A stretch of 64,000 nt of DNA, taken from Streptomyces pluripotens. Its GTDB lineage: Bacteria > Actinomycetota > Actinomycetes > Streptomycetales > Streptomycetaceae. The stretch covers positions 5,022,001-5,086,000 of the forward strand of contig NZ_CP021080.1 of assembly GCF_000802245.2 (NCBI RefSeq), in the 5' to 3' direction. Made by a program: the position numbers and the translations under genes. The notes beneath the pieces are model-generated. The model worked only from the letters and a program-made list of their open reading frames with translations. It searched no databases and was not told the DNA's origin. Positions 1-64,000 of the stretch are shown here, piece by piece. Within the stretch, counting starts at the first letter, position 1. Each line of letters opens with the position of its first letter.

Positions 1-1
1 G

Positions 2-2107
2 GTAGCGGAACTCGTGAAGGAGTACAAGGCGCTCGCCACCACCTGGCTCAAGAAGCGCGGGGCTTGGCAGGTCGTGGACCGCGTCCAGGCCATCGACGGC
101 GTCTCCGCGCTCGCCGACAACTCCGGCTACTCGCCCTTCCTCACCACTGAGCAGAAGGTCGCACTGCTGGAGACCGCCGATCCGGTGGAGCGCCTCAAGC
201 TCGCCACGCAGCAGCTCCGTGACCACCTCGCTGAGCAGGACGTGGCCGAGACCATCGCCAAGGACGTTCAGGAAGGCGTCGACAAGCAGCAGCGGGAATT
301 CCTGCTGCGTCGTCAGCTGGAGGCGGTCCGCAAGGAACTGCGCGAGCTGAACGGCGAGAACGGCAAGGATTCCGCCGAGGAACCCGACGACTACCGCGCC
401 CGCGTGGAGGCCGCCGACCTGCCGGAGAAGGTCCGTGAGGCCGCGCTGAAGGAGGTCGACAAGCTGGAGCGCGCTTCCGAGCAGTCGCCCGAGGGCTCGT
501 GGATCCGCACCTGGCTGGACACCGTCCTGGAGATGCCGTGGAACGAGCGGACCGATGACAGTGTCTCCGCGTACGACATCCGGGGGGCCAGGGCCGTGCT
601 CGACGCCGAGCACGCGGGCTTGGAGGACGTCAAGGAACGCATCACCGAGTACCTCGCGGTGCGCAAGCGCCGCAGCGGGCGCGGTCTGGGCGTGATCGAC
701 GGACGGTTCGACCAGGGGGCGGCGCGAAGCACCTCGGCCGAGGGCGGTGGACGGCGGGCGGGCGGTGCCGTGCTGGCCCTGGTGGGGCCGCCCGGTGTCG
801 GCAAGACCTCGCTCGGTGAGTCCGTCGCCCACGCCATGGGGCGCAGGTTCGTCCGGGTCGCCCTGGGCGGCGTCCGGGACGAGGCCGAGATCCGCGGTCA
901 CCGACGCACCTACGTCGGGGCGCTGCCCGGCCGGATCGTGCGCGCCATCAAGGAGGCCGGGTCCATGAATCCGGTCGTGCTCCTCGACGAGATCGACAAG
1001 GTCGGCTCCGACTTCCGGGGCGACCCGGCCGCGGCCCTGCTGGAGGTCCTGGACCCGGCGCAGAACCACACGTTCCGGGACCACTACTTGGAGGTTGAAC
1101 TCGACCTGTCCGACGTGGTCTTCCTGGCCACGGCCAATGTGCTGGAGGCCATCCCGGAGGCCCTCGCCGACCGGATGGAGATCGTCCGCCTGGACGGCTA
1201 CACCGAGGACGAGAAGGTGGTCATCGCCCGGGACCACCTGCTCCCGCGTCAGCTGGAGCGGGCCGGCCTGGCCGGGGACGAGGTCGCCATCGACGAGAGC
1301 GCGCTGCGCAAGCTGGCGGGCGAGTACACGCGCGAGGCCGGCGTGCGCACCTTGGAGCGGTCCATCGCACGGCTGCTGCGCAAGGTAGCCGCTCAGCATG
1401 AACTGGGCGAGCGGCAACTGCCGTTCACCGTGACGGACGGTGACCTGCGGGCCCTGCTCGGGCGCCCGCACCACGTGCCCGAGTCCGCCCAGGATCCGGC
1501 GGAGCGGCGGACGGCCGTGCCCGGCGTGGCGACCGGACTCGCGGTCACCGGGGCCGGTGGCGACGTGCTCTACGTGGAGGCGTCCCTCGCCGACCCGGAG
1601 ACCGGCGCAGCGGGCCTGACCCTCACCGGCCAGCTGGGTGACGTGATGAAGGAGTCGGCACAGATCGCGCTGAGCTTCCTACGCAGCCACGGTGCCGAAC
1701 TGGAGTTGCCGGTGGCCGATGTGAAGGACCGGGGGGTACACATCCACTTCCCGGCGGGCGCGGTCCCGAAGGACGGCCCGAGTGCCGGCATCACGATGAC
1801 CACGGCCCTTGCGTCCCTGCTCTCCGGCCGTCTGGTCCGCACGGACGTGGCCATGACCGGCGAGGTCTCGCTGACCGGCCGGGTGCTGCCCATCGGCGGC
1901 GTGAAGCAGAAGCTGCTCGCCGCCCACCGTGCCGGGGTGACCACCGTGATCATCCCCAGGCGCAACGAGCCCGATCTGGATGATGTCCCGGCCGAGGTGC
2001 TGGAGAAGCTGGACGTCCACGCCGTGACCGACGTCCGCCAGGTCCTGGAGCTGGCGCTCGCGCCCGCGGCGAACGGCGCGACGCCGGAGGTTCCCGTGGC
2101 GGCGTGA
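2..2107 (+). CDS. lon: ATP-dependent Lon protease, 5' end outside the window
   Basis: Lon is a homo-oligomeric cytoplasmic AAA+ serine protease that unfolds and degrades damaged and regulatory proteins. The reading frame is open to the left edge, so the N-terminal substrate-binding domain is cut off by the window. Counting from the first in-frame GTG (14), I see a coiled helical region with RRQLEAVRKELREL, a Walker A motif GPPGVGKTS near residue 258, a Walker B motif VVLLDEIDK near 325, and a C-terminal Lon protease domain. The catalytic dyad is Ser590 in GPSAGIT and Lys633 in GGVKQKLLAA; the 43-residue spacing matches E. coli Ser679/Lys722. A hairpin follows the stop. In Streptomyces lon is commonly under HspR/HAIR control, but the promoter is not in view. 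Confidence 0.96.
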   Translation, partial: VAELVKEYKALATTWLKKRGAWQVVDRVQAIDGVSALADNSGYSPFLTTEQKVALLETADPVERLKLATQQLRDHLAEQDVAETIAKDVQEGVDKQQREFLLRRQLEAVRKELRELNGENGKDSAEEPDDYRARVEAADLPEKVREAALKEVDKLERASEQSPEGSWIRTWLDTVLEMPWNERTDDSVSAYDIRGARAVLDAEHAGLEDVKERITEYLAVRKRRSGRGLGVIDGRFDQGAARSTSAEGGGRRAGGAVLALVGPPGVGKTSLGESVAHAMGRRFVRVALGGVRDEAEIRGHRRTYVGALPGRIVRAIKEAGSMNPVVLLDEIDKVGSDFRGDPAAALLEVLDPAQNHTFRDHYLEVELDLSDVVFLATANVLEAIPEALADRMEIVRLDGYTEDEKVVIARDHLLPRQLERAGLAGDEVAIDESALRKLAGEYTREAGVRTLERSIARLLRKVAAQHELGERQLPFTVTDGDLRALLGRPHHVPESAQDPAERRTAVPGVATGLAVTGAGGDVLYVEASLADPETGAAGLTLTGQLGDVMKESAQIALSFLRSHGAELELPVADVKDRGVHIHFPAGAVPKDGPSAGITMTTALASLLSGRLVRTDVAMTGEVSLTGRVLPIGGVKQKLLAAHRAGVTTVIIPRRNEPDLDDVPAEVLEKLDVHAVTDVRQVLELALAPAANGATPEVPVAA

Positions 2108-2128
2108 CGGACGCCGCGGGAAAGGCGG

Positions 2129-2158
2129 GGCCCGGGTTCCGTGAGGGAGGCCCGGGCC
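2129..2158. terminator. hairpin between convergent lon and SpoIIE-type gene
   Basis: Arms GGCCCGGG (2129-2136) and CCCGGGCC (2151-2158) pair perfectly around a 14-nt loop. The hairpin lies just after the lon stop and before the end of the convergent gene, so it may serve both directions. There is no U-tract, as is usual in Streptomyces. Confidence 0.6.
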
Positions 2159-2221
2159 TTCGCCATGCGCTGACCAGGCCGGCAAAGGGGCGGGGCGGGG
2201 CGGGGCCGCACCGTCCCGACC

Positions 2222-4591
2222 TCAGGACCCCACGACCGTCTGCTCCGCCCACACCGTCTTGCCGACCCGATCGTGCCGGGTGCCCCAGCGCTCGGCGAGC
2301 TGGGCGACCAGCAGCAGGCCCCGGCCGCCCTCGTCGAAGATCCGGGCCCGGCGCATGTGCGGGGTGGTGTCGCTGGAGTCGTACACCTCGCAGATCAGCG
2401 TGCTGTCCTGGTGGATCAACCGGAGCCGGATGGGCGGGCGGCCGTAGCGGATGGCGTTGGTGACCAACTCGCTGACCATCAGCTCGGTGGTGAACGCGGC
2501 CTCGGCCAGGCCCCACACGGACAACTGCTCGCCGGCGTACCGGCGGGCGGGGGAGACGACGGTGGGTTCGCTGCCCAGCTCCCAGGAGGCGACCCGGTCC
2601 TCGTGTAGGGCCCGGGTACGGGCCACCAGCAGGGCGATGTCGTCGTCGGGCCGGTGGCTCAGCAGCTCGGTGAGCACCCGGTCGCAGACGGAGTCCAGCG
2701 ACTTGGCCGGGCGGCCGAGTGCGGCGAACATCTTGTCCAGCGCCTCGTCGATGTCGTGGTCGCGGGCCTCGAACAGGCCGTTGGTGTAGAGGGCGAGCAG
2801 ACTGCCCTCGGGTAGGTCGGTCTCGGTGGCCTCGAAGGGCAGCCCGCCCAGACCGAGCGGTGGCCCGGCGGGCACGTCGAGGAAGCGGACGGCGCCGTCG
2901 GGGGTGACCACGGCCGGCGGCGGATGACCGGCCCGGGCCAGGATGCACTTGCGTGCGACGGGGTCGTAGACGGCGTACAGGCAGGTGGTGCCGATGCCGC
3001 CGGCGGTCTCGGCAGCCGGGTCCGAGCTGCCCTCGTCGGCGGCCAGCCGCAGCACCAGGTCGTCGAGGTGGGTGAGGAGTTCGTCGGGCGGCAGGTCCAC
3101 GTCCGCCAGAGTGCGCACCGCCGTACGCAGTCGGCCCATGGTGGCGGAGGCACGGATGCCGTGTCCGACCACGTCACCCACGACGAGCGCCACCCGTGCC
3201 CCCGACAGCGGGATCACGTCGAACCAGTCGCCGCCCACACCCACCCGGGTGGCCGCGGGTAGATAGCGGGTGGCGATCTCCAAGGCCCCTTGGTCGGGCA
3301 GTGGGTGCGGGAGCAGGCTGCGTTGCAGGGCCATGGTGGTGGTGCGGGCCCGGGACTGGGCGCGGGCCCGCCGGATGCCGGCGGCTGCCCTGGTCGTGAA
3401 CTCCTCGGCGAGCCGCAGATCCTCCGGTCCGAACCGCTCCCGCTCCGGGAGCCGCCCGAAGAGGGCGACGCCGAGCGTGCTGTCCTGGGCGAGCAGTGGC
3501 ACCACCAGCAGCGAACGAGCCCCGGACGCGCGTAGCCACGCGGCACCCGGGTTGAGCGCGGCCCACTCGGCGACGGCCGGGTCCGTCGTGTCGTACAGAA
3601 GCGGACGGCCCGCTGCCAAGCAGTGTGCCGGAGGCGAGTCCGCCGGGCAGATGACCGCGTCGCCCACCCCGGTGCCGTTGCCGAGCCCCTCGGTGTCAGG
3701 GACCGCGCGCAGGGTGGCGCGGCGCAGCACCACCGGGCCCGTTGGTGCCGGGTCCGTCTCGCCCTCCTCGTCCTCGGTCCGGGGTGAGTCGAACAGATCG
3801 ACCGCCATTGCGTCGGCGAGCCGGGGGACGGTGACTTCACCCAGTTCCTGTGCGGCCCGGGTCCGGTCGGCCACCGTGTCGGCGCGTGAGGCGGCCGGAC
3901 CCGGTGTGCGCTGCCGGTCGCTGGCGCCCACGGCGGGCTGTTGTGTGGACAGGCAGACGGCCCGAACCCGTCCGCCGGAGTCCTTCAGCGGGGTCAGGAC
4001 GCTGGTCTGGCCGAATTCCGGGCCGAGGCGGAGCCGCGACTGCTGCGGGAGTCCGGACTCCAGCGCGAACAGCATCGACCGGTTGGTCTGCTCGCTCGCG
4101 GTCCCCGGCACGATGTGCGGGAGACGTAGCCCGCGCATCGCCGCCTCGGGCAGGGCGAGGGCGTGTTCCATGCGACGGTTGGCGCGCACCAGGCGCAATT
4201 CCGCGTCGAAGATGGCCAGCGGGAAGGGGGACTGGAGGAACGTCCACTCCTCCAGCGGCTCGCCCCGAGGCTGCTGTGCCCGGACCGTCACGGCGCTCAC
4301 CACGAGCCAGTCGGTGTCTCCGCGGTCCGAGGTCCGGCGGTGCGCGAGCACGCCGAGTTCCAGTGACCGGCCGTCCAGGTGCCGCACCGGGACGGTGCCG
4401 TTCCAGCGCTCCCGTCCGATCAGAGCCCGCCGGGCCATCGCGTCGTCGGCGGCGAGGAGCGTGGTGGCGGGTCGTCCGATCACCGTGGTGGAGTCGTAGC
4501 CGAGCAGCCGCTGGGCTCCCTCGCTCCAGCCCGTGAGGATGCCCTGTTCATCGATGGTGGCCGTGGCCGTGTACGTCGACTGTCGCTCCAT
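2222..4591 (-). CDS. PAS-GAF-SpoIIE phosphatase with C-terminal HATPase
   Basis: A 789-residue multidomain regulator. An N-terminal PAS domain (about residues 5-110) is followed by a second PAS-like segment (about 115-190). A GAF-type domain occupies about 270-410 and a PP2C-type SpoIIE phosphatase domain about 425-640, with VGGDWFDVI and GDVVGHG motifs. An anti-sigma-type histidine-kinase-like ATPase domain covers about 660-785, with ELVTNAIRYG as the N-box. In Streptomyces such proteins combine an anti-sigma-factor kinase and an anti-anti-sigma phosphatase in one chain and probably act in partner-switching control of sigma factors. No partner sigma, anti-sigma or STAS gene is adjacent, so the target is unknown. 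There is no membrane segment, so it should be cytoplasmic. Confidence 0.9.
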   Translation of the reverse strand: MERQSTYTATATIDEQGILTGWSEGAQRLLGYDSTTVIGRPATTLLAADDAMARRALIGRERWNGTVPVRHLDGRSLELGVLAHRRTSDRGDTDWLVVSAVTVRAQQPRGEPLEEWTFLQSPFPLAIFDAELRLVRANRRMEHALALPEAAMRGLRLPHIVPGTASEQTNRSMLFALESGLPQQSRLRLGPEFGQTSVLTPLKDSGGRVRAVCLSTQQPAVGASDRQRTPGPAASRADTVADRTRAAQELGEVTVPRLADAMAVDLFDSPRTEDEEGETDPAPTGPVVLRRATLRAVPDTEGLGNGTGVGDAVICPADSPPAHCLAAGRPLLYDTTDPAVAEWAALNPGAAWLRASGARSLLVVPLLAQDSTLGVALFGRLPERERFGPEDLRLAEEFTTRAAAGIRRARAQSRARTTTMALQRSLLPHPLPDQGALEIATRYLPAATRVGVGGDWFDVIPLSGARVALVVGDVVGHGIRASATMGRLRTAVRTLADVDLPPDELLTHLDDLVLRLAADEGSSDPAAETAGGIGTTCLYAVYDPVARKCILARAGHPPPAVVTPDGAVRFLDVPAGPPLGLGGLPFEATETDLPEGSLLALYTNGLFEARDHDIDEALDKMFAALGRPAKSLDSVCDRVLTELLSHRPDDDIALLVARTRALHEDRVASWELGSEPTVVSPARRYAGEQLSVWGLAEAAFTTELMVSELVTNAIRYGRPPIRLRLIHQDSTLICEVYDSSDTTPHMRRARIFDEGGRGLLLVAQLAERWGTRHDRVGKTVWAEQTVVGS

Positions 4592-4742
4592 CGCCGCTCA
4601 TCTCGCCCTTGCTCGGCAGGCTCTCCTGACCAGCATGATCCTGGGCGGCGCGGAGCACCAACGGGCGGGGAGGGCCGCAGCGGGGCCCTGGTGGACCGGC
4701 CGTGGGCAGGGGCCGGAGCGCGTCGGCGCGGCCCGGCGGGCC

Positions 4743-4777
4743 CGGGGCACGGCCGATCCGGGTTTGGCCGTGCCCCG
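4743..4777 (-). terminator. strong hairpin after the lysozyme gene
   Basis: Perfect 12-bp arms CGGGGCACGGCC (4743-4754) and GGCCGTGCCCCG (4766-4777) flank an 11-nt loop. It lies about 55 bp beyond the lysozyme stop on the minus strand and upstream of the next minus-strand gene, as expected of an intrinsic terminator. Confidence 0.75.
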
Positions 4778-4830
4778 CCTGTCACGCCAGGGGACGAGGG
4801 CCCCCGCGGGGACACGGCGCGGGGTCTTGG

Positions 4831-5655
4831 TTAGCCGCGTGCCAGGGCCTGCACCCGGTCCAGGGCTCCGTTGAACTTGTCATGGTCGCCGACGGCCGGG
4901 CCGGCGGAGGTGTACTGCCACATCGTGAAGTACGACCAGCCGGCCGGCAGGGTCCCCGGGGCCGATGCGTACCGGGCGATCCACAGCGGGTCGGCGGAGG
5001 CGAAACGGTCGTAGTCGCTGGTGCACCGGGTCCACCAGCTGGTGGCCGTGTAGATCACGGCGTCCCTTCCGGTGCGGGCCTTGTAGGTGTCCAGGAAGTC
5101 GGCGATCCAGTCGACCATCTGGCTCGCGGTCTTGCCGTAGCACGTAGCGCCGTAGGGGTTCCACTCGATGTCGAGGACACCGGGCAGGGTCTTGCCGTCC
5201 CGGGACCAGCCGCCACCGTGGTCGACGAAGTAGTTGGCCTGGGTGGTACCGCTGGTGGTGTCCGGGGTCGCGAAGTGGTAGGCGCCGCGGATCATGCCCA
5301 CCTGGTAGGAGCCGTTGTACTGCTGGGCGAAGTACGGGTTCGTGTAGTACGTACCTTCGGTGGCCTTCGTGTATGCCCAGCGCACCCCGCTGTTCCACAG
5401 GGTTGACCAGGCGACGTTGCCCTGATGGGCCGAGACGTCCACACCTTCGGTCTGGGTGACGTACCCCATGCTGGGCGTGCCGCCTTGCCCGTCGTGGGCG
5501 AGGACGCCCATCCCCATGTGTGCGGAGCCGCGGCGGGGTGCGGTTGCGGCCTGGGCGGAGGAGCGGGGGAGGGTGATGGCGAGTGCCGTGAGCAGGGCCG
5601 TGACCAGGACGGTGAGAACTCGTGGGGAGAAGGGGCCGGGGCTGTGCACGGGCAT
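4831..5655 (-). CDS. secreted GH25 lysozyme (cellosyl-type muramidase)
   Basis: A 274-residue secreted muramidase that should cleave the beta-1,4 MurNAc-GlcNAc bond of peptidoglycan. The ATG at 5655 is preceded by GGAGG about 7 nt upstream. The frame stays open much further upstream, but that stretch overlaps the divergent MarR gene and has no signal sequence. From this start there is a typical signal peptide with a hydrophobic core (VLTVLVTALLTALAITL) and a likely cleavage site after SSAQAA. The mature chain carries GH25 hallmarks: GVDVSAHQG with the first catalytic Asp, AYTKATEGTYY, GAYHFATP, and LDIEWN with the second acid. The C-terminus ends with the TMWQYTSAG strand and there is no separate wall-binding domain. 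A strong hairpin follows the gene. Confidence 0.95.
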   Translation of the reverse strand: MPVHSPGPFSPRVLTVLVTALLTALAITLPRSSAQAATAPRRGSAHMGMGVLAHDGQGGTPSMGYVTQTEGVDVSAHQGNVAWSTLWNSGVRWAYTKATEGTYYTNPYFAQQYNGSYQVGMIRGAYHFATPDTTSGTTQANYFVDHGGGWSRDGKTLPGVLDIEWNPYGATCYGKTASQMVDWIADFLDTYKARTGRDAVIYTATSWWTRCTSDYDRFASADPLWIARYASAPGTLPAGWSYFTMWQYTSAGPAVGDHDKFNGALDRVQALARG

Positions 5656-5768
5656 GACGTGCCTCCGGGGGAGCGGGGTGGGGGGACCTTGGCCGGTGAC
5701 GCCGGACCGCCGACGGGGCCGCCGGCGGCGGTAGACGTGAGCATGCCATTGATGGCCTGATAGAGAAG

Positions 5769-5780
5769 CTACGCACGTAG
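5769..5780. promoter_or_regulatory. inverted repeat in lysozyme/marR intergenic region
   Basis: CTACG-CA-CGTAG is a perfect 5-bp inverted repeat in the divergent space between the lysozyme and marR genes. A related half-degenerate copy (CTACGCCTGCG) lies about 40 bp further on. A MarR-family operator controlling both genes is an inference from position only. Confidence 0.3.
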
Positions 5781-5907
5781 ATGACGACGTGGGAAGGGGG
5801 TCCGGCCGCTGCCGTTGGTCTACGCCTGCGAAATACTGACGGAGCTGCGGCAATGACCGGGACCGACAGAAACTTTCATGACCGCGAAACCGATCAGGGG
5901 TGTTGAC

Positions 5908-6399
5908 GTGCACGAGGACGCAAACGGCGACGCACATCGCGACACCGACCAGGTGACGCCCAGTGGTGCGGACCAGGAATTCCTGGCGCTGGAACGCGAG
6001 TTGACCGTGCTGCTCCGGCGAGCCCGGGCCAACCAGGGCGAAATGGCCCGGGAGGTCCATCCCGACCTGGAATCCTCCGCTTACGGACTGCTCATCCGCC
6101 TGGACGAGTTGGGCGGCCAGCGGGCCACGGAACTGGCCGCCTACATCGGTGTCGGCAAGGCCACGATGTCCCGCCAACTGCGAGCCCTGGAAGAACTCGG
6201 CCTGATCGCCCGCGAACCCGACCCTGCCGACGGCCGTGCTTGGCTCGTCACCCTCACGGACGAGGGACGCGGCCGGGTCGGCACGGTTCGTGAGGCCCGC
6301 CGCGCCCGGTACGTCAGCCAGCTCGCCCACTGGGACCGCCGAGAGGTCGCGGAACTGGGTCGGCTACTGCACCAACTGAACGCGGTCATGGAGAAGTAG
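5908..6399 (+). CDS. MarR-family transcriptional regulator
   Basis: A winged-helix DNA-binding repressor or activator of the MarR family, probably a dimer that responds to a small ligand. I chose the GTG at 5908, which has AGGGGT about 9 nt upstream; an in-frame ATG at 5878 would add ten residues but lacks a ribosome-binding site. The body shows the MarR layout: dimerisation helices, then LGGQRATELAAYIGVGKATMSR as the helix-turn-helix core, the wing with REPDPADGRAWLVTLT, and C-terminal helices ending in LNAVMEK. It is divergent from the secreted lysozyme and its stop is only 2 bp from the convergent PP2C-like gene. Its target could be itself or the lysozyme gene. Confidence 0.92.
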   Translation: MHEDANGDAHRDTDQVTPSGADQEFLALERELTVLLRRARANQGEMAREVHPDLESSAYGLLIRLDELGGQRATELAAYIGVGKATMSRQLRALEELGLIAREPDPADGRAWLVTLTDEGRGRVGTVREARRARYVSQLAHWDRREVAELGRLLHQLNAVMEK

Positions 6400-6401
6400 C
6401 C

Positions 6402-7190
6402 CTACAGTTCCGCGTACACCGCCGTGGCGTCGTCGTGCGTCTTGGCGCGTCCCAGGAACGCCCGCGGCTCCCGGTCCGCCCTCTCCAGCTCCCGGACCCG
6501 GTCGACCAGGGACCGGGCGCCCTCCTCGGCGAGCACCCTCAGCAGGGCCGCCCAGTCCCCTGCGCGGAACCGCTCCGTCCAGCGGGTCGCGCCGTCCGTC
6601 AGTGCCGCCATCGCCCGCACCTCGCGGCGGGGCAGGACGCCGGCGACCGCGCGGGCCGCAACTGAGGGGTCGGCGGCGGCCGTGAAGAAGCCGCCCTCCC
6701 GATTGCGCAGGGTGGCGTCCACCAGCGCGTCGGTGGCGAGAGCGGACCGGGAGAGCCGGGCGAGACGTCCGTCCAGGACCGGGGTCACCGTGCCGTCGGG
6801 GCCCTGCAGCAGCACCACGGAATCGGACAGCACCAGGTACTCGACCGTGTCGGCGGACCAGCGGGTCACGGCGACCGTCGCCTGCGGGGTCCGTGGGTGA
6901 GAAAGGTCACAGGTGTCCGCATGGGTCTCGGCGGTGCGGCTGACCGCCCGCGCGAGAACCTCTGGGAGCGTCAGATCTCGGCTGGAAACGGTCAGTTCGG
7001 TCAGTGCGCCGCCGAGCCGCGCGGTGAACCAGGGGACGGAATGCAGACAACCGGTCTCGCCGTTCGGCGGAGTCACGCCGTCCAGGACCACCACGCAACC
7101 TCCCTGCCCCGAAGCGGGTAGTCCGACGGCGGCGAAGTCCTCGTTGGGGCGGGCGGCGTCACCGGGGTCCGAGACGAGATCAGTTCGCAT
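6402..7190 (-). CDS. PP2C-like protein phosphatase family protein
   Basis: About 263 residues from the ATG at 7190. The sequence begins MRTDLVSDPGDAARPNEDF, like the PP2C entry motif where an Asp or Glu follows a short strand, and continues with VVVLDGVTPP, which resembles the DG metal-binding motif. Later come VLSDSVVLLQ, AALTDGATRW (a second DG motif) and KTHDDATAVYAEL (a DD motif near the C-terminus). These are the usual PP2C acidic positions, so a metal-dependent Ser/Thr phosphatase or a related fold is likely; the substrate is unknown. The start is uncertain because no good ribosome-binding site precedes 7190, and an alternative ATG lies at 7220. It converges with marR and is divergent from the conservon. 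Confidence 0.7.
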   Translation of the reverse strand: MRTDLVSDPGDAARPNEDFAAVGLPASGQGGCVVVLDGVTPPNGETGCLHSVPWFTARLGGALTELTVSSRDLTLPEVLARAVSRTAETHADTCDLSHPRTPQATVAVTRWSADTVEYLVLSDSVVLLQGPDGTVTPVLDGRLARLSRSALATDALVDATLRNREGGFFTAAADPSVAARAVAGVLPRREVRAMAALTDGATRWTERFRAGDWAALLRVLAEEGARSLVDRVRELERADREPRAFLGRAKTHDDATAVYAEL

Positions 7191-7562
7191 TCGGCCAGTC
7201 TGCACGAACACCTCGCGCATTCCGCCAAAGGCTGGCAAGCGCCGGTGAATTGCCGTGACCCGGCGAGTTCGTGCGCCTGGTTTGGGAGGAATGGTCCACT
7301 CGGGGAACGCGTGGCGGCGAATCCTGCCAAAGCCTGCCGCGCGCGTCCAACCGGCCCACCGCACAAGAGCGCCGCACGCGCCAACGGAACTTGCCCGCCA
7401 ACTCCCCTCCGATGTTCACTCCTTCGGGTGGCGGGTCAGGTGATGCGCGACCACTGCCCACCGGCGCTGGGAGGGTCAGGGACCGTACGAACCGGGTGTT
7501 CGCACCACTTGGCACCAAAATGACGGGGCACCACCCGGTCCCTTGAGCAGACGAGTTCAGGA
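7191..7562. other. 370-bp divergent intergenic region before the conservon
   Basis: This space lies between the PP2C-like gene and cvnA and must hold both promoters. I see no clear operator, hairpin or coding potential in it; the open frames here are shadows with no recognisable protein. Confidence 0.5.
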
Positions 7563-10559
7563 ATGCGAGCACCGGTGCAGAAAAAGCGGCCTCGGCGCAC
7601 AGGCAGGCGGACGGCCCCCGCGGGGGCCGCTGAGCAGACTCCCGTGGGCACCGGCCGCCCCACCCATGTGCGCACCCGGCTGATCACCGCCGTCGCCGTG
7701 GTGGCCGCCGCCGTCGCGGGGGCCGGCACACCCTCCCTGCTCACCGCCTCCCAGGACGTCAGCGACTCCCAGGACCTGGTGGCACTGGCCGCCCGCACCC
7801 AGGACGCCCTCGCCCTGGCCCACTCCCTCGCCGACGAACGCGACGAGGTCACCTCCTACATCGCGGCCGGTCGTCCCAAGACGAAGGCGCCGTCCGAGGA
7901 CCGCAGCGCCCGCGTCGACCGGCAGGTCGGGGAACTGCGGGCGGACACCGGTACTCCGGCCCGGTTGCGCAGCGACCTCGACGGTGTCGCCGTCGTGCGC
8001 CGGGGCGCACTCACCGGTAAGACCACCGCCCTGCAGACCCATCAGGCCTACTCCGCGACCATCACCGAACTGCACCGGCTCGCCGAGCGCCTGGCCGAGC
8101 AGATGCCCCCCAGAGCCGGCTCCGGCGCCCAGGCGCTCGCCGAACTGGACTCCGCCGTGGAGCAGTCGGCCGCCGCCCGGGGCCTGCTGCTGGCGGCACT
8201 GAACGTCCCGTCGAACTCCCAGACGGTCATCAGCCCCATCACGGGCCTGCCCACCACGGTCACCACCAGCACCGAGGCCGACACAAAGCAGCGGGACGCC
8301 CTCACGGCCGCCGCCCAACAAGCCCGCGTGCGCGCCGACGCGGCCCTCGTTGGCTTCCACGAGAGCGCCCCCGAGGATGTTGCGGGCTCCTACGACTCCA
8401 CAGTCACCGGCCCTGAGGTCAACTCCGCGGAGAAGTATCTGGCCACGCTCACCGACCAGCCGACGCTGGCCGACAGCGAGTTGACCACGAGCACCAAGAA
8501 ACTGGACGCGGCTCTCTCCGCCCGTGTCGACCTGATGCGCGGTGCCGAGTCCGCGCTGTACGACCACCGCACCAAGGACCTCGCGAAGCTCCGGGACGAC
8601 GACGTCACCGCGCTGGAGGTCCGCATCGCCGTCCTCGGTGCGCTGCTGCTGGTCGCGATAGGCATCGCCACCGCCATGGCCCGCACCCTGACCCGCCCCC
8701 TGTCGGTTCTGCGCCGCGGTTCGGCCCGCCTCGCCGAGTCCGAGGACCCGGCCAGCCAGGAACCCATCACCTTCACAGGCCGCAACGACGAGTTCGCGCA
8801 GGTGGTCCGGTCGGTCAACGCCCTGCACGCGCACGCCGCGACCCTGCACGAACGCGTGACCACCCTGGAGACCGACCGCAAGCACCTGGTCGGTCAGCGC
8901 CAGAAGATGGCCGACGCCCGCGAGGCACTCCGTGCCGACCTCGCCGAGTCCGCGGCCCAGCTTGAGCGCCTGCGCGCCGGTATCGGATCCACCTTCGTCA
9001 ACCTCGCCCTGCGTACCCTCGGCCTGGTCGAGCGCCAGCTGGCGGTCATCGAGGGCCTGGAGGAACGGGAACAGGACCCCGACCGCCTCGCCACCCTCTT
9101 CAAGCTGGACCATTTCGCCACGGTCATGCGTCGGCACAGCGAGAACCTCCTGGTCCTCGCCGGTACCGAGCACGTCCAGCAGCACCACGGGCCGGTCCCG
9201 CTGGTCGACGTCGTCCGTGCGGCGGTCAGCGAGATCGAGCGTTACGAGCGCGTTCGGATCGCCGCGCTCCCCCCGCACACGCACCTTGCCGGCTTCGCCG
9301 CCGACGACCTCTCCCACCTGCTGGCCGAGCTGATGGAGAACGCCACCTCGTTCTCCCCGCCGGAGCTCCCCGTTGAGGTATCCGGGTGGCTCCTGGAGTC
9401 CGGCGAGGTCATGCTGTCGGTCCAGGACGAGGGCATCGGCGTGGCGGGGGACCGCCTGGACGGCCTCAACGCACGTCTCACCGACTTCGACCCCGAGTCC
9501 CCCTACGACCACGAGGCCGAGTCGGGCCTCGGTCTCGGCCTGTACGTGGTCGCCCGGCTGGCCCACCGTCACGGTGTCCGTGTGCAACTGCGCGAGCAGA
9601 AGCAGGGCGGTGTCGCGGCGGTCGTGGTCCTCCCGGCCACGCTGCTCGCCGAGGGGCCGGCGCCGACCGTCCCGCACCAGGCCGCGGGACCGGGTACCAC
9701 GGGAACCTTCTCCCTCCCCGGCGCTGACGCCGAGGCCAACTCCAACGTCCTGCACACCCGGCCCCAACCGGACGACCTGTTGGTGGCCCTTGCAGAACGT
9801 GCGGTACGCAGCGCCTCCGCTGTTCCAGTGGAGGAGGCCGAGGCCGTCTCCGACGGGTCGGCCGGGCGCGCGGTGGAGGACGCGGACGGTGGGCCGGCAG
9901 GGGAAGTCCCCGCCGGACCGGCTGGGCACGGAGCGCGGGACGCGGGCGACGGCCCGACGGAGCACGCCGTGCACGCGCAGGCCGAGCCGGATGCCGAGGA
10001 TGCCGAGACCCGCCCGAAGGCCCCGGCGGAGACCAGTGCCGAGACGACGATGGAGCTCCTGCTCCCGGCCCCGGCCAAGGAACCGGCGGACGTCCCGCAG
10101 CACAACCCGGGCCCACGGCAGGACCTGACCCCGCGCCAGGCCCCGGACCTCGCCCCGGCAGAGCCGGCGGGGACCCCGTCGCGTGGCACCGGGAGCCCAG
10201 AAGACACCGGTGGGGAGGACACCCACCAGGCGTCACCCCCGTCCGACGTCGAAGGCCGCACGCGTGGCACGGGAGAGGAGCCGGACACCGAGGGTGAGGC
10301 TGAGGCGGTCACCAGCAAGGGCCTGCCCAAGCGCACCCCCAAGATCACCGCAGCGGCCCCGCCGCCCCGCCGGCCCCGCGCCGGCGTGGACGCGGACGCC
10401 CTGCGCCGCAGGCTCGGAGGCTTCCGCCGGGGGGCGGAAGCCGGCTACCGCGACGTGGAGACGGAGATCGCGGAACAGACGGCCAACAACCAGCGGCCGA
10501 CCAGCCACGCACACGCCGAAGAAACCACGGGGGGCACAGCCGAGGAGGCAAGCAGTTGA
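7563..10559 (+). CDS. cvnA: conservon sensor kinase-like protein CvnA
   Basis: A 998-residue membrane protein and the first gene of a conservon, the four-gene set that forms a membrane-associated, GPCR-like complex in Streptomyces. A first transmembrane helix is near residues 40-60 and a second near 355-375 (ALEVRIAVLGALLLVAIGI). Between them lies a mostly helical extracellular region of about 300 residues resembling nitrate/nitrite-type sensor domains. A HAMP-like segment follows (TRPLSVLRRGSARLAESED), then a coiled coil, and a HATPase domain with ELMENATSFSPP (N-box), DEGIGV and ESGLGLGLYVVARLA. As in other CvnA proteins, the usual phosphoacceptor His motif is not obvious. The C-terminal 350 residues are Pro/Glu/Ala-rich and probably disordered. 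The stop overlaps the cvnB start. Confidence 0.93.
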   Translation: MRAPVQKKRPRRTGRRTAPAGAAEQTPVGTGRPTHVRTRLITAVAVVAAAVAGAGTPSLLTASQDVSDSQDLVALAARTQDALALAHSLADERDEVTSYIAAGRPKTKAPSEDRSARVDRQVGELRADTGTPARLRSDLDGVAVVRRGALTGKTTALQTHQAYSATITELHRLAERLAEQMPPRAGSGAQALAELDSAVEQSAAARGLLLAALNVPSNSQTVISPITGLPTTVTTSTEADTKQRDALTAAAQQARVRADAALVGFHESAPEDVAGSYDSTVTGPEVNSAEKYLATLTDQPTLADSELTTSTKKLDAALSARVDLMRGAESALYDHRTKDLAKLRDDDVTALEVRIAVLGALLLVAIGIATAMARTLTRPLSVLRRGSARLAESEDPASQEPITFTGRNDEFAQVVRSVNALHAHAATLHERVTTLETDRKHLVGQRQKMADAREALRADLAESAAQLERLRAGIGSTFVNLALRTLGLVERQLAVIEGLEEREQDPDRLATLFKLDHFATVMRRHSENLLVLAGTEHVQQHHGPVPLVDVVRAAVSEIERYERVRIAALPPHTHLAGFAADDLSHLLAELMENATSFSPPELPVEVSGWLLESGEVMLSVQDEGIGVAGDRLDGLNARLTDFDPESPYDHEAESGLGLGLYVVARLAHRHGVRVQLREQKQGGVAAVVVLPATLLAEGPAPTVPHQAAGPGTTGTFSLPGADAEANSNVLHTRPQPDDLLVALAERAVRSASAVPVEEAEAVSDGSAGRAVEDADGGPAGEVPAGPAGHGARDAGDGPTEHAVHAQAEPDAEDAETRPKAPAETSAETTMELLLPAPAKEPADVPQHNPGPRQDLTPRQAPDLAPAEPAGTPSRGTGSPEDTGGEDTHQASPPSDVEGRTRGTGEEPDTEGEAEAVTSKGLPKRTPKITAAAPPPRRPRAGVDADALRRRLGGFRRGAEAGYRDVETEIAEQTANNQRPTSHAHAEETTGGTAEEASS

Positions 10560-11068
10560 CCGCGCCCAGTACCTCCAGTACCTACGGACTGAGCAGTGAA
10601 GCCCGAAACCTGCACTGGCTGCTGACCAATCTGGTGGAGGAGGTACCCGGCATCCAGTCCGTCGCCGTGGTCTCCTCCGACGGCCTGCTCCTGCTCTCGT
10701 CCGAGCCGGGCCACGCCGAGGAGGCCCGCCAGACCCGCGAGGCCAAGCGCAAAGGCCCCCGCGGCTCCTCCGCGGACCTCGCCACCATCGTCTCCGGCCT
10801 GGGCAGCCTCACCGTGGGCGCCGCGAAACTGCTGGACTTCGGTGGGGTCAAGCACACCATGGTCGCGATGGAGGAAGGCAGCCTGTTCGTCATGTCGATC
10901 AGCGACGGCTCGCTGCTCGGCGTGCACGGTTCCGCGGAATGTGACATGAGTGTGGTGGCGTACCACATGGCCTTGTTCGTCGGCCGCGCCGGCCATGTCC
11001 TCACCCCCGAACTCCGCTCCGAACTCAGACACTCCCTGGAGTCCCGGCCCGCCGGGAGCGCCCGATGA
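10556..11068 (+). CDS. cvnB: conservon roadblock/LC7 protein CvnB
   Basis: A 170-residue cytosolic protein with a roadblock/LC7 fold. The TTG start at 10556 overlaps the cvnA stop by 4 bp and is preceded by GAGGAGG, so translation is coupled. Typical features are NLHWLLTNLVEEVPGIQSV, SSDGLLLLSS and LADLATIVSGLGSL-like strands and helices. In conservons CvnB is thought to act as a regulator, similar to roadblock proteins that modulate small GTPases, in complex with CvnA and CvnD. The stop overlaps the next ATG (ATGA). Confidence 0.93.
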   Translation: MTAPSTSSTYGLSSEARNLHWLLTNLVEEVPGIQSVAVVSSDGLLLLSSEPGHAEEARQTREAKRKGPRGSSADLATIVSGLGSLTVGAAKLLDFGGVKHTMVAMEEGSLFVMSISDGSLLGVHGSAECDMSVVAYHMALFVGRAGHVLTPELRSELRHSLESRPAGSAR

Positions 11069-11529
11069 ACGGCGCGGCCGGCAAGCGGCAGCTCCCGGTC
11101 CGTGGCGGCGACCGCAAACCCGCCCGAGTGCGCCCCTATTCGCTCACCGGTGGACGCACGCGCTTCGGCCACGTCCTCCTCGTGGAGACGTTCGTGGGCA
11201 GCACGGTCGTCCCGGCGGCGCTCGACGCTGCCGGGGAGCGCCGGGAGTTGACGGGGGCCACCGGCCGCGCCCTCGGCGGCGGGGAAGGGCCCGTCACCAC
11301 CCGGGTCATGCCGGAGATGCGTGCCATCATCGAACTGTGCCGCCGTATCCGCACGGTGGCCGAGATCGCCGCGCTGCTGAAGATGCCGCTCGGCGTGGTC
11401 CGCGTGCTCCTGAGCGATCTTGCGGACCAGGGAAAGATCCGTGTGTACGGCACCGGAACCGGTCATGGCACCGGCCGCCCGGACCGCGCTCTGCTGGAAA
11501 GGGTGCTGAGTGGACTCCGCCGTCTCTGA
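11065..11529 (+). CDS. cvnC: conservon DUF742 protein CvnC
   Basis: A 154-residue DUF742 protein, the third member of the conservon. The ATG overlaps the cvnB stop. The family signature is present: VRPYSLTGGRTRFGH near the N-terminus and a winged-helix-like second half with EMRAIIELCRRIRTVAEIAA and PLGVVRVLLSDLADQGKI. It is presumably an adaptor of the complex; its molecular role is not established. It overlaps cvnD by about 20 bp. Confidence 0.93.
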   Translation: MNGAAGKRQLPVRGGDRKPARVRPYSLTGGRTRFGHVLLVETFVGSTVVPAALDAAGERRELTGATGRALGGGEGPVTTRVMPEMRAIIELCRRIRTVAEIAALLKMPLGVVRVLLSDLADQGKIRVYGTGTGHGTGRPDRALLERVLSGLRRL

Positions 11530-12148
11530 CGCCACCGGCGTCGCCCCCCTCGTCACCGAGCCCGACGAGGACCTCAAATCCTGGCAGACGGACCCTGCCA
11601 GGGCCCCCATCGCCACGAAGATAGTAGTGGCCGGGGGTTTCGGCGTCGGCAAAACCACGCTGGTCACCGCCGTCTCGGAGATCACGCCTCTGCAGACCGA
11701 GGCGCTGATGACCGAGGCCAGTGAGGGGACCGACGACCTGTCCGCCACCCCGGGCAAGCTCACCACCACGGTGGCCATGGACTTCGGCCGCATCACGCTC
11801 GACGACGACCTGGTCCTCTACCTGTTCGGCACGCCGGGACAGCAGCGGTTCTGGTTCATGTGGGACGACCTGGTGCGCGGTGCGATCGGTGCCGTCGTCA
11901 TGGCCGACACCCGCCGCCTGAAGGACTGCTTCCCGGCACTGGACTACTTCGAGAGCTGTGGCTTGCCCTACGTCGTCGCGGTCAACCACTTCGACGACAG
12001 CGAACGGTTCGAGCCGGAGGACGTCCGGGAGGCACTGACGATACCCGCGCACATCCCTGTCATGATCATGGATGCGCGGCGACGGATCCCGGTGATCGAG
12101 ACCCTTCTGGCCCTGGTGGGCCACGCGCTGGACGAAACCCCCGAGTAG
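11510..12148 (+). CDS. cvnD: conservon small GTPase CvnD
   Basis: A 212-residue Ras-like ATP/GTP-binding protein that completes the conservon. The GTG at 11510 lies inside the end of cvnC and has GGAAAGGG upstream. The G1/P-loop is GGFGVGKTT near residue 40, the switch II region is FGTPGQQRFWFMWDDL, and the base-recognition region reads VAVNHFD, where NHFD takes the place of NKxD. CvnD hydrolyses GTP in characterised conservons. The gene is followed after 26 bp by a flavoprotein in the same direction, which looks like a fifth member of the operon. Confidence 0.94.
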   Translation: MDSAVSDATGVAPLVTEPDEDLKSWQTDPARAPIATKIVVAGGFGVGKTTLVTAVSEITPLQTEALMTEASEGTDDLSATPGKLTTTVAMDFGRITLDDDLVLYLFGTPGQQRFWFMWDDLVRGAIGAVVMADTRRLKDCFPALDYFESCGLPYVVAVNHFDDSERFEPEDVREALTIPAHIPVMIMDARRRIPVIETLLALVGHALDETPE

Positions 12149-12174
12149 TCCTGAGTGAGGAGCCAGTAACCCGC

Positions 12175-13422
12175 ATGCGGAAGATACTCGTCGTCGGAGC
12201 CGGCCAGTCCGGACTCCAGCTCGCCCTCGGCCTGCAGTCGCACGGCTACGAGGTCACTCTGATGTCGAACCGGACCGCGGAGGAGATCCGCTCCGGCCGG
12301 GTCATGTCGACGCAGTGCATGTTCGACACGGCGCTGCAGCACGAACGCGATCTCCAACTGAACTTCTGGGAGTCCCAGGCCCCGAAGATCACGGGGCTCG
12401 GTGTCTCGGTCGCGGCCCCCGGCTCGCACGACCCGGGGCCCACCCAGCGGGCGATCGACTGGGTGGGCAGGCTGGACGGATACGCCCAGTCGGTGGACCA
12501 GCGGGTGAAGATGGCCGGTTGGATGGAGACCTTCGCCCAGCGCGGCGGCCAATTGGTCATCCACGGTGCGGCCGTCGGCGACCTCGACTACTTCTCCCGC
12601 GCCTACGACCTCGTCCTGGTCGCCGCGGGCAAGGGCGAACTGGTGTCGATGTTCGCCCGGGACCCGGAGCGTTCTCCGTACACCGAGCCGCAGCGCGCCC
12701 TCGCGGTGGCCTACGTCCACGGGCTCGGCCCGCGCCCGGAGCACCCCGAGTTCGACGCGGTCCGCTGCAACGTGGTGCCCGGTGTGGGCGAGTTGTTCGT
12801 CATGCCGACGCTCACCACGTCAGGCCGGGCCGACATCCTGTTCTGGGAGGGCATACCCGGCGGCCCGCTCGACGTCTTCAAGGGCGTCAAGGACCCGGCG
12901 GAGCACCTCTCCCTGACCCTGGAACTCATGGAGACGTTCACGCCCTGGGAGTACGCGCGGACGAAGAACGTCGAACTGACGGATGCCGGGGGCACATTGG
13001 CGGGCCGTTACGCGCCGACCGTCCGCACTCCCGTCGGCCGGTTGCCCGGCGGTGGCCTGGTGCTCGGAGTGGCCGACGTGGTCGTGGCCAACGACCCGAT
13101 CACCGGGCAGGGTTCCAACTCCGCGTCCAAGTGTGCGGCCGCGTACCTCGCGTCGATCCTGGAGCGGGCGGACGAACCGTTCGACGAGGAGTGGATGCGC
13201 GCCACGTTCGACCGCTACTGGGCCACGGCTCAGCACGTCACCAAGTGGACGAACGCGATGCTGGCCCCGCCGCCCGAGCACGTCCTCAACCTTCTCGGCG
13301 CGGCCGGTCAACTGCCTGCGGTCGCAGACCGGTTCGCCAACGCATTCAACGACCCTGCCGACTTCGAGAACTTCTTCTTCGACCCAGACAAGACGGCCGC
13401 CTACCTGGCGTCGCTGGGCTGA
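12175..13422 (+). CDS. StyA-like FAD-dependent monooxygenase next to the conservon
   Basis: A 415-residue flavoprotein resembling the oxygenase component of styrene/indole monooxygenases. It begins with a Rossmann FAD motif (LVVGAGQSGLQLALGL) and has the family pattern TRTP-like VRTPVGRLPGG and VADVVVANDPITGQGSN near residue 300, where the flavin tail binds. The length fits the family (about 415). StyA enzymes need a partner flavin reductase (StyB); none is encoded nearby. Spacing to cvnD is 26 bp with GAGGAG upstream of the ATG, so co-transcription with the conservon is likely. The substrate is unknown; a redox output or signal of the conservon complex is possible but inferred. Its last 22 bp overlap the convergent NlpC/P60 gene. 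Confidence 0.88.
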   Translation: MRKILVVGAGQSGLQLALGLQSHGYEVTLMSNRTAEEIRSGRVMSTQCMFDTALQHERDLQLNFWESQAPKITGLGVSVAAPGSHDPGPTQRAIDWVGRLDGYAQSVDQRVKMAGWMETFAQRGGQLVIHGAAVGDLDYFSRAYDLVLVAAGKGELVSMFARDPERSPYTEPQRALAVAYVHGLGPRPEHPEFDAVRCNVVPGVGELFVMPTLTTSGRADILFWEGIPGGPLDVFKGVKDPAEHLSLTLELMETFTPWEYARTKNVELTDAGGTLAGRYAPTVRTPVGRLPGGGLVLGVADVVVANDPITGQGSNSASKCAAAYLASILERADEPFDEEWMRATFDRYWATAQHVTKWTNAMLAPPPEHVLNLLGAAGQLPAVADRFANAFNDPADFENFFFDPDKTAAYLASLG

Positions 13423-14495
13423 ACAGCGCGGGGTGCGTCCGGGCGGACGGCGCCGAGTACCGGATAGGACGCCAAGGGAGAGACCTTGACCTCCTCGCCG
13501 GGGCGTGGCGCCTGGACGACCTTCCCGTCCCCCACGTACATCGCCACGTGGGTCGCCTCGGGGAAGTACACCACCAGGTCACCCGGCTGCAATTCGTTCA
13601 GCGGGATCCTGTCGAGCTGTTCCCACTGCTCCTGGCTGGTCCGGGGGATCGGAGAGCCGGCGTGGCCCCAGGCCTGGGAGGTCAGCCCCGAGCAGTCGTA
13701 GGAGTCGGGTCCCTCCGCGCCCCACTCGTAGGGCTTGCCGACCTGGTCCATGGCGTAGCGGACCGCGCGGTCGCCGGCGGCGGAGGCGGGGTGGTCGCCG
13801 GCAAGGGCCCCCGACGTGGTGAGCCGCCGCTGGGCCGTGGTGACCCCCTGCTGCTCCAAGCGGGCGACCGCGGCGATCTGCTCGGGTGTGAGGGAGGCCA
13901 GCAAGCGCTCCACGTCCGTCAGCCTGGCTCGTACGTCGTCGCGTTGCTTCTGCTGCCGGCCAGCGAGGGTGAGCTGGGCGTCGAGGGCCTTGCGGGCAGC
14001 TCGGGCCAGGGCGTCCGCCCGCTTCTCGGTGGCGGCCAGCCGGGCCACCGTGCGGGCACGTTGGCGTGCCAGCTCGCCGATGACGTGCCCCTCGTCCAGG
14101 GCGTGCTGCGGGTCCCGGGCGAAAAGGAGGCGGACATAGGGGCCGAGGCCGGTGCTGTTCTGGTACTGCTGCCGGGCCAGCCGCCCGGCAGCGGTGCGGC
14201 TGCCCTGCAGGGCGAGGCGGGCACGGGACAGTTCTCCGTCGAGGCGGGTCACCTTCGCGCGCTGCCGCTTGAGTTCCTCGGCGGTGGCGTCGTAGGTCTC
14301 GGTGGCCTGCTCGGCCTGCCGGTACAACTGCTGAAGGTCCGTCAGCAACTGGGAGACCGGCCGCTGAGGGTCCGGTGCGGCCACGGCCGCCGTGGGCGTG
14401 AGCCCCGTCGACACCGCCACCGCGGGTACGGCCGCCACCACGACCTGGGCCGCCACCGCGGCCGTACCGGCCAGGCGTAGAAGTACTCCTGACAC
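13401..14495 (-). CDS. secreted NlpC/P60 peptidoglycan hydrolase
   Basis: A 364-residue secreted endopeptidase that should cut D-Glu-diaminopimelate-type bonds in stem peptides. The GTG at 14495 is preceded by GGAGGTGAT at good spacing. A signal peptide covers residues 1-40 (cleavage near AAVAA). A long coiled coil spans about 45-215 (LTDLQQLYRQAEQATETYD through RARLTDVERLLASL), as in RipA-type hydrolases where it regulates access. The NlpC/P60 domain covers about 240-355, with catalytic Cys in YDCSGLTSQAW and His in THVAMYVG. The 3' end overlaps the convergent flavoprotein gene by 22 bp. Confidence 0.94.
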   Translation of the reverse strand: MSGVLLRLAGTAAVAAQVVVAAVPAVAVSTGLTPTAAVAAPDPQRPVSQLLTDLQQLYRQAEQATETYDATAEELKRQRAKVTRLDGELSRARLALQGSRTAAGRLARQQYQNSTGLGPYVRLLFARDPQHALDEGHVIGELARQRARTVARLAATEKRADALARAARKALDAQLTLAGRQQKQRDDVRARLTDVERLLASLTPEQIAAVARLEQQGVTTAQRRLTTSGALAGDHPASAAGDRAVRYAMDQVGKPYEWGAEGPDSYDCSGLTSQAWGHAGSPIPRTSQEQWEQLDRIPLNELQPGDLVVYFPEATHVAMYVGDGKVVQAPRPGEEVKVSPLASYPVLGAVRPDAPRAVQPSDAR

Positions 14496-14607
14496 GACAT
14501 CACCTCCGGTGCGGGGAGGACGGGCCCTCCGTCTCCCTCCGCACCGCGAGCATCAGACGTGTCCGCGCGGTCCGCGCGCCGAGCGTGCGCGGTTCGGCGC
14601 AACCCTG

Positions 14608-14910
14608 TCACCCGCGCGCGTCATCCGGGTTGCCGGACGGCGTGGCGTCTGGCTTCGACCAGGGCCACCTGAGCTTTCCGCCGGATGTGTCATCGGGGTC
14701 GTACCGGTACTTCCAGCCCTGGACCAGTCCCAGTCTCCGGCTGTGCCCGCGGGGCACCCGGCGGTAGACGAGCACGGTCGGCGGCCCGCCCCGGGGGTCG
14801 GGGACGGGGATGCGGTAGGTCTTCGGCGGGTGCCCGGTCGGGCCGAGCAGGACGGGTAGCACACGCCCGTCCATCGGGCCGCCTTCGAAGGGGGTGTCCT
14901 GGCTTTTCAC
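14608..14910 (-). CDS. small conserved hypothetical protein
   Basis: About 100 residues from a GTG at 14910 with GGAG just upstream; a later ATG at 14874 would give 88 residues. The sequence is Pro/Arg/Gly-rich, with short strand-like segments (RVLPVLLGPTGHPPKTY, TVLVYRRVPRG, GWKYRYDPDD). There is no signal peptide or membrane helix. I do not recognise the family. It sits 10 bp downstream of the tetR stop on the same strand, so it is probably co-transcribed with that regulator. Confidence 0.6.
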   Translation of the reverse strand: MKSQDTPFEGGPMDGRVLPVLLGPTGHPPKTYRIPVPDPRGGPPTVLVYRRVPRGHSRRLGLVQGWKYRYDPDDTSGGKLRWPWSKPDATPSGNPDDARG

Positions 14911-14920
14911 CGCTCCAGTC

Positions 14921-15574
14921 TCATCCTTCCCCGGCGAGCGTGCCGAGGAGGGCGGCGGTCTGCGCGTCACGGCCCGCGGTGACCGTGAGGACGGCCACGA
15001 ACTGCTCGACCAGCCAGTCGCGCAGTTCCCCGGCCGGGGGCTGTTTGTCCTCGTCCAGCCAGATCAGCGAGGCCGCCTCCACGGCCGTGATCCACATGCG
15101 GACGGTCATGCGCAGACGGGGACCCGGGTCGACGACGCCGAGATGGCCGAAGATGTGCTCCGCGGCGGCCCGGCGCACGCCGTCCACGATGGCGGTCGTC
15201 CTGGACGTCTCCACCACGCTGCCGCCCTGGAGCAGCGCGCTGAAACCGGTGCCGTGCTCGTCGACGAAGGTCAGATAGCGGTCCAGGGCGCGGGACAGCC
15301 GCAACAGCGGCGGACCTTGGCGGGGCTCGTCGAAGCACTGCCGGAGCTCCTCGGCGGCCGACCGGAGGGCGGCCTCGTACAGTTGCTGCTTGCCACCGGG
15401 GAAGTAGCGGTACACCAGTGGACGCGAGACCCCGGCCGTCTCCGCTACGTCATCGAGTGAGACGTCCTCCGGCGCGCGGTGCGCGAAGAGGGACAACGCG
15501 GTGTCGAGGAGCTGACTGCGTCGCTCCTCGACACTGAGGCGACGGTAGGCAGGGGTGGCGGCCGACGGGGTCAT
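14921..15574 (-). CDS. TetR-family transcriptional regulator
   Basis: A 217-residue TetR regulator. The N-terminal helix-turn-helix lies at about residues 20-65 (RRSQLLDTALSLFA, SLDDVAETAGVSRPLVYRYF, GGKQQLYEAAL). The C-terminal ligand-binding and dimerisation domain follows, with WLDEDKQPP and LRDWLVEQFVAVL. It lies 80 bp downstream of the AurF-like gene on the same strand and so probably controls the diiron gene pair that starts divergently at about 16.6 kb. A candidate operator sits in that divergent space. Confidence 0.93.
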   Translation of the reverse strand: MTPSAATPAYRRLSVEERRSQLLDTALSLFAHRAPEDVSLDDVAETAGVSRPLVYRYFPGGKQQLYEAALRSAAEELRQCFDEPRQGPPLLRLSRALDRYLTFVDEHGTGFSALLQGGSVVETSRTTAIVDGVRRAAAEHIFGHLGVVDPGPRLRMTVRMWITAVEAASLIWLDEDKQPPAGELRDWLVEQFVAVLTVTAGRDAQTAALLGTLAGEG

Positions 15575-15654
15575 GGCCCGCAGCGTAATCGGTCACGGCC
15601 GCCCCGGTCGCGGGGCGAGCGCCTCCATCCGTGCTGTCCTCGCCTCGGTTGTGC

Positions 15655-16593
15655 CTACGCCAGCAGCCCGGACGACCTCCACAGGCGCCGTCCGGCTCCC
15701 CGGAGCACCCCGATGTCGTCCAGAAAGTCGGTCAGCCGCTTCGCGCCCGTCTGCATGACTTCCCTGCGGTGCGCACTGGCCTTCACCTGGGCCATGGCCT
15801 CCCGCTTGTCCAGTCCGACGTTCGTGTACACGTCGGGGTTCACGAAGGCCACCGAGAAGACGCGGGCGAACTCGCCGGAGGTGACCCGGGTGAACTCCTG
15901 GGACCACTTCGGGGCGGTCACCATCTGGCGCCGCAGTTCCTCGCGGGCGTACCGGACGTGCCGGGCCTCCTCGACCACGTGGATGCGCGTGACGCCCCGG
16001 ACGAGTGGCTGGACCCGCTCGTCGGGGAAGGTCAGCCGCTGCATCCAGTCCAGGACCTCCTCGCCGAGCAGTGTGGCGGTGAAGGAGCCGGGCGTGGTGG
16101 AGATCGTCTTGAAGAGGCGGCCGAGGTGCCGGTGAGCCCTGCTGACCGGGTACCAGGGCGTGCCCCCGTGGGTGATCAGCCGCGCGAACATCTTCGAGTG
16201 CCGGCACTCGTCCTCGATCTCGGTGAGGGCGTACCGCACGTGCGCGCTCGTCGCCGCCTTGTCGTAGATGTGCCGGACGAGTAGCTGCATCAGGATGATT
16301 TCGAACCAGATGCCGAGCGAGGCCAGCGCCGCCGCCTCGTGCTGGGAGAGCAGGATCCGCTGTTCCTCGCTCATCCGCTGCCACATCGGGGTGTCGTACA
16401 GCGACACCAGCTCAGGGGGCCAGAACCACTTCCCCTCCTCGAAGGGCGCGTCCCAGTCCAGCTCCCTGTCCGGGTCGAAGGAGTGCTTGGCGGAGGAGAC
16501 GAGCAGCCGTTCGGCCACCTGCTCCCGGTCCTTGAGCAGGCCGAGCGCGTCGCGCAGTCCGTCCAGCGCGTCCGCTTCCGTCAGGGTCGTCAT
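15655..16593 (-). CDS. AurF-like non-haem diiron N-oxygenase family protein
   Basis: A 312-residue all-helical diiron oxygenase of the AurF/CmlI type, a family that oxidises aryl-amines to nitro groups or performs related oxidations. The expected metal ligands can be placed: Glu98 (FEIILMQ), Glu129 and His132 (DECRH), Glu178 or Glu179 (LLGEEVLDW), then His205, Glu209 and His212 (HVVEEARH). The spacing of the last three (4 and 3 residues) matches AurF His223/Glu227/His230. The substrate is unknown and no biosynthetic cluster is attached. It is divergent from another diiron protein gene 125 bp away and lies upstream of a TetR regulator. Confidence 0.85.
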   Translation of the reverse strand: MTTLTEADALDGLRDALGLLKDREQVAERLLVSSAKHSFDPDRELDWDAPFEEGKWFWPPELVSLYDTPMWQRMSEEQRILLSQHEAAALASLGIWFEIILMQLLVRHIYDKAATSAHVRYALTEIEDECRHSKMFARLITHGGTPWYPVSRAHRHLGRLFKTISTTPGSFTATLLGEEVLDWMQRLTFPDERVQPLVRGVTRIHVVEEARHVRYAREELRRQMVTAPKWSQEFTRVTSGEFARVFSVAFVNPDVYTNVGLDKREAMAQVKASAHRREVMQTGAKRLTDFLDDIGVLRGAGRRLWRSSGLLA

Positions 16594-16644
16594 GGCTCCC
16601 TCACCTCGTTACCCGGGGGTACATCATCCTGCCTCTTATGAGAC

Positions 16645-16656
16645 TGCTTGTCAGCA
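16645..16656. promoter_or_regulatory. candidate TetR operator between two diiron genes
   Basis: TGCT-TGTC-AGCA is a short inverted repeat inside a partly symmetric stretch in the 125-bp divergent region. Position between the two diiron genes suggests an operator for the nearby TetR regulator, but arms of only 4 bp make this weak. Confidence 0.3.
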
Positions 16657-16717
16657 AGGTCGTCAATCCCTTGCGCGGGACTTGTTGACTTCGCGTCTAC
16701 GTGTGAGCCTGCGAGGT

Positions 16718-17827
16718 ATGTCGACCCATGACCTCTACGCCAACGATCCGAAGGACTCCCCCTGGCGCGTGCCCGCGACCGGTGCCGCCCGCTTCAGCTG
16801 GGAGTACGCCGACGGCCGCGACCGCCTGCTCGCCCTGTACCAGAAGGGCAAGGACAAGCAGTGGGACGGGCAGAAGCGCATCGATTGGGAGCTGGAGGTC
16901 GACCCGTACGACGCGCTCGGCACACCCGAGGAAGCGATGTCCTTGTACGGCACCTCGTACTGGGACAAACTCACCGATAAGGACAAGGGGGAGCTGCGCC
17001 GCCACTACGCCTCCTGGCAGTTCAGTCAGTTCTTGCACGGCGAGCAGGGCGCGATGATCTGTGCGGCGCGGATCGTGGAGTCGGTGCCGGACCTGGACGC
17101 CAAGTTCTACTCCGCGACCCAGACCATGGACGAGGCCCGGCACGCCGAGGTCTACGGCCGGTTCCTGCACGAGAAGATCGGTCTCGTCTACCCGATCAAC
17201 GACAATCTTCAGGCGCTGCTCGGCGACACCCTGCGCGACAGTCGGTGGGACATGCCCTACCTGGGCATGCAAGTGCTGATCGAGGGCCTGGCGCTGGCAG
17301 CCTTCGGCATGATTCGGGACACCACGAACAAGCCGCTGCCCAAGCAGATACTGACCTATGTGATGCAGGACGAGGCCCGGCACGTGGCCTTCGGTCGGAT
17401 GGCGCTGCGCGACTACTACAAGCAGCTCACCGATGCCGAACTGCGTGAGCGCGAGGAGTTCGTCATCGAGGGCTGCTACCTGATGCGCGACCGTTTGCGC
17501 GGGGTGGAGGTGCTGGAGAACTTCGGCATCCCCAAGGCCGAGGCGGAGGCGCTGAGCGAGCGCTCGGAGTTCCTCCAACTGTTCCGGCGGCTGCTGTTCA
17601 GCAGGATCGTGCCCTGCGTCAAGGACATCGGCCTGTGGGGCAAGCGGTTGCAGCAGGCCTACGCCGACCTGGGTGTCTTCGAGCTGGGCGACGCCAACCT
17701 GGACCTGCTGATGGCCCAGGACGAGGAGCTGGCCGAGCAGCTGGACGCCGAACGGTTCGCGGAGGAGGAGCGGGCACGGGTGGCGGAGGTGCGGGAGGCG
17801 ATCGACACCGGTGCGACGGAGGACTGA
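16718..17827 (+). CDS. ferritin-like diiron carboxylate protein
   Basis: A 369-residue ferritin-like protein starting at ATG 16718. The frame is open upstream, but that part crosses the divergent promoter region. Six ligands in the classical diiron order are visible: Glu109 (HGEQGAM), Glu139 and His142 (MDEARH), Glu189 (LIEGLAL), Glu219 and His222 (QDEARH). The two ExxH pairs are spaced as in R2-type and soluble oxygenase-type proteins. The C-terminal 60 residues are Glu/Ala-rich and helical. It is transcribed divergently from the AurF-like gene, so the two may act in one oxidative pathway or both be controlled by the TetR protein. Substrate unknown. Confidence 0.85.
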   Translation: MSTHDLYANDPKDSPWRVPATGAARFSWEYADGRDRLLALYQKGKDKQWDGQKRIDWELEVDPYDALGTPEEAMSLYGTSYWDKLTDKDKGELRRHYASWQFSQFLHGEQGAMICAARIVESVPDLDAKFYSATQTMDEARHAEVYGRFLHEKIGLVYPINDNLQALLGDTLRDSRWDMPYLGMQVLIEGLALAAFGMIRDTTNKPLPKQILTYVMQDEARHVAFGRMALRDYYKQLTDAELREREEFVIEGCYLMRDRLRGVEVLENFGIPKAEAEALSERSEFLQLFRRLLFSRIVPCVKDIGLWGKRLQQAYADLGVFELGDANLDLLMAQDEELAEQLDAERFAEEERARVAEVREAIDTGATED

Positions 17828-17928
17828 CCGGTGCCGGGTGCGGTGCCGGTCCGCTCGCCCAGGTGCAGTAGCGTTCTGGCGTGTCCATGCCCTCGTCGTC
17901 GCCCCGAGGTGGGCGATGCGGCCGGGGC

Positions 17929-19413
17929 TCACCGGCCGAGCACGGCCCGCATCACCTCCCTCGCGATGGGCGCCGCGTCGCCCCCGCCGCTGATCTCGCC
18001 CCGGTTCGCTGAGGCGTCCTCCACCACCACCGCGACCGCCACTTGCGGGTTCATGGCGCTGTCGGCCTGCGCCCAGGAGATGAACCAGGCGTACGGCACG
18101 CCGGAGTTGCCGACACCGTGCTGGGCCGTGCCGGTCTTGCCGCCGACCGTGGCGCCCGGAATGGCCGCCCGGGTGCCGGTGCCCTCCCGGACCACATCGG
18201 TCATCAGCTCCCTCAGCCGTACCGCCGTGGACGGCAGCATGACCTGCCGGACCGGATGCGTCCCGCTCCCGGCGACCGTCTCCCCTCCCCGGCGAGTGGT
18301 CCGCTCCACCAGGTACGGCGACCTGAGCAGGCCACCCTCCGCGACGGCCGCCGCGACCATCGCCATCTGCAACGGAGTGGCCCGCGTGTTGTACTGCCCG
18401 ATCGAGGACAGCGCCAGCTGCGCCTTGTCCACCCGAGGGTCGAACGTGCTGGGCGAGACGGCGAAGGGAAGGCGCACACCGGAGTCGTTGAACCCGAACG
18501 CCCGCGCCATGGCCGTCATGTCCCGCACCCCCACGTCCACACCCAGCTTGGCGAACACCGTGTTGCAGGACCACTCGAAGGCCACCCGCAGTGAGGCGTC
18601 CGCACAGCCGTCGCCCTCGTTGGTCAGCCGGGTGGTTGTGCCCGGCAGCCGATAGGGGTCGGGGGAGCGCGTCGGTGCGTCCAGGTCGGTGACCAGCCCC
18701 GCGTTCAACGCCGCTGCCGCAGTGACCACTTTGAACGCCGACCCCGGTGGATACGTCTCGTGGACCGCACGGTTGAGCATGGGCTTCTCCGGGTCGTGGT
18801 TGAGCCGCGCCCATGCCGAGCCCACCGCCTCCCCGTTCCCGGACAGCACCGAGGGGTCGTACGACGGACTCGACACCAGAGCCAGCACCCGACCGGTGGC
18901 CGGCTCGATCGCGGCCACCGCGCCCTTGCGCCCGGCCAGCCCCCGGAACGCGGCCTCCTGCGCCGCCCGGTTCAGGGTCGTCACCACGTCCCCGCCGGGG
19001 CTCTGACTGCGTGTCACGTCGTTCCACAGCGGGAACGGCGCCAGCAGCGGATCGGTCCCGGAGAGTACCCCGTCCTCGGCGTGCTCCAGGAGAGTGGAGC
19101 CGTACAGCTGGGAGGCGAAGCCGGTCACCGGAGCGTACAACGGGCCGTCCCGGTAGCTGCGTTCGTAGCGCAGCTGCTCTCTGGTGTCCACGGATCCGGT
19201 AACCGGCTCGCCGCCCACCAGGATGTCGCCGCGCGGCTGGGCGTAACGGGCGATCGAAGCGCGGCGGTTGGCCGGGTTGGCGTCGTACGCACGGGACTGC
19301 ACCACCTGCACGCGTGCGGCGTTGACCAGCAGAGCCACCAGCAGCAGCGCGCAGAACGCACAGGCGTGCCGGATGTAGCGGGCCATCGGCCGCCCACCGC
19401 CGTACTCGGTCAC
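17929..19413 (-). CDS. pbpA: class B penicillin-binding protein (PbpA-like D,D-transpeptidase)
   Basis: A 494-residue membrane-anchored transpeptidase that cross-links peptidoglycan. The GTG at 19413 overlaps the stop of the upstream rodA/ftsW gene (GTGA) and has GGAGG upstream. A single transmembrane anchor lies at about residues 15-34. The penicillin-binding domain has all three motifs: Ser225-x-x-Lys228 (SAFK), Ser282-Cys-Asn284 and Lys426-Thr-Gly. The pairing with an SEDS glycosyltransferase is the usual actinobacterial pbpA-rodA arrangement, in which both proteins form one wall-synthesis complex. The typical actinobacterial neighbours (pstP, pknA/B, fhaAB) are not beside it here, so this is probably a second, paralogous pair. 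Confidence 0.93.
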   Translation of the reverse strand: MTEYGGGRPMARYIRHACAFCALLLVALLVNAARVQVVQSRAYDANPANRRASIARYAQPRGDILVGGEPVTGSVDTREQLRYERSYRDGPLYAPVTGFASQLYGSTLLEHAEDGVLSGTDPLLAPFPLWNDVTRSQSPGGDVVTTLNRAAQEAAFRGLAGRKGAVAAIEPATGRVLALVSSPSYDPSVLSGNGEAVGSAWARLNHDPEKPMLNRAVHETYPPGSAFKVVTAAAALNAGLVTDLDAPTRSPDPYRLPGTTTRLTNEGDGCADASLRVAFEWSCNTVFAKLGVDVGVRDMTAMARAFGFNDSGVRLPFAVSPSTFDPRVDKAQLALSSIGQYNTRATPLQMAMVAAAVAEGGLLRSPYLVERTTRRGGETVAGSGTHPVRQVMLPSTAVRLRELMTDVVREGTGTRAAIPGATVGGKTGTAQHGVGNSGVPYAWFISWAQADSAMNPQVAVAVVVEDASANRGEISGGGDAAPIAREVMRAVLGR

Positions 19414-20771
19414 GGAGCCTCCTGCCCTTCGTGCTGGCGCCCGGCCGCGTCGCTCACCCGAATCAGCAGGGCCACGATCGCCCAGTTGGTGACGACAGAG
19501 GAGCCGCCCTGGGCGAGGAACGGCATCGCCATGCCGGTCAGCGGGATCAGTCCGGTGACCCCGCCCGCGATGACGAACACCTGGAGCGCGACGATCGAGG
19601 CGAGCCCGACCGCGAGGAGCCGGCCGAAGGGTTCACGCAGCGCGAGTCCGGCCCGGTAGCCGCGTTCCACCAGCAAGGCGTACAGCAGGAAGATCGCCGT
19701 GAGTCCGGCCAGGCCCAGCTCCTCGCCGGCCGTGGCCAGGATGAAGTCCGACTTGGTGGCGAAGCCGATGAGAAGGGAGTGTCCGAGCCCGAGGCCGGTG
19801 CCGAGAACACCGCCGGCCGCGAAGGCGAACAGGGACTGGGAGAGCTGGTTGGGGCCCTGCCCGGCCTCGATCGTCGCGAACGGGTGCAGCCAGTCCTCGA
19901 TCCGCCCGTGCACATGCGGCTCCAGATGGCCGACGGCGACTGCGCCGAGCACAGCCAGCAGCAGTCCGACCGCGATCCAGCCGGTGCGGCCGGTGGCGAC
20001 GTACAACAGCACCACGAACAGGCAGAAGAACAGCAGCGAGGTGCCGAGGTCGCGTTCCAGGACCAGGACGCCGACGCTCAGCAGCCAGATGGTCATGATC
20101 GGGCCGAGTACGCGCCCGGTCGGGAACTGCATCCGCCACAGCCGGCGGCCCGTGTACGCGAGTGCGTTGCGGTTGTCCGCCAGATAGGCGGCGAAGAAGA
20201 CCGCGAGCAGCACCTTCGCGAACTCGCCCGGCTGGATGGAGAACCCGGCGATGCGAATCCAGATCCGGGCGCCGTTGACCGCCGGGAAGAGGATCGGAAG
20301 CAGCAGCAGGACCAGGGCGGCAACCACACAGACGTATGAGTAGCGCTGGAGCACCCGGTGGTCTCGCAGCAGCAGGGCGACCACGATGAACAGGCCCACC
20401 CCGAGCGTGGACCACACCAGCTGGGTCGGGGCCGCACGGTCACCCGGAGTTTCCAGGTCCAGCCGGTGGATCAGGACCAGCCCGAGCCCGTTGAGCAGCA
20501 CGCCGATGGGCAGGGGGAGGGGGTCGGCGTACGGGGCCCGGATCCGCACCGCCAGGTGGGCGAAGAGGGCGAGCGCACCGATCCCGGCGCCGTAGCCGAG
20601 GGCGTCGGGCGGCACGGTGCCGGTCCGCGCCAGCCCCGCAGCGCAGTAGCCGTACACGGACAGCAGGACGGCCAGCACGATCAGGGCGAGTTCGATGCCA
20701 CGGCGCCGAGGGCGGCGTGCAGCGGGTGCGGGAGCCCGGGCCGCCGTCACGGTGGTTCCGGCCTTGGTCAT
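19410..20771 (-). CDS. FtsW/RodA/SpoVE-family SEDS glycosyltransferase
   Basis: A 453-residue polytopic protein with about 12 hydrophobic segments, of the SEDS family that polymerises lipid II into glycan strands. Signature stretches are present: GARIWIRIAGFSIQPGEFAK, ATAGEELGLAG and LIPLTGMAMPFLAQGGSS. The start is ATG at 20771 and the N-terminal 25 residues are basic and probably cytoplasmic. It is translationally coupled to the class B penicillin-binding protein downstream, forming a polymerase-transpeptidase pair. Confidence 0.94.
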   Translation of the reverse strand: MTKAGTTVTAARAPAPAARRPRRRGIELALIVLAVLLSVYGYCAAGLARTGTVPPDALGYGAGIGALALFAHLAVRIRAPYADPLPLPIGVLLNGLGLVLIHRLDLETPGDRAAPTQLVWSTLGVGLFIVVALLLRDHRVLQRYSYVCVVAALVLLLLPILFPAVNGARIWIRIAGFSIQPGEFAKVLLAVFFAAYLADNRNALAYTGRRLWRMQFPTGRVLGPIMTIWLLSVGVLVLERDLGTSLLFFCLFVVLLYVATGRTGWIAVGLLLAVLGAVAVGHLEPHVHGRIEDWLHPFATIEAGQGPNQLSQSLFAFAAGGVLGTGLGLGHSLLIGFATKSDFILATAGEELGLAGLTAIFLLYALLVERGYRAGLALREPFGRLLAVGLASIVALQVFVIAGGVTGLIPLTGMAMPFLAQGGSSVVTNWAIVALLIRVSDAAGRQHEGQEAP

Positions 20772-20823
20772 GCCCGGAACCTACCTAAAGAGGACGTCTT
20801 GTGTGCGTTGTTCCTCGCTCGCG

Positions 20824-21291
20824 TCAGCACCAGCGTGGCGCGGGCCCGATGGTGTCGATGTAGCGCGCCGCTCCCCAGGCCCAGGTGCCGTCCGTGAGCA
20901 GGTACCAGAGCGGATTGCCGCGGACGTTCTGACCGGAGACCTTGCAGAAGATCGAGACGACCTCGCCCCGTTCCACGAACCGGATCCGTCGGCTGCCCCG
21001 GTCCGGACGGTCGCGCAGCCACACACCGCCCCTGGCGGTGACGACTCCCCGGTAGCGGCGGGAGCCGCTGTGGTCGCCCCGGTCGCCCCGGTCGCCCCGG
21101 TCGCCCCGGTCGCCCCGGTCTCCCGGGTCCCCTTGATCGCTCCGCACGCCACCGTCGTGCCGACTGATCCCGGCGCCCGCGTCGCCCCCGCCGTCGTCCG
21201 CGACTGCGGGCGCGAGGGCGGCACTGGTGAGCAGAGCCCCGGTCGCCGCCGCTATGGCGAGACCGCGCATGAGGGAGGAGTGCAGGGGCAT
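20824..21291 (-). CDS. secreted SH3-like protein with Gly-Asp-Arg repeat linker
   Basis: A 155-residue exported protein. A signal peptide spans about residues 1-31 (GLAIAAATGALLTSAALAP, cleavage near AVA-DD). A low-complexity linker follows with GDPGDRGDRGDRGDRGDRGD, encoded by a 9-bp tandem repeat. The C-terminal half has the layout of a bacterial SH3 domain: GGVWLRDRPDRGS, ERGEVVSIFCKVSG, LWYLLTDGTWAWGAARYI. Two Cys residues may form a disulphide. It probably binds the cell wall; no catalytic domain is present. It lies 52 bp downstream of nothing on its strand and upstream of the rodA gene start, so co-transcription into rodA-pbpA is possible. Confidence 0.75.
   Translation of the reverse strand: MPLHSSLMRGLAIAAATGALLTSAALAPAVADDGGGDAGAGISRHDGGVRSDQGDPGDRGDRGDRGDRGDRGDHSGSRRYRGVVTARGGVWLRDRPDRGSRRIRFVERGEVVSIFCKVSGQNVRGNPLWYLLTDGTWAWGAARYIDTIGPAPRWC
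21072..21125 (-). repeat. 9-bp tandem repeat coding for GDR
   Basis: The unit GGTCGCCCC occurs five times without change (21072-21116), followed by one degenerate copy. The unit is a multiple of three and encodes the Gly-Asp-Arg linker of the SH3-like protein, so copy-number change would alter linker length without a frameshift. Confidence 0.9.
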
Positions 21292-21480
21292 GGGGGCCTC
21301 CGGAGGTACGGCGCATCTGACTCATGGCCACAGTAGGAGTGACCTCAGTCGGGTGCCCGCCGGACTGGTCCGCTCGGGGCGGGCCCCAAGAGGCAGTGGG
21401 GCCGCGGCTGCGGCTCCACCGCCTGGCCGCGACCGGCGCGCACGGCCGCCGGAACGCACCCGACCCGCACCTCCGGGCGC

Positions 21481-22731
21481 CTACCGCACCTCCACCGAAG
21501 GCAGCATCAACGTGGCGATCGCACCCCCGTCCACCGCGTTCGCGAAGGACAGCCGTGCTCCCAGTACCTCCGCCTGTCCCACCGCAATGGTCAGCCCGAG
21601 TCCGTGACCGGTGGCTCCGCCCTCGGTACGGAACCGCTGCGGACCGTGCGCCACGAGGTACGACGGATACCCGTCCCCGTGATCCCTCACGGTCACCACA
21701 CGCCCGTTCACGGTCACCACCACCGGAGGGCGGCCGTGCCGGTGGGCGTTGGCCACCAGGTTCCCCAGCACCCGCTCCAGTCGTCGCCGGTCGGTCTCCA
21801 CGAGTGCGTCCCGCACGATCCGCACCTCGGTGTCGGTGCCCGAGACCCGGACCACCCGTCCGGCCAGTGCCCCCAGCTCCTCGGTGTCGGCCTCCAGCTT
21901 CTCCCGGCCGGTGTCCAGTCGGGAGATCTCCAGGAGGTCTTCGGTGAGGGTGCGCAGCGCCGCCACCCGGTCCCGCACCAGTTCCGTGGGGCGGCCGGGC
22001 GGCAGCAACTCGGCCGCTGCGTGCAGTCCGGTGAGCGGGGTGCGCAGCTCGTGGGCCACATCTGCGGTGAACCGCTGCTCGCTCAGCAGCTTGCCCTGCA
22101 GTGACGAGGCCATCGAGTCCAGGGCGGCGGCCACCGCCGCGACCTCGTCCTGCGGGCGGGTCAGGTCCTTCGTCCGGGGGTCGTTCACGCGGGCGTCCAG
22201 GTCGCCGGCGCTGATCCGCCGGGCCACCTGCGCGGTGCCGTGCAGCCGCTGGGTCACCCGGGTCATCGCGAACGCCCCGACCAGCACCGTCGCCCCGATC
22301 GCGAGGACCGAGGACCACAGGATCGACGTGTCGAGTGCGGCGATGGTCCTGGACTGCTGTGAGTAGTCGACCGCCACAGCGAGCGCCCGCCGCCCGGCCG
22401 CAGGGCCCGCAGCCCACATGGTGGGGCGCCCCAGGTGCGTGGACACCATCGTGCCGCGCTCACCGGCCACGGCCATGCTGCGCAGCGGCGCGGGCAAGCC
22501 CTTGGGGTCCACTCCGGCGCCCGGCAGCAGCCTGTCCCCGGCCTCGTACGCTCGGGTGGCGTCCTGAAGCCGGGACAGTGCCAGTTCGCGGGCCTGGCCG
22601 ACCGTCTGGTTGGTCACCGAGACGTGCACCAGGACCCCGAGCAGCGCGGCGAGCGCACAGCACATCACCGTGATGAACACGGCAGCCTTCACGGCGAGCG
22701 GCCCGGCCCACCTGGGCAGCGCGGACCTCAT
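21481..22731 (-). CDS. membrane sensor histidine kinase without adjacent response regulator
   Basis: A 416-residue sensor kinase. The ATG at 22731 overlaps the lipoprotein stop (ATGA). Transmembrane helices lie at about residues 14-38 and 138-156, enclosing an extracellular sensor region of 100 residues. A HAMP domain follows (about 157-212) and then HisKA with His227 in FTADVAHELRTPLTG. The HATPase part has NLVANAHRHGRP (N-box), RDHGDGYP and GHGLGLTIAV. It resembles CseC/VanS-like kinases. No response regulator gene is next to it; the only partner is a lipoprotein, which could supply or modulate the signal. Orphan status is inferred from this window only. Confidence 0.92.
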   Translation of the reverse strand: MRSALPRWAGPLAVKAAVFITVMCCALAALLGVLVHVSVTNQTVGQARELALSRLQDATRAYEAGDRLLPGAGVDPKGLPAPLRSMAVAGERGTMVSTHLGRPTMWAAGPAAGRRALAVAVDYSQQSRTIAALDTSILWSSVLAIGATVLVGAFAMTRVTQRLHGTAQVARRISAGDLDARVNDPRTKDLTRPQDEVAAVAAALDSMASSLQGKLLSEQRFTADVAHELRTPLTGLHAAAELLPPGRPTELVRDRVAALRTLTEDLLEISRLDTGREKLEADTEELGALAGRVVRVSGTDTEVRIVRDALVETDRRRLERVLGNLVANAHRHGRPPVVVTVNGRVVTVRDHGDGYPSYLVAHGPQRFRTEGGATGHGLGLTIAVGQAEVLGARLSFANAVDGGAIATLMLPSVEVR

Positions 22732-23492
22732 CGCTCGCTCGCCGAGGGGAAGGCCGGTGGGGTAGGGGTGGCCGACGGGGAGGGCACGGCCGGAGCGGGC
22801 GATTTCTTGCTGTGCCGGCCGTCGCCGGTGTGCAGGTACTCGTCGCGGGAGAACGCCATCGCGCGCTGCTCGGGGTCCCACACCCAGGTGGTGCGGTACT
22901 CGTACCCGGAGATGTCGGCCGGCGAGCGTTCGATCAATGCCCGGCCCGCCAACTCCACCCCGATGATCGCGTCGTTGTCGGCCAGTACCTGCACCAGCTT
23001 GTGCCGCTCGACGGTGTAGACCCGTACCGCCGTCTGGTTGGTCGGGTACAGCCGGAACCCGAGCGTCAGGTCGGCCCGACCGTCGCCGGTGAGGTCCCGG
23101 TAGTACGGCTTCAACAGCGGACAGAGCGCGTCGTCACCCCCCGGGCGGCACTCCTTCATCCGGTCCACCGTCGCGTGATACGCCCCTTTCGAGCCGTAGT
23201 CGTCCGGATGCGTCTTGATCTCCGCCTCCACGACATCCACCGGATCGACCGTGCGGATGTCGTTGCCCGGGACCGTCACCCCCTGGACGGACGCCCTGGT
23301 CGCCACGTCGTACGAGTAGGCCGGGCTGGACGCCGGCCTGAGGCCGGGCCAGAGCTTGGCGGGGCTGATGGCGGTCGGGGTCGAGCCGGCGGCCTGCAGA
23401 CCGCCCGTGTCCCCGCAGCCGGCCGCCGTCGCCGACAACAGGGCGACGGCGGCCACGGCGAGGGCGGTGCGCGCGGGACGACGGGCTGGCAC
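22728..23492 (-). CDS. lipoprotein coupled to the sensor kinase
   Basis: A 254-residue exported lipoprotein. The signal peptide (ALAVAAVALLSAT) ends in the lipobox AAGC. The mature part contains a repeat-free region with GSKGAYHATVDRMKECRPGGD and DLTGDGRADLTLGFRLYP, the latter resembling an Asp-rich calcium or integrin-type loop, and a YEYRTTWVWDPEQRAMAF strand region. The last 30 residues are Pro/Ser-rich. It is translationally coupled to the downstream sensor kinase, so it may act as an accessory sensor, comparable in arrangement to CseA with CseC, although sequence homology to CseA is not claimed. Confidence 0.75.
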   Translation of the reverse strand: MPARRPARTALAVAAVALLSATAAGCGDTGGLQAAGSTPTAISPAKLWPGLRPASSPAYSYDVATRASVQGVTVPGNDIRTVDPVDVVEAEIKTHPDDYGSKGAYHATVDRMKECRPGGDDALCPLLKPYYRDLTGDGRADLTLGFRLYPTNQTAVRVYTVERHKLVQVLADNDAIIGVELAGRALIERSPADISGYEYRTTWVWDPEQRAMAFSRDEYLHTGDGRHSKKSPAPAVPSPSATPTPPAFPSASER

Positions 23493-23544
23493 GGTGCTCC
23501 TGGGGCGTTGGGGCCGGTCGGGATCCGCTACACCTTAGTTCGTG

Positions 23545-23580
23545 GATCCGCAGGGCGTACGTGTGGACGCCCTGCGGATC
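23545..23580 (-). terminator. perfect 14-bp hairpin after the phosphatase gene
   Basis: Arms GATCCGCAGGGCGT (23545-23558) and ACGCCCTGCGGATC (23567-23580) are perfectly complementary around an 8-nt loop. It lies 65 bp past the stop of the dual-specificity phosphatase gene and upstream of the lipoprotein start, separating two minus-strand units. Confidence 0.85.
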
Positions 23581-23644
23581 GTCTGCTCCGCAGACCTGCG
23601 GGCGAGACCGTCGTGCGCGTCCGGTGCAGAGCCCGTCGGAGCGG

Positions 23645-24151
23645 CTACTCGGTCAGCTCCTCCAGGAGCCGCACGGTCGGCAGGCCCGTCCGCAAGTACT
23701 CCACGAACAGTCCGTTGTGCAGGGCCCACCCCGAGCGCCGGGCGCGGATCAGCCGGATCGCCTCGTCGGGCGAGCGGCCCCGCTGGACCAGGGCGTGCGC
23801 GATCACCAGACCCGAACGGTTGTACCCGTGGTAGCAGCGCACCAGCACCCGGCGACCGGCGTCCAGCCCGTCGTTCGCCGCCCGTGCCAGCCGCATCACC
23901 CCGGCGAGCTGCGTTCCGTCCAGTGGACCGTCCGGAATCGGCCACACATGGTGTTCCACACCCGGATCCGGGCCGTACCCGTGCAGTCGCAGCAGTGACT
24001 GCACCACATCGAATTCGTCGCGAGCGACGGCGAGCTCCAGCCGCCCGGAACAGCCACGGAACTCATGCCCTCCCATCCACAGACCGGGCACGATCTCGCT
24101 CCACGGGTGCTCCGGAGCCGGTACGTCGGGCTGCTTTCCGCGGATCCGCAA
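23645..24151 (-). CDS. dual-specificity protein phosphatase-like protein
   Basis: A 168-residue cytosolic protein with the Cys-x5-Arg signature of the Tyr/dual-specificity phosphatase superfamily: Cys106 and Arg112 in VRCYHGYNRSG. The general-acid Asp may be in PIPDGPLDG (Asp74 or Asp78), and a helix follows the signature (LVIAHALVQRG). These enzymes remove phosphate from Tyr or Ser/Thr residues through a Cys-phosphate intermediate. The substrate is unknown and the gene stands alone, ending in a strong hairpin and divergent from the NERD gene. Confidence 0.85.
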   Translation of the reverse strand: MRIRGKQPDVPAPEHPWSEIVPGLWMGGHEFRGCSGRLELAVARDEFDVVQSLLRLHGYGPDPGVEHHVWPIPDGPLDGTQLAGVMRLARAANDGLDAGRRVLVRCYHGYNRSGLVIAHALVQRGRSPDEAIRLIRARRSGWALHNGLFVEYLRTGLPTVRLLEELTE

Positions 24152-24251
24152 CGGCGCCTCCCCAGCTCCCCCCTACAGGGCCGTTCTCCAAGGTAACCGG
24201 TCTTGCCCCGGGAGCACCCTGCCTGTTCCCATGGATGAGGGGTGATGGCTC

Positions 24252-25055
24252 ATGAGCGGACTGCGCGTGGTGCCGGCCTTTCGGCACGGCCGGGAAAGGC
24301 TGTACGTCTGCCGCCCGGACGGCAGCAACGTCGCCTGGTACGACCGGGAGGCGGGACGGGTCAATCTGCTCGGCGAAGACAGCAAGGACGACGTACTCGA
24401 AGTCCTGGGACCCTTCCTGAGCGGCCAGGTGGCGGTCGGTCCGCCACCGGTGCCCAGCCCCGCGGAACTCGCCCGGCTGACCCTGCACCCGGACGACGAC
24501 CTCGCGCCCAACCGGCCCGGTGAGGCCCTGTTGATCGCGCTCGACCGCGCACCCGGTCACACCCACCGGCTGCGGCCCGACCCGCGCAGGCGCGCCCTGG
24601 CCGCCGAGCAGACCGTCGGTGAGGCCCTGGACCGGCTGGAGGGCATCGGGTGGCACACCGTGCACTCGGTGACGCTTCCCGGCGGTGACCGCGTCCACCA
24701 TCTGCTGATCGGACCCGGCGGTCTGTTCGCCGTACACGCCCTGTACGCCCGCAAGGCCCGGGTCCAGGTCGCCGACCCGATGGTCGCCCTGGGACGCCAC
24801 GAGGCCGAGCCGCTGCTACGCCGTGTGCGCACGGACGCCGACCGCGCCTCGCACGCGCTGACCGCCGAGGTCCGTCCCGTGCTGGCCCTGGCCGGTCCGG
24901 CCGAGCTGACCGTGACCGTCGAGCCGCGCGGTGTACGGATCCTGCAGGACCTGGAGCTGGCGGGGTTGGCCCGACTGGGCGGGGTGCTCAAGCCGGCGGA
25001 CGTGGAGGCGTTGCACGCGATGGCGCGGGACCGGAACACCTGGGCGCGGGTGTGA
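24252..25055 (+). CDS. NERD-domain (nuclease-related) protein
   Basis: A 267-residue cytosolic protein. The ATG at 24252 has GAGGGGTG about 8 nt upstream. The first 110 residues form a small beta-rich segment (RERLYVCRPDGSNVAWYD). The second part resembles a NERD domain, with AEQTVGEALDRLEG, HTVHSVTLPGGDRVHHLLIG, GPGGLFAVHAL and KARVQVADPMVA. NERD belongs to the restriction-endonuclease-like fold, but the catalytic Asp and (Q/E)xK set is not clearly conserved, as in many NERD proteins. The function is unknown; it sits beside the end-joining genes, to which no direct link is shown. Confidence 0.75.
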   Translation: MSGLRVVPAFRHGRERLYVCRPDGSNVAWYDREAGRVNLLGEDSKDDVLEVLGPFLSGQVAVGPPPVPSPAELARLTLHPDDDLAPNRPGEALLIALDRAPGHTHRLRPDPRRRALAAEQTVGEALDRLEGIGWHTVHSVTLPGGDRVHHLLIGPGGLFAVHALYARKARVQVADPMVALGRHEAEPLLRRVRTDADRASHALTAEVRPVLALAGPAELTVTVEPRGVRILQDLELAGLARLGGVLKPADVEALHAMARDRNTWARV

Positions 25056-25138
25056 ACGTCCGGCGCAAGGCGCGAAGAACCGGGGAGGGCGCGCGGGCGG
25101 CCCTCGGCAGCCCCGACCGGCTGGAGCACCGGCCTTCC

Positions 25139-26131
25139 TCAGGTTTCGTCGGCCCCCCTCGGCCCCGCTCGGCCCTTCCCGCCCTTTCGGTCTCCTTCCG
25201 TCCCTTCGGCCTTCTTCGGTGCTGCTCGGCCCGCTCCGGAGGGACGGGGCAGCTCGGCCGATCGCTCCGCGTCCAGGAGGCCCGCCATCAGGTCGCCGTA
25301 GTCGCGCAGACGTGAGGCGATGTCGTCCGCGCGGAACTCCAGCTGTTCCGGGCGGCGGCAGTCCACGACCTCCTCCCACGTCACCGGCGCGGACACCAGT
25401 GGGGTCCCACGGGCGCGCAGGGTGTAGGGGGCGGCCGTGGTCTTGCGGGCCGCGTTCTGGCTCCAGTCGACGAACACCTTCCCCGGCCTGAGGCTCTTCG
25501 TCATCCGGTGCACCACCAGCCCGGGCATCGCCCGCTCGGCCTCCAGCGCCAGTAGCTTCGCGTACTCGGACGCGCGTTCGGGGGAACTGCCGTGTGTTGC
25601 CGCCAGCAGGTGCAGTCCCTTCGACCCCGCTGACTTCGGGTACGCCTCGATCCCGTCCGCCGCCAGCCGCTCCCGCAGCCACAGGGCGACCTCGCAGCAG
25701 TGGACGATGTTCGCGGGAGTGCCCGGATCGAGGTCGAGGACGAGCCGGTCGGCCTCGTCCGGGCGCTGGACCAACCACTGGTGCGTGTGGAACTCGGGCA
25801 CCAGGTTCGCCGCCCAGACCAGACTCGGTAGGTCCTGGATCACCACCATCCGGGCGGGTCCTTCGAGCGAGGACCGCGGCACCTCGGCCGTCATGACCCA
25901 CTCGGGCGTACCCGGTGGAACGTTCTTGGTGAAGAACCGCTGTCCCTCCGGACCGTCCGGATAGCGCAGGAAGGAGACCGCGCGGTCGCGCAGGTGCGGC
26001 AGCAGGGCGGTGGCGGTGGTCGCGTAGTAGTGCAGCAGCTCTGCCTTGGTGAAGCCCGTCTCCGGATACAGCACCTTCTCCAGGTTGCTGAGCGCGATCC
26101 GCCGCCCCTCCACCTCTGTGATGGGCGTCAT
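25139..26131 (-). CDS. ligD: LigD-type polymerase/primase domain protein for NHEJ
   Basis: A 330-residue stand-alone polymerase domain of the LigD family (archaeo-eukaryotic primase fold). It fills gaps and adds ribonucleotides at DNA ends during non-homologous end joining. The metal-binding Asp133 and Asp135 are in RLVLDLDPG, the phosphate-contact motif is KSAGSKGLHLL (about 166-176), and the third acid is in VFVDWSQN. It lacks ligase and phosphoesterase domains, so a separate ligase must act. The last 40 residues are basic and disordered. It is divergent from ku, 53 bp away, which strongly supports the role. Confidence 0.95.
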   Translation of the reverse strand: MTPITEVEGRRIALSNLEKVLYPETGFTKAELLHYYATTATALLPHLRDRAVSFLRYPDGPEGQRFFTKNVPPGTPEWVMTAEVPRSSLEGPARMVVIQDLPSLVWAANLVPEFHTHQWLVQRPDEADRLVLDLDPGTPANIVHCCEVALWLRERLAADGIEAYPKSAGSKGLHLLAATHGSSPERASEYAKLLALEAERAMPGLVVHRMTKSLRPGKVFVDWSQNAARKTTAAPYTLRARGTPLVSAPVTWEEVVDCRRPEQLEFRADDIASRLRDYGDLMAGLLDAERSAELPRPSGAGRAAPKKAEGTEGDRKGGKGRAGPRGADET

Positions 26132-26184
26132 ACGATGACAATCCCAGAAAATTCGGATAAGTAGGTCAAGGAAGGGTGCGGCAC

Positions 26185-27348
26185 GTGCGGTCGATATGGA
26201 ACGGCGCCATCTCCTTCGGTCTCGTCAGCATCCCGATCAAGCTGGTGAACGCGACGGAGAGTCACGCGATCGCCTTCCGCCAGATCCACACCCAGGACAA
26301 CGGTCGCATCCGCTACCGCAAGGTGTGTGAACTGGAGGAGCGCGAGGTCGGCCAAGCCGAGATCGGCAAGGGCTACGAGGATGCGGATGGCACGATCATC
26401 CCGATCACCGAGGAGGACCTCTCCCACCTCCCGATCCCCACCGCCCGCACGATCGAGATCGTCGCCTTCGTGCCGGCCGACCGCATCGACCCGCTCCAGA
26501 TGGGTGCGGCCTACTACCTTGCGGCCGGCGGGGCCCCCGCGGCCAAGCCGTACACCCTCCTGCGCGAAGCCCTCAAACGCAGCAACAAGGTGGCCATCGC
26601 CAAGTTCGCGCTCCGTGGCAGGGAACGGCTCGGCATGCTGCGTGTGGTCGGCGACGCCATCGCCATGCACGCCCTGCTCTGGCCCGACGAGGTACGCGCT
26701 CCCGAGGGCGTGGCCCCGGAAGCCGAGATCACCATCCGTGACAAGGAGCTCGATCTCGCGGACGCCTTGATGGACACCCTCGGCGAGGTCGATCTGGAGG
26801 ATCTGCACGACGGCTACCAGGAGGCGCTGGAGGAGGTCATTGCAGCCAAGACGGCCGGCGAGGTCCCGCCGGAGGCACCCGCGCCGGCGGCCGGGGGCAA
26901 GGTGCTGGACCTGATGGCGGCGCTGGAGAGCAGCGTGCGCGCGGCCCGTGAGTCCCGAGGAGCGGAACCGGGAGCGGAGTCGGGGGCCGAGGCAGAGGTC
27001 AGGCCTCTTGCCCGGCGCAGGGCGGCGCCCAAGGGGGCGGGGGATGGCATGTCGGCGAAAACGGCTGCGGCGCAGGAGGAGGGAGCGGCGCGGAAGCCGG
27101 CTCCGCGTGCCGGGGCCGAGGCGGTGCAGGACGGGGCGGGCTCGAAGAAGTCAACGGCCAAGGCGAGGGCCAGGGCGACCGTCACGAAGGCGACCAAGGC
27201 GACGGCCAAGACGGCGACCAAGGCGACGGCCAAGAAGGCCACCAAGGCGACGGCCGAGAGAGCAGCGAAGGGGACGAAGGAAGTGAAAGGCGCACCGCCG
27301 AGGAAGACGGCCGCCAGGAAGGCGTCGGCACGCAAGCGCTCGGCCTGA
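26185..27348 (+). CDS. ku: Ku homodimer protein with Lys-rich tail
   Basis: Bacterial Ku threads onto DNA ends and recruits LigD. I chose the GTG at 26185, with AAGGAAGGG 8 nt upstream, giving MRSIWNGAISFGLVSIPIK, the usual N-terminus; the GTG at 26176 would add three residues. The beta-barrel core covers residues 1-250 (about 387 in total). The C-terminal extension from about 250 is rich in Ala, Lys and Arg and contains a threefold TKATAK-type repeat. Such tails are known in actinobacterial Ku proteins and increase DNA binding and bridging. The gene is divergent from the LigD polymerase gene. Confidence 0.96.
   Translation: MRSIWNGAISFGLVSIPIKLVNATESHAIAFRQIHTQDNGRIRYRKVCELEEREVGQAEIGKGYEDADGTIIPITEEDLSHLPIPTARTIEIVAFVPADRIDPLQMGAAYYLAAGGAPAAKPYTLLREALKRSNKVAIAKFALRGRERLGMLRVVGDAIAMHALLWPDEVRAPEGVAPEAEITIRDKELDLADALMDTLGEVDLEDLHDGYQEALEEVIAAKTAGEVPPEAPAPAAGGKVLDLMAALESSVRAARESRGAEPGAESGAEAEVRPLARRRAAPKGAGDGMSAKTAAAQEEGAARKPAPRAGAEAVQDGAGSKKSTAKARARATVTKATKATAKTATKATAKKATKATAERAAKGTKEVKGAPPRKTAARKASARKRSA
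27190..27261 (+). repeat. three 24-bp repeats in the ku tail
   Basis: Three consecutive 24-bp units (27190, 27214, 27238) beginning GCGACCAAGGCGACGGCC encode ATKATAKT/K-type octapeptides. The unit length keeps the frame, so repeat number can vary without breaking Ku. Confidence 0.85.
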
Positions 27349-27645
27349 GCCGGGGTGGATTCCACGGCATCGCAGGGCCGCAAGGCCGAGCGGGTGACGG
27401 GTGACGCAGGAGCCGGGGGCCGGGGGTCGCGGAGCCGGCTGCGGGAGCGGGGGAGCGGGGGAGCGGGGGAGCGGGGGAGCGGGGGAGCGGGGGAGCGGGT
27501 TGTGGGCCGTCCGTCGGCCGCGGGCAAGTGGCCGGGGCGTGCCCCGCTGAGCCGCACGTCGTCACGGACGCGCGCTTCCGTCTGTCGCGCCCTCGCTCAT
27601 CAGCTCATCCGCCCCTCCTCCGTTCGCCAATCCGTCCGTGCGGAT
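27349..27645. other. non-coding stretch downstream of ku
   Basis: About 300 bp between ku and the end of the broken MFS gene. It holds a G-rich tandem repeat and otherwise shows no plausible gene; open frames here are low-complexity shadows. Confidence 0.6.
27446..27500. repeat. 8-bp tandem repeat AGCGGGGG
   Basis: Six perfect copies of AGCGGGGG (27446-27493) are followed by a partial seventh. The unit is not a multiple of three, so it is unlikely to be coding. Runs of five G separated by AGC give an arrangement able to form G-quadruplexes on the + strand. Confidence 0.92.
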
Positions 27646-28457
27646 TCAACGCGCCGTTTCCTTTGGTGCCCGCCCTCCGCCCGCTGCCCGTGCCAGCCCG
27701 CCCCCGGCGATGGCCAGGGCCGCCAGGGCCGTGCCGAAGGCCGTCGTGCCAGTGGCCAGGCCCACCGTGTCGCTCAGGTAGCCGGCCGAGACGGGGAGCA
27801 GGCCGGCGGGGAGGTAGCCACCGATGCTGAGGGCCGCGTTGGCCTCGGCGAGGCGGTCTGCCGGGACGGTCGAGTTCAGCAGCGACAGGCCACCGAGCTG
27901 GCCCATTCCCTGGCCCGCTCCGGCCAGGAGTGCCGCGGCGGCCAGTTCCGGGGCCGAACCGGTGTGCACGGCGGTGACGAGGGTGCGCAGGAGGCGAGCA
28001 GCGCCGCGAGACGGCGGCGCGCGGGCCCGGCCACGTCCGTCACCGCGGCCATGCCCGCCGAGACCACGGCCCCTACTGCCACCCCGGTGCACAGCCGGGC
28101 GGCGATCAGGGCAGCGACGCCACCCGCGGTGGCGAAGGCCAGGCACGCCACCAGGGCGACCGCCAGCGCGGGCAGCAGGACGGTCTTGCGGCCGAGCCGG
28201 TCGGAGGCGACCCCGGACACCAGCAGCGAGCCCAACAGTCCGACGATGTAGCTGGCGAAGACCACGGTCAGCCTGCCCTTCCCGAAGCCCATCTCGCGCT
28301 GCCACAGCACATAGAGCGGGGTGGCGGCGTTGGACAGCACGAACACGGCGGTCACCGGCCAGGCGGTCAGCCAGACCCAGCGCAGCGGGGCCTCGCCGGT
28401 GTGCCGGCCGCGCTCCGTTGCAGCGGCGCACACACCGGTTCCAGCGGTTCTTACCAC
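27646..28457 (-). pseudogene. MFS transporter with internal deletion and frameshift
   Basis: The gene starts at GTG 28457 behind GGGGGAGG. The first 150 residues are a normal major-facilitator N-terminal half (VFVLSNAATPLYVLWQ, SGVASDRLGRKTVLLPALAV, motif A-like GVASDRLGRKT). The frame then changes near 27990-28000. The other frame gives the last 115 residues of an MFS protein (GAGQGMGQLGGLSLLN, PVSAGYLSDTVGLATGTTAF). Together only about 270 of the usual 400 residues remain, so some 130-150 residues are missing and the rest is out of frame. The helices between the two halves are lost and the product should not function. The divergent ArsR-like gene and its operators are intact. Confidence 0.85.
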
Positions 28458-28479
28458 GGCGCAGCCTCCCCCGATCACT

Positions 28480-28497
28480 GTACGAGTTGATTCGTAC
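28480..28497. promoter_or_regulatory. operator copy 1, GTACGA-N6-TCGTAC
   Basis: An 18-bp inverted repeat, GTACGA GTTGAT TCGTAC, just upstream of the MFS start. A second copy with the same arms lies 48 bp away, centre to centre. The pair fits binding of the divergently encoded ArsR-like dimer. Confidence 0.75.
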
Positions 28498-28527
28498 TTG
28501 TACGCATGGAATCGAACTTAGCATGCA

Positions 28528-28545
28528 GTACGATCCAATTCGTAC
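28528..28545. promoter_or_regulatory. operator copy 2, GTACGA-N6-TCGTAC
   Basis: GTACGA TCCAAT TCGTAC repeats the arms of copy 1 and lies 45 bp before the regulator start, in a good position to repress it. Confidence 0.75.
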
Positions 28546-28590
28546 AAGCGGTTCGCGGAGTTCGCGGGAAGGGAGCCGAGGTTGACCCCG

Positions 28591-29016
28591 ATGAGTCCGA
28601 ACCGGTCCACTGACGGGGGCAGGGGGCCCGGCCGCGCGGGAGTAGGACCGGACGTCAAGGTGCTGCCGGAGCCCTCCGGCCTCCCCGATCCGCTGCCCGA
28701 ACCGGCCGTCGAGGACCTGCGCTTGGAAACGGTGCTGAGTGCGCTCAGTGACCCGCTGCGGCTGCGGATCGTGCGCAAACTCCTGCTGGATTCGGAGGAG
28801 TTCGATCACACCTGTGGATGGTTCGGTCTGGACCGCCCCAAGTCCTCGCTGACCCACCACTTCAGGGCGCTGCGCGAGGCGGGGATCACCCGGCAGCGCC
28901 AGTACGGCCTGGAGCGCCGCAGCCAGGTCCGGGTCGCCGACCTGAACTCCCGCTTCCCGGGCCTGCTCGACCTGGTCGCTGAGTGGAACCCGGCCGAAGG
29001 TGACCATGCCGGCTGA
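28591..29016 (+). CDS. ArsR-like winged-helix regulator
   Basis: About 141 residues from ATG 28591, with GAGG 9 nt upstream; a TTG at 28582 is the alternative. After a Pro-rich N-terminal tail of about 50 residues come the winged-helix elements: LETVLSALSDPLRLRIVRKL, then a recognition region PKSSLTHHFRALREAGITRQ and a wing with QYGLERRSQVRV. There are no obvious metal-binding Cys clusters (one Cys at HTCGW), so the signal is probably not a heavy metal. It is divergent from an MFS gene with two identical-arm operators between them, a typical efflux repressor layout; the efflux gene is now broken. Confidence 0.88.
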   Translation: MSPNRSTDGGRGPGRAGVGPDVKVLPEPSGLPDPLPEPAVEDLRLETVLSALSDPLRLRIVRKLLLDSEEFDHTCGWFGLDRPKSSLTHHFRALREAGITRQRQYGLERRSQVRVADLNSRFPGLLDLVAEWNPAEGDHAG

Positions 29017-29202
29017 ATCGGCCTGCCGCGTGTGAAAGCGTTGTCCAACGGCGTTCGCCGAACGAGGCGCGAGCCGTCCCGCCGGTCGGCGTCCTTTCGG
29101 GCCGCACCCTGGAGCCGGCCGTTGGCTTCGCCCGGCGCCGATCCGGACTGAACCTCATCCGGACCCCTCGAACGGCAGCAGGCACACGGCACGGGCGGTT
29201 CG

Positions 29203-29510
29203 CGCCTGGGGTTCGTCGCCGACCTCCTGCGTGGTGACTACAAGCAGGCGGTGACTACAAACAGGCGGTGACTGGAAACAATCCGACTACGGCAAGGTCA
29301 TCCTGCCGTTCACCGCGCCGCGCCGCCTGCAGGGTGTCCCGGAGCGGACCCGTGGGAAGACCGCGGCGACCGTGGCACGCTTCGAGGACAAGGCATCGCC
29401 ACGACCCACTTCCTGCGCAACGCTTCGGGGCGTTCCTCCTCCAACGAGCGACCTGACCCTCAAGGAGATCGTCGCCGATCCGGGGAACGCGGCGCGGTCG
29501 CGCTCCAGGC
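29203..29510 (+). pseudogene. type I restriction-modification HsdM N-terminal remnant
   Basis: A short decayed piece of a type I methyltransferase. One frame gives RLGFVADLLRGDYKQ and a second gives GDWKQSDYGKVILPFT followed by RRLQGVPERTRGK and DLTLKEIVADPGNAA. These match the N-terminal pattern of HsdM (ADLLRGDYKQSDYGKVILPF, then a region ending in ADP). The frame break is caused by two extra copies of a 17-bp unit. No SAM-binding or NPPF catalytic part and no hsdS or hsdR follow. It is transcriptionally silent as far as can be judged and shows an old defence locus once stood here. Confidence 0.75.
29233..29283 (+). repeat. 17-bp tandem triplication in the hsdM remnant
   Basis: Units at 29233-29249, 29250-29266 and 29267-29283 begin GGTGACTACAAGCAGGC, with the third diverged (GGTGACTGGAAACAATC). 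Only the third copy joins in frame to the downstream SDYGK sequence. Two extra 17-bp copies add 34 bp and so shift the frame. Confidence 0.85.
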
Positions 29511-29609
29511 ACGGGCTCAGTGCGCACGGTCATGGAGTTCGTCGCGCTCCGCGCGGAGCCCCTTCCGCGACGCGGAGCGCGTGCGGAAGGGGCTCCATAC
29601 TGTGGCGGT

Positions 29610-30215
29610 TCAGGCGGTCAGCAGCAGCGCGCCCAGGCGCCAGCTGGCGAGCCAGCGTGCCAGGGCCTGCGACCGCTGCCGCAGTACGAGCATCGCCGCC
29701 AGAGCGACGAGCCCGCCGACGATCACACCGGCCACGACGTCATGCGGATAGTGCGCGCCGACCCACACCCGGGAGGCCCCCATGGCGACCGCGGCCAGGA
29801 CGGCGACCGCCCCGAGGCGGCGCGAGACGAACACCAGCGCCATGGCGGACGCGGCGGCGATCGCCGCGTGGTTGCTCGGGAAGGACCAGTCACCGGGCGC
29901 CGGGCACGCCTCCAGCGTCTGCACGTGCAGGCTCTGGCACGGCCGGTCCTCACGCACCGCGAGTTTCAGACACATGTTGACGCCGTAGGCGATGACCACG
30001 ACGACCGGCACGGCCAGCGCCGTCATCGCGGCGTCGGCTCCGATGCGGCGCGCCCGCCACCAGCTGACGAGCATGAAGGCGGCGAACAGTGCGAGTCCGA
30101 AGGTGGTCCAGAGCGACACTGCGTCGTCCAGCCAGCCCGGCGAGCGCTGGGCCAGGCGCACCACGTCGGTGTATGCGGTGCCGTCGATGGACGATCCGTC
30201 GAGGGCGAGGATCAC
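29610..30215 (-). CDS. PAP2-family membrane phosphatase
   Basis: A 201-residue polytopic phosphatase of the PAP2 superfamily, likely acting on lipid phosphates such as undecaprenyl diphosphate or phosphatidic acid on the outer face of the membrane. The GTG at 30215 overlaps the dedA stop (GTGA) and has GGAGG upstream. The three family motifs are present: KLAVREDRP (KxxxxxxRP), PSNH in SFPSNHAAI, and SRVWVGAHYPHD (SRx5Hx3D). Five to six membrane helices surround them. Coupling to a DedA flippase-type protein suggests a shared role in recycling lipid carriers. Confidence 0.93.
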   Translation of the reverse strand: MILALDGSSIDGTAYTDVVRLAQRSPGWLDDAVSLWTTFGLALFAAFMLVSWWRARRIGADAAMTALAVPVVVVIAYGVNMCLKLAVREDRPCQSLHVQTLEACPAPGDWSFPSNHAAIAAASAMALVFVSRRLGAVAVLAAVAMGASRVWVGAHYPHDVVAGVIVGGLVALAAMLVLRQRSQALARWLASWRLGALLLTA

Positions 30216-30880
30216 TGGTGTCCTCCGTTCGTTTTGGCGGCCCGGCGGCTGCGCAGGATTTCTGAGAGAAGGGGGATGAGCGACACGATGACGATGAGCG
30301 CGACCAGCGGCAGCAGGTAGCGGTCGACGTTCGGAACCGAGGAGCCCAGTGCGTACCCCGCGAGGGTGAGACCCACGGTCCAGGCCACGCCGCCGACCGC
30401 CTGCCACAGGGTGAACGTCCGCGCCGGGACCTCCAGGGCGCCCGCCATCGGGTTGAGCACGGTCCGGACCACCGGGATGAACCGGGCCAGCACGACCGCC
30501 TTCGCGTACCCGTACCGCTCCAGCAGTTCCTCGGCCCGCTTCATCCCCTCGTGCACCCGTTGTGACCGGCTGCGGGCCGTCAGTGCTCCGCCCGCCTTCC
30601 GGCCGATCAGATATCCGCACTGCGCCCCGGCCAGAGCCCCGGCTGCCGCCACGATCAGAAGCGGCGCCAGGGACAGTTTCACGGGCCGGTCCGCCGCCCC
30701 GGTGCACAGCAGGCCCGCGGTGAACAACAGGGAGTCGCCCGGCAGGAAGAACCCGATCAGCAGTCCCGTCTCGGCGAACAGCACCACGCCGACGCCGAGC
30801 ACGCCAAAGGCGGCCAGCAGCGACTGGGCGTCGAGCACGTTCACGGCGAGCTGCGACGCGAGGTGCAGCGATGTGGTCAT
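30212..30880 (-). CDS. DedA-family membrane protein
   Basis: A 222-residue membrane protein of the DedA/SNARE-associated family, some members of which flip undecaprenyl phosphate or phosphatidylethanolamine. The ATG at 30880 is preceded by GGGGAAGG. Family motifs: FAETGLLIGFFLPGDSLLF near the N-terminus, YGYAKAVVLARFIPVVRTV with the essential Arg, and NPMAG. The frame is open upstream, but the additional stretch is not hydrophobic and crosses a palindrome. It is translationally coupled to the PAP2 phosphatase gene. Confidence 0.93.
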   Translation of the reverse strand: MTTSLHLASQLAVNVLDAQSLLAAFGVLGVGVVLFAETGLLIGFFLPGDSLLFTAGLLCTGAADRPVKLSLAPLLIVAAAGALAGAQCGYLIGRKAGGALTARSRSQRVHEGMKRAEELLERYGYAKAVVLARFIPVVRTVLNPMAGALEVPARTFTLWQAVGGVAWTVGLTLAGYALGSSVPNVDRYLLPLVALIVIVSLIPLLSEILRSRRAAKTNGGHQ

Positions 30881-30956
30881 ACGGCCTAGGCCTTCCCCGG
30901 GGACGACATGACGTGGGTGAACAGACGGAAACGACTGACTACAACGGAGTAGACAC

Positions 30957-30972
30957 TCTACAGAACTGTAGA
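30957..30972. promoter_or_regulatory. palindrome upstream of dedA
   Basis: TCTACAG-AA-CTGTAGA has perfect 7-bp arms and contains TACA...TGTA halves like BlaI/CopY-family operators, though with a wider spacer. A second, looser inverted repeat (CTAC-AACGGA-GTAG) lies just inside. It sits about 80 bp before the dedA start and could control the dedA-pap2 unit. No BlaI-type gene is nearby. Confidence 0.5.
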
Positions 30973-31367
30973 TGATCGAAAGATGAAGGGCGCTTCCCGC
31001 GGGCCGCGTCCCGCAGGGCAACGTGCTCGTCCTTCGACCCCGGGCAGCAGGAGGCAGCCGGGCTCGCGACGCTTCTGCCCGGCGGTCTGCCTGGCGGTGC
31101 GGCATGGGCGGAGAGTGACGGCGGACCGGAGGGGGCGCGTCGACACCACCGCGGCACCGGCCCTCGTCCGACTGGCCCGCGCGGAGCCGGAGGAGCTGGA
31201 GGTCGGACTCCTTCGGGCGGTACGGAGCCAGGGTACGGCCCACCGGAGTCGATGCGAGCGTATCCGCCTGTCGCTGGGCGCGAGTCCGCTCGCCATGAGC
31301 TGCCGCTGCGGCGTTACGTACAGTGCACCCTGCCGGGGATGCGGATCCGTCGGGGAGGGAGTGTGCC
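30973..31367. other. 395-bp region without a convincing gene
   Basis: Between the dedA palindrome and the rhomboid start. A + strand frame of about 140 codons from ATG 30983 exists, but it is Arg/Gly/Cys-rich, resembles no family I know, lacks a ribosome-binding site and overlaps the rhomboid start. I treat the region as intergenic. Confidence 0.5.
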
Positions 31368-32156
31368 GTGGGTGGGGCAAATCGGGCTGGCGAGAGGGCG
31401 AATGACCCTGAACGGATGATCAACGAGGCGCGGAAGGCGTTCTTCGTGATGTTCGGGTTCCTGGTCGCGGTGTGGTTGGTGCAACTCGCCAACTATGCGG
31501 ACCAGTACGCATTGTCGCGGAACTACGGGCTGGTATCCGGTGACCTCGGCACCCTGCCGAACGTCCTCACCGCGCCCTTCCTGCACTGGAGCTGGGCGCA
31601 CATCGAGAGCAACTCCGGACCACTGTTCGTGTTCGGATTCCTCGCCGCCTACCGAGGAGTGGTCCGCTTCTTCGGGCTGAGCCTGCTCGTCGCACTGGCC
31701 AGTGGGCTCACGGTCTGGTTCCTGGAGCGGGGTGACGTGGAAACGGTCGGCGCCAGTGGCTTGATCTTCGGGTACTTCGGCTATGTCGTCGTACGGGGAC
31801 TCTTCGACCGGCACCTGATCGACACGCTGATCGGTGTCGTCATGGCGGCTTCCTTCGCCTACTTGCTCACCGTGGCCGTGCCCGGCACACCGGGAGTGAG
31901 CTGGCTGGGGCACCTCGGAGGACTGGCCGGCGGCCTGCTGGGGGCCTGGCTCTTGCGGGACCGACGGTCGAGGGCGGTCGGAACCTCACCTTCCGGTGAT
32001 GGCGCCGAGATCACCGCTCGCACCGGCGGGCACGTGCGCTCCGAGGCTCCACAGGTCGGTGCTCCGCACGCTGACGGTTCGCAGGTTGACGGTTCGCGCG
32101 CCGGCAACCCGCGTGCCGACCTGTACAAGGAACTCGGAGATCTGGGCCTGCTCTGA
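31368..32156 (+). CDS. rhomboid-family intramembrane serine protease
   Basis: About 262 residues from GTG 31368 with GGGAGG upstream; earlier in-frame starts lack a ribosome-binding site. Six membrane helices are visible between about residues 24 and 195. The catalytic dyad is Ser130 in VGASGLIFGY and His182 in WLGHLGGLAGG. The upstream APFLHWSWAHIESNSGPLF segment matches the rhomboid loop with His and Asn that support the oxyanion hole. Rhomboids cut transmembrane segments of other proteins; the substrate is unknown. The C-terminal 65 residues are hydrophilic with ADGSQVDGS-type repeats and presumably cytoplasmic. Confidence 0.92.
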   Translation: MGGANRAGERANDPERMINEARKAFFVMFGFLVAVWLVQLANYADQYALSRNYGLVSGDLGTLPNVLTAPFLHWSWAHIESNSGPLFVFGFLAAYRGVVRFFGLSLLVALASGLTVWFLERGDVETVGASGLIFGYFGYVVVRGLFDRHLIDTLIGVVMAASFAYLLTVAVPGTPGVSWLGHLGGLAGGLLGAWLLRDRRSRAVGTSPSGDGAEITARTGGHVRSEAPQVGAPHADGSQVDGSRAGNPRADLYKELGDLGLL

Positions 32157-32358
32157 TCCTGCCGGAGCTTGGACTTGGACTCGGGTCTGCCGTCACGTAC
32201 TGATCGTGCGGACTCTCAGGGGTCCGCGGCGCGGGCCCGATCGGCACCGGACGTTGCCCGTCATCCGTTACCCGGTGCCACGGGTCCGGAGCCCCGCGCC
32301 CGCGGCACCGGCACGGCGCGGTCGCACCGCTTCACGGCAGCGGCAGTGTGCGGAATGG

Positions 32359-33006
32359 TCATACGGCATGGCGCGGAAACTCGCCCACTCTTCTCAGGAG
32401 GTTGAACAGTTCCGAGAATGAGCTTGTGGCGCCGTTCCCGCCGGCGTCGGTGATCTCCGAGATCCTGCTCGCTTGTTGTGGTGAGGCATAGATGAACAGG
32501 GGCGTTTCGTATCCTTGACCGCGAACCTCGCGTATCCAATCAAGCCCGGCGTCCCTGTTGGTGGTGCCGCCCTCTTCCCTGCTCATGTCGGAAATGATGG
32601 CATCAAATGGTTCGGAACTCATGCTGATGGCTCGGTTCGCGGCAGAGGTGGACGTGGCGGTCTGCACGGTAACGCCGAGGGTTCTCAGCTGTTCTGCCAT
32701 GTAAGCATGGTTCTCCGGATGGTCGTCGACCCAGAGGATTCTGTGGAGGATCTGCGTGGGGGGCGTTGCTTCGGATGTCTGGTGTGCCATGACGGTGGCC
32801 AGGTGTCCCTGCATGTCCGCGGTGGCTTTGAGGACCTGTTCCGACACCTCCTGAACGCTCAGCTCCGCCTGCCCGACCTTCACCGTGAAACCGCGCGAAC
32901 GCATGATTTCCTTCAATGTCGGGAAGAGCCGCCAGAGCGTAATGCCGACGATCGCTGGCCATGCCAGTCCGGTGAGCGCCTGTATCAGTGCCGTTAATTC
33001 CTTCAT
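32359..33006 (-). CDS. membrane-anchored receiver (REC) domain protein
   Basis: A 215-residue protein from ATG 33006. One N-terminal transmembrane helix (about residues 11-27, GLAWPAIVGITLWRLF) is followed by a short linker KVGQAELSVQEVSEQ. The receiver domain covers about 88-205. It has the acidic pair Asp94-Asp95 (ILWVDDHPENH), the phosphoacceptor Asp140 (DAIISD) and Ser175 in FIYAS. The conserved Lys after strand 5 is missing (GGNGATSS), so phosphorylation chemistry may be altered. There is no DNA-binding output domain and no kinase gene nearby. The base composition is slightly less GC-rich than its neighbours. Proteins of this architecture are usually orphans and their role is unknown. 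Confidence 0.85.
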   Translation of the reverse strand: MKELTALIQALTGLAWPAIVGITLWRLFPTLKEIMRSRGFTVKVGQAELSVQEVSEQVLKATADMQGHLATVMAHQTSEATPPTQILHRILWVDDHPENHAYMAEQLRTLGVTVQTATSTSAANRAISMSSEPFDAIISDMSREEGGTTNRDAGLDWIREVRGQGYETPLFIYASPQQASRISEITDAGGNGATSSFSELFNLLRRVGEFPRHAV

Positions 33007-33549
33007 GCCGTTCCACTTCGGCCGGTCCGAGATCGCTTGATTCTTCCACGGCCCTCCCGCGTGATCCGGTCGGGAGTCGCGGCGACGCAGCATTCTGCCG
33101 GTTGTTTCCCGTAAAGGTCGGTGAAATGCCCGGGAGCCGGGAAAGTCGGATACATCGTCGGGTGACGGATACGTCGTCGGGTAGGGGTTCACCGTGTTCC
33201 CGTCGGCCCCGAAGCCGTGATCCGTGTCGTGCCGATCGGTGACGGGTGTCAGCGGTCGTGCTGGCCGCGCCTGGACTCGGCCATGGCCACGGCGGAATCG
33301 CCGTACACGGACCTGCGCTCGGACCTGAGTTCCCGCCGAACCACGAAGACCTGGTGGTGGGCAGCGGGCCGGCGCCGAAACAGGTGGGTCATGATCCTGT
33401 GACCGGTGATCCCTCAGCCTTGGTCGCAGCCCTGGTGACTCTTCTGCTCGGCTTTGCCGAGGTAGGACCTCGCGAGATCGTCTCCGCGCCCAGACCGGTC
33501 GCCGGTCGGTCCACATCGCAGTCCGTGCCGCATTGCCCCCATCGTGGGA
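33007..33549. other. 540-bp intergenic region before the feo operon
   Basis: Contains a 19-bp direct repeat (33147 and 33166, CGGATACRTCGTCGGGT) and otherwise no plausible gene. The right end leads into the feo iron box. Confidence 0.6.
33147..33184. repeat. two 19-bp direct repeats
   Basis: CGGATACATCGTCGGGTGA followed directly by CGGATACGTCGTCGGGTAG. It lies upstream of the membrane-anchored receiver gene (minus strand) and may mark its promoter region; function unknown. Confidence 0.6.
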
Positions 33550-33568
33550 AAAGGTTAGCCTTCCCTAA
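33550..33568. promoter_or_regulatory. DmdR1/IdeR-type iron box upstream of feoA
   Basis: AAAGGTTAGCCTTCCCTAA matches 14 of 19 positions of the actinobacterial iron box TTAGGTTAGGCTCACCTAA. It lies 45 bp before feoA, as expected for iron-dependent repression by DmdR1/IdeR. Confidence 0.75.
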
Positions 33569-33613
33569 GTTATTCTGTTGCTCCTTCAGGTGATGCCGGG
33601 GTTGAGGATGTCG

Positions 33614-33916
33614 ATGCTCTCAGTGCAACGGGGCGCGCACCGGAACAACGGTGCGGACGTGCCGGTGAGTTCCACGCGGGGTGCGCGACTGGCCGACTTG
33701 CGACCCGGGATGAGCGGCCACGTCACCGGCATCGACGAGTCGGTCGAGCCGAGCACCGCGCGACGGCTGTTCGACTTGGGGTTCGCCCCCGGCGCCGAGG
33801 TCACCGTGCTGCGGAAGGCGCCGCTCGGTGACCCTGTGGTCTTCCGGGTCGTGGACTACGAGGTGGCACTGCGCACAGCGCAGGCCGTCAGCATCCAGGT
33901 GCGGCGCACCGCATGA
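33614..33916 (+). CDS. feoA: FeoA ferrous iron transport protein
   Basis: A 100-residue protein with an N-terminal tail and a FeoA SH3-like domain. I chose ATG 33614, since GAGG lies 6 nt upstream; an ATG at 33608 abuts it. Signature: ARLADLRPGMSGHVTGID, ARRLFDLGFAPGAEVTVLR, GDPVVFRVVDYEVALR. FeoA is a small cytosolic partner that supports FeoB-driven Fe(II) uptake. Its stop overlaps the feoB start (ATGA) and an iron box precedes it. Confidence 0.93.
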   Translation: MLSVQRGAHRNNGADVPVSSTRGARLADLRPGMSGHVTGIDESVEPSTARRLFDLGFAPGAEVTVLRKAPLGDPVVFRVVDYEVALRTAQAVSIQVRRTA

Positions 33917-35850
33917 GCGCGCACTGCGGGTCGGTGGCGCAGAAGGTCACCGGCGAAACCCGCCTGGCTTTGGTGGGCAGCCCGAACTCGGGCAAGAGCA
34001 CGCTGTTCAACGCCCTGACCGGTCTGCGGACCAAGACCGGCAACTACCCCGGTGTGACCGTCGCGCGCTATGAGGGCCTGGCCCGTGTCGGCGAGCACGA
34101 GGTGCTCATCGAGGACCTGCCCGGCACCTACAGTCTCGACCCGATCAGTCCGGACGAACAGATCGTCGCCGATGTCCTCGATCCGAACAATCCGGAACTC
34201 GGTACGCCCGACGGGATTCTCGTCACGATCGACGCGACGACAGCGCGTCGCTCCCTCGGGCTGCTCGCCCAGGTCATGCAGACCGGCCTGCCGATCTGCG
34301 TGGTGCTCACCTTCCGCGATGAACTGGCCCGCCGCGGCGGCAGCCTTGACGTCTCGGCGCTCCGTCGTGCACTGGGTGTGCCGGTCGTCGGGGTGACCAG
34401 CGGATCACGCAACGACCTGGCGCGGTTGCGTTCCACGCTGCTCGATTGGGCCGCATGGGAAAGGCCGGTCGTCCCGCCCCCCACCGACCCCTCGCAGAGA
34501 CGGGCCTGGGTGGAGTCGCTACTGCAGAGCGCAGGCTACGAGGTACCCGAGGCCGATCGCCGCACGCGGCGCATCGACGCCGTGCTGCTGCACCCGCTGT
34601 GGGGCACGCTCATCTTCTTCGCGACCATGTTCGCGTTCTTCCAGATCATCTTCACCGTCGCGGCACCGATGCAGGACGCGGTACAGAGCCTCTTCGACTG
34701 GCTCGGCACACTCGTCACCGAGTACGTCTCGAACCCGCTGCTCTCCGGCTTCCTCGGCAATGCCCTGATCGGCGGCGTGGGCGGCGTACTGGTCTTCCTG
34801 CCACAGATCGCCCTGCTGTTCCTGATGATCTCGTTGCTGGAGGGCAGTGGCTACCTCTCCCGTGCGGCGTTCCTGATGGACCGGATCATGGCCAAGGCCG
34901 GGCTGGAGGGCCGGGCGTTCGTCGCCCTGCTGTCCTCCCTCGCCTGTGCCATCCCGGGGATCATGGCCACCCGCTCCCTGCCGTCGGCCAAGGACCGCTT
35001 CGCGACCATGATGGGCGCGCCGCTGATGACCTGCTCGGCGCGGCTGACGGTCTATGTGCTGCTGACCGGCCTGCTGGTGGGTCCCACCAGCAGGGTCGGC
35101 CCCTTCGGTGCCCAAGGCGTCGTCATGTTCGGTCTGTACCTGGTCGGTGCGCTCTCGGCCATGGTGACGGCCTGGGTCTTCAAACGCTTCAGCACCCGGG
35201 GTGGGCCAGTACTTCCGTTCTACATGGAGATGCCGTCGTACCGGTTGCCGCGGCTGCGGTCGGTGGCCGACGCCATCTGGAGCGCCTGCAAGGGTTTCTT
35301 GTACAAGGTCGGCCGGATCATCCTGCTTGCCAGCATCGGGCTCTGGCTCCTGCTCAGCCTGCCCATGCACAGCGATGCGCAACTGCGTTCCGCCGGGGTC
35401 GATCCGGCCGACCGTACCGCGGTCTCGGCCTACGAGGTCGACCACAGCTACGCCGCCGACATCGGCCATGCCGTCGAACCCGTCTTCGCACCTCTCGGCT
35501 TCGACTGGCGGATCAACGTCGGCGTGCTGGGATCGTTGTCCGCCCGCGAGGTGTTCGTCGCCACCCTCGGCCAGGTCGCCGCCGCCCAGAACCCCGACCA
35601 GCCGGCCGAGACCCTGAAGCACATGACCTACGCCGACGGGCCGCACCAGGGACACAAGCTCTTCACTCCAGCCACGACGGCCGCCCTGCTGGTCTTCTTC
35701 CTCTACGCGCTGCAGTGCATGTCGACCATCGGCGTCATGCGCCGTGAGACCGGCTCGTGGAGATGGCCCGCGGTCGCCTTCGGGTACATGTTCGTGCTGG
35801 CCTGGACCATGGCCTTCCTGACGCACACCCTCGTGGGGCTCCTGGCGTGA
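33913..35850 (+). CDS. feoB: FeoB ferrous iron transporter
   Basis: A 645-residue Fe(II) permease with an N-terminal G domain. G1 is GSPNSGKST (22-30), the G2 region has YPGVTV, and G3 is DLPG (68-71). At the G4 position the sequence is TFRD (133-136) instead of the usual NxxD, so nucleotide specificity may be relaxed. A GDI-like helical linker follows, and then the membrane part from about 225 with the Gate motifs (SSLACAIPGIMATRSL with the conserved Cys, and SLSAREVFVATLG). The length is short compared with E. coli FeoB (773) but normal for this type. It is coupled to feoA and to a NifU-like gene. Confidence 0.95.
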   Translation: MSAHCGSVAQKVTGETRLALVGSPNSGKSTLFNALTGLRTKTGNYPGVTVARYEGLARVGEHEVLIEDLPGTYSLDPISPDEQIVADVLDPNNPELGTPDGILVTIDATTARRSLGLLAQVMQTGLPICVVLTFRDELARRGGSLDVSALRRALGVPVVGVTSGSRNDLARLRSTLLDWAAWERPVVPPPTDPSQRRAWVESLLQSAGYEVPEADRRTRRIDAVLLHPLWGTLIFFATMFAFFQIIFTVAAPMQDAVQSLFDWLGTLVTEYVSNPLLSGFLGNALIGGVGGVLVFLPQIALLFLMISLLEGSGYLSRAAFLMDRIMAKAGLEGRAFVALLSSLACAIPGIMATRSLPSAKDRFATMMGAPLMTCSARLTVYVLLTGLLVGPTSRVGPFGAQGVVMFGLYLVGALSAMVTAWVFKRFSTRGGPVLPFYMEMPSYRLPRLRSVADAIWSACKGFLYKVGRIILLASIGLWLLLSLPMHSDAQLRSAGVDPADRTAVSAYEVDHSYAADIGHAVEPVFAPLGFDWRINVGVLGSLSAREVFVATLGQVAAAQNPDQPAETLKHMTYADGPHQGHKLFTPATTAALLVFFLYALQCMSTIGVMRRETGSWRWPAVAFGYMFVLAWTMAFLTHTLVGLLA

Positions 35851-36425
35851 GCGTCGTTCCCATGCACCCTGAGGCCACGGCCGATCCGCAGGTCGTCCGC
35901 TGGGTGGTCCCCGCAGGCACGCTGCCAGTCGTCGGAGAGATCGCCGAAGCGCCGGACGACCTCGGGCAGATGCTCCACTTCGAAGACGTCACCTCCATCG
36001 AGGTGGAGGCCCAGGCCGTGGTGATCCGGCTCGCCGACGGCCAGAGCTGGTCCGGCGCGGGAGCGCGGGTGCGCGATGCGCTCAGCGCCGCGCTGCAGCA
36101 CCCTCAGCGGTGGCGGCCGGCCGACCCGGTCACCGAGGACGACATGCTGCGCGCCGCGCTGCAAGACGTCCTGGACGGATCCGTCGGTGACTACATTCGC
36201 TCCCACGGCGGCGAAGCAACGATCGAGTCCGCCCACGCCCGGCGCGCGGAGGTGCGACTGGCGGGCGCCTGCACGCACTGCCCGGCTGCCGGGTTCACCC
36301 TCCGCTCCCGCATCGAATCGGAGCTGCGTACTCGGTTCCCCAGCCTGGTCGAGCTACGGGCCACGGATCAGCCCGGCAAAGCGGCGAGGCCCACCTGGCT
36401 CACCCTGCGCCGCCGCAGCGTGTGA
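35847..36425 (+). CDS. NifU-C-domain protein at the end of the feo operon
   Basis: A 192-residue protein whose GTG at 35847 overlaps the feoB stop (GTGA). The N-terminal half (residues 10-95) is beta-rich and unassigned. The C-terminal half (about 104-190) is a NifU-C domain with the Cys142-Thr-His-Cys145 pair in GACTHCPAAG and GDYIRSHGGEATIES. NifU-C domains carry a transient Fe-S cluster for delivery to apoproteins. In this operon it may serve as the place of the iron-sulphur FeoC, or pass imported iron to cluster assembly; this is inferred from position. Confidence 0.85.
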   Translation: MSVVPMHPEATADPQVVRWVVPAGTLPVVGEIAEAPDDLGQMLHFEDVTSIEVEAQAVVIRLADGQSWSGAGARVRDALSAALQHPQRWRPADPVTEDDMLRAALQDVLDGSVGDYIRSHGGEATIESAHARRAEVRLAGACTHCPAAGFTLRSRIESELRTRFPSLVELRATDQPGKAARPTWLTLRRRSV

Positions 36426-36727
36426 CCTCGGAAGCGAACGACACCCCGGCAGACCATCACCTCGACCGCGTCGTGGGACGCACCACTCGGGACAGGCGAT
36501 CCCCTCTGCGCCGCGGCAGTCGATGTGCGGGAGAGGTCAACTCATCTGCCGAAAGCGGTCCGGTGACGCGCCCGCGGCCAGCGCTGAGCACGACCCAGCT
36601 CCCGGGCACCGCGCTGGACAAGCGGTTCTTCACGGACCCAGCGTCTTGACCGACCGCTCCTCGAACACCGTGCGGTACTCCCTTCCGCCTGCGGACCGGG
36701 TCTCCCCAGCTGGAGTGCTAGGGGTCC
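36426..36727. other. intergenic region after the feo operon
   Basis: About 300 bp with no convincing gene. A 75-codon frame whose GTG overlaps the previous stop is present, but it is low-complexity, without homology I recognise. Confidence 0.5.
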
Positions 36728-36940
36728 CTAGCGCTGTTGCGATGCGGCCGGAAGGGCAGACATCGGGCGCATCGCCGGGCCGGCAGCGGGGGCGCTGGAT
36801 TCGAAGGCACCGGGGGACACTCCCGTGGCCATCACGGTCTCAAGCTGCCTGTGTATGCTCGCGGCCGCGTCACGAACGCTTGCCGGTACGTCGCCTCGCT
36901 CCGCGACAAGCTGGTGGTAGATCGGAGCGTCCTGAAACAT
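36728..36940 (-). CDS. small conserved-looking protein
   Basis: A 70-residue protein from ATG 36940 with AAGGGA upstream. The N-terminal two thirds is amphipathic and helical (MFQDAPIYHQLVAERGDVP, then ASVRDAAASIHRQLETVM), a pattern I have seen in small Streptomyces proteins of unknown function. The C-terminus is Ala/Pro-rich. No signal peptide or membrane helix. It stands alone on its strand. Confidence 0.55.
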   Translation of the reverse strand: MFQDAPIYHQLVAERGDVPASVRDAAASIHRQLETVMATGVSPGAFESSAPAAGPAMRPMSALPAASQQR

Positions 36941-36950
36941 ATGGTCCCTT

Positions 36951-36983
36951 ACGGCAGTTGATCGTCTACGGCAGTTGATCGTC
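36951..36983. repeat. 17-bp direct repeat
   Basis: ACGGCAGTTGATCGTC occurs at 36951-36966 and 36968-36983, and a third related copy (ACGGCAGCTGATCGG) lies near 37071. It is upstream of the 70-residue gene; the function is unknown. Confidence 0.6.
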
Positions 36984-37106
36984 GAGTCATGCGAGTGTCG
37001 AGTCTAGAGGGCGTGGCATTCGTGCACTGCCCGACCGGCAACACCGGACCGTCAGCCGAGTTGTCCAGGACGGCAGCTGATCGGTTCCTCCACGCTCGTT
37101 GTCGCG

Positions 37107-37499
37107 TCACCTCCCTCCTGCGTGGTCAGGCGGGATCGAACGCGGAGGCAGGTTAGTCGCCTGCGAGGCGGGGCCGGGGCTCGACTGCGCCATCGGCACC
37201 AGGCGAGAGCCCTGGACCGGGGCGGTGTCCGGGTCGGCCGGCACACCGAGTGGGCGGGAGGCAATGGTCAGTAGGTGTGCCCCCGCGTGCCCCGGGAGCC
37301 CCGCGTGCCCCGGGAGCGGGACGGTACAGCAGGACACCGAAGGCGATGACCACCGCTTGGCGAAGGTGATGACCACCGCCCAGAAGAGGACCACGCCGGC
37401 AGAGATGGCGAGCCCTCCCCATCCGCTGGGATGGTGGTCGTACCAGACCATCGCGGTCCACCACCCCTTCGTAGGCGCGGGCTGCGGCGCCTCCGTCAT
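37107..37499 (-). pseudogene. decayed small membrane protein (SHOCT-type), frameshifted
   Basis: From ATG 37499 (behind GAGGTGGTGG) the first 45 residues look like small actinobacterial membrane proteins: a short N-terminus, WYDHHPSGWGGLAISAG, and a transmembrane helix VVLFWAVVITFA. A 23-bp imperfect duplication then shifts the frame. In the other frame the helix continues as AVVIAFGVLLYRPAP. The usual C-terminal SHOCT helix (LAERYARGEID-type) is not found in any frame. The continuing reading frame to 37107 is a low-complexity tail. It lies upstream of, and divergent from, the copper ATPase gene. Confidence 0.6.
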
Positions 37500-37582
37500 G
37501 CCCACCACCTCACCGCCGGCGTCGCTCTTGGCCAGAGGCTTTCATGGGCCGGACGGGCGGGACGGAGGGACCGTTCAGTCCT

Positions 37583-37597
37583 TACCCCGTAGGGGTA
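37583..37597. promoter_or_regulatory. CsoR-type copper operator
   Basis: TACCCC-GTA-GGGGTA is a perfect inverted repeat matching the CsoR operator consensus. It lies 46 bp before the P1B-ATPase start, so copper should release a CsoR repressor encoded elsewhere. Confidence 0.85.
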
Positions 37598-37642
37598 CCG
37601 GGCTGAGGGTGGGAGGTAGCCGGACAGAGAGAAGGGTCTGCC

Positions 37643-40456
37643 ATGGATACCGCGGACATCGTCGTGACGGCCCTGGCCACCGTGCTCATCGCCGCACTGG
37701 GCTGGTTCTTCTTCGGCCCGCGCCGCGCCCGCACCGCCCGCATGGAAGGTGGGGTGCAGCGGGTTGAGGTGACCGTGCGGGGCGGCTACAGCCCGGATGT
37801 GATCCGGGTGCGGCAGGGCGTGCCGGTGGAGTTCGTCTTCGACCGGCAGGAATCCGGCGAGTGCACCAACCGGGTCGTCTTCCCCGACCTGCGGGTCAAC
37901 GAACTGCTCCCCGCCTACCAGCGCACGACCGTACACCTGCGCCCCCAGCAGGCGGGGTCGTTCGGGTTCGCCTGCGGGATGAACATGATCCGCGGCACGC
38001 TCGTGGTCGAGCCGGCGACGGAACCGGGTGACGGGCCGCCCGCCGTCGACGGGACGACCGCCGTGACGGACGGAGGAACGGACGGAGGAACGGACGGAGG
38101 GGCGACCGCCGTGACGGCCGGGGGGCCACACGAGCAGGTGTCGGCCGCCGACACCGAGGCAGCGGACGTAGCCGAGCGGCGCGCGGAGATCGCGGACCTG
38201 GGACGCCGTGTCGCGGTCGGCGCGGTGCTCACGTTCCCGGTGCTGGTCGCGGTGATGGCCCATGAGCTGTTCGGAGCCGACTGGGTACCCGGCTGGATGC
38301 TCAACCACTGGCTGCAGCTGGCCCTGATCACGCCCGTGATGTTCTACACGGGCTGGCCGATCCACCGCATCGGTTGGCTGACCCTGGGCCACCGTGGCGC
38401 GGACATGAACTCCCTGGTCACGCTGGGTACGTCGGCCGCGTACGGCTACAGCGTGCTGGTCACCCTGGCACCGCACCTGCTGCCGGAAAACCTCCGCGAG
38501 GTCTACTTCGAGGCCGTCGGGGTCATCCTCACGTTGATCCTGCTCGGACGACTCCTGGAGGCCCGCGCCAAGGCCGGTACGGGTGAGGCCATCCGCGCGC
38601 TGCTGGGACTCCAGGCGCGTACGGCACACGTCATCCGGGAGGGGACCGAGGCGGAGATCCCGGTCGAGGAGGTCGTGTCGGGCGACGAGATCCTGGTGCG
38701 GCCCGGTGAGAAGATCCCAGTCGATGCCGAGGTCCTGTCCGGCACGTCGGCGGTGGACGAGTCGATGGTCACCGGTGAGCCGATGCCGGTCACCAAGCGT
38801 GCCGGGGACACCGTCATCGGCGCCACCGTGAACGGGACCGGAAGCCTGCGCGTGCGGGCGGCCAGGGTCGGGGCCGACACCATGCTGGCGCAGATCGTCC
38901 GGCTGGTGCAGCAGGCCCAGGCGTCCAAAGCGCCCATCCAGCGGCTCGCCGACGCGATTTCCGGGTACTTCGTGCCCGCGGTCATCGCGGTGGCGATCGC
39001 AACCTTCACCCTCTGGTACACGATCGGTCCGGCACCCGCATTCACCCTGGCGCTGGTCTCCGCAGTCTCCGTACTGATCATCGCCTGCCCCTGCGCACTG
39101 GGCCTGGCCACACCACTGTCGGTGATGGTCGGCACCGGCAAGGGTGCTCGGGCGGGCATCCTGATCCGTTCCGCCGAAGCCCTGGAAACCGCCCACAAGC
39201 TGGACACTGTCGTGCTCGACAAGACCGGCACCGTCACGGCGGGCACACCGGTGCTGACCGACGTGAGCACCGCGGACGGCTTCACCGAGGACGAACTGCT
39301 GCGCCTTGTGGCCGCCGCCGAGGCCGACAGCGAGCACCCTCTCGCTGCCGCGATCACCGACGGGGCCCGCACCCGCGGCCTCACCGTTCCGGCGGCAACG
39401 GCCTTCGACTCGGTCACCGGCAAGGGCATCCAGGCCACCGTGGACGGCAAGGCGCTCCTCGTGGGCACGGCTCGGCTGCTCGCGGACGTCGGCATCGACT
39501 CCGATCACCTCGCCACGACCGCCCATGCCCTCGCGGCACAGGGCAAGACCCCCGTTCTGGCGGCGGTCGACGGACGTCCGGCCGGAGTGCTGGCGGTGGC
39601 CGACACCGTCAAGGGCGATTCGGCCCAGGCCATCGCCGCCCTGCACCGCCTCGGTATCCAGACGGTGATCCTCACCGGCGACAACGCCCGCACCGCCGCC
39701 GCCATCGCCCGGCAGGTCGGCGTACGGCGGGTGCTCGCCGAAGTCCTGCCCGAGCACAAGGCCGACGAGGTCCGCCGCCTCCAGGGAGAGGGACGCACCG
39801 TCGGCATGGTCGGCGACGGCATCAACGACGCTCCCGCCCTCGCCCAGGCCGATGTGGGCCTGGCCATCGGCACCGGAACCGATGTCGCCATCGAAGCCGC
39901 CGACGTCACCCTCATCTCCGGCTCGCTGTCCGGCGTCGTCACCGCGATCCGGCTGTCCCGCGCGACCATGCGCAACATCCGGCAGAACCTGTTCTTCGCC
40001 CTCGTCTACAACGCCGTCGGCATTCCCATCGCCGCAGGCGCCCTCTACCCCTTGTGGGGCATCCGGCTCAGCCCGATCATCGCCGCCGCGGCCATGGCCC
40101 TGTCCTCCCTCTCGGTCGTCACCAACGCTTCCCGGCTGCGCCGCTGGCACCCCGACCCACTGCCCGAAGCCGAGGCCGGGCCCGTGCAGCCGATGGTCGA
40201 ATCCGCCGCGGACCGGGCCGCACAGCACCCCCTGCACGCCGACCCGGCGGACACCGCGATCGACCCGGTCTGCGGAATGCGGGTCAACCCCGCGACAGCC
40301 CCCGAGCACCGGGACACCGCCACCGGCGCCCGCCACTTCTGCTCCGCCCGCTGTGCAGCCGCCTACGACGCCGATCCGGACCGCTACGACTCCGCACCGG
40401 CCGGGCGGCACGGGTCCGAACGCCTCCACGGGCGGGACGGACACCGCGAAGGGTGA
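37643..40456 (+). CDS. cupredoxin-P1B-ATPase-YHS fusion, copper exporter
   Basis: A 937-residue three-part protein. A short N-terminal membrane anchor (6-24) is followed by a cupredoxin-like domain (about 35-125) with possible copper ligands in [11 protein letters not shown] and FACGMNM. After a Thr/Gly/Asp linker comes a complete heavy-metal P-type ATPase: TGEPMP in the actuator region, CPC metal site Cys482-Pro-Cys484, phosphorylated Asp526 in DKTGT, SEHPL in the nucleotide domain and [12 protein letters not shown] domain (about 870-915, [26 protein letters not shown]) ends the chain. The ATPase should export Cu(I); the two extra domains could load and accept copper. No classical GMxCxxC N-terminal domain is present. 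Confidence 0.93.
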
Positions 40457-40700
40457 GCCCTCGGACGGCGATCGGTTCGGTGTCGATCCCCTCGCACTGT
40501 GGAGACCCTTCTACGCAGGCGGTTCCTCGGTGAAGCTACGCGACGGTGTTCACCGAGACCCGCGGCCCTACCCGGAGTGGTCGCCTCCCGGCGGGTTGCC
40601 TGCTGGGGAGCGGCACAGGACTTCGCCCCGCCGAGGGCGGTGGCCTGGCTCTGGCCCGGTCAGGCCTGGCGGAGACAGGTCGAGTTGCGGGCGGGGGCGA

Positions 40701-41210
40701 TCACAAGGTGAACAGGACCCCGCGCCAGGTCCACCCCGCTCCGAGGACAGCCTCCTGCAGAGGTGCCTTCAGTGCCGCGGAATCGAAGAGGAACTCCTCC
40801 GTCTTCTGGAGGCGGCCGTCGGCCCCCCGCTCGACCGTCCAGCGTCGGGAAACCGTTCTCACCTGCCCGCGGGACTGCTCTGCCGGCGGCGCCAACCTGG
40901 GCGTACTTCCGATCCAGGTGACTTCCCACTCGCGGTCGATAGCGCGGACTTCGCGGCTCTCCGGGACCAAGCGCATCCTGATCTGAAGGGTCCGGCTCAC
41001 CTGGGTCCGGGCGAAGAAGGTGTGCCAGGCTGGATCCCGAATACGCCATTCCGCGACCAGATCGGCCCCCTCAGCGGCACCATCGCGCACAACATGAGAT
41101 GTGTCCGGCCCGCTGACTTGGAGCAGTGCCGCCCAGACCTCCTCGACGGATCGCGGTGCGACGCCGCCTTTCGGGCGCTTGGTGCCAGTGAATATGTCGA
41201 AAAGGCCCAT
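40701..41210 (-). CDS. hypothetical protein, first of a WXG-associated set
   Basis: About 169 residues from ATG 41210; a GTG-free upstream ATG at 41225 would add five. It begins MGLFDIFTGTKRPKGGVAPR, a short amphipathic start, and continues as an alpha/beta domain with Trp-rich strands (EVWAALLQVSG, VAEWRIRDPAWHTFF, EWEVTWIGSTPR, WTWRGVLFTL). No signal peptide, membrane helix or catalytic motif is seen. It is the last gene on the minus strand after an LpqN-like and a WXG100-type gene. It may be a chaperone or immunity protein for that set; this is only inferred from position. Confidence 0.7.
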   Translation of the reverse strand: MGLFDIFTGTKRPKGGVAPRSVEEVWAALLQVSGPDTSHVVRDGAAEGADLVAEWRIRDPAWHTFFARTQVSRTLQIRMRLVPESREVRAIDREWEVTWIGSTPRLAPPAEQSRGQVRTVSRRWTVERGADGRLQKTEEFLFDSAALKAPLQEAVLGAGWTWRGVLFTL

Positions 41211-41271
41211 CAAACCACCATCCATGAACGTCTAGTCACTCAACGTGACATCTCGGGTGTGGTGCGACACG

Positions 41272-41769
41272 CTAGGGCACCGCCCCGGTGTCCGGGCGGA
41301 CCGTCCGAACGAATTCCTGGAAATCCGGCAGAACGGTGTCGTGCTGTGCCGCGGTGGCAGTCAGGTACGTCCGGATCACCACACGCTTGCGCGGGTCGTC
41401 GACGTCCAGCATGGCCAAGTACACCTGGGACTGAACGAGATCACGGCGCATACCGCCGACGACGGCCGAGAACGTCAGCCTCTGTGTCAGTGCGGGCGCG
41501 GCCTCGGAGCCGACCTCGTGTCGGTTCAGCACCACCACCGACTCGGCGACTTCGTGCAAGCGCTGCACCGACTCATCCGCGAGTTCAGGCAACCCCACGT
41601 TGTCGGGAGGGAACTCGCCGTCGATGGTGATGTTCGCGGTGAAACCGGCGTCAGGCTCCGGATGAAGCGCGACAAAGGCTGCCCCGGAGGCGCCGACCTC
41701 GTCCGGAGGGGCCGGGCGCCAGCCGTCCGGAAGGCGGAATTCGATCGGTACCGGCAGGGGCGAGGCCAT
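41272..41769 (-). CDS. LpqN/LpqT-like small protein beside the WXG gene
   Basis: About 165 residues from ATG 41769 with AAGGA upstream; an ATG at 41799 overlaps the upstream stop (TGATG) and would add ten residues. The fold pattern resembles LpqN/LpqT and DUF1795-type proteins: IEFRLPDGWRPAPPDEVG, AFVALHPEPDAGFTANITI and a C-terminal helix DTVLPDFQEFVRTV. There is no lipobox or signal peptide, so it should stay cytosolic. Tight packing behind the WXG100-type gene suggests a chaperone-like partner for that secreted protein. Confidence 0.7.
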   Translation of the reverse strand: MASPLPVPIEFRLPDGWRPAPPDEVGASGAAFVALHPEPDAGFTANITIDGEFPPDNVGLPELADESVQRLHEVAESVVVLNRHEVGSEAAPALTQRLTFSAVVGGMRRDLVQSQVYLAMLDVDDPRKRVVIRTYLTATAAQHDTVLPDFQEFVRTVRPDTGAVP

Positions 41770-41798
41770 GGGAGTCGTTCCTTCCACGGAGTGGTTCA

Positions 41799-43145
41799 TC
41801 AGAGCAAACTGGCGATGTCGTCCGTGAGTGAGCTTGCGGCATCGCCGATGGCATCCACCGCGCCACCTACGGCGTCGGCCGCATCGCCGGCAGCGGCGCT
41901 CACCTTATGCGGGTCGACGGTGAACTCCGCGCCCACGGCACCTCCGAGCCCGAGCGCGAGGCCCACCTTCGTGCCGATATGGAACTTACCGTCGTCTCCC
42001 TTGCCAAAGGACACCTTGGCCTCCGCGCCCGCACCGGCCCACCCCTCAGCCGTGGCGCCGGCGCCGATGCCCGCGATCTCGCCTCCCCCGGCGACTCCGG
42101 CCTTCGCCCCGGCGAACGCCTTCGCTTTGGCGTTGAGGCCTTCGAGGTCTGCTCCGGCACCGGCCTGGGCTTCGGCACCGTCGAATCCGGTCCCCCGCAC
42201 GTAGGTGCCGCCGAGATACCCGTAGTCGCCTCGCCGTTCCGCCAGGGCCCGCGCTCCCGCAGACGCTTCGACGGATCCGGCGATTCCCTTGTCCGTCATA
42301 GCGCCGGACGCCCACGCCCTGGCCCCTACCTCAAGGTCGCCAACCGTGGAGAGCTCCAGGTCGCCGTCGGACAGGGTTCCTTTCCCGGCCAGGTGATCGA
42401 GGTCGGCGTACACCTTGGCCGAGCCTTCCTTTCCGTATTTGGGACCGCTGGCGGAGGCGCCGGCGCTGGGGCCCGCCGCCGTGCCCTCGCCGTGCCATTG
42501 CCACCCGTCGGTCTTCGTGTGGGCCCTGTCCTCGGGTGGTTCCTCGGCCTTGTACTTGCCGAGATCGCCCTGCGCCTTGCCGTTGAAGCCGTTGAGGGTG
42601 CCGTCGGTGACGTCGGTATCGACCACTATGGTCTGGAGAGCGAACTCGACGTCCTTGTCGGCGGCGCCCACGTCCTTCACACACTGGTCGATACGAGCCT
42701 GCCAGGAGGCGACGGACCTATGGATGCTCTCCTGATAGTCGGGGTCGTGTGCCAGTGCCTGACGGTCCCCCGGGCTGAGCTTCCCGGTGTCGAACGAGAC
42801 CGTGCCCTGGTCCGACACCTTCATCCCCTGGGCAATGGCGTCGTCTCGTGCCGACTCCAGCTTCTTGCGCAGTTCCACGAACTCGGTGTGCGCATCGCGA
42901 AGGACCGAGGCGATCGCCTTGGCCTCGACCTGGGCTTTCTGAAATTCCTTGAGAGTGATGCCGAGACGCTTCTGGGCGACATCCCCGCTGAACCCCGTCC
43001 ATGATGAGCCGAGGGTGATGCCGTGCACGTTCTTCCCGTACGCTGTCTCCTGCTTGTGGAACTCCTTCGCCATCCCCTCCCAACGGTCCGCGGCCGTGGT
43101 GAGCGTGGAGAGGTCGGTCGTCGTGATCTCTTGGTACGTCGGCAC
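41799..43145 (-). CDS. large WXG100-domain protein, likely type VII substrate
   Basis: A 448-residue protein. The N-terminal 110 residues form a helical hairpin with the WXG motif variant in SSWTGFSGDVAQ, typical of ESX/type VII substrates. The middle is helical and charged (about 110-200). The C-terminal half is rich in Gly and Ala and carries alternating GAxAxA/KAKAFAG patterns up to VGGAVDAIGDAASSL. No toxin domain or signal peptide is visible, so it may be a structural or delivery protein. No EccC-type ATPase is near; the export machine must be elsewhere. Confidence 0.75.
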   Translation of the reverse strand: MPTYQEITTTDLSTLTTAADRWEGMAKEFHKQETAYGKNVHGITLGSSWTGFSGDVAQKRLGITLKEFQKAQVEAKAIASVLRDAHTEFVELRKKLESARDDAIAQGMKVSDQGTVSFDTGKLSPGDRQALAHDPDYQESIHRSVASWQARIDQCVKDVGAADKDVEFALQTIVVDTDVTDGTLNGFNGKAQGDLGKYKAEEPPEDRAHTKTDGWQWHGEGTAAGPSAGASASGPKYGKEGSAKVYADLDHLAGKGTLSDGDLELSTVGDLEVGARAWASGAMTDKGIAGSVEASAGARALAERRGDYGYLGGTYVRGTGFDGAEAQAGAGADLEGLNAKAKAFAGAKAGVAGGGEIAGIGAGATAEGWAGAGAEAKVSFGKGDDGKFHIGTKVGLALGLGGAVGAEFTVDPHKVSAAAGDAADAVGGAVDAIGDAASSLTDDIASLL

Positions 43146-43190
43146 GGGTCCCCGTTGAGTGCGATGGCGTACGAGTCGAATCAGGAGAGG

Positions 43191-43424
43191 TCACTTCTGA
43201 GGCGGCTGTGAGTACTGGTCGAGCACCGACGGCCTGCGCATTCCTGCGGCGACATCGACATCCGTGCCGTGCAACGTGGTGTTGGCGGCCCGCAGTGCCC
43301 CCTTGTCCGCCGACAACAGGTTCATGAGGTCCTGGACCTGCTCGCCCCACGTCGTGTGCGCCTTCTGAACGGCTCCGGACGTCAGCCAACCGTGCCCGTC
43401 CTTCGCCCCGAACGCCTTCACCAC
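43191..43424 (-). CDS. C-terminal fragment of a WXG100-type protein
   Basis: A 77-residue reading frame from GTG 43424 (a GTG at 43421 is next). The sequence KAFGAKDGHGWLTSGAVQKA, HTTWGEQVQDLMNLL and HGTDVDVAAGM resembles the C-terminal helix of ESX-family proteins in Streptomyces. Full-length members have over 100 residues, and here the frame begins exactly where the TerD-like remnant stops. The gene therefore seems to have lost its first helix when the two genes were joined by a deletion. It may still be translated, as GGAGAG lies upstream. Confidence 0.55.
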   Translation of the reverse strand: MVKAFGAKDGHGWLTSGAVQKAHTTWGEQVQDLMNLLSADKGALRAANTTLHGTDVDVAAGMRRPSVLDQYSQPPQK

Positions 43425-43783
43425 GGACGAGGTTCTCTCCGGTCTCCCGCGCCCCGGTCCGGTCGTCCGCGTCGAGGCCCGACGTACGGGAAGCGGTCCA
43501 CCGCGCCGAACGCGTTGCCCAGCGCCTGTACCACGGTCTTGGAGCCATTGGTGCAGCGGATCATGCAGCCCAGGTCGAGATCCACCGTCCTGGTCGCGGC
43601 CGACCGCAGCGACGCCCGGATCCGGCCGAACAGACCACGCGCCTCGCCAGCCGTCCGCCGAGCGGCGGCCTGTGGCGAGGTCCAGTTGAGGTTGACCCTG
43701 ATCAGCCCCGACGTCACGCCGTGCTTGGCCAGGGAGACCGTAGGGACGGCCTTCGTCAGGTCCACGGTGGCCGGCTTGGTCAT
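43425..43783 (-). pseudogene. truncated TerD-family tellurium resistance gene
   Basis: ATG 43783 follows GAAAGG. About 115 residues of a TerD-family protein can be read: VDLTKAVPTVSLAKHG, GLIRVNLNWTSP, DLDLGCMIRCTNGSKTVVQA. After FPYVG one extra G in a GGG run shifts the frame; in the next frame it goes on as LDADDRTGARETGENL, the Ca-binding DD motif of TerD. Then TerD homology stops at about 43430 and WXG-type sequence begins. About 75 C-terminal residues are missing, so the gene cannot be functional. Confidence 0.8.
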
Positions 43784-44035
43784 GCGGCGCCTTTCGGGGT
43801 AGGTCCGGGGCGACGACCATACAGTCGGGGCGTGAGACACCGCAGAGAGTGGGTCGTTTGGTTCTCTGCCAACCGTGTACGACCGCCGGGACGGGATGGA
43901 AGTCGTAAGCGCCGCCTCCGGTCGGCGATTCGCCCGTTGACGGTCTGGTGGAGTGCTCCGCTGCCACCCGACGCGGAGCGGACCGACGGCCCCACGCGTT
44001 TCTGTGGGGCCGCCCGAGTCATGCCGGGACGAGCG

Positions 44036-45565
44036 TCAGACGGCCGGGTCGTGATCCACGAGCTTCAGGAGTCTGAGCAACCCGCTCGTAGCGGCCAGAG
44101 CCGCGGCATCCTCGGCAGGCGCATCCACCGCCCAGTGGGCGAGGTCATTGCGGTAGTCCCGCACGGTGGCCAGCCGTCGGCTGATGTCCTGCTGTTCGAA
44201 GGGCCACTGCAGTCTGTCCCAGCAGTGGGCGTCCTCCACCAGGAAGACGTACTGGCCGAGACTGGGATGCTGACCGCGCTCCACTGTCCTGCGTATTTGC
44301 TTCGGCAGCTCGTCGGCGGAGAAGCGCTTGCTCAAACGGCGCAGCCGCCGTTCCAGCTCCTCCAGGAGGATGAACGGCTCGATGCGCTGCTTCAGCTGCC
44401 CCGCGAGATCGGTCGAGGTCAGAATTCCGATCACCGTGTTCTCGCCATCCACGATGATCGTGAAGCCGCTCCGCTGGATGCGATCCATCCGGTCGAAAAG
44501 GGCATGTTCCACGCGGGCGGTCTCGGGATGCGGATCCAGGGCGTTGGCCACCGTGGCAGTCCTGCCGCCCAGCTGCGCCCGTGCGATTCCCTCCCAGGTG
44601 ACGACCCCACGCAGCACGTTGTTGTGGTCCACCACCGGAAGCTGGGAGAAGTCCCTTTCGACCATCGGGGTGATTGCCCGGCTCAGTGCATCGCCCGCCC
44701 GGACCGTCACGACCTCTTGGACGAACGGAAGGTTGCCGATACGCCAGGTCAGGTCACGGTCACGCGGGCCATCGGCGTTCGGACGTGCCTGCTGGTCATC
44801 TCCCCGCGCCTGATCACGGATGCCGTCTCCGAGCTCTGTGGACCCCTCCGCGGACACGGTGACGAGGCCGTCCAATTGCCCGTCGCCGAAGTGAGGATCG
44901 ACCCGGAGCCCGAGCTCCGCGAGGTGCTGGTCCACCAAGTCGGTGACGTCCGAGGTGCGCCGCTTCCACCCCCACAAGCCGATCAGATCACGGGCGGTCA
45001 ACTGCCGTGTGCCGCTGTCCCTGACATCGGTCACCAAGTCCTCCGGGCTGCCCGGGGGCTCGCCGTCGCCCATGTAACCCGGGTCCGTCCCCGTCTTGGC
45101 GAGAGCCTGGACGCGTGCCGCGGCGTCGCGCCGACTCAACTCGCTGACGGTGAGGAAGGCCCCCATGCTGTCGCGTAGATCACCCCGAATGGCAGCTCGC
45201 TCCACGGACGGGCGCACCCAGCTCGTCCTCCGCACGTGCCGGAAACCCGGGGGCGCCTCGGCCCGGAATTCGTACGGTCCGGTCAGCACGCCGAGGGCCA
45301 CGACCGACAGGTGCTTGCGCGGCATGACGATGTAGTCGCCGATCTCCATCGTGATGAAGCGCCAGAGCTGGCGCTTCCAGCTGTCGATGGTGCCCACCGC
45401 TTCGCCCGGGTACGCCTTGGCCAGCAAATCACCGATGTCGTCGGCTGAAGAGCAGTCGCCGAGGTCGCCGAGCTCCTTCCAGCCGACGATCGCCAGTTTT
45501 TCGGAGAGCGCAACCTGCTCCCGTTCCCCGGACTGCCCGCCCCGCACCGTCCAGGCCCGTATCAT
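44036..45565 (-). CDS. EVE/Mrr-N-like, CBS-pair and HEPN-like domain protein
   Basis: A 509-residue cytosolic protein of unusual architecture. Residues 1-130 (RAWTVRGGQSGEREQVAL, EIGDYIVMPRKHLSVVALG) resemble the EVE/PUA-like N-terminal module of Mrr-type restriction proteins in actinobacteria. A winged-helix-like segment lies at about 190-240. Two CBS motifs follow: 283-330 (QLPVVDHNNVLRGVVTW) and 340-395 (FTIIVDGENTVIGILTSTD). Such pairs bind adenine nucleotides or related ligands. The C-terminal 110 residues are helical and contain R472-NDLA-H477, the Rx4-6H pattern of HEPN ribonucleases (YRNDLAHW). An inducible nuclease or sensor in defence is a reasonable guess. It stands alone, near vapBC and an integrase remnant; no partner is visible. 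Confidence 0.7.
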   Translation of the reverse strand: MIRAWTVRGGQSGEREQVALSEKLAIVGWKELGDLGDCSSADDIGDLLAKAYPGEAVGTIDSWKRQLWRFITMEIGDYIVMPRKHLSVVALGVLTGPYEFRAEAPPGFRHVRRTSWVRPSVERAAIRGDLRDSMGAFLTVSELSRRDAAARVQALAKTGTDPGYMGDGEPPGSPEDLVTDVRDSGTRQLTARDLIGLWGWKRRTSDVTDLVDQHLAELGLRVDPHFGDGQLDGLVTVSAEGSTELGDGIRDQARGDDQQARPNADGPRDRDLTWRIGNLPFVQEVVTVRAGDALSRAITPMVERDFSQLPVVDHNNVLRGVVTWEGIARAQLGGRTATVANALDPHPETARVEHALFDRMDRIQRSGFTIIVDGENTVIGILTSTDLAGQLKQRIEPFILLEELERRLRRLSKRFSADELPKQIRRTVERGQHPSLGQYVFLVEDAHCWDRLQWPFEQQDISRRLATVRDYRNDLAHWAVDAPAEDAAALAATSGLLRLLKLVDHDPAV

Positions 45566-45829
45566 GCCCGTCCCCCGTCAATCGTCCGCATGCGCACCTG
45601 AGTCTCCCCTGTCGGCAGACTCAGTACAAGCGAGATCACAGTTCGGTACTCAGACCACTGCGGCCAGCGCTTCGATGCGACAGGACGCTGAAGCCTGGCG
45701 GACGCCGCCTGATGGACACGCTGCCGACGCGGGCTTGGTGCAGCGGAGGCGGCGGCATCGTTACCGGGCCGCTCTGGCTGGTGCGGGCGCCGACCGTCGG
45801 TCCTGACCTGCGCCGCGAAATGCTGGAGG

Positions 45830-46243
45830 TCAAACCTTGATGACGGTGACACGTCCTCCGCACAGTGCGGTGAGATCGTCCGGGTCGGATGTGAGCACGG
45901 TGACGGGGCCATGGGCGGCGAGGGCGGTGGCGCCGAGCATGGCGTCGATGGCGTTCTTGTGGCCGTGCAGGCCGGCGTCGGCGAGGAGGGCGGCGGCGTG
46001 GCGGGCGATGGGTTCGGTGACCGGTTCGACGACCAGGCGGGAGAGCGTCCACTCCAGGGCCGGTCGGTTGATCCGAGGGTGGACCACCTCGACAAGAGTT
46101 GCCGCGGAGGTGATCACCCGCAGGTCGTCGGCGCGGGCGAGGGCGAGCCAGCCGGTGACAGTGCGGTCACGCAGCACGGCCTTGGCCAGGCCCTCGCTGT
46201 CGAGGACCAGGGTGCCGCCGGGGACGGCGGGGGAGCGGGTCAT
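45830..46243 (-). CDS. vapC: PIN-domain toxin (VapC-like)
   Basis: A 137-residue PIN-domain ribonuclease. Acidic active-site residues can be placed at Asp15 (LVLDSEGLA), Glu52 (ATLVEVVH), Asp100 (NAIDAMLG) and Asp120 (TSDPDDL), matching the four-acid pattern. Such toxins cleave tRNA or rRNA and stop translation. The ATG overlaps the antitoxin stop (ATGA), the usual antitoxin-first arrangement. It lies near an integrase remnant, which suggests arrival on a mobile element. Confidence 0.9.
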   Translation of the reverse strand: MTRSPAVPGGTLVLDSEGLAKAVLRDRTVTGWLALARADDLRVITSAATLVEVVHPRINRPALEWTLSRLVVEPVTEPIARHAAALLADAGLHGHKNAIDAMLGATALAAHGPVTVLTSDPDDLTALCGGRVTVIKV

Positions 46244-46503
46244 GCGGCGTTTGCCCCGCCTCGTGTCTGCTGCTGACGGGCCTGGTGGAGCTGATCGCGC
46301 AGAGCCTGGATCTCCTCGTCGGTGACGGGTCCGTGCTCGGCCTCGGCAACCTGGATGATCTCGTTGAGGTTGTCGCGTTCGATCTGGCGGGCCACGGCGG
46401 CGGCTACGTAGGCGGACAGCCCGGAGGGTCCGCTGCGGGCCTTGGCCGCTTCCGCGATGTCGCGCGGCATCGTGATGGAATACTTGCCGGTAGTCTCAGA
46501 CAT
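46240..46503 (-). CDS. vapB: VapB-like antitoxin
   Basis: An 87-residue protein starting at ATG 46503. The N-terminus (KYSITMPRDIAEAAKARSG) has the ribbon-helix-helix pattern, and the rest is helical and charged (LNEIIQVAEAEHGPVTDEEI), suited to wrapping the PIN toxin. The protein should bind its own promoter. Upstream, GTAG-GATAA-GTAG direct repeats surround a likely -10 (TAGGAT). The frame is open further upstream without a ribosome-binding site. It is coupled to the toxin by a 4-bp overlap. Confidence 0.88.
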   Translation of the reverse strand: MSETTGKYSITMPRDIAEAAKARSGPSGLSAYVAAAVARQIERDNLNEIIQVAEAEHGPVTDEEIQALRDQLHQARQQQTRGGANAA

Positions 46504-46679
46504 GCTACTTATCCTACCTCTTGTCTTCCCGGACAGCTCGGCGGAGGAGTTCGCCGTATGCCTCGGTTTCTTGTGTGTTTGCGCGCTGTCTGACGTGCGC
46601 AACGGGACGTCCGAGGGCGCCATCGTGACTTGGCCCGGATGCGTTCACCTGGTCAGAGAGGTGGTGGACGCCATGAGCC

Positions 46680-47119
46680 TTTGGGGAAGCGCACGATCAG
46701 CGCGGTTTGAAGCAGCAGACCCGCGGAGAGGTGCGGATCGTGCCGATCCCGCCTCCGCTGGTGCGGCTGCTCCGCGAGCACCTGTCGGCACGGCGGAGGG
46801 CGGCCGGCTGTTCTCCAGCGAGCGGGGCAACGTGATCGCGGCCTCGTCGTACTCCCGGGCGTAAAAGCGGGCTCGGGAACTGGCGCTCGTCCCCGATCAG
46901 GTCTCCTCGGTCCTGGCCTTCCGGCCGTACGACCTCCGGCACGCTGGCGTGTCCCAGTGGCCCAACTCGGGTGTCCCGGCCCCGGAGGTCGCCGCTCGCG
47001 CGGGCCACTCGGTGGATGTCCTGTTGAAGATCTACGCCAAGTGCGTCGACGGCCAAGAGCAGGAGGTGAACGACCGGATCATGCAGGGGCTGGCAGAGGG
47101 GGACGAGTCCATGGACTGA
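46680..47119 (+). pseudogene. C-terminal remnant of a tyrosine integrase
   Basis: Three frame pieces together give the C-terminal third of a Streptomyces phage or AICE-type tyrosine recombinase: GLKQQTRGEVRIVPIPPPL, then after a frameshift GGRLFSSERGNVIAASSYSR, then a TAA stop in place of a Trp codon, and finally FRPYDLRHAGVSQWPNSG, GHSVDVLLKIYAKC with the active-site Tyr. The catalytic core Arg and N-terminal arm domains are absent. It marks the border of a former integrative element. No tRNA is next to it, so the attachment site could not be placed. Confidence 0.88.
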
Positions 47120-47142
47120 CACCAGAACACGACCGACGGAGT

Positions 47143-47184
47143 GAAGCCCCGGGCTGCCGGCGAATTCCAGCGGCCTGGGGCTTC
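47143..47184. terminator. hairpin after the integrase remnant
   Basis: Perfect 8-bp outer arms GAAGCCCC (47143-47150) and GGGGCTTC (47177-47184), with further pairing inside. Lies 24 bp past the integrase stop and between convergent genes. Confidence 0.6.
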
Positions 47185-47221
47185 GGGGTGCTTAAAGAGC
47201 ATCTCAATGAGCAGGTCTGGT

Positions 47222-47671
47222 TCATCGGTGTAGATGGGCCAGGATTCCGTCGCTCACGGGGTACAGGCGTTCATGGGGCAGGAGTTTCCGGGCTGTGTCC
47301 AGGTCTCCGTCCCGTACACGGGCGTGGACCGTGTGGGCGAGCGGGGTGATGTCGACGATGGAAACGATCCACTCGTCGGCGTAGAGGCGTGCGGCTTCGC
47401 CGGCAAGGCCGAGCTGGAGCGACCGGTGGGGCAGTGGTTGAAGGCGCAGGTCGCGTTCGGGGTCCCATTGCACCCGGGCCGGGGCCCGTTTCAACTGGCG
47501 TTTCCATGTGGCGCGGTCGGTGTGGAGCCCGTGTTCGTAGTGGGACAGGCAGGCGTGTTCCAGTGCCCACTCGAAGCCTTCGCGGGTGATTTCGATGGAG
47601 AGGACGGTTTCCTGGCCTTCCTTGGTGCCCCATCCGCAGCGGTACATCATCCACAGGAACGACGGCTTGAT
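47222..47671 (-). pseudogene. DUF4291-family protein, N-terminus removed by IS3
   Basis: About 149 residues remain, from the IS3 end at 47672 to the stop at 47222. Conserved DUF4291 blocks are present: IKPSFLWMMYRCGWG, SIEITREGFEWAL, QWDPERDLRLQPLPHRSLQ, and AARLYADEWIVSI. Full members have about 190-200 residues; the first 45 or so, including the usual RxRxxY-type start, are replaced by the IS end. Translation from the internal ATG at 47650 might still occur. The function of DUF4291 is unknown. On the other side of the IS there is a different gene, so the missing part was deleted rather than just displaced. Confidence 0.85.
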
Positions 47672-47699
47672 CTGAACCGCCCCGGGTTCGGTAGAGATC

Positions 47700-47795
47700 T
47701 CAGATCGTGGTGATGACCTGGGGTTTCTTGAGTTCGGTGTAGTAGTTGGCTTCGTATTCGACGGGCGGGATGTGCCCTATCTCACCGTGGAGTCG
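47700..47795 (-). CDS. IS3 orfB second exon
   Basis: Thirty-one codons plus stop at the intron's 3' side, coding for RLHGEIGHIPPVEYEANYY and a short tail. This is the standard C-terminus of IS3-family transposases. When joined to the first exon after ...DWYNHR the frame is uninterrupted and the product becomes a full-length transposase. Read alone it would be a meaningless fragment. Confidence 0.88.
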   Translation of the reverse strand, partial: RLHGEIGHIPPVEYEANYYTELKKPQVITTI

Positions 47796-47858
47796 GTAAG
47801 GTCGGCCCGGGGCGCGGTACTGGCCTTTCGACCAGCCCGTTTCCCCGGACCGCCTTCC

Positions 47859-47893
47859 GAACCCGCCGTGCGCCTCGTCAACGCAACGGGCTC
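47859..47893 (-). ncRNA. group II intron domain V
   Basis: On the minus strand the segment starts GAGCCCGTTGCG and ends CGGCGGGTTC. The outer stem (GAGCCCG with CGGGTTC), two-base bulge, upper stem (GCGTT with GGCGC) and five-base loop fit the catalytic domain V hairpin. Confidence 0.8.
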
Positions 47894-47927
47894 TCCACAA
47901 GCCCCAGTTCGGGCCCGCGTCCGGTCC

Positions 47928-49364
47928 TCATGCTATCGCCAGCGGCCAGGGGGACGGAATTCGTGATCCTCGGTAGCGGTAACGCGTAGTGCGCACCTTT
48001 GCCGGGTCAAATAGATCCCGTTCCTGCCCTCTGGGCCACCATTCGCCACCGCAGTAACGGCGACGCAGTTCCTTCCAGTTCATTCGGCGGTGCTTGCTAC
48101 GAATCCATTTGATGACCCGACGCCATGCGTAGGCGCTCAGGTATTGGAAGGTAGCGCTAGACACCCCCGGCCGGAAGAACATGGTCCAACCTCGCAACAC
48201 CGAGTTGAGTCGGCGTAGGAGTTCGTCCAATGGTTGGTTTGTGTTGACCTGTCGGCAGATCGTCTTGACCTTGGCCATGACGGCGTGAAGTGCCTTCTTG
48301 GCTGGGTAGGTGTAGACGTACCATCGGTCCGTGCCCTTCTTGCGATGGCGTTGGATGCGCCACCCCAGGAAGTCCACGCCCTCATTGATGTGGGTGATTA
48401 GGGTCTTCTCCTCTGACAGGTGCAGCCCCATTCTGCTGAGCACCTGTGCTGCCTCTTCCTTGAGGGTGTAGGCGTCTTCCTTCGTGCCAGTAACCGCAAT
48501 CACCCAGTCGTCCGCGTACCGGCAGAGCCGGTAATTAGGCAGACCGCGGCGACGGCGCTTCGCTCGCTCGTTAGGTGTAGACGCTGGCCCTCCTGGCGCC
48601 TGGGCGAAGTGCTCGTCCAGGACGGCGAGGGCGACGTTGCTGAGCAACGGCGACAGGATCGAACCTTGCGGAGTACCGGATCTACTCTCCTTCAACGAGC
48701 CGTGTTCCGTGAGGATGCCCGCTTTCAGAAAGGCTTTCACCAGCACCAGGACGCGTCTGTCCCCGATCCGAAGGCGCACCCGGTCCATAAGGGCCGGATG
48801 GGCAATCTCGTCGAAGCAGGCCCGGATGTCACCCTCAACCACCCATTCGTAAGAGTGGGAAGTCAAGTGTCTTACCTCGGACACCGCGTCGTGGACCCGA
48901 TAGTTGGGGCGGAATCCGTACGAGCACGGAAGAAAATCTGCCTCAAAGATTGGTTCCATCACCAGCTTCAGGGATGCTTGCACCACCCGATCGCGGATCG
49001 TACTGATTCCCAGGCGTCGACGCTTTGTCGACCCCGGTTTCGGAATCAGTCGCTCCCGTGCCGGAAGCGGCAGGAAACTGCGATCCTTCAGAGAGGAACG
49101 CAGCGCGCCGAGAAAACCCTCGACGCCCTGCTGCAGCGAAATGGACGCAGCCGTACGGCCGTCCACCCCAGCGGTTTTGGCTCCCCTGTTACTCCGAACC
49201 CGGTCCCATGCGACAAGCAAGAACGCGGGGTCGGTCACGAGGTTGTACAGGTCGTCAAACCGCCGATGAGGATCATCTACGGCCCAACGGTGCAGCTTGG
49301 TCTGGATCTCCAGTACCCGGCGCTCGGCCTTCATCAAGGCCCACTCCAGTTCGTCGGTATTCAC
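47928..49364 (-). CDS. ltrA: group II intron reverse transcriptase/maturase
   Basis: A 478-residue intron-encoded protein from GTG 49364, preceded by GGGAGGG. Reverse transcriptase motifs are in order: RLIPKPGSTKRRRLGIST, the first catalytic Asp near 179 (GDIRACFD), SGTPQGSILSPLLSN (about 229-243) and YADD at 283-286. A maturase X domain follows (RLNSVLRGWTMFFRPGVSS). No H-N-H endonuclease (CxxC pairs) is seen at the C-terminus, so mobility probably relies on replication forks or single-stranded targets. The protein helps splicing and copies the intron into new sites. An identical start of the same gene is in copy 2. Confidence 0.95.
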   Translation of the reverse strand: MNTDELEWALMKAERRVLEIQTKLHRWAVDDPHRRFDDLYNLVTDPAFLLVAWDRVRSNRGAKTAGVDGRTAASISLQQGVEGFLGALRSSLKDRSFLPLPARERLIPKPGSTKRRRLGISTIRDRVVQASLKLVMEPIFEADFLPCSYGFRPNYRVHDAVSEVRHLTSHSYEWVVEGDIRACFDEIAHPALMDRVRLRIGDRRVLVLVKAFLKAGILTEHGSLKESRSGTPQGSILSPLLSNVALAVLDEHFAQAPGGPASTPNERAKRRRRGLPNYRLCRYADDWVIAVTGTKEDAYTLKEEAAQVLSRMGLHLSEEKTLITHINEGVDFLGWRIQRHRKKGTDRWYVYTYPAKKALHAVMAKVKTICRQVNTNQPLDELLRRLNSVLRGWTMFFRPGVSSATFQYLSAYAWRRVIKWIRSKHRRMNWKELRRRYCGGEWWPRGQERDLFDPAKVRTTRYRYRGSRIPSPWPLAIA

Positions 49365-49972
49365 CAACGCCCTCCCGGCATTCCAGTTCCCTCCCTGCTG
49401 ACTTGCTGGCCCCCTTCGCCGTGTACGCGCCTTTCGCGCGCTCGGACTACTACGGGGCCTCCGCCCCACTCCACGGCCAACAGCCGACAACGGGCCTGCC
49501 CATCACCGCACCGGATGTCCGGCGAGAGGGCGACCGGGAGTGGTTCCCACGTTCACTAGGAGTCGTTCGGCCAGGTCGGCGTCCAGCTCTATCCCGGCAG
49601 CATCGCCACGCCTACACCGCAGGTATTCAGCGTGGCCTCTGAGCCGTTTCACCGCGGGCGGCTTCAGAGTCGGCCCATCTCCTTGGAGGACGGGTCGCGT
49701 ACTGCAACCCCGGCCCATATCCGCCAGGTTGGAGCCGGGAGGTACTGTTACGGGACTTCGGACGCTGATTCACTTTCGTTACGCCTTCTGGCCTTGCTAG
49801 CCGGACCCGAGCCGTCTGGCAGTGCCGACTCGTCCCGACGTTGTCGAGGCTGCTTCCCGCCCTCCTCAGCGTTCCCTGAGTTGGACTGCCTCCAGCTTCA
49901 ACCGGGCCTCTACGGCGGTCCGGCGGTGGGGATTCGCACCCGCACACGATCTCCTAGCGCCTCGTGGCGCAC

Positions 49973-50799
49973 GCGGTGGTTGTACCAGTCGATCCACTCG
50001 GCGGTGGCCAGCTCGACCTGGGAGAGCGTCTTCCAGGGTCGCTGGGGTTTGATCAGCTCGGTTTTGTACAGGCCGATCGTGGACTCCATCAGGGCGTTGT
50101 CGTACGCGTCACCGACGGATCCGATGCTCGCCGCGATGCCGGCGGCGTCCAGGTGCTCGGCGAGGCGGAAGCTCGTGTACTGCGACCCGGCGTCCGAATG
50201 GTGTACCAACTCGCCTGGCTGTATGGGGTGTTGGTCCCGGTCGCGCTGCCAGATCGCCATCTCCAGGGCGTCCAGCACGAACACCGTCTCCTTCACCGTG
50301 GCGGCCGACCAGCCCACGATCCGGCGCGAGAAGGTGTCCACGACGAACGCGACATAGACGACGCCGGCGAAGGTCTTCACGTGCGTGAAGTCGGCTACCC
50401 AGCAGCGGTTTGGGGCGCCGGCGACGAACTCGCGGTCGACAAGGTCGGGGGCCCGCTCGGCCTGCCCGCCGGGGATCGTGGTGATGACGCGTTTGCCGCG
50501 CACCGCGCCCTGGATGCCGAGCTCGCGCATCAGGCGCTCGACGGTGCAGCGGGCCACCGCATGCCCCTGCCGGTTCAGCTCGCGCCAGATCTTCCGGGCC
50601 CCGTAGACACGGTAGTTGGACGTGTAGACCTCGTGGATCCTCTCCTTGAGCTCCTCGTCACGCACGGAACGGGCAGAGGGGGTTTCGAGGCGTTTCTTAT
50701 GGGCGTAGTACGTGGAAGGGGCGATCTGGCAGTCGTGTGCGGTGAGCGTTCTGCAGATCGGCTCGACCCCGCCGAAGCGGTCCCGGTGCTCGTCGATGA
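49973..50799 (-). CDS. IS3 transposase orfB first exon, copy 1
   Basis: The catalytic part of an IS3-family transposase, in the -1 frame relative to orfA and normally made by programmed frameshifting. The HTH_21-like YGARKIWRELNRQGHAV region is followed by the rve integrase core with the DDE residues in WVADFTHVKT, HHSDAGSQYTS and NALMESTIG. The coding frame ends at the intron boundary after DWYNHR; read through, it stops at 49910 in intron RNA sequence. It differs from copy 2 at about 15 residues. Confidence 0.9.
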
Positions 50800-50802
50800 A
50801 CG

Positions 50803-51129
50803 CTACGAGCGCGTGTGTGGCCGGTCGAGCTCGGCCGCGAAGAAACTCGCCGCGGCCTTCAGGATCTCGTTCGCCCGCTTCAGCTCAGCGTTCTCCTTCT
50901 TCAACGCCTTGAGCTGGGCGGACTCCTCCGTCGTCGTCCCTGGACGCTGCCCCGCGTCGATCTCGTACTGCTTCACCCAGTTCCGCAGCGTCTCGCGGGA
51001 ACCAATGTCGAGCTTGTCCGCCACCGCTTGCAGGGCGGCCGTCTCGTTCGGGTAGTCGTCGCGCACTTCGGCAACCATGCGCACCGCGCGACGGCGCAGC
51101 TCAAGCGGGTAACGGGAGGGTCGTGCCAT
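50803..51129 (-). CDS. IS3 orfA, copy 1
   Basis: A 108-residue helix-turn-helix protein, the first reading frame of the element. Residues about 5-60 (RYPLELRRRAVRMVAEVR, IGSRETLRNWVKQYE) bind the terminal repeats. A leucine-zipper-like helix ends the protein (SAQLKALKKENAELKRANEI). The transposase is normally a frameshift fusion of orfA and orfB. Confidence 0.93.
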   Translation of the reverse strand: MARPSRYPLELRRRAVRMVAEVRDDYPNETAALQAVADKLDIGSRETLRNWVKQYEIDAGQRPGTTTEESAQLKALKKENAELKRANEILKAAASFFAAELDRPHTRS

Positions 51130-51180
51130 GACTCAATCCTTTCACGGAATCGAGTCTCTACCTGACACGGGGCGGTTCAG

Positions 51181-52353
51181 AACGGTGCCACTGACGTGGC
51201 CTTGTGGTTGGAAAACCACGTGTTGTGGCTGTCGTCCGCTCTCACCGCGATGTGCTTGGTGATCGCCGGAGCCAAGATGGCGTACGAACTGCGCGGCACG
51301 GGCGAGCAGATGCGCAACGTCCTGCACGGCATGGTCAAGCTGGTGCTGGTCAACACCATGTTCATCCCGACGGTCGCGATCGCCACCGAGATCGGGGACT
51401 CATACACCAACTGGATCATCAACGAATCCCTCGGCGGTGACGCGGCCGCGAAGCTTGGCATGGCCGCGGCAGCAATCGGTGAATCGTCCAGCATCTTTGG
51501 CGGCCCCGCCATCCCCTTGATCTTGCTGATCTTCGCGGCGATCTTCTCGCTGCTCCAGATGATCCTCATGTACTTCCGGGCCGCGGTGCTTGTGTTGCTC
51601 GCCGGCACTGTCTCGCTTCCGGCCGCGACCGCGTTCACTGGCATGGGTAACCGCTGGCTCGGCCGCTACCTGTCATGGACCCTTGCCTTCATTCTGCTCA
51701 AGCCCGCTGCGGCGACCGTGTACGCGGCCGCGTACCGGCTGATGGGTGACGGCGTGGACAAGGATCTCGGCAGCACCATCACCGGTTTCGTCCTGCTGTC
51801 GGGCACGATCCTGGTCCTGCCCGCGCTCATGAAGTTGCTGCAGCCGGCCGGTGTGGCCCTTGCAGGTGGCACCGCCGGCGGTGGCGGGGGTGGTGGTTAC
51901 GACAGCGGCAGCAACAGCTCCTCTTCCAGTGGACCATCGGGATCCACGACGGCGTCTCCCGGCTCCGGCGCGTCCTCCACGGTCGACTCCTCGCCCAGCG
52001 GCGCATCGAATGTCGGCCTCAGCAGCTCGGGCTCCTCCGGAATCTCCGGCGGCGGCTCGCTCGGCAGCAGTGCCGCTTCGTCCGGCGGGACGGGGGCGTC
52101 CTCGGGAGCAGCGGCGGGCGGCAGCGCGGGCGCCGGTGCGGGTGCGGCGGGTGCGGGTGCTGGAGCGGGCACCGCCGTCGGCGGTGGTGCGGCCGCCGGT
52201 TCTGCCGCCGGTCCGGTCGGCACGGCGGCCGGTGCAGCGGTGGGCGTGGCCGCGGCCGGCGCCAAGATCGCCAAGGACCAGGTCCAGGGCGGCCTGCAGG
52301 ACGCGGCCCAGGGATTCCATCAGGAAGCAGAGGGAGGCCCAAGTGGCGCCTGA
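51181..52353 (+). CDS. TrbL/VirB6-like conjugation membrane protein, 5' truncated by IS3
   Basis: The reading frame enters straight from the IS3 end; the first possible start inside is GTG 51196 (385 residues). About five membrane helices are visible between residues 10 and 215 (LWLSSALTAMCLVIAGAKMA, LVLVNTMFIPTVAIA, IPLILLIFAAIFSLLQMI). The C-terminal 150 residues are low-complexity Gly/Ser/Ala. Homologous actinobacterial proteins have a longer N-terminus with an additional soluble region, so the gene looks truncated by the IS event. It should be the membrane-channel subunit of the type IV secretion system, and its loss might disable transfer. The next gene overlaps by 11 bp. Confidence 0.8.
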   Translation, partial: NGATDVALWLENHVLWLSSALTAMCLVIAGAKMAYELRGTGEQMRNVLHGMVKLVLVNTMFIPTVAIATEIGDSYTNWIINESLGGDAAAKLGMAAAAIGESSSIFGGPAIPLILLIFAAIFSLLQMILMYFRAAVLVLLAGTVSLPAATAFTGMGNRWLGRYLSWTLAFILLKPAAATVYAAAYRLMGDGVDKDLGSTITGFVLLSGTILVLPALMKLLQPAGVALAGGTAGGGGGGGYDSGSNSSSSSGPSGSTTASPGSGASSTVDSSPSGASNVGLSSSGSSGISGGGSLGSSAASSGGTGASSGAAAGGSAGAGAGAAGAGAGAGTAVGGGAAAGSAAGPVGTAAGAAVGVAAAGAKIAKDQVQGGLQDAAQGFHQEAEGGPSGA

Positions 52354-53857
52354 CGCACAGCAGTTGCGCACCTACGGAAACTGGCGACGCCCGAAGTCGG
52401 CCGGCCTGGGCGGGCTGGGCCTGGTCCCCACCGCCGTCCTGTTCCTCTTCCTGGCCGTCGCGGGCACTGCTGCTCCGCTCAACCTGTGGATCGCGGCGAT
52501 CACACTCGCCGTCGGTGCGGTGGTGCTGGTACCGCTGGCGGTCCGGGACCGCTACGGACGGCACACGGGAACCCTGCTCTACTCGCGCCTGGCCTGGTGG
52601 CGGGGCGTCATGAAAGGTCAGAACGTGTATCGCTCCGGCATCCTCTCCAAGGTCCCCGGCGGAAAGAGCCTGCTGCCCGGCCTCGCCATGGGGTCGGACA
52701 TGTACGAGGCCACGGACGGCCTGGGGCGTTCGTTCGGAATGATCCGCTACCACGAGGTAGAGCACTTCGCCGTCACGATCTCCTGCAGCGCACAGGGCGG
52801 GTCGCTGGTCGACCAGGGTGACATCGACACGTGGGTCGCCAACTGGGGCGCCTTCATGCAGACCATGTCGGGCGAGCCGAACCTGGTCGGTTTCCAGGTC
52901 GTGGTGGAGGTGGCTCCGGACTCCGGCGAGAAGCTGCACAACGAGATCCGTCACCAGAGGGCGGCCACCGCGTCACCGCTGGCGCAGCGCGTCATGGCGG
53001 ACATCGACCGGGACTACCCCTCCGGCTCCCCGACGATCAACACCTATGTGTCGTTCGTGTACGACGCCGCGAGCACGGTCGGGCGGAGCAAGCGGACCGC
53101 CGCCGAGATGGCCGTGGAGATCGGCCGCCGTCTTCCGTCACTGACCTCGCGGCTGGCGACCACCGGTGCCGGGGCGGCCGCTCCGCTGTCGGCGACGGAA
53201 CTGACGGAGATCGTGCGCACCGCATACGAGCCGGGCGTCTCCCAGCTCATCGACCAGGCCCGTGCGGCCGGCCGGGGCTCCGGCCTGACCTGGTCACAGG
53301 CGGGACCGACCACGCACCACGCCAAGGCCAAGAGCTACTGGCACGACGGCGCGACCAGCGTCACCTGGATGATGGGCGAGGCGCCCCGCGGCGAGGTCTT
53401 CTCGGACGTGCTCAAGCACCTGCTGTCGTCCCACAACGACATCGACCGCAAGCGGGTCGCGCTTATCTACCGGCCGCACTCGCCGGCCGAGGCCGCGGCC
53501 ATCGCCGACCGGGATTTCCGTGCGGCGCGCAGCCGCACCGAGACGACCCGGAACGGCCAGGCACACGCCGAGGCGGAGTACCTCGCGGCGGCCAAGACCC
53601 GGCAGGAGGAGGCGCGTGGCGCCGGACTGACTCTCTTCGGCCTCGTCGTCACTGCCACGGTCATGGACCGCGACGATGAGGAGGGCAATTCCCGGATGCT
53701 CGCGGCCGAGACCGCGGTGGACAACCTGTCCGCCCCGGCGCGTATCGCGCTGCGCTATGCCTGGGGCAGCCAGGACGCGGCGTTCCTGGCCGCCCTGCCA
53801 ATCGGCGTGATCCTGCCCGAGCACGTCGTGCTGAAGCTGCCCAAGACGCTGAAGTGA
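52343..53857 (+). CDS. SCO6880-family conjugation protein
   Basis: A 504-residue protein from GTG 52343 with GGGAGG upstream. Two membrane helices are close to the N-terminus (GLVPTAVLFLFLAVAG and LWIAAITLAVGAVVLV). The remaining 430 residues are cytosolic and have the SCO6880 family pattern, including RYHEVEHFAVTISCSAQGGS, WVANWGAFMQ and LALYRPHSPAEAA-like ALIYRPHSPAEAA. The family is always found next to VirB4-like ATPases in actinobacterial conjugative elements and is thought to take the place of a PrgI/VirB3-like part with a degenerate VirB4 N-terminal domain. No Walker motif is present. Confidence 0.9.
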   Translation: MAPDAQQLRTYGNWRRPKSAGLGGLGLVPTAVLFLFLAVAGTAAPLNLWIAAITLAVGAVVLVPLAVRDRYGRHTGTLLYSRLAWWRGVMKGQNVYRSGILSKVPGGKSLLPGLAMGSDMYEATDGLGRSFGMIRYHEVEHFAVTISCSAQGGSLVDQGDIDTWVANWGAFMQTMSGEPNLVGFQVVVEVAPDSGEKLHNEIRHQRAATASPLAQRVMADIDRDYPSGSPTINTYVSFVYDAASTVGRSKRTAAEMAVEIGRRLPSLTSRLATTGAGAAAPLSATELTEIVRTAYEPGVSQLIDQARAAGRGSGLTWSQAGPTTHHAKAKSYWHDGATSVTWMMGEAPRGEVFSDVLKHLLSSHNDIDRKRVALIYRPHSPAEAAAIADRDFRAARSRTETTRNGQAHAEAEYLAAAKTRQEEARGAGLTLFGLVVTATVMDRDDEEGNSRMLAAETAVDNLSAPARIALRYAWGSQDAAFLAALPIGVILPEHVVLKLPKTLK

Positions 53858-53873
53858 GAGGGGGACCGTACCG

Positions 53874-55442
53874 ATGGCGCGGCGCAGGAAGACGGATGCC
53901 GACGAGGTGAAAGGGCCGGTTGCGCAGGGGCGGAACTGGGGCAGGCTGCCCCGGATCGGCGGCCGTGGAATGTTCGGCCCGAACGGGGGCCGGGTGTCGT
54001 ACCTGGACATGCCCACCGAGTACCGCGGCACCAGCAAGCAGGTGTGCGGACTGTGGCCGTTCGTCGTCGGCGCCGGCACGCCGATGATGGGCGTCCCGTT
54101 GGGGCGCAACATCATTACCGGCGCGACGCTGTGCTGTGACCCCATCGCCTGGTTCGAGCGGGCGTCGCTGATCGCGAACCCATCGATGTTCACGCTGGCC
54201 AAGCCCGGTCTCGGAAAGAGCACCGTCAACCGCCGGATGATGGTCGGCCTGGACTTCCGCGGCATCGTCTCGCTCGTGCCCGGCGACACCAAGGGCGAGT
54301 ACACCGACCTGACCCGGGCCCTTGACGGCCAGGTCATCCAACTCGGCCGCGGCATGGGCAGCCTCAACCCGCTCGATCTCGGCGAGATGGGCTCGGCCGC
54401 CCAGCGGCTAGTCGGCAGTGCCCGGCGCAGTCTGCTGGAGGAGGCGACCGGCCGCCGCTCGACGATGGTGGCGGCACTGATCTCCATCGTCCGCAAGGCG
54501 GCGATCACCGGTGACGAGGAATCCCTTCTGGGCAAGGCCATCGAGTTGCTGGACGACATCGACCTGGGGCGGCCCGCGCTCCTCGGCGATCTGGTCCAGC
54601 TCATCAAGGACGGCCCCGACGCGCTGCGCAACATGACACTGGCCGAGGACGAGGAGCAGTACCGCGCGGCCGTCAAACCGCTCCTGAAGAGCCTGATGTC
54701 GCTGGTAGAGGGCACACTGGCGGCGACCTTCAACCGGCAGACCAGCGAGCGCCTCTCGCTGGACCGGCCGGTCTCCATCGACCTGTCCTCCATCCCCGCG
54801 TCGGAGAAGACCCTCGAAGGCGCGGTGCTGCTCACCTGCTGGGCCGAAGCCTTCGCTGCGATCGAGGCGCACGACCGGCTGACCAACGCCGGACTGGCAC
54901 CTCGCCGCAACTTCTTCCTGGTCCTGGACGAACTCTGGCGAATCCTGCGGGCCGGCGTCGGCCTCGTAGACCGGGTGGACGAGCTGACCCGCCTGAACCG
55001 GCAGATCGGCATCGGCCAGTCCATGACCACGCACTCCACCGCCGACCTGCTCTCCCTTCCCAACCAGGAGGACCGCGAGAAGGCCAAGGGCTTCGTCGAG
55101 CGATCCGGAATGGTGTTCCTCGGCGGTCTGCCGCGGGCCGAGATGGACGCGCTCAACTCGATCGTTCCGCTCTCCACCCGGGAGCGGGAGCTGATCGTGG
55201 AATGGTCCATCCCGCCCTCCATCGACAACAAGACCGGCAAGGAGATGCCTCCACCGGGCCGGGGTAAGTTCCTGGTCAAGGCGGGCGCCAACCCTGGGAT
55301 CCCGATCCAGACCGCCCTCACCCAGGCGGAGATCCAGCTCAACGACACCAACCAGAAGTGGGCCAACCGGATCGCCGTTGAGGGCACCGGCGGCCACGAC
55401 GGACCCGACGCCGCCGTCCGGCTCGCGAAGGCGGGTGCGTGA
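53874..55442 (+). CDS. VirB4-like conjugation ATPase
   Basis: A 522-residue P-loop ATPase that should energise the type IV secretion channel. Walker A is AKPGLGKST (near residue 114) and Walker B is FFLVLDELW (near 350). The ATPase domain has the VirB4/TraC features of a Pro-Gly-rich GDTKGEYTDL strand and a TTHSTADLLSLPNQEDREKA sensor region. There is no membrane helix. The N-terminal VirB4 domain appears separated into the preceding SCO6880-type gene. The stop overlaps the start of the coupling-protein gene. Confidence 0.9.
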   Translation: MARRRKTDADEVKGPVAQGRNWGRLPRIGGRGMFGPNGGRVSYLDMPTEYRGTSKQVCGLWPFVVGAGTPMMGVPLGRNIITGATLCCDPIAWFERASLIANPSMFTLAKPGLGKSTVNRRMMVGLDFRGIVSLVPGDTKGEYTDLTRALDGQVIQLGRGMGSLNPLDLGEMGSAAQRLVGSARRSLLEEATGRRSTMVAALISIVRKAAITGDEESLLGKAIELLDDIDLGRPALLGDLVQLIKDGPDALRNMTLAEDEEQYRAAVKPLLKSLMSLVEGTLAATFNRQTSERLSLDRPVSIDLSSIPASEKTLEGAVLLTCWAEAFAAIEAHDRLTNAGLAPRRNFFLVLDELWRILRAGVGLVDRVDELTRLNRQIGIGQSMTTHSTADLLSLPNQEDREKAKGFVERSGMVFLGGLPRAEMDALNSIVPLSTRERELIVEWSIPPSIDNKTGKEMPPPGRGKFLVKAGANPGIPIQTALTQAEIQLNDTNQKWANRIAVEGTGGHDGPDAAVRLAKAGA

Positions 55443-57247
55443 TGGCACGCCACCCGGATCGGGCGACCCCTGCCCAGATCAGCGTCGCCGTCGCCGCAGG
55501 GGGCATCGCACTCGTGGCAGTGCTGGCCTATCTGGCGCTGCTGGCCGCCCAGTGGTGGGCCACGGGTTCGTGGGAGGCGGTGGGCCTGTTTACCCCGCTG
55601 ATCGGCTTGGCCACCGGAAGCTGGCGGTGGACCACGGCGGCCACAGTGTTCGCCTTGGTGGAGCTGGTCGTCGTGGTGGGCATCGGGCTGGCCGTGTGGC
55701 GCCTGGTCCGGCAGAACTGGCGCTCGGGCGTCTCCAAGAAGTCCAACGACGAGGCCGCCCGCCGCATGACCAGCCGCCGTGACCAGATGGCGCTGCAGGC
55801 CCTGGCCGAGAACACCGCCCAGCGGCTGCAGATCGACTCGAGCGAGCCGGGCATCCGCATGGGCCGGTCGGTGACCACCGGCAAGCGCGTGTATGCACCG
55901 TGGGAATTCCTGCATCTCACCATCGCCGGCCCAGGGCGGCACAAGTCCGTGGCCCAGGTGATCCCCGCCGTGCTCACCGCACCGGGAGCATGCATGACGT
56001 CGTCCAACAAGGACGACATCGTCAAACTCACGCGTCTCGGCCGCTCGTACAAGGGCCACACCTGGGTGTTCGACCCGCAGGAGATCGCCCAGGAACCGCC
56101 CGCCTGGTGGTGGAACCCGCTGCGGCAGATCAAGAAGCTGTCCGACGCCGAGGAGCTGATGAGCGTCCTGGTGGACGCGGGAACCGACGCCGAGGACAGG
56201 GCCCGCTCCGACGGGTTCTTCGACCCCAAGGGCAGGCAGGTCCTCAGCTGGTGCCTGCTCGCGGCCGCGCTGGACGGACAGCAGGTCACCAGCGTGTACC
56301 TCTGGCTGACCGACAGCCAGAACACCGAGCCCGAGGACATCCTGCGCGCACACGGAGCCACCGTCGCCGCCACCGGACTCTCGGGAATGCGCCGGCTGCC
56401 GGACAAGACCCGGGACTCGGTCTTCGCAACCGCCGAGATCTACGTCAGCTGGCTGACGAACGACGACATCAGCCGCTGGGTCACCTGCTCTCCGGAGCAG
56501 CGCGCCCACCGCACGGAGTTCAAGCCGGAGGAGTTCGTGCTCTCCTCCGACACCCTCTACCTGCTCTCCCGCAAGGGCGCCAGCTCAGCGGCACCGCTCA
56601 CCACCGCGCTGTCGGCCGCCGTACTGACCGCCGCCGACCGGGCGGCCGACCGGATGCCGGGCAGCCGTCTGCCAGTGCCCCTCGTCGCTCCACTCGACGA
56701 GGTCGCCAACACCTGCCGCTGGAAGCAACTCCCAGACCTGTACACGTACTACCGAAGCAAGGGAATCGTGGTCATGGCCTGGCTGCAGACCTGGGGCCAG
56801 GGCGTCGAGGCCTTCGGCGAGCACGGCATGGAGACCCTCTGGGACGCCGCCGCGTGCAAGACGTACGGCGGCGGTGTCTCGGACACCGAGGGCCTGCTGC
56901 GGCGTGTGTCCAACCTCATCGGAGAGTGGGAGGCACCGACAGCCACCCGTAACTCCGACAGCCGCGCACTGATCGGCAACCAGTCGATGTCCGAGAGCAT
57001 CCGCGACAAGCAGATCATGACGGTGGCCGACCTGGCGGCCCTGCCGCCGCGGCGCATGGTCGTCATGATGCAGGGCGCCCGTCCCATGATCGTGGAGGCC
57101 GAGCCCTACTGGGAGACCGACCTTGCGCCGATCATCGAGGAGTCCAAGCGCCTGTACGGCACGCCGGTCGCACCGCAGGAGACCGTGGCCGACGGGCCCG
57201 TGCCACTCGGCAAGGCGCCGTACGAGTCACCCGGGAGGACGTCATGA
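55442..57247 (+). CDS. VirD4/TraG-like type IV coupling protein
   Basis: A 601-residue protein from ATG 55442 (TGATG overlap). Two membrane helices lie at about 15-35 and 65-85. The cytosolic ATPase has a variant Walker A (GPGRHKS) and Walker B (VAPLDEVAN), as in TraG-type coupling proteins of actinobacteria. Further features: SSNKDDIVKLTR, VFDPQEIAQEPPAWWWNPL, FFDPKGRQVLSWCLLAAAL and YRSKGIVVMAWLQTWGQG. It brings the relaxase-bound DNA to the channel. No relaxase gene is present in the visible block. The stop overlaps the DUF4913 start. Confidence 0.93.
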   Translation: MARHPDRATPAQISVAVAAGGIALVAVLAYLALLAAQWWATGSWEAVGLFTPLIGLATGSWRWTTAATVFALVELVVVVGIGLAVWRLVRQNWRSGVSKKSNDEAARRMTSRRDQMALQALAENTAQRLQIDSSEPGIRMGRSVTTGKRVYAPWEFLHLTIAGPGRHKSVAQVIPAVLTAPGACMTSSNKDDIVKLTRLGRSYKGHTWVFDPQEIAQEPPAWWWNPLRQIKKLSDAEELMSVLVDAGTDAEDRARSDGFFDPKGRQVLSWCLLAAALDGQQVTSVYLWLTDSQNTEPEDILRAHGATVAATGLSGMRRLPDKTRDSVFATAEIYVSWLTNDDISRWVTCSPEQRAHRTEFKPEEFVLSSDTLYLLSRKGASSAAPLTTALSAAVLTAADRAADRMPGSRLPVPLVAPLDEVANTCRWKQLPDLYTYYRSKGIVVMAWLQTWGQGVEAFGEHGMETLWDAAACKTYGGGVSDTEGLLRRVSNLIGEWEAPTATRNSDSRALIGNQSMSESIRDKQIMTVADLAALPPRRMVVMMQGARPMIVEAEPYWETDLAPIIEESKRLYGTPVAPQETVADGPVPLGKAPYESPGRTS

Positions 57248-57816
57248 GTGAGGTGACGGTTGAGGGCCTGGAGGCACAGCTCGAAGAGCTGGCGGAGATC
57301 GTCACCGCGCTGACGGACAAGCAGGACCAGAGAATCGAGGGCCTGGAACAGGCTCTCACGGAGCTTCGGGACGGCATCGGCGGGTTGACCTCTCGGAGAG
57401 CATCAGGCCCTGGAGAGGAACCACACCCCCGGCCCTGGACGGCACGCGCCACCCCGCAGCAGTGGTCCGAACTGGCGGACTGGGTCGACTGGCTGCACGC
57501 GCACTACCAGCCCCAGGGCGAGTACCGGATTCCGCCCTGCTGGCCCGACCACGCTGGGGCCGCAGAGGAACTCGCCGGCCTTCAGGCGTCATGGAAGGCG
57601 GCGATGCTCGCCGCCGAACAGTCGCACGACAACGGCGACCAGGCTCTCTACTGGCACGACCGCTACCTGTGGGACACGCTCATCCGCGCCAACCGGGTAA
57701 TCCCGAACGCCTGCCGCAACACCGGTCATACCAGCCCGAGGGAACTGCCGCCGACGGACCGGACTGGGTTGCCGCAGGTCAACGGGCAACCGGGAGCAGC
57801 GCCCGCGACGTGGTAA
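57244..57816 (+). CDS. DUF4913 protein
   Basis: A 190-residue protein whose ATG overlaps the coupling-protein stop. The first 50 residues form a coiled coil (GLEAQLEELAEIVTALTDKQ). The DUF4913 domain follows at about 68-160, with LADWVDWLHAHYQ, IPPCWPDHAGAAEEL and YWHDRYLWDTLIR. It is found next to VirD4-like genes on actinobacterial plasmids and integrative elements; its exact role in transfer is unknown. Confidence 0.92.
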   Translation: MSEVTVEGLEAQLEELAEIVTALTDKQDQRIEGLEQALTELRDGIGGLTSRRASGPGEEPHPRPWTARATPQQWSELADWVDWLHAHYQPQGEYRIPPCWPDHAGAAEELAGLQASWKAAMLAAEQSHDNGDQALYWHDRYLWDTLIRANRVIPNACRNTGHTSPRELPPTDRTGLPQVNGQPGAAPATW

Positions 57817-57877
57817 CCAACAGCACACATGCCACGCTGGGCACCACGGTCCCACTCAGCACCAGGAGGAACCACCG

Positions 57878-58378
57878 ATGACCGAGCAGGTAAACGAGTA
57901 CGAGTACTTTCTCAAGGTGCACCGGGGCTATACACCGGCCCGGAAGGTCGGGCTGTGGCGCCGTCGCGGAGAGGAAGCGTGGGAGTACCTTTCGCTCCTC
58001 GACTGGAAATGGCATTCGATCGGGGAAGGCGGTCGGGTGAAGAATCCGCCAACGGCGGCCGCCCTTGAGCCGGTTTCGACTCAGTGCGCTGCGGAGTTGG
58101 AGGCCGACCGGCAGGGTTGGGTCGAGTACTGGGCCTTGTACCTCGACGAGGCGGACTACCGCGAGGGCGTCGCGCCGGTCACGGTGGTGCGTCGCCGAAG
58201 TAGCCCCGAGCGGGTGATGGACGAGGCGTTCGTCGTCGGGAACAAGTGGGCGCCGGACCCGGTCATCTACGAGTTCACCCACTCCCGTACCGACCGTCAC
58301 TTGGAGGAAATCACCGCAGAGCAGGCGGAGCACCTGATCCGTGAGCTGCGTGGGGTCACAGGAGCAACAGAGCTGTGA
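57878..58378 (+). CDS. unknown protein coupled to the RelA/SpoT-like gene
   Basis: A 166-residue protein from ATG 57878 with AGGAGG upstream. The sequence is acidic and Trp-rich (EYEYFLKVHRGYTPARKVG, EEAWEYLSLLDWKWHSIGEG, EYWALYLDEADYR) and ends with a helical EEITAEQAEHLIRELRG. No signal peptide or membrane helix. The stop overlaps the GTG of the next gene. Such tight coupling and the acidic nature are compatible with an immunity or antitoxin protein for the RelA/SpoT-like protein; I do not recognise the family. Confidence 0.7.
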   Translation: MTEQVNEYEYFLKVHRGYTPARKVGLWRRRGEEAWEYLSLLDWKWHSIGEGGRVKNPPTAAALEPVSTQCAAELEADRQGWVEYWALYLDEADYREGVAPVTVVRRRSSPERVMDEAFVVGNKWAPDPVIYEFTHSRTDRHLEEITAEQAEHLIRELRGVTGATEL

Positions 58379-59415
58379 GCGACGAAGAACTCGGGTGGAG
58401 AGGGCAGGGCCCGGAAGCTCATCTGACCCTCACCGCCGAGCAGGACCAACTCGTACAGGCCCTATGGAACCGTGCCGCACAGGCGCGCCAAGGCCTGGAC
58501 AACACCATGCGCCTCTTGCGGGACCAGAGCGCGGAGCGCGGAAGCGCCCTTGTCGGCGACAAGAAGGCGAACGGGGTTGAGGAGGTCGACTACTCCCTCA
58601 AAGGGCTTGACTCCCTGCGCCGCAAGGTTGCCGTGGACGTGAGCCGCGGGGCGGACATCAACAGGGTGCTCGGCAAGGTCAACGACCTCAACCGCTACAC
58701 GCTCACCTTCGAGCCGGAGAACTACACCCAGGCCACCCAGGAGACATACGCGCGTCTCAAGGCCCAGGGATACGAGCCCATGCCCGGGTCGGAGAAGAAC
58801 ACCTGGCAGGACCCGGTCTACAAAGGGATCAACACCACCTGGCAGAACCAGGAGAGCGGCCAGAAGTTCGAGCTCCAGTTTCACACGCCGGACAGCTTCC
58901 AGGCGAAGACCGACAACCACGAGCTGTACGAGATCGCACGCTCGGGCCACTTCAGCCAAATCTCAAACGGAGACTTGGAACTTGAAGAGGAGTACCACCA
59001 AGCCTCCAACCTGCTCCAGAACGAGCGCTATCAGAACGTTGTCATCCCGCCCGGGAACGAGGTGGTCGGTGAGCAGAAGGTGCGTGCTGTCCTCGACCCT
59101 ACGGTCCCAGCCGAACGCGTCGCGGAAGTCCGCAAAATGGAAGCCGAGCTCAAAGAGCAGAACGCCAGGAAGGCCACGGAACGAACCGTGCCTCAGCAGG
59201 GTGGCAAGCGGGAGAGCGACCGTACACAAGGCAGTCGCAGTGCTGGCATACAGAGTAGACTCGACGCACTGCGTGCCAAGACCGAGCGGCCCGCTCAGGC
59301 ACAGGAGCGCTCCACCCATCAGACCCCGCAGAGCAAGGCCCCGGCACAGGAGCAGAACCGGGACGCGCAACGGGACTCGCGCCGTACTGGTCGTCAGCAG
59401 AGCCCCGAGCGCTGA
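58375..59415 (+). CDS. RelA/SpoT-like nucleotidyltransferase-domain protein
   Basis: A 346-residue protein from GTG 58375. Residues about 75-190 show the order of motifs of RelA/SpoT synthetase domains: DLNRYTLTF near 104-112 (compare DxxGxR), YKGINTTW at 149-156 (compare YRGIH), FELQFHT at 165-171 (compare VEIQIRT) and NHELYE at 181-186. Some positions differ, so activity is uncertain. Related domains in alarmone synthetases and toxic small synthetases transfer pyrophosphate to nucleotides. The C-terminal 110 residues are Gln/Arg/Glu-rich and disordered. It ends the conjugation operon, so it may be an effector sent to recipients or a regulator of transfer. Confidence 0.6.
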   Translation: MSDEELGWRGQGPEAHLTLTAEQDQLVQALWNRAAQARQGLDNTMRLLRDQSAERGSALVGDKKANGVEEVDYSLKGLDSLRRKVAVDVSRGADINRVLGKVNDLNRYTLTFEPENYTQATQETYARLKAQGYEPMPGSEKNTWQDPVYKGINTTWQNQESGQKFELQFHTPDSFQAKTDNHELYEIARSGHFSQISNGDLELEEEYHQASNLLQNERYQNVVIPPGNEVVGEQKVRAVLDPTVPAERVAEVRKMEAELKEQNARKATERTVPQQGGKRESDRTQGSRSAGIQSRLDALRAKTERPAQAQERSTHQTPQSKAPAQEQNRDAQRDSRRTGRQQSPER

Positions 59416-59609
59416 CGGTCGCTCAGGGCCGCGCGCCCGGCGTCAGCTGCTGGTGGGATAGGCGATCAGGTTCGAACCGCCCTTGTCCAGGACCAGGCCG
59501 GTCGACTCGTTGACGAGGAACGGCGCGACGCCCGGGTTCGGCAGATCCTTGCCGGTGCGTGCGTCCAGGGCGACGGGGCCGTGATCGGTCCTGCCGTAAA
59601 CCCGTCCGT

Positions 59610-59619
59610 GCCAGGCCGC
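59610..59619. repeat. ISAs1 target duplication, left copy
   Basis: GCCAGGCCGC at 59610-59619 is repeated exactly at 60958-60967, right after the other end of the element. Confidence 0.93.
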
Positions 59620-60957
59620 CAGGGCTGTTGCAAAGTCTTTTGATCTTGCGTGGGAGCGCTGGTCAGGCAAGGCCGAGGAGGTCCAGTGGTCGGCGGAAGC
59701 CGTCGTAGGACATCTCGCGGAGTCCGGCCGCGATGTTCGCGTGGCCGGAGGCTCGCAGTGTGTTGATCGCGAAGCTGCGGAGGGTGGCCATGTTGTCCGG
59801 GCCGTGTCCGGTTCGGACCGTGGAGGCGTCCTCGGCGAAGGCGGTGTCTCGGACGAAGTGGAGACGGTTCTCGATGATCCACTGCGAGCGGACGATCTTC
59901 GCGATGCGCTCGGGGGAGGCTTCGCGGCTGGCCAGGTCCGTGATGACGTAGACCGTCTCGCGGCTGCGTTTGCCGGTCTTGCGCTGAGTGCGGTGCCGGA
60001 CGATCTTCGCGACCTGGACCGCGTGGGGGAAGTCGACGCCGAGGTCGGTGATGGTCAGGGCCTGCACGACGCGGGTCTCCAGGCGTCCGTGGGCATCGGT
60101 GCGGTCGTAGAACTTCGCACTCGCCTTCTCCCAGGGCAGGGTGGCGAGTTGGCGGTGCAGGTTCTTCTGGTTGCGCTTCACGGTGAAGGCGTAGTGCGCC
60201 TTCTTCTCCTCGACGAGGAACCGGGCGTGATCGCGCTGGCAGTGCAGGGCATCCGCGGAGACCGTGACGCCGGTCAGGTCGTAGGGCGCCAGCAAGGCGT
60301 CAAAGCAGGTGATTTCGTTCGTCTTGCCGGGGACCCGCAGTTGGGTGACGGTCAGGCCGGCGCCGGTGATCGCGGCCAGCAGATGGGCGGCCGGGATCTC
60401 GCCGTGGCGCGAGCCGCGGGCGCTCTTGCCGTCCACCGCGAGGGTGTCCGCCCCGGCCGGATCGGATCCGAGCAGGTCGGCGAGCCCGCCGGGGCAGGCG
60501 GCGTTCAGGACGCGGCGGATGGTCGCCGCACTCGGCGCGATGCGCACGTTCAAGACCGTCGTGGCGCGGGCGCCGAGCCGGGCGAGCGTGTCCTGCGGGG
60601 CGCTCGCTGCCCACTGGCCGATCGCGGCGAAGGAACGGGCTCCGGTCAGCACCGCCGAGCAGGCCACCAGCAGCACGCTCACGAACGAGTGACGCTTCCC
60701 GCGCCGATGCCGGGGGTCGGCCAAGGTCCGCAGCCGCAGGGCCAGCGGTCCGATCAACCGGTGCTGACGGGTGGGCGACTTGATCAGACAGACGGTGGCA
60801 GACTGACGGCACATCGAAGCTCCGGGCGGTGCGGGCGACTTGATCGGTCACCGGCATCAACCGGAGCTTCGTTGCGTACGGACCGGGCCGACCGCGCATC
60901 GTCATACCGTCGCGACCTGCGCACTCACGTGATCACCGGGACTTTGAAACCGCCCTG
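59620..60957 (-). mobile_element. ISAs1-family insertion sequence, 1338 bp
   Basis: Terminal inverted repeats CAGGGCTGTTGCAAAGTC (left) and CAGGGCGGTTTCAAAGTC (right, reverse) flank a single transposase gene. A perfect 10-bp target duplication shows a simple transposition into the beta-propeller gene with no later rearrangement, so it is younger than the events around IS3 copy 1. Confidence 0.95.
59663..60814 (-). CDS. ISAs1-family transposase
   Basis: A 383-residue DDE transposase of the ISAs1/H-repeat type. The N-terminal DDE_Tnp_1-associated domain has LADPRHRRGKRHSFVSVLLV, and the catalytic core has LAVDGKSARGSRHG (first Asp), VTVSADALHCQRDHARFLVE (second Asp), and WIIENRLHFVRDTAFAEDAS (Glu). 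The length and motifs are complete, so it is probably active. It fills nearly the whole element. Confidence 0.95.
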   Translation of the reverse strand: MCRQSATVCLIKSPTRQHRLIGPLALRLRTLADPRHRRGKRHSFVSVLLVACSAVLTGARSFAAIGQWAASAPQDTLARLGARATTVLNVRIAPSAATIRRVLNAACPGGLADLLGSDPAGADTLAVDGKSARGSRHGEIPAAHLLAAITGAGLTVTQLRVPGKTNEITCFDALLAPYDLTGVTVSADALHCQRDHARFLVEEKKAHYAFTVKRNQKNLHRQLATLPWEKASAKFYDRTDAHGRLETRVVQALTITDLGVDFPHAVQVAKIVRHRTQRKTGKRSRETVYVITDLASREASPERIAKIVRSQWIIENRLHFVRDTAFAEDASTVRTGHGPDNMATLRSFAINTLRASGHANIAAGLREMSYDGFRRPLDLLGLA

Positions 60958-60967
60958 GCCAGGCCGC
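60958..60967. repeat. ISAs1 target duplication, right copy
   Basis: GCCAGGCCGC, identical to 59610-59619. Confidence 0.93.
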
Positions 60968-61316
60968 CGTGACCGTCGGAGCGATCCGGTCGGCCTGCTG
61001 GTCGGGGAGCTGCCACAGCACCTTTCCGGTGGAGGCGTCCAGACCGTATGCGACCTGCGACTGCGGACCCGTACCGGAACAGACCAAAGTGCTGCGGTCG
61101 TCGTAGTCGCAATTGCTGTCGGTCAGGTCTGCCGGCACCGTTTGCACGGTGCGCCCGGACGCTGGGTCCACGAAACGGTCGTAGGCGTCCCCGCTGTCGT
61201 ACTCCTTGCCGTAGACCCGGACCAGGCTAGGACCGGCTGGAGCCGCGCCCACCTCGGTGCTGTGACTGAACCGCCCCGGGTGAAGTGGAGACTCGATTCC
61301 ATGTAAGGATTGAGTC

Positions 61317-61643
61317 ATGGCACGACCCTCCCGTTACCCGCTTGAGCTGCGCCGTCGCGCGGTGCGCATGGTCGCCGAGGTGCGCGACGACTACCCGAAC
61401 GAGACAGCCGCCTTGCAGGCGGTCGCGGACAAGCTCGACATCGGTTCCCGCGAGACGCTGCGGAACTGGGTGAAGCAGTACGAGATCGACGCGGGTACGC
61501 GGGCGGGAACGACGACGGAGGAGTCCGCCCAGCTCAAGGCGTTGAAGAAGGAGAACGCCGAGCTGAAGCGGGCGAACGAGATCCTGAAGGCCGCGGCGAG
61601 TTTCTTCGCGGCCGAGCTCGACCGGCCACACACGCGCTCGTAG
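61317..61643 (+). CDS. IS3 orfA, copy 2
   Basis: A 108-residue helix-turn-helix protein almost identical to the copy 1 orfA; it differs, for example, in AGTRAGTTT against AGQRPGTTT. Residues 5-60 form the DNA-binding part and the C-terminal helix is zipper-like. Its end overlaps the start of the orfB frame, which is read in the -1 frame. Confidence 0.93.
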   Translation: MARPSRYPLELRRRAVRMVAEVRDDYPNETAALQAVADKLDIGSRETLRNWVKQYEIDAGTRAGTTTEESAQLKALKKENAELKRANEILKAAASFFAAELDRPHTRS

Positions 61644-62473
61644 CGTTCATCGACGAGCACCGGGACCGCTTCGGCGGGGTCGAGCCGATCTGCAGGACGC
61701 TCACCGAGCACGACTGCAAGATCGCCCCTTCCACGTACTACGCCCGCAAGAAACGCATCCAGACTCCCTCCGCCCGTTCCGTGCGCGACGAGGAACTCAA
61801 GATGCGGATCCGGGAGGTCTACACGTCCAACTACCGTGTCTACGGGGCCCGGAAGATCTGGCGCGAGCTGAACCGCCAGGGACATGCGGTGGCCCGCTGC
61901 ACCGTCGAGCGCCTCATGCGCGATCTCGGCATCCAGGGCGCCGTGCGCGGCAAGCGCGTCATCACCACGATCCCCGGCGGGCAGGCCGAGCGGGCCCCCG
62001 ATCTCGTCGACCGGGACTTCGTCGCCGCCGCTCCGAACCGGTGCTGGGTGGCGGACTTCACCCATGTGAAGACCTGGGCCGCGACCGTCTATGTCGCGTT
62101 CGTCGTGGATACCTTCTCCCGCCGGATCGTCGGCTGGTCGGCGGCCACCGTGAAGGAGACCGTCTTCGTCCTGGACGCCCTGGAGATGGCCGTCTGGCAA
62201 CGCGACCGCGACCAACAACCCATCCAGCCGGGTGAGTTGATCCATCACTCGGACGCCGGGTCGCAGTACACATCGTTCAAACTCGCCGAGCATCTGGACG
62301 CCGCCGGCATCGCCGCCTCCATCGGCTCGGTCGGCGACGCGTACGACAACGCCCTGATGGAGTCCACGATCGGCCTGTACAAAACCGAGCTGATCAAACC
62401 CCAGCGCCCCTGGAAGACGCTCTCCCAGGTCGAGCTGGCCACCGCCGAGTGGATCGACTGGTACAACCACCGG
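61640..62473 (+). CDS. IS3 transposase orfB first exon, copy 2
   Basis: The same catalytic part as in copy 1, with DDE residues in WVADFTHVKT, HHSDAGSQYTS and NALMESTIG. The frame runs from the orfA overlap to the intron boundary after DWYNHR (62473). The internal ATG at 61781 could start a shorter protein. Residues such as DFVAAAPN and KTWAATVY differ from copy 1 (EFVAGAPN, KTFAGVVY), so the two IS copies diverged before the intron arrived, or came from different sources. Confidence 0.9.
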
Positions 62474-64000
62474 GTGCGCCACGAGGCGCTAGGAGATCGT
62501 GTGCGGGTGCGAATCCCCACCGCCGGACCGCCGTAGAGGCCCGGTTGAAGCTGGAGGCAGTCCAACTCAGGGAACGCTGAGGAGGGCGGGAAGCAGCCTC
62601 GACAACGTCGGGACGAGTCGGCACTGCCAGACGGCTCGGGTCCGGCTAGCAAGGCCAGAAGGCGTAACGAAAGTGAATCAGCGTCCGAAGTCCCGTAACA
62701 GTACCTCCCGGCTCCAACCTGGCGGATATGGGCCGGGGTTGCAGTACGCGACCCGTCCTCCAAGGAGATGGGCCGACTCTGAAGCCGCCCGCGGTGAAAC
62801 GGCTCAGAGGCCACGCTGAATACCTGCGGTGTAGGCGTGGCGATGCTGCCGGGATAGAGCTGGACGCCGACCTGGCCGAACGACTCCTAGTGAACGTGGG
62901 AACCACTCCCGGTCGCCCTCTCGCCGGACATCCGGTGCGGTGATGGGCAGGCCCGTTGTCGGCTGTTGGCCGTGGAGTGGGGCGGAGGCCCCGTAGTAGT
63001 CCGAGCGCGCGAAAGGCGCGTACACGGCGAAGGGGGCCAGCAAGTCAGCAGGGAGGGAACTGGAATGCCGGGAGGGCGTTGGTGAATACCGACGAACTGG
63101 AGTGGGCCTTGATGAAGGCCGAGCGCCGGGTACTGGAGATCCAGACCAAGCTGCACCGTTGGGCCGTAGATGATCCTCATCGGCGGTTTGACGACCTGTA
63201 CAACCTCGTGACCGACCCCGCGTTCTTGCTTGTCGCATGGGACCGGGTTCGGAGTAACAGGGGAGCCAAAACCGCTGGGGTGGACGGCCGTACGGCTGCG
63301 TCCATTTCGCTGCAGCAGGGCGTCGAGGGTTTTCTCGGCGCGCTGCGTTCCTCTCTGAAGGATCGCAGTTTCCTGCCGCTTCCGGCACGGGAGCGACTGA
63401 TTCCGAAACCGGGGTCGACAAAGCGTCGACGCCTGGGAATCAGTACGATCCGCGATCGGGTGGTGCAAGCATCCCTGAAGCTGGTGATGGAACCAATCTT
63501 TGAGGCAGATTTTCTTCCGTGCTCGTACGGATTCCGCCCCAACTATCGGGTCCACGACGCGGTGTCCGAGGTAAGACACTTGACTTCCCACTCTTACGAA
63601 TGGGTGGTTGAGGGTGACATCCGGGCCTGCTTCGACGAGATTGCCCATCCGGCCCTTATGGACCGGGTGCGCCTTCGGATCGGGGACAGACGCGTCCTGG
63701 TGCTGGTGAAAGCCTTTCTGAAAGCGGGCATCCTCACGGAACACGGCTCGTTGAAGGAGAGTAGATCCGGTACTCCGCAAGGTTCGATCCTGTCGCCGTT
63801 GCTCAGCAACGTCGCCCTCGCCGTCCTGGACGAGCACTTCGCCCAGGCGCCAGGAGGGCCAGCGTCTACACCTAACGAGCGAGCGAAGCGCCGTCGCCGC
63901 GGTCTGCCTAATTACCGGCTCTGCCGGTACGCGGACGACTGGGTGATTGCGGTTACTGGCACGAAGGAAGACGCCTACACCCTCAAGGAAGAGGCAGCAC
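62474..64000 (+). ncRNA. group II intron, copy 2, 3' part outside the window
   Basis: Starts with GTGCG at 62474, at the same codon of orfB as copy 1, and contains the same 5' RNA domains (about 600 nt) and the start of the same intron-encoded protein. About 1527 of 2177 nt are visible. Shadow translations of matching stretches in both copies are identical, so the two introns are the same sequence over what can be compared. Confidence 0.88.
63082..64000 (+). CDS. ltrA: group II intron reverse transcriptase, copy 2, 3' end outside the window
   Basis: Starts at GTG 63082 behind GGGAGGG and covers the first 306 residues, including the RT motifs up to YADD (283-286) and the region after it. It is identical to the copy 1 protein in the shared part. 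The rest of the RT and maturase domain lies beyond the window. Confidence 0.93.
   Translation, partial: MNTDELEWALMKAERRVLEIQTKLHRWAVDDPHRRFDDLYNLVTDPAFLLVAWDRVRSNRGAKTAGVDGRTAASISLQQGVEGFLGALRSSLKDRSFLPLPARERLIPKPGSTKRRRLGISTIRDRVVQASLKLVMEPIFEADFLPCSYGFRPNYRVHDAVSEVRHLTSHSYEWVVEGDIRACFDEIAHPALMDRVRLRIGDRRVLVLVKAFLKAGILTEHGSLKESRSGTPQGSILSPLLSNVALAVLDEHFAQAPGGPASTPNERAKRRRRGLPNYRLCRYADDWVIAVTGTKEDAYTLKEEAA

Follow-up and report, generated by a model that had tools for sequence, protein, structure and literature searches.

The gene at positions 44036..45565 on the minus strand of the window (the whole 64,000-nucleotide stretch of the Streptomyces pluripotens genome that was analyzed) encodes a 509-residue protein in which an EVE/YTH-like module, a winged-helix-like segment, a CBS pair, and a HEPN-like domain are joined in one chain. 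Comparison with homologous sequences strongly suggests that the protein belongs to a branch of the DS-11 family defined by fusion to EVE, of which it is an intact and well-conserved representative. We somewhat favor its interpretation as a single-protein defense effector, in which an EVE/YTH-like modified-base reader, attached N-terminally to a DS-11 core, would help to activate or guide an RNase gated by nucleotides. The open reading frame is intact, with no internal stop, and the 7.35-Mb host genome is a single contig. An earlier note on this DNA had predicted a reader, a ligand sensor, and an RNase in one chain and knew of no named system with this order. The predicted combination is supported by the comparisons described below, and the statement that no named system applies appears to hold for the added reader domain. 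It does not hold for the CBS and HEPN half, which is homologous to DS-11 and is already known because DS-11 is a validated one-protein CBS and HEPN system.

The NCBIfam model DS11_antiphage (NF053863) matches residues 192-485 with an E value of 2.5e-58 and 197.6 bits, covering model positions 1-292 of 305. This score is below the 260-bit DS-11 cut-off, which three EVE-fused relatives (L077, L079, and L081) exceed. The validation of DS-11 as an anti-phage system was reported in the DefensePredictor study; according to excerpts of that paper, defense is lost in the CBS mutant Y157A and in HEPN catalytic mutants, and AlphaFold3 predicts a dimer with ATP at Y157 (PMC13092281). HEPN-CBS fusions had been predicted in 2013 to be ligand-regulated RNases acting on RNA stability (PMC3710099). 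An Escherichia coli protein of 365 aa (L070), which lacks the EVE module, reaches 404.9 bits against the DS-11 model, and has Tyr at residue 157, is taken from its sequence as DS-11 or its orthologue; a near-identical gene (≥99%) is present in 127 of 5426 E. coli genomes. When the core of the window protein is aligned to L070, R472 and H477 fall at R330 and H335, and F306 (44648..44650, minus strand) falls at the CBS ligand contact Y157. Phe or Tyr occupies the F306 position in 120/126 homologues among the matches listed, the 126 being the matches listed in three homologue searches (one of which listed 120 of 132), with the 99% identical P0002 excluded. From the alignment, the exchange of Tyr for Phe appears conservative, keeping an aromatic residue at the predicted adenine contact. 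The window protein resembles DS-11 in its winged-helix-like start, CBS pair, HEPN R-N-x3-H motif, one-gene organization, and aromatic residue at the CBS ligand site; it differs from the E. coli member in having the EVE module and in scoring under the DS-11 cut-off.

The CBS pair itself (residues 272-395; 44381..44752, minus strand) is recognized by Pfam (PF00571, E 2.3e-12), in agreement with the earlier annotation. It is preceded by a small segment common to DS-11 (residues 186-240; 44846..45010, minus strand), within which the NF053863 match starts at residue 192 and whose predicted strand-helix-helix-strand-strand order we read as winged-helix-like. The linker between the two (residues 243-270; 44756..44839, minus strand) is of low confidence in the model (pLDDT <50) and is probably disordered. 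The full-length AlphaFold model of the 509-aa protein has a pLDDT of 85.5. A Pfam scan of the protein at E 1 returned, in addition to the CBS pair, a match to Cse2 (E 0.015), which was rejected as below the family cut-off. Those homologues that carry a name in their source databases are called CBS domain-containing protein, restriction system protein, or hypothetical protein. A promoter and terminator consensus scan of positions 43700-47000 found none.

The C-terminal region (residues 396-509; 44039..44380, minus strand) is covered by the NF053863 match up to residue 485 and is predicted to be a HEPN-like helical domain. It contains R472-N-D-L-A-H477 (44135..44152, minus strand), which corresponds to the HEPN Rx4H catalytic motif and was correctly numbered in the earlier note, and, upstream, the Ex3[KR] motif E405-x3-R409 (44339..44353, minus strand). 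The motif alone proves nothing because R-x4-6-H arises in 78% of shuffled versions of residues 395-509; the narrower pattern R[NDH]x3H arises in 5.7%. Among the matches listed, 119/126 homologues retain both R472 and H477; six of the other seven have no residue at the site, and one (P0118) has a different C terminus. In the alignment of near-full-length homologues, R472, H477, E405, and R409 are invariant in all 76 rows, and in a second alignment of 52 rows, E405 is found in 46 and R409 in 48, with four of the rest being gaps. A chance origin of the motif was therefore rejected on the basis of the 119/126 conservation, and free variation of R472 and H477, which had been named beforehand as refuting the RNase reading, is excluded by the same count and by the 76 invariant rows.

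The model places helices in the C-terminal region at residues 384-412, 422-429, 436-444, 446-452, 458-475, and 483-503. E405-x3-R409 lies in the long helix 384-412, R472 and N473 lie inside helix 458-475, and H477 lies in the loop before helix 483-503. This placement agrees with the description of HEPN domains, excerpted from PMC3710099, in which the motif spans the end of a helix and the next loop before the last helix and an Ex3[KR] motif is present. Alignment by hhalign to HepT has the motif in register, with an E value of 0.01 and a probability of 4%, and alignment to RiboL-PSP has a probability of 0.7%. A PDB profile search gave only four matches above E 0.2, none of them HEPN, and the matches listed by two structure searches with the full-length model are CBS proteins. 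The putative HEPN fold rests on the motif position, the helix order, and the homology to DS-11.

The N-terminal module (residues 1-165; 45071..45565, minus strand) was assigned to the EVE/YTH-like modules of the PUA superfamily by combining PADLOC, Pfam annotation of homologues, AlphaFold, Foldseek, and VIA-align. Residues 3-169 match the PADLOC candidate defense family PDC-S02 (E 2.4e-46), and the precomputed Pfam family of the module in homologues is PF28530. Modeled alone, residues 1-168 adopt a predicted EVE/YTH-like fold (pLDDT 94.8), for which the best PDB matches by Foldseek and VIA-align are YTH m6A readers and EVE-type proteins. The likeness is moderate: Foldseek gave one match below E 1e-3, identity is about 10%, and the best 20 Foldseek matches have query TM-scores of 0.34-0.50 with large rmsd. 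The EVE assignment rests on the fold, because a PDB profile search with the module found no EVE protein by sequence; a search with an alignment that included full-length rows had CBS chains among the 60 matches listed. The modified-base readers YTHDC2, VcaM4I, and 2eve have about 10% identity or less to the module, which belongs to a family of its own, PF28530. Both halves of the earlier label for this region, EVE/Mrr-N-like, find a counterpart in these results, EVE in the predicted fold and Mrr in the PDC-S02 match, a PDC-S02 relative (L022) carrying an Mrr_cat domain.

The module is 35-42% identical to the modules of 16 non-CBS proteins in the module alignment. In the two of these that were scanned by Pfam (L007 and L022), the module is fused to Mrr_cat, a restriction endonuclease domain, and an EVE-like module is fused to a McrB-type AAA ATPase in an acidimicrobial MAG (L033:9683-12130; NF008457, E 2.1e-40, below cut-off). 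PDC-S02 or Mrr-type restriction proteins, which are PADLOC candidates, thus have an N-terminal module in common with the window protein, whereas their effector is Mrr_cat and that of the window protein is CBS-HEPN. The lone PADLOC REase_II match (PDLC03448, E 1.1e-4) covers residues 25-142, i.e., the N-terminal module. Because no DNA nuclease domain was recognized in the 509-aa protein by Pfam or NCBIfam, the protein would work like a type IV restriction system rather than be one.

The core also occurs with another reader. Across 104 loci, 85 frames bear the core (duplicates and fragments included), of which 33 have EVE, 19 have RAMA, and 33 have neither according to custom profiles built from the module alignment for EVE and from eight proteins for RAMA. 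R-x4-H is present in 80 of these frames, the other five being pieces or side frames. Pfam named RAMA (PF18755) in all three proteins scanned (L057, 2.8e-23; L066, 1e-22; L006, 5.3e-22). A tree of 68 cores, obtained by a quick search and rooted at the midpoint, contains an EVE group of 25 rows (SH-aLRT, 98) and a RAMA group of 18 rows (SH-aLRT, 100), with the E. coli DS-11-family protein on the side of the RAMA-fused and reader-less forms. The EVE and RAMA labels each require a single change on this tree, consistent with one fusion event in each line; inside the EVE clade, long branches join the L053 group and the window group, a union that may be false according to a warning of the tree tool. 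DS-11-family proteins without a recognized reader include L058, L062, and the E. coli protein. The RAMA-fused proteins, found in Streptomyces and relatives, have the same core behind an N-terminal putative modified-base reader of another family (PF18755), in a clade separate from the EVE-fused proteins (L057, L059, L065-L069, L073, L075, L076, L078, L080, L082, L083, L088, L089, L095, and L006). RAMA has been suggested to be a 6mA reader on mixed evidence, according to excerpts of PMC11037411, and RAMA and ASCH/PUA are counted as reader modules in a BREX survey (PMC12839542, in part). In one RAMA-fused protein, L006, the N terminus is extended by another long stretch, which resembles RNase H by eye and in which Pfam finds no match.

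Next to the gene in the window are a VapC-like PIN toxin gene (45830..46243, minus strand; PF01850, E 2e-7), a putative VapB-like antitoxin gene (46240..46623, minus strand) assigned by position and sequence, and a tyrosine recombinase remnant (46865..47116, plus strand) seen in the frame translation (YDLRHAG ... GHS; PF00589, E 0.011, 16 bits versus a cut-off of 27.1). The earlier description of an island with vapBC and an integrase remnant is thus confirmed for the VapC-like toxin and less secure for the other two, VapB having no Pfam match and the recombinase end being short and under the cut-off. Farther along lie a DUF4291 gene (47222-47650, minus strand; PF14124, E 1.5e-47), which may be truncated because its listed frame matches the profile only from position 51 of 180 onward, a reverse transcriptase of a group II intron with a maturase domain (47928-49490, minus strand; PF00078 and PF08388), and an IS3-type transposase pair (49910-51129, minus strand), the larger frame of which was confirmed by Pfam. 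From about 51196, close to the IS3 pair, genes follow that resemble conjugation-type genes by eye. On the other side, positions 41799-43145 (minus strand) encode a 448-aa protein with a glycine/alanine-rich C-terminal half, no Pfam match, and a WXG100/ESX-type likeness by eye. The 10 window neighbor frames scanned by Pfam included no restriction gene and no McrB-type GTPase.

An association with defense islands is seen in the neighborhoods of relatives and less in that of the window gene. At least 8 of the 14 flanked relatives examined (L009-L020, L036, and L072; distance limit, 10 kb) lie near a known kind of defense gene (Druantia-like or type I restriction), a raw count with no random control in which the eight loci represent about three to four separate islands. 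Within 10 kb, L009, L010, and L011 have a DruE-like helicase with a UvrD helicase, L012, L013, L014, and L018 have a PD-T4-6-like kinase with a type I restriction-modification (RM) system, and L019 has HsdM. A NACHT protein is near L017 and a PIN protein near L036. PADLOC was run on 10 hand-picked neighbor proteins, and other neighbors were, where judged, judged by eye. The four kinase and type I RM loci hold the same island, with kinases 89-95% identical to that of L012; their hosts are Streptomyces, Nocardiopsis, and an unclassified actinobacterium, so that the gene travels with the island in that lineage.

Within the genus, 33/392 genomes, the window's own among them, have a match at E 1e-20 or better; by reading of the rows, 16 of the 33 have the full EVE-to-HEPN chain, and the rest have the core or pieces. 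In a draw across the phylum, 4/296 genomes match, and the full chain is present only in the window's own genome. The DS-11 model matches at E 1e-30 or better in 53/391 genomes of the order, 10 of them above the cut-off, and in 2/396 genomes of a phylum-wide draw. A phage collection yielded two partial CBS-type matches, and a plasmid collection yielded 15 records, one of which, a Streptomyces plasmid, covers >80% of the query at 33% identity. A stretch at 43952..45642 (minus strand), which comprises the gene and about 80 bp on each side, is common to Streptomyces sp. CB02009 (L009) at 88% DNA identity. Comparison of window positions 34001-58000 with L009 revealed nothing else in common among matches over 150 bp, as if the gene had moved as a one-gene cassette; L010 additionally has 430 bp in common with the window at 46683-47104. 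The dN/dS ratio to L009 is 0.21, and the four protein parts, cut by approximate position, have ratios of 0.14-0.28 (Nei-Gojobori; 0.19-0.22 for the EVE module), by which measure all four are under purifying selection. Broken related copies were found in L010 and L036, as fragments in G461 and G473, and with a stop in G307.

In the mechanism that we propose, the protein would dimerize through its CBS and HEPN parts with an adenine nucleotide bound, and the EVE module would bind a modified base in invader nucleic acid. DNA is the most likely molecule to be read, because fusions of this module to Mrr DNA nuclease and McrB-type domains exist; RNA, which most YTH domains read, is a less likely candidate. 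Base binding would release or concentrate the HEPN RNase, which would cut RNA and stop phage replication by dormancy or cell death. The system would then combine type-IV-like sensing, which depends on modification, with an RNase as its effector. DS-11 itself lacks a reader; therefore, the reader would not be needed for the core to work. A broader version is plausible at slightly under even chances: a one-gene, modification-dependent form of abortive infection, in which detection of modified phage DNA leads to cleavage of RNA rather than of DNA and readers (EVE and RAMA) are exchangeable on a common switch.

The reader might instead pick the RNA substrate, the module binding a modified base in tRNA, rRNA, or tmRNA and presenting it to HEPN, with the CBS nucleotide signal as the sole trigger. 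By fold, the module is closest to YTH domains, which for the most part recognize m6A in RNA (excerpts of PMC11037411), and HEPN domains occur together with YTH-like ones in CoCoNuT systems, for which an RNA target is predicted (excerpts of PMC11090510). The fusions of the module family to Mrr_cat (L007 and L022) and to a McrB-type ATPase (L033) speak against this reading, which we consider unlikely. We give similarly little weight to the view that sensing is left to the CBS pair alone, as in DS-11, and that EVE places the protein on nucleic acid with little specificity, so that the whole would be a nucleotide-sensing stress or defense RNase. Such a role would suit the reader-less family members (L058, L062, and L070), the defense provided by DS-11 as a CBS and HEPN protein (PMC13092281, in part), and the 2013 prediction that HEPN-CBS fusions control RNA stability by ligand (PMC3710099, in part). 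However, purifying selection acts on the EVE module as it does on the other parts of the protein (dN/dS 0.19-0.22), and two different putative readers are found on the same core.

The type I RM methyltransferases beside L012, L013, L014, L018, and L019 could point to a guard of host modification, in which EVE on the host-modified DNA of a neighboring RM system restrains the RNase and loss of the mark during an attack frees it. None of the 10 window neighbors scanned is an RM gene, however, and L009, L010, and L011 adjoin DruE-like helicases instead, making a guard improbable. It is more improbable still that the gene has decayed and is an inactive leftover of a mobile island: the recombinase remnant, IS3 pair, and group II intron in its surroundings and the broken related copies (L010, L036, G461, G473, and G307) would fit such decay, but the reading frame is unbroken, the catalytic residues have been retained, and the dN/dS ratio to L009 is 0.21.

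The favored reading, a DS-11 core with an added modified-base reader, recalls CoCoNuT type IV systems, a class of defense systems in which YTH-like modules occur alongside HEPN RNases and Druantia III and type I RM are neighbors; unlike the window protein, they are built on McrB GTPases and coiled coils (excerpts of PMC11090510), neither of which was found in the window chain by Pfam, NCBIfam, or PADLOC. CBS does not occur in the main text of the CoCoNuT paper (PMC11090510), nor do CBS, HEPN, or Mrr in the main text of an EVE survey (PMC7641849). Co-mention of "EVE domain" and "CBS domain" was not found in the literature searched (most subscription articles and supplements lie outside it), and "RAMA domain" was mentioned together with "HEPN" only in the BREX survey (PMC12839542). 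The EVE-wH-CBS-HEPN fusion and its RAMA counterpart appear to be undescribed within this literature. The occurrence of both EVE- and RAMA-fused forms points to modified nucleic acid as a signal that feeds into the DS-11 switch. These forms would also add a possible single-chain RNase effector to modification-dependent immunity, suggesting an alarm encoded by one gene that would detect marked nucleic acid of an invader and respond by cutting RNA. With defined point mutants in the EVE pocket and at F306, R472, and H477, the reading, nucleotide-gating, and RNA-cleaving functions could be told apart within the same chain.

Two further arrangements of the module were observed. In L034:3890-5155 and L037:9965-11242, the same EVE-like module precedes another helical domain, which matches PF18735 (HEPN_RiboL-PSP) at E 0.017 and 0.00054, respectively, both under the cut-off, and has R-N-x3-H in L034. 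These proteins are possibly a second reader-RNase fusion, here without CBS, and serve as a lead to another HEPN effector. In the metagenomic protein P0118 (439 aa), the EVE-like module and winged-helix-like segment are followed by an unrelated C terminus that has a hydrophobic stretch and no match in a Pfam scan, a possible effector swap seen in this single case.
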